A stretch of 21,523 nt of DNA from positions 1 to 21,523 of the IMG/VR virus record IMGVR_UViG_3300020436_000116. One strand, written 5' to 3'. Below the pieces are notes generated by a model that searched no databases, was not told the DNA's origin, and saw nothing but the letters and a program-made list of their open reading frames with translations. Both the position numbers and the translations under genes were made by a program. Origin of the DNA: a virus. Below are positions 1-21,523 of the stretch, piece by piece; within the stretch, counting starts at the first letter, position 1, and every line of letters begins with the position of its first letter.

Positions 1-459
1 AAAATTATTGAAGGGGTCAGAGAAAGATATACATCTGAAAGCTATCCTGGTCTAGAAGGTGATGATGTGATGTCTATTCTTGCAACATCAAAAAAATATA
101 GCGATTCAATAATAGTCTCAGTTGATAAGGACATGAGATCTGTGCCTTGTACCTTACTGGCAGGTGATGACATGGAACTTATAACTAAACGTAAAGCTGA
201 TAGGCATTGGATGATACAAGCTTTGACAGGAGACAGTACAGATAATTATTTTGGTATAGATAAAGTAGGACCAGTAACAGCAGAAAAGATATTAGGTGAA
301 GCTAAAACACTAGAACAGATGTGGGAGAAGGTCGTAGCTGCGTATGAAAAAAAGAAATATAACTTTAGTGATGCTGTATTAAATGCACAGCTTGCAAGAA
401 TACTAAGGGATGGAGACTTTGATTTTGATACAGGAGAAGTGTCTCTTTGGACTCCATAA
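1..459 (+). CDS. 5'-3' exonuclease (T7 gp6-like, FEN family), 3' part
   Basis: The reading frame is open from the first base, so the gene starts upstream and only the last 152 codons are present. Visible FEN/5'-nuclease landmarks, in window codons, are: the metal-binding GLEGDDV motif (D21, D22), the SVDKDM motif (D42, D44), and GDSTDNYFGIDKVG with D78 and D81 leading into the helix-3-turn-helix (about 82-98) that grips the DNA. In T7 the homologue degrades host DNA and removes RNA primers. Length and position before the structural genes fit T7 gp6. An internal GTG at 67 is not the start, because the first acidic motif lies at or before it. The TAA at 457-459 is followed by a weak hairpin. 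Confidence 0.93.
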   Translation, partial: KIIEGVRERYTSESYPGLEGDDVMSILATSKKYSDSIIVSVDKDMRSVPCTLLAGDDMELITKRKADRHWMIQALTGDSTDNYFGIDKVGPVTAEKILGEAKTLEQMWEKVVAAYEKKKYNFSDAVLNAQLARILRDGDFDFDTGEVSLWTP

Positions 460-464
460 AAAAC

Positions 465-500
465 ACCAACAACGCAGTAGCATGGGCTGTTGGTATTTCT
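465..500 (+). terminator. weak hairpin after the exonuclease gene
   Basis: A 7-bp inverted repeat, ACCAACA (465-471) and TGTTGGT (488-494), encloses a 16-nt loop and is followed by ATTTCT rather than a clean T run. It lies just after the exonuclease stop, where a terminator or RNA-processing site would separate the DNA-metabolism and structural gene classes. The long loop and poor T tract make it a weak candidate. A second small inverted repeat (GATAAG 511-516 with CTTATC 526-531) lies just downstream. Confidence 0.25.
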
Positions 501-567
501 TAGTTGCCTAGATAAGCATATCAATCTTATCACAGAAATTATATACAGCTATACTTTATTCTATAAA

Positions 568-597
568 TTGACATATACTAAATATAAATCGTTTAAT
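568..597 (+). promoter_or_regulatory. possible promoter before the structural genes
   Basis: An exact TTGACA box (568-573) is followed after 18 bases by TTTAAT (592-597), a plausible sigma70-type pair in the only sizeable gap (460-599) upstream of the structural genes. With this pairing transcription would start about at the ATG of the 67-aa ORF at 600, giving almost no leader; that ORF also lacks a Shine-Dalgarno. The base composition is very AT-rich, so chance matches are likely. A promoter for a phage-encoded RNA polymerase could lie in the same gap, but I saw no repeated motif elsewhere in the window that would identify one. Confidence 0.25.
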
Positions 598-599
598 CT

Positions 600-803
600 A
601 TGGCATCTGCAAAACTACCAGTTATAACAGATGAAATAATTTTTGCCCTAGATCAAATCTTTCCTCATCGCCATCCTGATTTGTCTTTATCTGATAGAGA
701 GGTATGGTATAAAGCAGGGCAGCGTTTTGTTGTTGACTTCTTAATTGAAGAACAGAAACGACAAAAGGAAACGATGCTTACTGAATCAATTTTGGAGAAT
801 TAA
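600..803 (+). CDS. hypothetical protein, 67 aa, upstream of the structural genes
   Basis: I do not recognise a named family. The protein is small and soluble, with no membrane segment. It has a helical, slightly acidic first half and a Lys/Glu-rich end (EEQKRQKETMLTES) likely to form a helix. Composition and codon use match the neighbours, so it is probably a real gene. No Shine-Dalgarno precedes the ATG. The next ORF starts two bases after its stop, and the GGAG that serves that ORF lies inside this gene's last codons, so the two are probably co-translated. T7-like phages often carry short, poorly conserved ORFs between the exonuclease and portal genes. Confidence 0.6.
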   Translation: MASAKLPVITDEIIFALDQIFPHRHPDLSLSDREVWYKAGQRFVVDFLIEEQKRQKETMLTESILEN

Positions 804-805
804 TT

Positions 806-1009
806 ATGTGTGCAGGTAGACCACCAAGACCAAAACCCTTGCCACCACCAAGGCCAACGGCTCCTATGCCAGAAAAAACTGCAAAAAATGTTGGTAAAGC
901 TCCTACTAAAAAGAGGAAAGGGCCTACAGGAACTCCCGCACCTCGTGGTACAAGTTCATTGCAGATTCAGCCTTTAAAATCAGGGAAAAACACGAATTTA
1001 AATTTATAA
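806..1009 (+). CDS. Pro/Lys-rich small protein, possible gp7.3-like tail assembly protein
   Basis: This 67-aa protein opens MCAGRPPRPKPLPPPRPTAP, continues through a Lys-rich middle (KAPTKKRKGPTG), and ends with a short RGTSSLQIQPL segment. It is extremely basic and proline-rich and probably disordered. In T7, gene 7.3, directly upstream of the portal gene, encodes a small basic, low-complexity protein needed for tail assembly. Position, size, composition and the hydrophobic tail-end motif suggest an analogue, but I cannot show homology by eye. GGAG at 794-797, eight bases before the ATG, supports the start. The gene ends four bases before the portal start. The Met-Cys opening is also seen in gp14 of this window. 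Confidence 0.55.
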   Translation: MCAGRPPRPKPLPPPRPTAPMPEKTAKNVGKAPTKKRKGPTGTPAPRGTSSLQIQPLKSGKNTNLNL

Positions 1010-1012
1010 AAA

Positions 1013-2599
1013 ATGGAATATACACAAGGTGGTAAGACTGCTGCTGGCCGATATGAACAGTTGGTCAGTGGCAGATCAACTTATGAAAGAGAAGCTAAAG
1101 AATCTTCAAAACTTACCTTGCCAAGTCTTATTCCAGAAACCACATCTGGCACAAGGGCTAGGATTAAAACTCCTTTTCAAGCCCTTGGAGCCAAAGCTGT
1201 GAACAGTCTTGCGGCAAAACTTTTACTAACACTATTACCTCCAGGTACTGCATTTTTTAAGTTAGTAATAGATCAACTTAAGCTTATGCAAGAAGGTCAA
1301 AGTGAAATTCAAAGTGAAATAGATAAAGGTTTGAGGGCGTATGAAAATGCTTTGATGGATGAAATAGAAGTATCTAATGACCGTGTTGCAATGTTTGAAG
1401 CGTTAAAACATTTAATAGTTGGTGGTAATGTTCTTCTTTATTTAACAGACAAAGGATTAAAAGTATATCCATTATCTAAATTTGTATCTAAAAGAGATTC
1501 GGTAGGTAATGTTTTAGAAATACTTACAAAAGAATCTGTTAACCCTCAAGCTTTGCCTTCCGACTTTCTTGCAAAAATTAAGCAAAAAGATAATTATGAC
1601 GAGAAAACTATGGGGGATGAGATTGATATTTATACTTGCGTAAAAAGATATGGTGATGATTTTATGTGGCATCAAGAATGTCAAGGAGAAAAAATACCTG
1701 GTACTGATGGAAGATCTAAAGTTGATGTCTCTCCTTGGATTTTGCTTAGATGGATTCGGATTGATGGAGAAGATTACGGGCGTGGATACGTTGAAGAGTA
1801 CCGTGGCGACCTTATATCTTTAGAAGCTTTAACTCAAGCTGTTATTGAAGGTGCTGCTGCTAGTGCAAAAGTTTTATTTCTCGTTAATCCTAACGGTCAG
1901 ACAAGGGCAGCAACTTTAGCAAAGGCTCCAAATGGAGCGATAAGAGAAGGAAGTGCGGGAGATATTTCTGTAATGCAAGTAGGAAAGCAAGGTGACTTTG
2001 CTGTTGCACAACAAGCAATGCAACGGATAGAAGCTAGATTGGCAGATGCTTTTCTTATGGCTAGTTCTGTACAAAGACAAGCCGAAAGAGTAACAGCAGC
2101 CGAGATAAATCTATTAGCTCAAGAACTTGAGAATTCGCTTGGGGGAACGTACTCTATTCTTTCTCAAGAGTTTCAAATACCATTCCTAAGAAGGCGTATG
2201 CACATGATGGTAAGGGCTGGAAAAGTAAAAGCCTTGCCAGAAAAATTAGTAAAGCCTAAGATAGTGACAGGGATTCAAGGTCTTGGCAGAGGTAACGATA
2301 GAAATAAACTCATTGAGTTTATCGGTACTGTGGCTCAAGCACTTGGACCAGATGTGATGCGTCAGTTTGTTAATGTGGATGAAGCAGTTAAACGTCTTGC
2401 TACTTCTATTGGAATTGACACTACTAATCTGATTAAAACACAAGAGCAAATTGCAGCAGAGCAACAACAAGCTCAACAACAACAGCTTATACAATCTCTT
2501 GGACCTGCTGCTTTGGGATCTAAATTACTTGATCCTAAAAACAATGCTCAAGCACAACAACTAACGGAGGAGCTAAATGCCAACCAAGAAGCAGCCTAG
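1013..2599 (+). CDS. portal protein (head-tail connector, T7 gp8-like)
   Basis: The 528-aa protein matches T7 gp8 in length (about 536 aa) and in position before the scaffold. Recognisable features are the N-terminal helical segment (TPFQALGAKAVNSLAAKLLL, about residues 54-73, followed by LLPPGTAFFKL), the KHLIVGGNVLLYL strand-helix, and the central SPWILLRWIRIDGEDYGRGY block typical of podovirus connectors. The C-terminus is Gln-rich (AAEQQQAQQQQLIQSLG), as in other connectors of this family. In T7 twelve copies form the ring at one capsid vertex through which DNA is packaged and ejected. The ATG lies four bases after the previous stop with no clear Shine-Dalgarno. The last 23 bases overlap the next ORF in another frame. 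Confidence 0.95.
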   Translation: MEYTQGGKTAAGRYEQLVSGRSTYEREAKESSKLTLPSLIPETTSGTRARIKTPFQALGAKAVNSLAAKLLLTLLPPGTAFFKLVIDQLKLMQEGQSEIQSEIDKGLRAYENALMDEIEVSNDRVAMFEALKHLIVGGNVLLYLTDKGLKVYPLSKFVSKRDSVGNVLEILTKESVNPQALPSDFLAKIKQKDNYDEKTMGDEIDIYTCVKRYGDDFMWHQECQGEKIPGTDGRSKVDVSPWILLRWIRIDGEDYGRGYVEEYRGDLISLEALTQAVIEGAAASAKVLFLVNPNGQTRAATLAKAPNGAIREGSAGDISVMQVGKQGDFAVAQQAMQRIEARLADAFLMASSVQRQAERVTAAEINLLAQELENSLGGTYSILSQEFQIPFLRRRMHMMVRAGKVKALPEKLVKPKIVTGIQGLGRGNDRNKLIEFIGTVAQALGPDVMRQFVNVDEAVKRLATSIGIDTTNLIKTQEQIAAEQQQAQQQQLIQSLGPAALGSKLLDPKNNAQAQQLTEELNANQEAA

Positions 2600-2753
2600 G
2601 AAAAGAGATGAGAATGGTAAGTTTGTTGCCAAATCACAAGAACCTGTGGTAAAACCTGTAGTAAAAGAACCTGTTGTGGCTAAAGAAACATCAGTAGAAA
2701 CAAACTCTAAAGATGTAATTACTAGACATGGCAGTACACTACATACAAGTTAA
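2577..2753 (+). CDS. short Pro/Val/Lys-rich protein between portal and scaffold
   Basis: A 58-aa ORF begins MPTKKQPRKRDENGKFVAKS, continues with a small internal repeat (EPVVKPVVKEPVV, about residues 22-34) and ends VITRHGSTLHTS. The strong ribosome-binding site GGAGGAG (2566-2572), four bases before the ATG and inside the end of the portal gene, makes translation very likely. It overlaps the portal gene by 23 bases and ends ten bases before the scaffold gene. It is basic, Pro-rich and probably disordered, and I know no family name for it. The place between portal and scaffold suggests a head-assembly accessory role, but that is inference only. Confidence 0.7.
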   Translation: MPTKKQPRKRDENGKFVAKSQEPVVKPVVKEPVVAKETSVETNSKDVITRHGSTLHTS

Positions 2754-2763
2754 TTAAGGATTT

Positions 2764-3561
2764 ATGACTTCATCACAACTAAACGTATCTGAAACACCAC
2801 CAATGTCTCAAGAAGACTTGGAGACTTTAGCTAAAAATGAAACAGATGAAAATGGTCTAATACTAGGTAAGTTTAAAACTGTTGAAGATTTAGCTGCAAG
2901 TTACAAAGAGCTTGAAGGTAAACTTGGTAATAATACTTCAGAAGAGGAAGGCCAAGAAGAAACTGTTGAAGAAAACGAAAGTCAAACAGATTACCATGAC
3001 ATCTACGGTGATGGATTGGCTGAAGTATTAGATGAAGTTGGCATTGATCCAGAAGATATTACAAATAGATTTATTGAAAATGGGAACATAAGTGATGATG
3101 ATTATTCAAAACTAGAGGAGGGTGGATTTTCTAGACAAGTTATTGATACTTATTTAGATGGTGTTAGATCTCAAGGGAATGTTGAACAAATAGCTAGGGG
3201 AGAAATTTCAAGTATTAAAGAGATTGCAGGTGGAGATCAGGGTTACGAACAGATGAAATCTTGGGCTAATGAAAATTTATCTCAAGATGAAATTACTGCT
3301 TTTGATAATCTAACTGCTACAGCATCAGCACCAGCGATTAGACTAGCAGTGCAAGGACTTTATTCTCAATACAGTAATGCTATGGGTATCGAACCAGATT
3401 TAGTGTCAGGAAGACCATCAAGTAATGGATTAGCTCCATATAGATCAGCAGCAGAAGTTACTGCTGCTATGAGTGATCCACGTTACGGAAAAGATATGAC
3501 TTACACAGGAACGGTGCAAGAGAGGTTGCGTGAAAGTGATGTCTTTAGAAGATCTAGATAA
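2764..3561 (+). CDS. capsid assembly scaffolding protein (T7 gp9-like)
   Basis: This 265-aa protein is strongly acidic in its first half, with Glu/Asp-rich stretches such as TSEEEGQEETVEENES (about residues 58-73). Its C-terminal part (about 200-265) is a helical region ending in basic residues (RLRESDVFRRSR). An acidic, helical protein placed between portal and capsid genes and ending in a short basic tail that contacts the capsid protein is the hallmark of podovirus scaffolds. T7 gp9 is about 307 aa, so this one is somewhat shorter. It would direct procapsid assembly and then leave the head. The start is supported by AAGGA (2756-2760). The stop overlaps the next start by one base (TAATG). 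Confidence 0.9.
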   Translation: MTSSQLNVSETPPMSQEDLETLAKNETDENGLILGKFKTVEDLAASYKELEGKLGNNTSEEEGQEETVEENESQTDYHDIYGDGLAEVLDEVGIDPEDITNRFIENGNISDDDYSKLEEGGFSRQVIDTYLDGVRSQGNVEQIARGEISSIKEIAGGDQGYEQMKSWANENLSQDEITAFDNLTATASAPAIRLAVQGLYSQYSNAMGIEPDLVSGRPSSNGLAPYRSAAEVTAAMSDPRYGKDMTYTGTVQERLRESDVFRRSR

Positions 3562-3698
3562 TGGCTAAACCTACAAACCCAAAGCTTTATGCAAGAATAA
3601 AAGCAAAGGTTAAAAGAACTGTTAAGAAGTGGCCTTCTGCTTATGCAAGTGGACAGCTTGTAAGGCAATATAAAGCTGCTGGAGGAGGCTACTCGTAA
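3561..3698 (+). CDS. 45-aa basic protein with a WPSAYASG motif
   Basis: The ORF starts within the scaffold stop (TAATG overlap, base 3561). The protein begins MAKPTNPKLYARIKAKVKRT, continues with KKWPSAYASGQLVRQYKAAG and ends GGYS. By my count it has 11 Lys/Arg and no acidic residue. The Lys-Trp-Pro-Ser-Ala-Tyr-Ala core is a pattern I associate with small conserved proteins of marine phages and some large DNA viruses, without a known function. A basic, glycine-ended peptide of this size would be suited to binding nucleic acid or an acidic surface of the capsid, which is inference. First of a run of five tiny basic genes between scaffold and capsid. Confidence 0.7.
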   Translation: MAKPTNPKLYARIKAKVKRTVKKWPSAYASGQLVRQYKAAGGGYS

Positions 3699-3700
3699 TT

Positions 3701-3820
3701 ATGGCTTTATCTAAAAAACAAAAACAACTCGATAAAACTGGTGATGGTAAAATCACTAGAGAAGATCTTATGATTCTTCGTGCAAAAAAGAAAAAGAAGA
3801 ATGGCAAAACTTACACTTAA
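3701..3820 (+). CDS. 39-aa mini-protein with one EF-hand-like loop
   Basis: The protein opens MALSKKQKQLDKTGDGKITR and ends in a poly-Lys stretch (ILRAKKKKKNGKTYT). Residues 11-22 (DKTGDGKITRED) follow the EF-hand calcium loop: Asp at loop position 1, Asp at 5, Gly at 6, Ile at 8 and an acidic residue at 12. Position 3 is Thr instead of the usual Asp/Asn, and position 12 is Asp instead of Glu, so affinity may be low. A strong Shine-Dalgarno (GGAGGAGG, 3681-3688) precedes it at a slightly long 12-base spacing. It overlaps the next ORF by 20 bases. A lone EF-hand fused to a cationic tail could bind calcium plus DNA or capsid; that role is inferred. Confidence 0.7.
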   Translation: MALSKKQKQLDKTGDGKITREDLMILRAKKKKKNGKTYT

Positions 3821-3953
3821 TCAAATGCGAACTCTGAAGAAACATTCAGAGCATCATTCTAAAAAACATATGGATATGATGAAGAAGTTAATGCGTGAAG
3901 GTTCTTCATTTAAAGCTGCACACAACAAAGCACAAAAAGATGTAGGCAAATGA
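3801..3953 (+). CDS. 50-aa basic His/Met-rich protein
   Basis: The sequence starts MAKLTLNQMRTLKKHSEHHS, continues KKHMDMMKKLMREG and finishes SSFKAAHNKAQKDVGK. It contains five His and six Met, clustered at residues 15-31, and 13 Lys/Arg against four acidic residues. It is predicted to be mostly helical. I associate the general pattern (KKH..HH..KHM...M..M..G.SF..AH..A...VGK) with short proteins in cyanophage genomes, with no known activity. The start lies inside the end of the EF-hand ORF, and the stop overlaps the next start as ATGA (3950-3953), so translation of the group is probably coupled. Confidence 0.7.
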   Translation: MAKLTLNQMRTLKKHSEHHSKKHMDMMKKLMREGSSFKAAHNKAQKDVGK

Positions 3954-4207
3954 GTCTTGATAGATGGTTTAAAGAAAAGTGGGTTGATGTTAAAACAGGC
4001 AAGAAATGTGGCCGAGGTAAAAATGAAAAAGGTAGACCTTACCCTGCTTGCAGACCATCAAAAAGAATTAGCAGCAAAACACCAAAAACTACAAGCGAAA
4101 TGAGCAGTAAAGAGAGAGCTAGATTTAAAAGAGAAAAGACAAGTTCAAAAAATATTAGCTATCAACATAGAAGAAAAAAATCAAGAGATAGTTTAAAGCT
4201 TGCATAA
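3950..4207 (+). CDS. 85-aa basic protein with CG..YPACRPSKR motif
   Basis: The protein begins MSLDRWFKEKWVDVKTGKKC, followed by GRGKNEKGRPYPACRPSKR and a serine/threonine/lysine-rich half (SSKTPKTTSEMSSKERARFK) ending YQHRRKKSRDSLKLA. The WF.EKWVD.KTGK.CGR...YPACRPSKR layout is one I have seen in small proteins of phages and large DNA viruses, with no assigned function. There are only two Cys, too few for a classical zinc finger in a monomer, although dimerisation could supply four ligands. ATGA overlap with the preceding gene implies translational coupling. The closing SRDSLKLA resembles the SRDSLKIK near the start of the 63-aa ORF at 5929, perhaps a shared origin. Confidence 0.75.
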   Translation: MSLDRWFKEKWVDVKTGKKCGRGKNEKGRPYPACRPSKRISSKTPKTTSEMSSKERARFKREKTSSKNISYQHRRKKSRDSLKLA

Positions 4208-4245
4208 GAGTGTTATATTTTAAGTAGCTTACATTTTTTATGTCT

Positions 4246-4250
4246 AAGGG
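4246..4250 (+). promoter_or_regulatory. ribosome-binding site that sets the start at 4258
   Basis: AAGGG ends seven bases before the ATG at 4258. The alternative in-frame ATG at 4240 has only T-rich sequence (ACATTTTTT) before it and no Shine-Dalgarno, so the downstream start is favoured. Confidence 0.5.
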
Positions 4251-4257
4251 CGTATCA

Positions 4258-4503
4258 ATGACTAAGAAGGATAAAGATCCCTCTGGGGGTCTTACTGCTT
4301 CTGGTCGTAGAAAATACAACCGAGCAACAGGTGGAAACTTGCAAGCTCCTGTTACTAAAAAGACAGGTCTTTCTCCTAGACAGAAAGCAAGAAGAAAATC
4401 CTTCTGTGCAAGAATGTCAAAAGTAAAAGGACCGTTAAAAAAAGATGGCAAGTTAACTCGCAAAGCCCTTGCTTTAAGGAAGTGGAATTGTGGGTCAGTA
4501 TAA
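4258..4503 (+). CDS. 81-aa basic protein with SFCARM...RKWNC motif
   Basis: From the chosen start it reads MTKKDKDPSGGLTASGRRKY, then NRATGGNLQAPVTKK, RRKSFCARMSKVKGP, and RKALALRKWNCGSV at the end. The KDP.GGLTA.GR..YN..TG..L..PVT / SFCARM / LRKWNC arrangement is a small conserved family found in many phages and large DNA viruses; I recall it only as a domain of unknown function. An in-frame ATG at 4240 would add six residues (87 aa) but lacks a ribosome-binding site. It is the last of the five basic ORFs before the capsid gene and is followed by a 120-bp leader. Confidence 0.8.
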   Translation: MTKKDKDPSGGLTASGRRKYNRATGGNLQAPVTKKTGLSPRQKARRKSFCARMSKVKGPLKKDGKLTRKALALRKWNCGSV

Positions 4504-4531
4504 ATTAACAAAACGAAAATCTTAATATCAA

Positions 4532-4558
4532 AAGTGCCTGATGCGTCAGATACCACTT
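4532..4558 (+). other. RNA hairpin in the capsid-gene leader
   Basis: AAGTG (4532-4536) pairs with CACTT (4554-4558), and inside it CTGA (4538-4541) pairs with TCAG (4546-4549) around a TGCG tetraloop, leaving a small internal loop. It sits about 65 bases upstream of the capsid start and has no T run after it, so it is not a terminator. It may be an mRNA 5'-end stabiliser or processing site for the abundant capsid message, by analogy with RNase III sites in T7; this is inferred. Confidence 0.35.
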
Positions 4559-4627
4559 ATGAGAACAGACAGTAGTAAAGTTAGTTTCTTAAATTTATTC
4601 AACTATTCTAAAGGTTTTTTACCATGA
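4541..4627 (+). CDS. possible 28-aa leader ORF overlapping the capsid start
   Basis: An ATG inside the hairpin opens a 28-codon ORF (MRQIPLMRTDSSKVSFLNLF, then NYSKGFLP) whose TGA overlaps the capsid ATG as ATGA (4624-4627). The last codons read GGT TTT TTA CCA TGA, so T-TTT-TTA, a canonical -1 slippery heptamer, lies in phase, and a -1 slip there would enter the capsid frame. There is no Shine-Dalgarno at 4541 and the peptide has no recognisable features. Chance is a real possibility in T-rich DNA, so confidence is low. Confidence 0.2.
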   Translation: MRQIPLMRTDSSKVSFLNLFNYSKGFLP

Positions 4628-5610
4628 GTAATGCTACGGTATCTCGCCTTGGTTTGGTCGACAATACAGGAACAGACTTTGACGCTCTGTTTCTGAAAGT
4701 TTTTTCTGGTGAGGTGCTAACTGCGTTCACACGCAATAACATCTTCAACGATCAACTTCATTCTGTTCGTACCATAACTTCAGGCAAATCGGCACAATTT
4801 CCAGTTTTAGGCACTGCCACTGCTTCCTATCATACGCCTGGAAATTTACTTACAGGAGGCAACCAAATCAGACACGGTGAGCGTTTGATTTCAATAGACG
4901 ACCTTCTAATAGCAGACGTTTTTGTAAGTCGGCTTGAGGAATTGAAGAATCATTATGACGTTAGGGCAAGTTACGCTGATGAACTCGGCAAGGCTCTAGC
5001 TAAAACATACGATTCTAATGTCGCAAAAATGATCGCAAATGCGAGTCGTGCATCTTCAACACTTACAGGTATTGCAGGTGGACTTACTTTGACTCTTGCT
5101 TCTGGTAACACAGCTTCAGCAAACGTCACAGGTGATGAGATAGCTGCTGCTATTTATGACATAGCTCAAGCATTTGACGAGCGTGACATTCCTCCTACAG
5201 ATCGTTTCTGTGTATTACCACCTGCTGAGTACTACAAACTTGCTGAGTCTGCTACAAGAACAGTAGATGTTGACTTTAACCCTGGTGGTAATGGTTCGTT
5301 TGCTTCTGGTAAAATCCAGCAAGTTGCAGGTATTCCTGTGATGATGAGCAACAACGTACCTCAATCAAACGTCAGCAGTAATCCAAGCGGTGCAAACAAC
5401 ACCTACTCAGGTGACGATAGTAAAACTATCGGACTTGTTTTCCACAAATCAGCAGTCGGTACTGTCAAATTGATGGACATGACAACTGAAATAACAGGAA
5501 ATGAGTATGCAACGATGTACCAAGGAACATTGCTCGTTGCGAAGTACGCACTTGGGCATGGAATCCTAAGACCAGAGTGTGCAGCTACTATTAAGTTATC
5601 TGCTTCTTAA
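4624..5610 (+). CDS. major capsid protein (T7 gp10A-like, HK97 fold)
   Basis: The 328-aa protein aligns by eye with T7-type capsid proteins (about 345 aa). It has the N-terminal MSNATVSRLGLVDNTG, the FLKVFSGEVLTAFTRNNIF helix region (about 22-40), the VRTITSGKSAQFPVLGTATA segment, GERLISIDDLL, and a C-terminal YQGTLLVAKYALGHGILRPE block. It forms the icosahedral shell with scaffold and portal. AAGG (4611-4614), nine bases upstream, is the likely ribosome-binding site. Codon use is shifted toward C-ending and CGN codons compared with its neighbours, as expected for the most highly expressed phage gene. No gp10B-type extension is possible: both alternate frames stop within about 20 bases of the TAA, before the terminator. 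Confidence 0.97.
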   Translation: MSNATVSRLGLVDNTGTDFDALFLKVFSGEVLTAFTRNNIFNDQLHSVRTITSGKSAQFPVLGTATASYHTPGNLLTGGNQIRHGERLISIDDLLIADVFVSRLEELKNHYDVRASYADELGKALAKTYDSNVAKMIANASRASSTLTGIAGGLTLTLASGNTASANVTGDEIAAAIYDIAQAFDERDIPPTDRFCVLPPAEYYKLAESATRTVDVDFNPGGNGSFASGKIQQVAGIPVMMSNNVPQSNVSSNPSGANNTYSGDDSKTIGLVFHKSAVGTVKLMDMTTEITGNEYATMYQGTLLVAKYALGHGILRPECAATIKLSAS

Positions 5611-5631
5611 CACTTCTTAAATTCAATTTAT

Positions 5632-5663
5632 AAGGTATCTTATTATTAGATACCTTTTTTTTT
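5632..5663 (+). terminator. intrinsic terminator after the capsid gene
   Basis: A perfect 9-bp stem, AAGGTATCT (5632-5640) with AGATACCTT (5648-5656), closes a 7-nt loop (TATTATT) and runs into nine T residues (5655-5663). It begins 21 bases after the capsid stop. T7 has its main terminator at the same place, after gene 10, which lowers expression of the tail and core genes relative to the capsid gene. It is the only convincing intrinsic terminator in the window. Confidence 0.92.
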
Positions 5664-5669
5664 ATAGCT

Positions 5670-5846
5670 ATGAGCATACAAAAACCTCTTTCAAAAAAGG
5701 AAAAAGAAAAAATTAAAAAGATGCGAGAAAAATTAAAAAACGCATCTAAAGAAATAATGGGTGGATCTTTTAAAATAAATCCTAGTGCATCTGCTATGAG
5801 TTCAGCAGCAAAAAAATCTTTAAGAAACAAACTTAAAATTAAGTAA
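5670..5846 (+). CDS. 58-aa Lys-rich protein just after the terminator
   Basis: The protein starts MSIQKPLSKKEKEKIKKMRE, a strongly charged helix, and continues to IMGGSFKINPSASAMSSAAK, ending KKSLRNKLKIK. It has no recognisable domain. The ATG lies seven bases after the terminator T run, with no Shine-Dalgarno in the leader, so expression probably depends on terminator read-through and weak initiation. It is one of three Lys-rich ORFs placed between the capsid and gp11 genes. The SKKEKEKIKKMR opening resembles the SKKQKQ opening of the EF-hand mini-protein at 3701, but without the calcium loop. Confidence 0.6.
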   Translation: MSIQKPLSKKEKEKIKKMREKLKNASKEIMGGSFKINPSASAMSSAAKKSLRNKLKIK

Positions 5847-5851
5847 ACATC

Positions 5852-5926
5852 ATGGGTTATCACACTAAAGGCACTAAAAAATCAACTACCAAAAAAGGTA
5901 GTAAAGGCACTAAAAAGGGGTATTAA
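5852..5926 (+). CDS. 24-aa Gly/Lys/Thr peptide
   Basis: The ORF encodes MGYHTKGTKKSTTKKGSKGT followed by KKGY: nine Lys, one His and no acidic residue, with a TKKG/SKGTKKG repeat character. It starts five bases after the previous stop and is followed two bases later by the next start. AAGGGG in its own last codons serves the next gene. It is very short and has no Shine-Dalgarno, so it could be non-coding, but gap length, composition and placement match the neighbouring small basic genes. Confidence 0.4.
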   Translation: MGYHTKGTKKSTTKKGSKGTKKGY

Positions 5927-5928
5927 TT

Positions 5929-6120
5929 ATGGAGCACAGTAGAGATTCTTTAAAAATTAAAAAATCCAAGAAAAAGAAAAAACTAAAACCTCATGAACTT
6001 TTACAAAAATTCTTGAGAAAAAAGTATGATGATCCTAAACAAGTAAGCAAATTTGGTGTTATCTCTAAAGGCAGAAAAGCTAGAGAAGAGGAATACAAAA
6101 GAATAATGGAGGGTATGTAA
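5929..6120 (+). CDS. 63-aa Lys-rich protein upstream of gp11
   Basis: The protein opens MEHSRDSLKIKKSKKKKKLK, passes through a helix (PHELLQKFLRKKYDD) and ends GRKAREEEYKRIMEGM. I do not know a family. Translation is well supported: AAGGGG (5915-5920) lies eight bases before the ATG, and the stop overlaps the gp11 start (TAATG). The C-terminal codons carry the GGAGGG that serves gp11. Its HSRDSLKIKK opening resembles the end (SRDSLKLA) of the 85-aa protein at 3950. Role unknown; the charge suggests contact with DNA or with the capsid interior. Confidence 0.65.
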   Translation: MEHSRDSLKIKKSKKKKKLKPHELLQKFLRKKYDDPKQVSKFGVISKGRKAREEEYKRIMEGM

Positions 6121-6758
6121 TGGCTGTAGCTGCTTCTACTAAACTTGAAAGTGTAAATATAATGTTATCTGCAATAGGAGAATCTCCTATTAACACATTA
6201 TCAGAAGTAACTGGTACAACTTTTGACAATACAGCTTTACCTGTAGATGCTCAAATGGCTCTTGATATTTTATTAGAACAAGACAGAGCGGTTCAAGGTG
6301 AAGGTTGGAGCTTTAATACAGAAATTGACGTAACTTTAGTTAGAGATAATGTAACTAAAGAAATTATTTTACCAACTGATGCTTTAAGGGTTGACCCTAA
6401 TATTCATCAGCACCCTTCAGTAGATGCGATACAGCGTGGTTTAAAAATGTATGACAGATTAAATAATACTTTTTTGTTTGATAATGATTTGATTTGTACA
6501 ATAGTTTATTTTAGAGAATTTAATGAAATACCAGAACCAGCAAGATACTATATAACTGTAAAAGCCGCTCGTGTTTTTGTTGATAGGTTAGTAAGTGATG
6601 GCGGCTTAAGAGGTTTTACGCAACAAGACGAAGCTAGAGCTAGGGCTGTATTAATGGAAACAGATTTATCTAATGCGGATCATAATCTACTTAGAGGTGA
6701 TCCTTCTCTTACCAATGTATTTGATACATATTCTCCAGCAAACGCATTAATTAGGTAA
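6120..6758 (+). CDS. tail tubular protein A (T7 gp11-like adaptor)
   Basis: The 212-aa protein matches T7 gp11 (196 aa) in size, position and layout. The N-terminal helix carries SVNIMLSAIGESPINTL (about 11-27), the centre has the DILLEQDRAVQGEGWSFNTE block and LPTDALRVDP, and the C-terminal half has FREFNEIPEPARYYITVKAA, a hallmark of the family. In T7 it forms the 12-fold gatekeeper ring joining portal to nozzle. GGAGGG (6108-6113) at six-base spacing gives a strong ribosome-binding site, and the start overlaps the upstream stop by one base. The next gene begins two bases after its stop. Confidence 0.94.
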   Translation: MAVAASTKLESVNIMLSAIGESPINTLSEVTGTTFDNTALPVDAQMALDILLEQDRAVQGEGWSFNTEIDVTLVRDNVTKEIILPTDALRVDPNIHQHPSVDAIQRGLKMYDRLNNTFLFDNDLICTIVYFREFNEIPEPARYYITVKAARVFVDRLVSDGGLRGFTQQDEARARAVLMETDLSNADHNLLRGDPSLTNVFDTYSPANALIR

Positions 6759-6760
6759 CT

Positions 6761-9757
6761 ATGGCTCTAATTTCTAGGTCAATACCCACTTTGCTTAGAG
6801 GTATATCACAATCCTCTGATGCCACAAAAAAACCTGATCATGCCTTAATACAAGATAATGCTAATAGTGATCCAGTATTAGGCCTTACAAAACGCTCTGG
6901 CTCACAGTTTGTATCTAATTTAATCAGTGATGAAACAAGTTTAGGTGATATAAAAGTACATATGATAAATAGAGATACAACAGAAAGATATGTTGTTATT
7001 TTTAGTACTACAAAAGTAAGAGTTTTTGAATTAGATGGTACAGAAAAAACTGTTGTTCCTAATAAATATTATGACACTAATACTTCAACAGTAAAAGAAG
7101 ACTATAGATATTTATCTTGCACAAGTCCACAATCAGAAATTAAAACAATAACTATTGCTGATTTTACTTTTGTTGTAAATACAAGTGTTACTGCTGCAAT
7201 GGATTCAACTTTATCTCCTGGTACAGAAACACAAGCAATAGTATTTTTCAATCAAGTATCTGACAAGACAACATATTCAGTAACAGTAGACGGAGTAACA
7301 GCAACTAAAAATACAGCTTCAGATGACCCACTTAGTACATCTACAGTAGCGTCAGCAATTAAAACAAGTTTAGATAGCAGTCTTACTGGATTTACTATTG
7401 CTGTAAACGGTCCTGTTCTTCATATAAAAAAGAATGATGGTTCTGATTTTTCAATAGATTCTACTGATACTCAAGGTAATTCACAAATAACAACTGTAAA
7501 AAATTCAGTACAACAATTTACTGACTTACCTACAGTTTCTCCTAATGGTATGGTTGTAGAAATTATTGGTGATGAGTCTACTAATTTTGATAATTACTAT
7601 GTCAGATTCACAACTAATAATGGAGGGGCATTTGAAGAAGGCCAGTGGCAAGAGACAGTAGCACCTGGAATTAACTTTAAATTTGATTACGATACAATGC
7701 CTCATGTTTTAATAAGGCAAGCTGATGGTAATTTTAGATTTGCAAGAGTAGATGGAAGGTCATATGCACTAACTCATTCAACATCAGGTACTTATTCGCA
7801 ATCAGGTACTACTGTAACAGTTACTTCTAATGGTCATGGTTTAGCTGTTGGTAGTCTCGTAGATGTAAAAATTACATCAGGGTCAGGTGTTGATGGTACT
7901 TTTGCAATAACAAGTGTTACTGCAAATACCTTTGTATATACTGCGTTAGATAGCCTGTCAACTGGTGGCAACGTAAGTTATGGTGTTCCAAATTACACTT
8001 TACCAGTATGGGGAGAAAGAATTTGTGGAGATTTAGAATCTTCTCTAACACCTTCTTTTATTGGCAATAAAATTAATAATGTATTTTTCTTTAGAAATAG
8101 ACTTGGTTTTTTAGCTAATGATAATGTAATCCTTTCAACTGTTTCCAAGTTTTTTATTTTTTTCCCAGAAACAGTATTGTCAGTTATAGATAGTGATCCG
8201 ATTGATGTCGCCGCATCTCACACTAAAGTTGCTATTTTAAAAAATGCTGTAAATATGGGAGAAAAATTAATATTATTTTCAGAGCAAACGCAATTTGTTT
8301 TAAGCAGTTCATCAGATTCTCTAACACCTAAAACAGCTAACGTGCTTGTTGCAACAGAATTTGAAAGCAGTGAACGTGCAACTCCTGTTGGTGCTGGTAA
8401 TTCTATTTATTATTTAACAAACAAAGGAGGTTTTGCTGGTGTAAGAGAATATGTTACTCAGTCAGGGGCACAAGTTAGAGATGCTGCAAACATTACGATT
8501 CATGTTCCAAAATTAATTCCTAGTGATATTTATAAAATTGTTGTTTCTACAAATGAAGATGTATTAATTTTACTAGGGTCTACAAATTCAAATAAGTTGT
8601 ATGTAAATAAATGGCTATATGGCAATGACGGAAAAAAATTACTTAACGCATGGTTTACATATACTTTTGCAACTGACAGAGATATTAAAAATATAGATTT
8701 TATAGGAACTGATTTATTTTTAGTTACGGAAGATAGAATCACTAGTGATGGTGTACCCGTATCAGAATATAATTTAGAAAAAATACCTTTTGAACCAAAT
8801 TTTAAAGAACCAAATTCTGATTATGAATATCGGTTAGATAGAAAAGTAACAGAATCAAGTACTGGAGTATCTGTTACTTATGACGCTACTAATCTTTATT
8901 CAATAATAGCAATGCCTTACAGACTTGATACAGAAATGAATGTAGTGACAAGGGATTTACTACCTGCCGAACACGCAACTTATACTACTACGACTTCTAA
9001 TAATACAGTCACAATTACAAAAGCTAATCATGGGTTTGTTACGAATGAGCAAGTTGAAGTTTTCTTACCTAATTCAAATATTATTAATTTTTCTGAATTA
9101 ACTACAAAATTTATTGCTGACTATGTTGTTAACTTTGGAGGAGGTATTACAGGTTTGTTTTTAATAACTAAAATTGATAACAATACCTTTACTCTTGTTA
9201 GTCCATCTAATTTAGGAAATAATACAAATCTTATATGTACCGTAAGAGAATCTAGTTATATGACTACTGCAAAAAATGAAAAAATAACTACATCTCCTGG
9301 ACAAAAAATACTTGCTGGTAATTTAGTTGGTGGTAATAAAAATGTATTAGCTGCTGGTGATCTTACACACACTAAATTTATTGTTGGTGAACCCTATGAA
9401 ATGCACTATAGGTTTGCTAGTCAACGTCTTACTCCATCTCCAGGTGAAGGAAGTGAATTAATTAGCGGAAGATTACAGTTAAAGCATTTTTATATTAAAT
9501 TTGAAGATACTGGATTTATGAAAGTAGAAGTTACTCCCGATAACAATACAACTTCAACATATGAATTGACTACAATAGTAGGTACAGATGAAAGTGTTAT
9601 TGGATCAACGACTTTAGATACTGGTACTTTTAAAGTTCCAATAATGAGTAGAGCAGATAGAGTTACGATAGATGTAAAAAATTCTACACATTTACCTACA
9701 AATTTAACAAGTGCTGAATATGAAGCAAATTTCCATATGAGGTCAAGTAGAAGGTAA
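6761..9757 (+). CDS. tail tubular protein B (T7 gp12-like nozzle), enlarged
   Basis: The N-terminus (MALISRSIPTLLRGISQSSD, then DHALIQDNANSDPVLGLTKR) is typical of T7 gp12, which forms the hexameric tail nozzle. Further family features are the GERICGDLESSLTPSFIGNK region, the NRLGFLANDNVILS motif, and the C-terminal SGRLQLKHFYIKFEDTGFMK block. At 998 aa it is about 200 residues longer than T7 gp12 (794 aa). Part of the excess is two related beta-rich modules at about residues 341-408 and 738-830, each with an N.HG(L/F)V..G..V.V..... core and an IT.(V/I)..NTF element. The start ATG is two bases after gp11, and the stop overlaps the gp13 start (TAATG). Confidence 0.93.
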   Translation: MALISRSIPTLLRGISQSSDATKKPDHALIQDNANSDPVLGLTKRSGSQFVSNLISDETSLGDIKVHMINRDTTERYVVIFSTTKVRVFELDGTEKTVVPNKYYDTNTSTVKEDYRYLSCTSPQSEIKTITIADFTFVVNTSVTAAMDSTLSPGTETQAIVFFNQVSDKTTYSVTVDGVTATKNTASDDPLSTSTVASAIKTSLDSSLTGFTIAVNGPVLHIKKNDGSDFSIDSTDTQGNSQITTVKNSVQQFTDLPTVSPNGMVVEIIGDESTNFDNYYVRFTTNNGGAFEEGQWQETVAPGINFKFDYDTMPHVLIRQADGNFRFARVDGRSYALTHSTSGTYSQSGTTVTVTSNGHGLAVGSLVDVKITSGSGVDGTFAITSVTANTFVYTALDSLSTGGNVSYGVPNYTLPVWGERICGDLESSLTPSFIGNKINNVFFFRNRLGFLANDNVILSTVSKFFIFFPETVLSVIDSDPIDVAASHTKVAILKNAVNMGEKLILFSEQTQFVLSSSSDSLTPKTANVLVATEFESSERATPVGAGNSIYYLTNKGGFAGVREYVTQSGAQVRDAANITIHVPKLIPSDIYKIVVSTNEDVLILLGSTNSNKLYVNKWLYGNDGKKLLNAWFTYTFATDRDIKNIDFIGTDLFLVTEDRITSDGVPVSEYNLEKIPFEPNFKEPNSDYEYRLDRKVTESSTGVSVTYDATNLYSIIAMPYRLDTEMNVVTRDLLPAEHATYTTTTSNNTVTITKANHGFVTNEQVEVFLPNSNIINFSELTTKFIADYVVNFGGGITGLFLITKIDNNTFTLVSPSNLGNNTNLICTVRESSYMTTAKNEKITTSPGQKILAGNLVGGNKNVLAAGDLTHTKFIVGEPYEMHYRFASQRLTPSPGEGSELISGRLQLKHFYIKFEDTGFMKVEVTPDNNTTSTYELTTIVGTDESVIGSTTLDTGTFKVPIMSRADRVTIDVKNSTHLPTNLTSAEYEANFHMRSSRR

Positions 9758-10209
9758 TGGGATATATAAGAAAAGCAAAATTAAAAGATCTTAATCATGT
9801 TGTAAAAAACTTAAGGGTTATGGATAAAATTGAAGTTTTTTATCAAACAGGACAAAAGCCAGAAAATGCAATAAGACTTTCTTATTTATACACCAAAGAA
9901 AATATGGCAATAGCTGATGATGATGACAATCCTATAGGTCTATGTGGTGTTGTTTCTGATGGTTGTATATGGATGGTTGCTACAGATGATTTGTTTGTAA
10001 ATAAAAAATATAGAATACAACTTATAAGACAAGGCAGGGAATGGGTAGATAGTCTGTTGAAAAATTATAATTTGTTATACAATATGGTATATGCAGAGAA
10101 TGATTCTGCTATAAAGTGGTTAAGGTGTTTAGGGTTTACATTTATTGATTACCACGCAGAATATGGAGAACATAGTAAACCTTTTTACGAATTTATGAGG
10201 ATTGCCTAA
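9757..10209 (+). CDS. T7 gp13-like internal virion protein, GNAT fold
   Basis: The 150-aa protein sits exactly where T7 gp13 (138 aa) does, between gp12 and gp14, and has the acetyltransferase (GNAT) architecture reported for that family. Visible parts are an N-terminal RKAKLKDLNHVVKNLR helix, a central strand pair (GLCGVVSDGCIWMVATDD, about 61-78), and the GNAT motif-B region AENDSAIKWLRCLGF (113-127). The acetyl-CoA loop expected near 84-94 reads KKYRIQLIRQG and lacks the usual Q/RxxGxG/A, so it is probably not an active enzyme. T7 gp13 is needed for proper assembly of internal proteins. AAGG lies only two bases before the ATG. Confidence 0.85.
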   Translation: MGYIRKAKLKDLNHVVKNLRVMDKIEVFYQTGQKPENAIRLSYLYTKENMAIADDDDNPIGLCGVVSDGCIWMVATDDLFVNKKYRIQLIRQGREWVDSLLKNYNLLYNMVYAENDSAIKWLRCLGFTFIDYHAEYGEHSKPFYEFMRIA

Positions 10210-10767
10210 ATGTGTGCAGCATTACCAGCTTTAGGAGCAGTTACTCCATTGTTTTTTGGAAGCCTAGCAATCCAAGGTGCTCAAATGATATCAGGGAATA
10301 GGCAAGCAGCACGAGCAGCTAATTATCAATACGAAGCAGCAAGAAGGTCAGCAGAATCAGCAGAGAAAGCTTTTGCACAACAACAAGAAGGATTAGCAGC
10401 AAATTTAAAAGAAACTAGAGCGGCAAAAGCACAAGAAAGATTGGCGGCATCTATAAAAGGCTTACAGGCTAGAGGTGCTGTTGCAGCTTCAGAAGGTATT
10501 TCTGGTAATGTGGCAAATTTATTGTCAATGGATGCGGGTAGACAAGCTGCTAATTTAAGAAATTCAATAAATCAATCGGTAGCATCAGCAGAAGGTCAAT
10601 TTAGAAGACAAGCACTTGGTCTTGCAGCACAAAGAGATAGTAGACTAAATGCCGCAACTGATATGCAAAACCAAGCTTACAATACTGCTAAAGCAAATAC
10701 TAGCGGGTTATTTGATTTCTTAGGTGCTGGAGTTAATACTTATACAGGGTTACTAGGACAAGCATGA
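10210..10767 (+). CDS. internal virion protein B (T7 gp14-like)
   Basis: The 185-aa protein is close to T7 gp14 (196 aa) in size and order. A hydrophobic N-terminal segment (ALPALGAVTPLFFGSLAIQG, residues 4-23) is followed by a long Ala/Gln/Arg-rich helical region (about 30-165), then a GLFDFLGAGVNTYTGLLG end. T7 gp14 is ejected first and forms a pore in the host outer membrane; the two hydrophobic ends and the helical middle fit that role. The start immediately follows the gp13 stop, with GAGG at 10197-10200 as ribosome-binding site. The stop overlaps the gp15 start as ATGA (10764-10767). Confidence 0.9.
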   Translation: MCAALPALGAVTPLFFGSLAIQGAQMISGNRQAARAANYQYEAARRSAESAEKAFAQQQEGLAANLKETRAAKAQERLAASIKGLQARGAVAASEGISGNVANLLSMDAGRQAANLRNSINQSVASAEGQFRRQALGLAAQRDSRLNAATDMQNQAYNTAKANTSGLFDFLGAGVNTYTGLLGQA

Positions 10768-12407
10768 CATCAAGTTATCAAAGTACTTCTTTTCAATCTT
10801 CAGCAAGACCTGTTGATACCTTTGTTAGGCAAAGCACTGTTCCTTTAATGAAAGATGATGGCTTTGATGAATTAGCAAAAGCTTTGTCAGCCGTTAATCC
10901 AGTTCTTGATTTTTATACTAAAAAAACTATTGAAGATGAACAAGCTAAAGGTATGGATATTGCTATTGAACAGTCTTTAGATGGATTTAAAGATGTTACA
11001 AAAGAATTTAAAAGCATAAATGGAGAAGAAGCTACTAGACAACTAATTGGTGGTAGTATTTTTGCTGACAGAGCTTTTCAAAAAACTAAAGCTCAACTAT
11101 TAGGTAATAATGTTGAAAGTATTTTAACTAATAGTTATTCAACCACTTTAATTAATGGTAAATCTTTAGGTGAATATTCTTTAGATTCTGAAGAATACCA
11201 AAACTGGTTAAGTACAGAAAGAGATAAAGTTGTAGAAAAATTAGATGGGATTAGATCTCTTTATGTAACAGAACACTTCATGCCAAAGTTGGCAGCAGCA
11301 ACTGAATCAATAGCCTCTCATCATATTAAAGAAAATAAAAATTTAAAATTAGACAATATTAAGGCACTAGCCATTCCGTTAGTACGCAATTTAATGATTA
11401 GCCCAGACAGTTTAGATGAAAAACTGATAATAGATTATGAAACTACAGTAAATCAATTAGGAATAACTGGTAAAGATAGAAGTGATATTTATAAATCTAT
11501 TGTATCTTCAATTATGGAAGAGGCCGAAGGTAGGGCATTACTTGGTGACACAGAAGGTGTTAATGACATTTTAGCTATTGCAGGTAAATTCCCGTATGGA
11601 CCAAATGGCAGTTTAAGTCTTATGGATCATCCTGATTTTCAAAAGAAATTTAATACCATAAAAAGACAAGTTAATACTTATGAATATCAGAACGCAAAAA
11701 AATATCAAATAGAAAAAGAACTAGCTATAGATAATGAAATAGAACAGGGTCTTAAGGATTTCAATGAAACAGGTAATGCTAGTATTATTGAAGGTTTAGC
11801 TCAAAAATATCCGACAAAAGCAAAAAGTATTCTTACAACTGCAAATGTCTTAGATTTCAAAGGTAGAAATAAATATTTAGATTTAAGAAAAGATATTCAA
11901 ACTAATCAATATAGCACAAAAAATGAAGCAATAGTCGCAATAATGGATTGGGTCGGTCAAGTTGGAAATTCTGTTGAGAGTCGAAATCTTTCAGAAAAAC
12001 TTTTAAATTATGTTGATAAAACATTTGACGGTCAATATGACATTATTAATAGAACTTTAAGAACATTAGACTCAAGATTATCAGGTGAATTAAAAAAACC
12101 TAACAGTGGATTTTGGAGTGATTTCACGGGTCAATTAAATGCAGATGGAACTAAAATTAAAAATGATCTTTTATTAGAAGCATCTAAAGAATTTTTTGAT
12201 TGGACAGAAACAGAAGAAGGAAGTAAATCAGGGGACCTTGAGAAAGAAAGAAAAGGTATTGAAATTTTAGACTTTTATATTAATAAAGCTAGAGATGCAG
12301 TTCCAACATTTACAATAAAAACTGGAGTAGGTGATGAAAAAGAAAATAAAGAAAAGAAACCTGAGAAACAAGAACAAGATATGAGCGATATAGAAGGAGA
12401 CGCATAA
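10764..12407 (+). CDS. internal virion protein C (T7 gp15-like), short
   Basis: The 547-aa protein is predicted to be mainly helical and soluble, with charged helices throughout, in the position of T7 gp15 (747 aa); it is about 200 aa shorter. The N-terminus is Ser/Thr-rich (MTSSYQSTSFQSSARPVDTF), and the C-terminus is a charged, probably disordered tail (KENKEKKPEKQEQDMSDIEG). T7 gp15 forms the periplasmic tunnel with gp16 during ejection. The gene overlaps gp14 as ATGA. Its TAA (12405-12407) is followed by 13 sense codons in the same frame and then the gp16 ATG, so a single stop separates the two proteins. Assignment rests on order and composition more than on motifs. Confidence 0.82.
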   Translation: MTSSYQSTSFQSSARPVDTFVRQSTVPLMKDDGFDELAKALSAVNPVLDFYTKKTIEDEQAKGMDIAIEQSLDGFKDVTKEFKSINGEEATRQLIGGSIFADRAFQKTKAQLLGNNVESILTNSYSTTLINGKSLGEYSLDSEEYQNWLSTERDKVVEKLDGIRSLYVTEHFMPKLAAATESIASHHIKENKNLKLDNIKALAIPLVRNLMISPDSLDEKLIIDYETTVNQLGITGKDRSDIYKSIVSSIMEEAEGRALLGDTEGVNDILAIAGKFPYGPNGSLSLMDHPDFQKKFNTIKRQVNTYEYQNAKKYQIEKELAIDNEIEQGLKDFNETGNASIIEGLAQKYPTKAKSILTTANVLDFKGRNKYLDLRKDIQTNQYSTKNEAIVAIMDWVGQVGNSVESRNLSEKLLNYVDKTFDGQYDIINRTLRTLDSRLSGELKKPNSGFWSDFTGQLNADGTKIKNDLLLEASKEFFDWTETEEGSKSGDLEKERKGIEILDFYINKARDAVPTFTIKTGVGDEKENKEKKPEKQEQDMSDIEGDA

Positions 12408-12446
12408 GCCGATGCTTCTAAAAAGTCAAAACTTACTAATGAAAAA

Positions 12447-15400
12447 ATGACAGAAACTCCATCAAATAAAAAAGGCTTTTTGAAAAATCTTGATGAAAAT
12501 ATACAGGATGCACAAGCTAAAACTGTAGATTTTTTTGACAATGCTTTTGGAGGTGACAAAAGAACTTTAGAAGAAATTAAAGAAAACAGGCAAAGAATAA
12601 GAGATGAAGGTATAGCAAAAAGAAAAAAAATAGATGCGGATCTAAAAAAAACAAAAGCTTCTAAGGTTATAAGAGGAACTATATCTGGCCCTTTAAAAGC
12701 TATAAATGAAACTGTTGAATTTGTAGATGATATTTATGATTACGCTGCTGGTAATCCATACGATAATAACGAGATTATAGATTTAAAAGCATTAGGTCTT
12801 GAAATTCAAGGTGATAAAGAAGATTGGGCTTACACCTTACCTCAAGCAGTAAGTCAGTTTTTATTACCAACAGGACTTGTAGGTAAAGGTTTAAAGGCTA
12901 CAAAATTAGCAGGGATGAATAATGCTTGGGCAAGAAATGCTTTAGCAGGTTTTATTACTGATGCGGTTGTACAAGATCCGTTTGAAGAAAACTTATTTAA
13001 TATGATTGATCAGCATCCAAGTCTTGCTAATCCTATAAGCGAATTACTTAAAGCTAAAACAAAAGACGAAATAAGTGTTGCAGAAGCACGATTAAGACAA
13101 GCTGGTGGTGGCTTTATTGCTGGTGAAGCTTTGACAGTTTTAGGACTTGGTATAAAAGGCATCAAAAAAGTACCTGATGTGTTTGAACGTATAACAAAAA
13201 GATTTTCTAGAAGAGATGAAATTTTAATGACAGATGATGTCGTTGATAATCTTGGCGATGAAATAATTGATCTAAATCTACCTAATAAAGTAACTAAAGG
13301 AGGTCAAAAGGTAGAGACTACTTTTAATACGAAAACCAATACAAAAGGTAAGTACTATAAAACTGAAACTCTTACGGGTGGTGGAAATGATGAAGCAGCA
13401 AGGTTAATTATTGATAGAGCTACAAAATTAAGAGATCTTGATGCTAATAATTCTTGGCCTTATAAAAGAACATTTAGCGACATGATTGATAATGCTAATA
13501 AACTTTTGCCAAGAGAAACAGTAGAAGCAGCCGTAAGATTTAATGCAAGATATGGAAGAGGTGGTGAAGAAGATTTACCAGCAGTTTTAATATCTATGAA
13601 CCAGTTGATGAATGAAAATGCTATTAAATTAGCACGATTATCTAAAACGATGGATGAAAGTTTAGCTAGTGGTAATTTAGAAGGTTTGAAAAATATCAAA
13701 GCAGACTTTATTAAAGAAGCTGAAGTGTTAGATGGTCTTATTCTTCTAAATAAACCTCTTAAAACAATACCAGCACAAACATTAGCAGCTAATAGGGCTG
13801 CTGGTGGTGTAAGTAGAGCAGGTGCAACTATACAAGATTTAAGAGGTCGAACACCTACAGAAAAAGCAATCGACCAAGCTTCAAACTTAAGAAGTGTTGT
13901 AAAAGAAGCGGAAGATCCTTTGCCTCAATTTAGTATTAAAGAAATAATTGATCTTGCTGAAAAAGGTGACAAAAAATCTTTAAAACAATTAAGAATAATA
14001 ACAAAAAGATTACAAGCAGCTAAAGGCAACCCTGCTGCGTTACAGAAAATGGGTAAATATGATGCTATAGCAAGAGTTAGTTCTGCTGTTATGAAAGGTC
14101 AAAATGAAATTTTTATAAATTCAATATTATCAGGGCCAGAAACTCACGCTGTAAACATTTTATCTACAGCTTTAAATAGTGTTGCAAGACCTTTAGAGCA
14201 AACATTAGGCTCGGCTGTTACAGGTGATCTTACAGGTTCTTTGAGAGGTGCTAAAGAACTGTATTACTTAGGTGAATCAATTAGTGAATCACTAAAAGCA
14301 GCTAAATTAGCTTTTGAAATAGAAGATAATATTATCAATCCAGGAGCAATGATACAAGACGCTGATAGATTTACTATAAGGATGGAAGGAGATAATCTAC
14401 TTGCTTCAATGGTAAATCTTTTTGGAACAGCTATTAGATTACCAAGTCGTTTTTTATTAGCAGAGGATGAATTTTTTAAAAGTTTAAATTTTAGATCTTA
14501 TGTTAAAGCTACTGCTTGGGAAGATGGAGTAAAAAAAGGATTGAAAGGAAAAGACTTAACAAATCATATACAAAAACAATTTGATGGCACTATTGAAATA
14601 GTTAACACCAATAGTTTTAAAAATGTTAAAGATAAAAAAATTACAGAATTATATGAAAAAGCACAGGATTATGCTGCTGAAACTACTTTTACAAAAAATC
14701 TAGATCCTGACGGAATTGGAGGTCGAGTACAAAATATAGCACAACATCCTGTTGGTAGAGTGTTTTTACCATTTGTAAGAACACCAGTAAATATTTTTAA
14801 AGCACAAGCAAGAAGAACTCCTGGGATTAACATTCTTATGCAAGATTACAGGCAAGCATTAAGAAGTGCAGATCCTTCTATCGCTGCTAAAGCTAGAGGT
14901 GAAATGGTTACAGGTGCAGCGATATGGGGTACTGCTGGTGTGGTTGCAATGGGTCAAAACAATCCGCTTTCTGAATTAACTATTACAGGTGGTGGGCCTT
15001 CTAATATAGATTTATTAAATCAAAAACGTGCTACAGGTTGGCAGCCTTATAGTTTTAGATTTATTTTAAAAGATAAAGATGGAAATGTTCGGATGGGTAA
15101 AGATGGTAAACCTAGATATAAATATGTAAGCTATAAAAGATTAGATCCTTGGTCTTCTTTTCTTATGATGGCTGCTGATGGGGCAGCTATTATGGGTGGA
15201 TTAACTAAACAAGATCGTGATGATTGGGCTGTTGCTGCTAGTGTTGCATTAGGTCGTAATATAACTAACAAAACTTATTTACAAGGTATTACTGAATTGT
15301 CAGACTTGTTGCAAAAGCCTTATAAACTAGAACAATGGGTTTCACGAAGATTAGCATCTACAGTAAATCCTTATAGTTCATTAGGAAGATCTGTTAAGAA

Positions 15401-16169
15401 ATTTGGTTTAAAAACACCTGTTGCTAATGAACCTTTTGGACAAATGATAGAAGGTGATAGAAGAATATATGACAAGAAAGTAAGAGCAGGTGATGATGGG
15501 ATGGTTGTATTAAAGAAATTTTGGAATGAGTTAGCTTCAACTATTCCTGGGTACAATAACAATTTAAGACCAATGAGAAATTGGGTCACTGGCTCATTTA
15601 TTGAATACCCTGCTGGTTATGGTTCAGATAATATGGACATTTTAAATCCAATAAAAGAAACTAATAGCGTTAATAATACTGTCCTAACTACTTTGTCAGA
15701 ATTAGGGGCGAAAGTAACACAACCTTCTGATACTTTGTCTTTAGGGCAGTTACCTAGTGGTCAACCAATAGATAGTGGGATAAAGTTAACCTATGATGAG
15801 CATCTTGATTTAATTGAAGAGACTGCTTTTGTAAAAATTAATGGTGTCACTATGGTTCAATCATTAAACAAGATTATTCAAACTCCACAGTTTCAACAGT
15901 TATTGAAACAAGCGAGAGGAGAATACATAACTCAAACCAATATGGATGTTTCTGTAGGGGCATCTGAATATGCTAGAGCTTCTGCTGAAGATGCTTTAAG
16001 AGATGAAATTAATAAATATAAAAAAGCAGGGAAACAAGTTTGGTTAAATAAAAATCCTCAACGTAAAATAGAATATGATAGAGCTAATGCAGCAGTGAAA
16101 AAACAAGCAAGTGAGGATTTTTTAAGTAATCCTTTGTTTGACATCACTTCCTCATCTTCAAATAACTAA
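12447..16169 (+). CDS. internal virion protein D (T7 gp16-like ejection protein)
   Basis: The 1240-aa protein is close to T7 gp16 (1318 aa) in length and lies last in the gp14-15-16 order. Recognisable parts are INSILSGPETHAVNILSTAL (about 554-573), a motif I know from large marine-phage internal proteins, then the HPVGRVFLPFVRTPVNIFKA region (about 765-785) followed by a hydrophobic stretch (EMVTGAAIWGTAGVVAMG, about 816-833). The C-terminal third is helical. T7 gp16 has an N-terminal lytic transglycosylase domain; I see no such motif here, and the first 80 residues are a Lys/Glu-rich helix. No Shine-Dalgarno precedes the ATG, which lies 39 bases after, and in frame with, the gp15 stop. Confidence 0.87.
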   Translation: MTETPSNKKGFLKNLDENIQDAQAKTVDFFDNAFGGDKRTLEEIKENRQRIRDEGIAKRKKIDADLKKTKASKVIRGTISGPLKAINETVEFVDDIYDYAAGNPYDNNEIIDLKALGLEIQGDKEDWAYTLPQAVSQFLLPTGLVGKGLKATKLAGMNNAWARNALAGFITDAVVQDPFEENLFNMIDQHPSLANPISELLKAKTKDEISVAEARLRQAGGGFIAGEALTVLGLGIKGIKKVPDVFERITKRFSRRDEILMTDDVVDNLGDEIIDLNLPNKVTKGGQKVETTFNTKTNTKGKYYKTETLTGGGNDEAARLIIDRATKLRDLDANNSWPYKRTFSDMIDNANKLLPRETVEAAVRFNARYGRGGEEDLPAVLISMNQLMNENAIKLARLSKTMDESLASGNLEGLKNIKADFIKEAEVLDGLILLNKPLKTIPAQTLAANRAAGGVSRAGATIQDLRGRTPTEKAIDQASNLRSVVKEAEDPLPQFSIKEIIDLAEKGDKKSLKQLRIITKRLQAAKGNPAALQKMGKYDAIARVSSAVMKGQNEIFINSILSGPETHAVNILSTALNSVARPLEQTLGSAVTGDLTGSLRGAKELYYLGESISESLKAAKLAFEIEDNIINPGAMIQDADRFTIRMEGDNLLASMVNLFGTAIRLPSRFLLAEDEFFKSLNFRSYVKATAWEDGVKKGLKGKDLTNHIQKQFDGTIEIVNTNSFKNVKDKKITELYEKAQDYAAETTFTKNLDPDGIGGRVQNIAQHPVGRVFLPFVRTPVNIFKAQARRTPGINILMQDYRQALRSADPSIAAKARGEMVTGAAIWGTAGVVAMGQNNPLSELTITGGGPSNIDLLNQKRATGWQPYSFRFILKDKDGNVRMGKDGKPRYKYVSYKRLDPWSSFLMMAADGAAIMGGLTKQDRDDWAVAASVALGRNITNKTYLQGITELSDLLQKPYKLEQWVSRRLASTVNPYSSLGRSVKKFGLKTPVANEPFGQMIEGDRRIYDKKVRAGDDGMVVLKKFWNELASTIPGYNNNLRPMRNWVTGSFIEYPAGYGSDNMDILNPIKETNSVNNTVLTTLSELGAKVTQPSDTLSLGQLPSGQPIDSGIKLTYDEHLDLIEETAFVKINGVTMVQSLNKIIQTPQFQQLLKQARGEYITQTNMDVSVGASEYARASAEDALRDEINKYKKAGKQVWLNKNPQRKIEYDRANAAVKKQASEDFLSNPLFDITSSSSNN

Positions 16170-16171
16170 TC

Positions 16172-19100
16172 ATGGCTACTAACACCGTAAATAACATTAC
16201 AGCTTCTACAGCAACATCGCTTACATCCAATGGGACAACTGGCCCTTATTCTTTAAATTTTGAATATGCGACTGAACTTGATGTTGAAGTTTTTGTAAAT
16301 GGAGTAAAGAAAACTAGAATAACAGATTACACATTTACAAGTGCAAGTCAAATAACTTTTACTACTGCACCTGCTAATGGGGCATCAATACTAATTCAAA
16401 GAAATACTCAGGTATCAAGTACAGCTTTTATCTTTCAAGACGGTAGTGTCTTATCAGCAACAGAATTAAATAATATTAATACACAACTACTACACGCAAT
16501 ACAAGAACTTGTAGATGATTATGTAAAAAAAGATGGTTCAGTACCTGTAAGGGCAAATCTTGTATTTGAAGGTAGCACTAATGATGCTAATGAAACAACT
16601 TTAGCAATAACAGATCCTACTGCTGATAGAACAATTACTATACCTGACATTACAGGAACACTTGTAACTACAGGAGATACAGGAACAGTAACGTCAACAA
16701 TGATAAATGACGGAACTATTGTTAATGCTGATATTAATGCAAGTGCAGATATAAGCGGTTCTAAATTAGCAGATGATTCTGTAACTTTAGCCAAACTTGG
16801 ATCAGGTGCGTTACCAACAGATATAACTGTAGCAAGTTCCAATATTGTAGATGGCACTATAGTAAACGCTGACATTAATGCAAGTGCAGCTATACAAGGA
16901 ACCAAAATTTCTCCTGATTTTGGTAGTCAAAACATAACAACAACTGGCAACGGAACTGTAGGGGGTACTTTAGGAGTCACAGGCAATAGTACCTTATCAG
17001 GAACTCTAACTATCACAGGTGCTATTGATGCTAATGGTGGTGCTGTTATTGATAATATTCAAATAGGAATAACAAATGATAATGAAATAGATACTGTTTC
17101 TGGTAACTTAACTATTGATTCTGCTGGTGGCACTACAACTATTGATGATAATTTAACAGTAAGCGGTAACTCAACATTAAACGGAACTCTTGAAGTAACT
17201 GGAACATCAACTCTTGCTAATGTTACTGGTGGGGCTGTTGTAACCTCTGGCACTTCTACAAGTGATACCAAAGTTTATTCTGCGAAACGTGCAGGTGAAA
17301 TATTTTATGGAAAAGACACTGTAGCAGAAATTCAATCAGGTGAGACTTGGAGTAGCACAGATGACAAAGTTGCTACAACAGCAGCTATAGATGCTCGTAT
17401 TATTGACTTTGTAGATGATGTTGGTGGTTTTGATGCTATAGCAAATGAAACAAGTTTTCCTACAACAAATCCACAAGGAGCTGCTGGACAATCTGCAATA
17501 TTATCTATAGCTGCGGTATCAACAACTCTTACTCCTAATTCAAACGTAATAACTATTGCAAATGGAGCTGGAACAGGAAATACTGTAACAATAAATGGAG
17601 TAACACCAAGTACAATTCCTCAAGGTTTTGGACTTATTGTAGAGTCTACATCAACTTTACATACTTATAATTTTCATAGACTTGTTCCTAAAGCAACTGA
17701 AGTTAGTACTGTTGCTGGTATTGCTAGTAACGTAACTACGGTTGCTGGAATAAGTGCAAATGTAACTACGGTTGCTGGAATATCATCTAACGTAACTTCT
17801 GTTGCTGGTAATGCGTCAAATATAAATGCAGCAGTTTCTAATGCAAGTAATATAAACTCTGTTGCTGGTAATGAAACTAATATTAATAGTGCAGTTTCTA
17901 ATGCAACAAATATCAATACTGTTGCTGGTTCTATATCAAACGTAAATACTGTTGCTGGTTCTATATCTAGTGTAAATACAGCATCTTCAAATATAAATTC
18001 AATAGCAAACTTTGGAGATCAATATCAAGTAGCATCTTCTAATCCTTCTACAGATGGAGGAGGAAATGCTTTAGCTGCTGGTGATTTATATTTCAACACT
18101 ACTGCTAACGAATTAAAAGTTTATACTGGCAGTGCTTGGCAAGGTGGGGTTACTGCTAGTGGTAACTTTGCTGCTACTACTGGTAATAATTTTACTGGAG
18201 ATAATGTTTATGCTGATAATGCTAAAGCAATCTTTGGAACAGGACAGGATCTAAAAATACATCATTCAAGTAATCAATCGACTATTGAAGAAGTTAGTGG
18301 TAGTTTAAATATTACATCTAATGGAGCTTTAAGTTTCAACCCAAGTGGTTCTAATGTTGTTACTTTAGTAGGTAACTCAACTAAAGGATCAGGTCAAATA
18401 AAATTAAATTGTGAACAAAATTCACATGGAATAATTTTAAAAGGACCACCTCATAGTGCTGCTGCCTCATATACTCTTACACTTCCAAATAGTATTCTTA
18501 ATAATGGAGTTTTAAAAACAGACAGTAGTGGTAATACAAGTTTTGCTCTTATTGCAGAAGCTAATATTGCTGATGATGCTGTCACTGCTAATAAATTAGC
18601 AAGTAATTCTGTTGTATCTGATTCTATAGTTGATGGAAGTATCGTAAACGCAGATATAAATGCGAGTGCAGCAATAGCTTTATCAAAGCTTGCTACTGGT
18701 GCATTACCGTCAGCAATTACAATAGCCAGTGCAAACCTTGTTGATGGAACAATAGTTAATGGTGATATAAATGCGAGTGCAGCAATAGCAGGTACGAAAG
18801 TGACTCCTTCATTTGGATCGCAAAACTTATCTACGTCTGGTACTGCTGCTACAGGAGCATTAACAGTTACAGGTAATGTAGCAGTAACAGGAACAGTTGA
18901 CGGTAGAGACGTAGCACAAGATGGCGGTAAATTAGATGAACTATACGGTGGTTCTAATACATTAAAAAATACTGTAAATATTGCTGATGGTGTAACTGCA
19001 ACAACCCAATCAGCAAGTGATAACTCTACTAAAGTTGCAACAACAGCCTATACGGATACAGCAATATCAAACTTAGTTGACTCCGCACCTGGTACGTTAA

Positions 19101-20134
19101 ATACACTTAACGAACTTGCAGCAGCACTTGGAGATGATGCCAACTTCTCAACAACAGTTACTAACTCAATAGCAACTAAATTAGCAAATATTGTTGAAGA
19201 TACATCACCACAGCTAGGAGGTGACTTAGATGTAAATACTAAAAATATTTTAATTGGTGATTCTAGTGACGGATCAACTGATGATGTATTAAAAATTGGA
19301 GCTAGTGCAGATTTAAAACTATACCATACAGGTACAAACACATATATTAAAAATAGTACAGGTAATCTTTATATCTTTTCTTCAAACTTACGGATAGAAA
19401 ATGCAGATGGAAGTAAGTCTTATATAGAGGCAAATGATGGAGGAGCCACAGAACTCTATTACAACGGTAGTAAAAAGTTTGAGACAACGAGTTACGGTGC
19501 TTCTGTAACGGGAACTCTTTTAGCATCAGGAAATATTTCTTTATCAACTACTGGTAGTTTTAGAGGTGATGATAATGCAAAACTTGATCTAGGTAGTAGT
19601 AATGATCTACAAATTTATCACGATGGTACGCACTCATATATTGAAGAAACCCAAAATGGAAATTTAGTTTTAAAAACTAACCAAACAGGTACATACGCTA
19701 CTATTGCTTTACAGGCAGGAGAAGAAAACTCTCTCTTATGCCATAAAAATGGAAATGTAGAACTATATTTTGACGGCAGTAAAAAGTTTGAAACTACAAG
19801 TGCAGGGGTAACAGTTACAGGTGCATTGACAGCTACGGGTGACGTTACTGCTTTTTCCGACAAAACACTTAAAACAGATATAAACACTATTAATGATGCT
19901 CTTAGTACTGTTAGTAAATTAAGAGGTGTTTCATATAAATGGAAAGAAAACAACAAGCCTAGTATTGGTGTTATTGCACAAGAAGTAGAGCAAATAATTC
20001 CAGAAGTTGTACATACAAGCGAGCATGACGGTAAAGAAGTAAAATCTGTTGATTATGGAAAAATGGTAGGTGTTCTTATTGAAGCTATAAAAGAATTAAA
20101 AGCAGAAGTTGAAGAATTAAAAGGAGCTAAATAA
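16172..20134 (+). CDS. tail fibre (T7 gp17-like N-terminus, S74 chaperone C-terminus)
   Basis: The 1320-aa protein begins with a T7 gp17-type virion-attachment domain (about 1-115: SLNFEYATELDVEVFVNGVK, FIFQDGSVLSATELNNINTQ). The shaft is built from repeats: four DG(T/S)IVN(A/G)DINASA units (residues 180, 227, 821, 858), a decapeptide array (514-603), and three LK(I/L).H modules with two (Y/F)(N/D)GSKKFETTS units toward the end. The C-terminus (1229-1320) is an intramolecular chaperone of the S74 family, with the catalytic pair Ser1229 and Lys1234 (SDKTLK) and a terminal coiled coil. After trimerisation it should cut itself off before Ser1229. T7 gp17 is 553 aa, so this fibre is far longer. 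The stop overlaps the next start (TAATG). Confidence 0.93.
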   Translation: MATNTVNNITASTATSLTSNGTTGPYSLNFEYATELDVEVFVNGVKKTRITDYTFTSASQITFTTAPANGASILIQRNTQVSSTAFIFQDGSVLSATELNNINTQLLHAIQELVDDYVKKDGSVPVRANLVFEGSTNDANETTLAITDPTADRTITIPDITGTLVTTGDTGTVTSTMINDGTIVNADINASADISGSKLADDSVTLAKLGSGALPTDITVASSNIVDGTIVNADINASAAIQGTKISPDFGSQNITTTGNGTVGGTLGVTGNSTLSGTLTITGAIDANGGAVIDNIQIGITNDNEIDTVSGNLTIDSAGGTTTIDDNLTVSGNSTLNGTLEVTGTSTLANVTGGAVVTSGTSTSDTKVYSAKRAGEIFYGKDTVAEIQSGETWSSTDDKVATTAAIDARIIDFVDDVGGFDAIANETSFPTTNPQGAAGQSAILSIAAVSTTLTPNSNVITIANGAGTGNTVTINGVTPSTIPQGFGLIVESTSTLHTYNFHRLVPKATEVSTVAGIASNVTTVAGISANVTTVAGISSNVTSVAGNASNINAAVSNASNINSVAGNETNINSAVSNATNINTVAGSISNVNTVAGSISSVNTASSNINSIANFGDQYQVASSNPSTDGGGNALAAGDLYFNTTANELKVYTGSAWQGGVTASGNFAATTGNNFTGDNVYADNAKAIFGTGQDLKIHHSSNQSTIEEVSGSLNITSNGALSFNPSGSNVVTLVGNSTKGSGQIKLNCEQNSHGIILKGPPHSAAASYTLTLPNSILNNGVLKTDSSGNTSFALIAEANIADDAVTANKLASNSVVSDSIVDGSIVNADINASAAIALSKLATGALPSAITIASANLVDGTIVNGDINASAAIAGTKVTPSFGSQNLSTSGTAATGALTVTGNVAVTGTVDGRDVAQDGGKLDELYGGSNTLKNTVNIADGVTATTQSASDNSTKVATTAYTDTAISNLVDSAPGTLNTLNELAAALGDDANFSTTVTNSIATKLANIVEDTSPQLGGDLDVNTKNILIGDSSDGSTDDVLKIGASADLKLYHTGTNTYIKNSTGNLYIFSSNLRIENADGSKSYIEANDGGATELYYNGSKKFETTSYGASVTGTLLASGNISLSTTGSFRGDDNAKLDLGSSNDLQIYHDGTHSYIEETQNGNLVLKTNQTGTYATIALQAGEENSLLCHKNGNVELYFDGSKKFETTSAGVTVTGALTATGDVTAFSDKTLKTDINTINDALSTVSKLRGVSYKWKENNKPSIGVIAQEVEQIIPEVVHTSEHDGKEVKSVDYGKMVGVLIEAIKELKAEVEELKGAK
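16709..16900 (+). repeat. DG(T/S)IVNADINASA repeat pair, first block
   Basis: Two units start at GAC 16709 and GAT 16850 (141 bases, 47 codons apart). Each encodes DGTIVNADINASA followed by an I.G.K sequence. The same unit recurs at 18632 and 18743, and the flanking text (GALPTDITVASSNIVDG against GALPSAITIASANLVDG, then GSQN) is also shared, so a block of about 60 residues was duplicated within the fibre gene. Confidence 0.75.
17711..17980 (+). repeat. 30-bp / decapeptide tandem repeats in the fibre gene
   Basis: Nine consecutive 30-base units encode decapeptides of the form VAG(I/N/S)xSNVTT or AVSNA(S/T)NINS (fibre residues 514-603), followed by a degenerate tenth (ASSNINSIAN). The core GTTGCTGG recurs every 30 bases in most units. 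The repeat is exact in length and stays in frame, so changes in copy number would alter shaft length without breaking the protein. Similar VAG..(S/A)NVTT arrays are common in marine phage fibres. Confidence 0.9.
18632..18789 (+). repeat. DG(T/S)IVNADINASA repeat pair, second block
   Basis: Two units start at GAT 18632 and GAT 18743 (111 bases, 37 codons apart). They encode DGSIVNADINASA and DGTIVNGDINASA, and match the block at 16709-16900 at the protein level. Codon choice differs between copies (for example NADINASA is spelled differently), so the duplication is not recent. Confidence 0.75.
19294..19830 (+). repeat. duplicated fibre module (LxxYH ... GSKKFETTS)
   Basis: Two copies of a module of about 95 residues lie in tandem. 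Each opens with (K/Q)(L/I)YH.GT.(T/S)YI and closes with EL(Y/F)(N/D)GSKKFETTS followed by V(S/T)VTG.L.A(S/T)G. A shorter relative (DLKIHHSSNQSTIEE) is at about 18250. These are distal shaft units next to the S74 chaperone and probably lie close to the receptor-binding tip. Confidence 0.7.
19856..20131 (+). other. S74 intramolecular chaperone domain of the fibre
   Basis: This encodes fibre residues 1229-1320. It begins SDKTLKTDI with Ser1229 and Lys1234 spaced five apart, as the catalytic dyad is in endosialidase-type S74 chaperones. It continues with LRGVSYKWK and IGVIAQEVEQIIPEVV, both family hallmarks, and ends in an IEAIKELKAEVEELKG coiled coil. The domain assists trimer folding and is expected to be released by self-cleavage before Ser1229. 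Confidence 0.88.
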
Positions 20135-21054
20135 TGGCATTACAAAGTTCTGGAGCGATTTCTATAAACAATATTGCTACAGAATTTGGAGGCTCTACTC
20201 CACACTCTTTATCTGAATATTATGGAGTTGATTCGGGTGTCCCAAGTAGCGGTGAAATATCTATATCTGATTTTTACGGTGCAAGTAACTCTGTAACTCA
20301 AACGGCAAGTAACAACCAAACAAATATTGTTCTTTCTAGTGTTTTTGGTTCCGATTGGTCATCATCAATAAATAAAATATATAACGTTCCTAGCGGTGTA
20401 AATGTAGGTGCAACAAACACTCACGCAATTCATGCTAACTCTGGAATGGGAGGAACATTAAATATTGTTGTTGCTGGAACTGTTACTGGATATGGTGGCA
20501 CTGGCGGTAGTGGAGATACTGGAGCTACTACTTCTCAATCAGGTTTTAGCTTTATTTCTAATAATAATGCTGACCCTGGGCATGCGGGAACGGCTGGAGG
20601 AATTGCAATAAAAATAGATGTAAGTAATGTAACAGTCACAAACACTGGAACCATTTCTGGTGGCGGTGGCGGTGGCGGTGGCGGTGGCGGAGGTGCTTCC
20701 GATAGAAGATCTTTAGGATTAATTACTGGTGCATATACAGGGGGACATGGTGGTAATGGAGGAAACGGTGCTGGTTGGAATCAAAGTCAAACTAATGGTT
20801 CTTCTGGCGGTTCTCCTGGTACACTTACATTTTTTGGATCGACTACTTCGCCTGATGCTGACACTTCTGGGGGAGATGGTGGTAACGGTGGTACGTTAGG
20901 AAATGCTGGTCAAAACGGTGAGGATGGTGGCGATGCTAATGGTCCAGCCCCTATATATGATGGTGCGTCTGGAGGGGCTGGAGGGGCTGCTGGTGCTGCT
21001 ATCTCAGGAAGCCATACCTTATCAAATAGTGGCACAATAAATGGTTCAACTTAA
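20134..21054 (+). CDS. glycine-rich probable tail adhesin
   Basis: The 306-aa protein starts MALQSSGAISINNIATEFGG and repeats a related motif at about 38-50 (SSGEISISDFYGAS), a duplicated SSG.IS(I/F)..(F/I) element common at the N-termini of marine phage tail-tip proteins. A beta-rich middle leads to a glycine-rich C-terminal half with twelve Gly in a row (residues 176-187), GGHGGNGGNGAG, SGGDGGNGGTLGNAG and GASGGAGGAAGAAISG. This pattern resembles polyglycine-II adhesins such as gp38 of T-even-like phages, hence a receptor-binding guess. AAGGAG (20121-20126) and the TAATG overlap with the fibre gene support the start and co-expression with it. Homology to gp38 is not shown. Confidence 0.75.
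   Translation: MALQSSGAISINNIATEFGGSTPHSLSEYYGVDSGVPSSGEISISDFYGASNSVTQTASNNQTNIVLSSVFGSDWSSSINKIYNVPSGVNVGATNTHAIHANSGMGGTLNIVVAGTVTGYGGTGGSGDTGATTSQSGFSFISNNNADPGHAGTAGGIAIKIDVSNVTVTNTGTISGGGGGGGGGGGGASDRRSLGLITGAYTGGHGGNGGNGAGWNQSQTNGSSGGSPGTLTFFGSTTSPDADTSGGDGGNGGTLGNAGQNGEDGGDANGPAPIYDGASGGAGGAAGAAISGSHTLSNSGTINGST
20659..20694 (+). repeat. (GGTGGC)5 microsatellite encoding poly-glycine
   Basis: Five perfect GGTGGC hexamers (20659-20688) followed by GGAGGT encode twelve consecutive glycines. The tract stands out as a GC-rich island in AT-rich DNA. Slippage by whole hexamers would change the glycine run by two residues and keep the frame. Confidence 0.92.
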
Positions 21055-21523
21055 TTGGATATACCAGAAATTAACTTACCCGATACGGATTATATTCTTG
21101 TTCCACCTTCAACAATTTTTTATCCACCTGTGGCAGAGGAACCCTATCTAGATCCAATTCTTTTACCTTCTCTGGAACAAGTTGAGTCGGGTCTGGGAGG
21201 TCAGGGATCTTCTTCTGAAGAAGAAAAAGCATCTTCAAAGGAGGAAGAGTTACAGCTAAAACAAGAAACAATACCGCAGAACCAGCTAGTACCCAAAGAA
21301 ACTTTATCAAATGAAGAACCTGTAGCTACATTTAATATACCTTTTTTTGGGGAAATGCCTATACCTGCCCCTGAGGTCATTGCCTCCTCTGTGATCGCTG
21401 CTGGAACTGCAAGCGTTGTAAGCGTAGCAGGGGGTATTGCTATGCAATCAGTATTAGCTTTTATTAAGAAAACATTTAAGAAAATATTTACTAAAATTCT
21501 TAAAAAAGAAGTCGCAAATGTGA
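21055..21523 (+). CDS. Pro/Glu-rich protein with hydrophobic segment and basic tail, partial, TTG start
   Basis: An open frame runs from TTG 21055, directly after the previous TAA and in the same frame as it, to the window end (156 codons plus one base). The N-terminus is proline-rich and acidic (DIPEINLPDTDYILVPPSTI). The middle is Ser/Glu/Gln-rich. Residues 95-137 carry NIPFFGEMPIPAPEVIASS and a long hydrophobic, Ala/Val/Ser-rich stretch, followed by an amphipathic basic tail (KKTFKKIFTKILKKE, 138-152). This layout recalls a cyanophage protein family usually called structural or hypothetical. T7 has its holin at this place, so a membrane-active role is also possible. No ATG occurs before codon 101, which leaves TTG as the likely start, without a clear Shine-Dalgarno. 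Confidence 0.68.
   Translation, partial: MDIPEINLPDTDYILVPPSTIFYPPVAEEPYLDPILLPSLEQVESGLGGQGSSSEEEKASSKEEELQLKQETIPQNQLVPKETLSNEEPVATFNIPFFGEMPIPAPEVIASSVIAAGTASVVSVAGGIAMQSVLAFIKKTFKKIFTKILKKEVANV

Follow-up and report, generated by a model that had tools for sequence, protein, structure and literature searches.

The internal proteins of phage T4 (IPI-IPIII) are described as basic and DNA-binding and as loaded via a short terminal sequence. Proteins encoded beside the HK97-fold shell gene of encapsulins likewise carry a short terminal cargo-loading peptide. Two Pfam families, DUF5872 (PF19197) and DUF6321 (PF19846), provide the modules of the modular DUF6321 proteins of T4-like cyanophages (phrog_727 and relatives, including S-SCSM1_29, S-CREM2 ORF137 and ACG-2014d), which are encoded among the terminase and tail genes; no role for either family was found in the literature searched. 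Among T7-like phages, the slot between the scaffold and capsid genes holds no annotated ORF in Syn5, and hliP, psbA and one 39-aa ORF in P-SSP7. To our knowledge, this gap in T7 itself has no set of small ORFs like the one described here.

We analyzed a stretch of 21,523 nucleotides (the window; IMG/VR record IMGVR_UViG_3300020436_000116) from a T7-like marine podovirus, a bacterial virus that is sister to the Prochlorococcus phage P-SCSP2. The capsid gene is flanked by eight small ORFs, which are all located on the plus strand and were found to be genuine in an ORF check of the sequence:

3561..3698, plus strand: ORF a, 45 aa, first part of DUF5872, KWPSAYASG type (PF19197 profile, relatives)
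3701..3820, plus strand: ORF b, 39 aa, EF-hand-like loop (EF-hand models below the cut-off, relatives)
3801..3953, plus strand: ORF c, 50 aa, ATG start at 3801 (phrog_31838; 76% identity to P-SCSP2)
3950..4207, plus strand: ORF d, 85 aa, second part of DUF5872, C-terminal SRDSLKLA (PF19197, terminal motif)
4240..4503, plus strand: ORF e, 87 aa, DUF6321 (PF19846 profile, AlphaFold2 model)
4624..5610, plus strand: major capsid protein gene, for context (86% identity to the P-SCSP2 capsid protein)
5670..5846, plus strand: ORF f, 58 aa, basic, C-terminal KKSLRNKLKIK (sequence)
5852..5926, plus strand: ORF g, 24 aa, Lys-rich (sequence, slot comparison)
5929..6120, plus strand: ORF h, 63 aa, basic, N-terminus MEHSRDSLKIKK (terminal motif)
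5941..5958, plus strand: RDSLKI motif at the start of h (second copy at 4184-4201, end of d)

As a sequence-only reading of this DNA had stated, the eight ORFs are present, and several are coupled by overlaps (1 nt between the scaffold gene and a, 20 nt between b and c, 4 nt between c and d, 1 nt between h and gp11). That reading had called nearly all of them strongly Lys/Arg-rich; all eight are basic (Lys+Arg 24-35%, pI 10.2-11.6, net charge +8 to +22). The adjoining scaffold is acidic, with a net charge of -31. The range of 39-85 aa given for the pre-capsid ORFs becomes 39-87 aa with the 87 residues of ORF e, and the start of ORF c was moved, since it most likely lies at the ATG at 3801, as in P-SCSP2, rather than at the GTG at 3780.

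ORF a matched positions 1-38 and ORF d positions 55-112 of the 116-position DUF5872 profile (45.4 and 52.8 bits, respectively, Pfam cut-off 27.5). No single chain in the window spans this profile, which is split over the two ORFs, with b and c between the halves. ORF e covered positions 2-72 of the 72 in DUF6321 with 85.4 bits (cut-off 28.5). The assignment of ORF b as an EF-hand was rejected, the best score being 19.2 bits against a cut-off of 25.9; in some of its relatives the loop reads ARVAPPRDKIT. The AlphaFold2 model of ORF e (pLDDT 88) gave nothing at E 0.001 in a fold search against solved structures and nothing at Z 2 among three chains, and no solved structure was matched by sequence. 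Against viral models, 34 matches were obtained, 11 of them at E up to 0.001 and mostly DUF6321-named or unnamed. The model of ORF d was set aside because its pLDDT of 65 was too poor for use.

DUF6321 was detected in 526 of 50,697 phage records, mostly from Synechococcus and Prochlorococcus viruses and some from Pelagibacter viruses. The search of 84,980 bacterial and archaeal species yielded 32 loci, of which 30 were titled MAG or bin; the other two belong to the Prochlorococcus assembly AG-418-M08 and to one Nonlabens strain.

Near-duplicate loci (39 of 397) were removed ahead of all counts. The order a<b<c<d<e was kept in all 26 clade loci holding at least two of these genes, and the order in P-SCSP2 is identical. 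Median dN/dS values were not near one, as the sequence-only reading would have expected for a false call, but 0.38, 0.42, 0.23, 0.22 and 0.18 for a to e, respectively, compared with medians of 0.11 (capsid protein) and 0.37 (scaffold). This set excluded copies on the minus strand, copies that were truncated or contained N, and pairs whose dS fell outside 0.1-1.5. ORFs a-e are under purifying selection, and the conserved order together with medians of 0.18-0.42 places them beyond chance. The genes were also lost singly, and because the entire set is absent from 4 of the 32 clade loci, it is dispensable, which counts against a head-interior role.

The neighborhood and profile survey that the sequence-only reading had proposed thus bore out a-e, but gave no relatives for f, g and h: a profile search with each returned no relative beyond the window record, the two matches of each being the window itself and a copy of it. 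By sequence, these three ORFs appear not to be conserved as such, apart from the RDSLKI stretch in the N-terminal part of h. In 21 of 33 loci the capsid gene is followed by a small basic ORF that has an RDSLKI-like motif, and the slot comparison showed a poly-Lys peptide at the position of g in relatives.

Profile matches show that T4-like cyanophages carry the a, d and e modules fused in one long chain, whereas in the window they are tiny individual ORFs next to the capsid gene. One such fused protein, S-SCSM1_29, which holds all three modules, is recorded as a virion protein. The DUF6321 protein ORF137 of S-CREM2 is listed in a virion mass-spectrometry table with four unique peptides, which cover 4.1% of its 490 residues and may fall outside the module. 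However, S-SZBM1_192 (DUF6321) is missing from the visible part of Table 1 of its report (30 virion proteins) and from the names in the proteome section, which counts against a location in the head interior. S-SZBM1_195, a virion protein of 87 aa and thus of the size of e, is not a DUF6321 protein. Relatives were therefore present in two of the three T4-like virion proteomes examined, none of which is from the clade of the window, and the literature searched yielded no virion proteome for any T7-like member.

Head-protease-type sites were enriched in 103 fused proteins (264 vs. 119, sd 10, in shuffled sequences), while controls showed no enrichment, and these sites cluster at module borders ahead of modules a, d and e. 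When the exact T4 site L/I-X-E was required, this border enrichment over shuffled windows was lost for d and only borderline for e, and windows downstream of e contained the site in 8 of 9 cases; these results count against a head-interior role. No T4-style N-terminal capsid targeting sequence for the head protease was found in a-h. Targeting-type N-termini were present in 5 of 6 T4-like relatives shorter than 200 aa, but over all sizes the module proteins showed no enrichment (6/91 vs. 40/663), a further point against that role.

The SRDSLK segment, in which the sequence-only reading had seen a hint of internal duplication, is genuinely common to d and h (Arg codons at 4184 and 5941). Recent duplication was not supported, since the codons differ and a repeat search of 3900-6200 listed no family pairing the two sites. 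Compared across loci, SRDSLK is a short motif, R-x-S-L-[KR]-[ILV], that recurs at protein termini in several unrelated families; the C-terminus of f resembles it only loosely. The motif was found in 38 of 156 capsid-flanking small basic ORFs, where 0.14 were expected, and in none of 204 larger genes. This test left out ORFs that shared more than 30 nt with a larger ORF or contained less than 20% Lys+Arg. In a per-family count that left out P-SCSP2, it was absent from b, c and most a proteins, which counts against a head-interior role.

Taken together, our results make it somewhat probable that the ORFs encode small, basic, DNA-binding virion proteins of the head interior, their translation, packaging, interior location and DNA binding being what we infer. 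This reading rests on the scaffold-capsid position and purifying selection, on the a, d and e modules in virion-detected T4-like cyanophage proteins, on the protease-type sites at module borders and the terminal-motif statistics, and on the net charge of +8 to +22 of each ORF along with the T4 internal-protein precedent. The products would be made beside the scaffold and capsid proteins and enter the prohead during assembly, where they would lie among the packaged DNA with Lys/Arg side chains meeting phosphates; some may be ejected along with the DNA. In T4-like cyanophages the same modules would be cut from one precursor at the module borders by the head protease, and in T7-like phages they would be encoded as separate tiny genes. 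We know of no such head protease in T7-like phages. The terminal motif may dock on the capsid or scaffold protein and thereby load its carriers.

More tentatively, the motif could be a cargo-loading tag of T7-like proheads that docks on the scaffold or the capsid's inner surface and fills the head with DNA-neutralizing proteins. The proposal shares with T4 IPI-IPIII small basic head proteins, DNA contact and a short terminal loading sequence; the likeness lies in the proposed mode of action, and the tag of the window is mostly C-terminal and would need no protease. The Myxococcus xanthus encapsulin peptide LTVGSLRR looks similar to the motif, although in a few letters only, and docking in a capsid pocket is hypothetical here.

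It is unlikely, though worth weighing, that the proteins act unpackaged in the infected cell on host or phage nucleic acid and that the scaffold-capsid gap is a collecting place for cargo genes. The host-metabolism genes hliP and psbA in the same gap of P-SSP7, the loss of a-e gene by gene or entirely, and the visible part of the S-SZBM1 virion list are in line with this view, whereas the two relatives detected in virions, the fixed gene order and the restriction of the motif to capsid-flanking ORFs argue against it. A role as assembly factors that neutralize the acidic scaffold or control the size of the prohead, and are taken out again ahead of DNA packaging, would suit the adjoining scaffold and the coupled genes, but is improbable given that relatives persist in mature virions.

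Outer-shell decoration, cement or vertex proteins, which the sequence-only reading had also considered, are very unlikely. The ORFs do flank the capsid gene, and Syn5 has knob- and horn-like capsid proteins according to PMC10575957. However, decoration (cement) proteins are stated to be absent from the P-SCSP1u capsid, solved at 3.2 A, although this phage has a DUF6321-like match directly after the capsid gene (the same gene occurs in P-SCSP1d); shell decoration was set aside on this structure, which bears on e only. The Lys/Arg charge would also fit DNA better, and the head-protease-type sites in the T4-like fusions likewise speak against decoration. A reading of the RDSLKI stretch downstream of the capsid gene as a DNA or RNA element such as a promoter, instead of a peptide, is highly implausible and was dropped as unsupported: many loci have TCACTTAAAATA in common there, but changes across 18 distinct segments are mostly silent (pN/pS 0.18), d, a, e and h use other codons for the peptide, and the DNA pattern has one match in P-SCSP2 and, with as many as 3 mismatches allowed, none in the window.

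Small virion proteins binding packaged DNA thus are the best supported of the options put forward earlier, as suggested by the T4-like cyanophage virion proteins with the same modules. The earlier notion of an undescribed system holds in part: three ORFs (a, d and e) already belong to two Pfam families, for which no role was found in the literature searched. In the genomes of Syn5 and P-SSP7, none of a-e has a match. The proposed link to the head interior gives families spread over common marine phages a testable role, and the shared motif makes the protease-free loading of internal proteins a question of a peptide tag. If true, the tag would do for phages what the cargo-loading peptide does for encapsulins and would take the place of the capsid targeting sequence of T4 with no need of a protease, and it might offer a new means of loading proteins into phage shells.

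All eight small ORFs that the sequence-only reading had described around the capsid gene are present in the window, and all are strongly basic (net charge +8 to +22, vs −31 for the neighboring scaffold protein and −7 for the capsid protein). The features are listed in window coordinates.

3561..3698, + strand, ORF a
3701..3820, + strand, ORF b
3801..3953, + strand, ORF c
3950..4207, + strand, ORF d
4240..4503, + strand, ORF e
4512-4622, conserved RNA hairpin (core ~4533-4566) in the e–capsid interval
4624..5610, + strand, capsid gene
5632-5656, terminator-like hairpin with a T run, immediately 3′ of the capsid gene and before f
5670..5846, + strand, ORF f
5852..5926, + strand, ORF g
5929..6120, + strand, ORF h

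The gene order portal, scaffold, capsid, gp11, gp12 and a T7-type scaffold match identify the source of this IMG/VR virus record as a T7-like marine podovirus. Of the complete phage records, Prochlorococcus phage P-SCSP2, assigned to the MPP-C clade by its authors, is the closest relative, with a capsid protein identity of 86%. The best 80 loci from a capsid-protein alignment query were combined with additional loci from DUF6321, module a, and DUF5872 queries, near-duplicates were removed (397 to 358 loci), and profiles built on the window ORFs were run against the remaining 358.

In P-SCSP2, a–e are found at the same place in the same order (56, 41, 50, 86, and 85 aa), and an unannotated 25-aa ORF lies 3′ of the capsid gene. 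The 32 loci of the window's clade with an intact scaffold–capsid interval comprise 14 with abcde, 7 with acde, 3 with ade, 1 with abde, 1 with be, 2 with e only, and 4 with none; since some loci were fetched using d or e queries, the true share lacking a–e may be higher. The order is unchanged in 26 of 26 clade loci with at least two of these genes, a 4-nt c/d overlap occurs in 20 of 21, and median dN/dS values are 0.38 (a), 0.42 (b), 0.23 (c), 0.22 (d), and 0.18 (e), so a–e are real genes under selection that can disappear one at a time or as a set. Conservation across relatives, hinted at by the conserved-looking motifs of the sequence-only reading, holds for a–e, by order and dN/dS below one, and does not extend to f, g, and h, for which the profile search of the fetched loci detected no relative elsewhere. 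The window contains seven terminator-like sites (2.0 expected); the one at 5632-5656 could lower the expression of f, g, and h relative to a–e. A further small basic ORF (2577-2753; 58 aa, net charge +5) lies between portal and scaffold and is conserved in the clade (30 profile matches, median dN/dS 0.43). Proteins of the b type were also observed before the capsid gene on the opposite strand (L033 278-400 and L038 189-362, both minus).

The products of a and d correspond to two parts of Pfam DUF5872 (profile positions 1-38 and 55-112 of 116), both above the cut-off, and e is a DUF6321 protein, likewise above the Pfam cut-off. A single EF-hand-like loop in b scored below the cut-off; as the loop reads ARVAPPRDKIT in many relatives, calcium binding does not characterize the family. 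The c protein matches a phage family without function. A tblastn search of 50,697 phage records found DUF6321 in 526, chiefly cyanophages and pelagiphages; the AlphaFold2 model of e is small, helical, and confident (pLDDT 88), and fold and sequence searches revealed no counterpart among solved structures. Some clade loci encode a YANIHAKRKR protein after the capsid gene that matches phrog_16028, phrog_11180, and phrog_28131; the other end of the latter two matches e, indicating that both flanks of the capsid gene draw on one module pool. P-SCSP1u has a DUF6321-like match 3′ of the capsid gene; its shell is stated to consist of capsid protein alone, which is compatible with disordered interior proteins and also with their absence. 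The domain families are already known and the operon is ordinary; new are the splitting of DUF5872 across two genes, the separate (T7-like) vs fused (T4-like) module logic with its virion evidence, and a clade-wide terminal motif.

The segment SRDSLK, which the sequence-only reading noticed in both d and h and which lies at the end of d and the start of h, led to the search that gave our most unexpected result, the motif R-x-S-L-[KR]-[ILV]. It occurs in 38 of 156 small basic capsid-flanking ORFs from 36 clade loci (shuffled 0.14, maximum 2), and in the same loci in 0 of 204 genes of at least 100 aa and 0 of 16 small basic ORFs elsewhere. Within these 38 ORFs (22 post-capsid, 10 d, 4 a, and 2 e; none of 14 b or 16 c), it lies within 8 residues of the C-terminus in 32 and near the N-terminus in 6. 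Across the whole P-SCSP2 genome, the strict motif is confined to the C-termini of a, d, and the 25-aa ORF; a looser form additionally matches the primase. Of 962 small basic ORFs in the other loci, 19 carry it (0.76 expected, maximum 4), and no larger gene out of 1729 does. Judged by the p marker gene, 14 of these ORFs come from the window's clade and five (in L113, L120, L123, L129) do not. Changes in the post-capsid motif segment are mainly silent (pN/pS 0.18, 18 distinct segments), and its DNA pattern does not recur in P-SCSP2 and is absent from the window, which argues that the constraint acts on the peptide. The post-capsid peptide is still there in L022 and L030, where a–e are absent. 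Because ORFs of one family share ancestry, independent gains of the motif number closer to the count of families, at least four, than to 38.

The hairpin preceding the capsid gene (AAGUG-C-CUGA-UGCG-UCAG-AUAC-CACUU in the window) has 93.5% standard pair cells in 29 clade loci, with 12 double-side changes vs 2.1 in shuffled alignments (0 of 500 shuffles equal). A model searched on 66 sources gave seven weak out-of-clade matches (E 0.0013 to 0.65), each located just before a capsid gene; among the phages concerned are pelagiphages HTVC011P and HTVC142P and roseophage CRP-113. Individually, the sequences gave no folding advantage over shuffles (z −1.4 to 0.2), and the window had no Rfam match at E 0.5. 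Since the hairpin also precedes the capsid genes of L022, L030, L046, and L047, where the a–e set is absent, it belongs to the capsid gene and not to the cassette. Separately, a group I intron interrupts the capsid gene of L043 (5055-5285; Rfam RF00028, E 1.2e-17), and the capsid protein of Pelagibacter phage HTVC120P (L006 4001-5175) is annotated as two ORFs with a ∼190-nt gap that has no Rfam match.

In T4-like cyanophages, the modules are joined in single proteins. In the 399-aa product of the second ORF after the small terminase subunit of ACG-2014d, profiles detect an a module and DUF6321, and a stretch resembling d can be recognized by eye. In S-SCSM1_29 (517 aa), profile matches identify modules d (E 2e-4), a (1e-11), and e (5e-20), and the protein is recorded as a virion protein; we take this label to mean detection, because known structural proteins of the S-SCSM1 record bear the same note. 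S-CREM2 ORF137, encoded between the terminase subunit genes, matches DUF6321 (40.8 bits vs a cut-off of 28.5) and is listed in the virion proteome (Table 3) at 4.1% coverage from 4 unique peptides, as is the adjacent ORF136 (8 unique peptides, 24.1%). The DUF6321 protein of S-SZBM1, S-SZBM1_192, is absent among the 30 virion proteins checked from Table 1 and those named in the proteome section. Virion presence of module proteins is therefore supported in two of three phages checked. Among the virion table rows checked for S-SZBM1, the third highest emPAI is that of S-SZBM1_195 (L171 25378-25641), an unnamed 87-aa protein adjoining the small terminase gene; it is not a DUF6321 protein. The 69-aa "virion protein" S-SCSM1_93 (L400 1626-1835) ends in KRTFKEFLEYIE, which resembles a targeting sequence, but at the wrong end.

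T4 gp21 cleaves after L/I-X-E, and T4 internal proteins enter the head via a short N-terminal targeting sequence. The pattern [LIV]xE[AGS] occurs 264 times in 103 fused proteins vs 119 when shuffled (sd 10, maximum 144), and 364 times vs 434 (sd 21) in 385 control proteins of the same loci. Within the 14 residues ahead of a module, a site of the form [LIV]xE[AGSN] is present for 42 of 81 d modules, 41 of 103 a modules, and 34 of 79 e modules, vs 5.3, 7.3, and 5.7 expected from random windows of the same fused proteins; as these proteins are mutually related, the counts are not independent. The enrichment stands for all three in distinct windows compared with shuffled ones (d 38/74, 8.9; a 30/86, 5.7; e 32/69, 6.5). 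For exact L/I-X-E in distinct windows, a is enriched (45 vs 17.1), e is borderline (21 vs 12.2, shuffle maximum 21), and d is not enriched (30 vs 19.2, shuffle maximum 34); for e, 8 of 9 downstream windows also hold an exact-type site. The d and e modules of S-SCSM1_29 start at the sites VSE/GTLHKWF and VSE/GAAW, respectively. A targeting-like N-terminus was found in 5 of 6 module proteins below 200 aa vs 35 of 325 other small proteins, with no enrichment over all sizes (6/91 vs 40/663). We read the fused proteins as probable precursors of head-interior proteins, with the cleavage itself putative. Directly after many modular proteins stands a ∼104-aa family starting MKSF..FLSES, which itself looks like a targeted head protein; its members include the following, among others.

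L183 3576-3890, MKSF..FLSES family member
L269 6756-7070, MKSF..FLSES family member
L302 5210-5524, MKSF..FLSES family member

T4 internal proteins, which are small and basic, bind DNA in low salt, and touch DNA phosphates with their lysines, are our working model for the small basic proteins of the window. Encapsulin loading peptides end proteins encoded beside an HK97-fold shell gene, and the terminal motif, as a putative loading tag, would resemble them (e.g., Myxococcus LTVGSLRR) in use and a few letters, not in kinship. The function that we infer as most likely for the small proteins in the window virus is as follows: they would be synthesized next to the scaffold and capsid proteins, the tagged ones would dock on either of these, the untagged b, c, and most a would follow through charge or partner binding, and all may finish among the packaged DNA.
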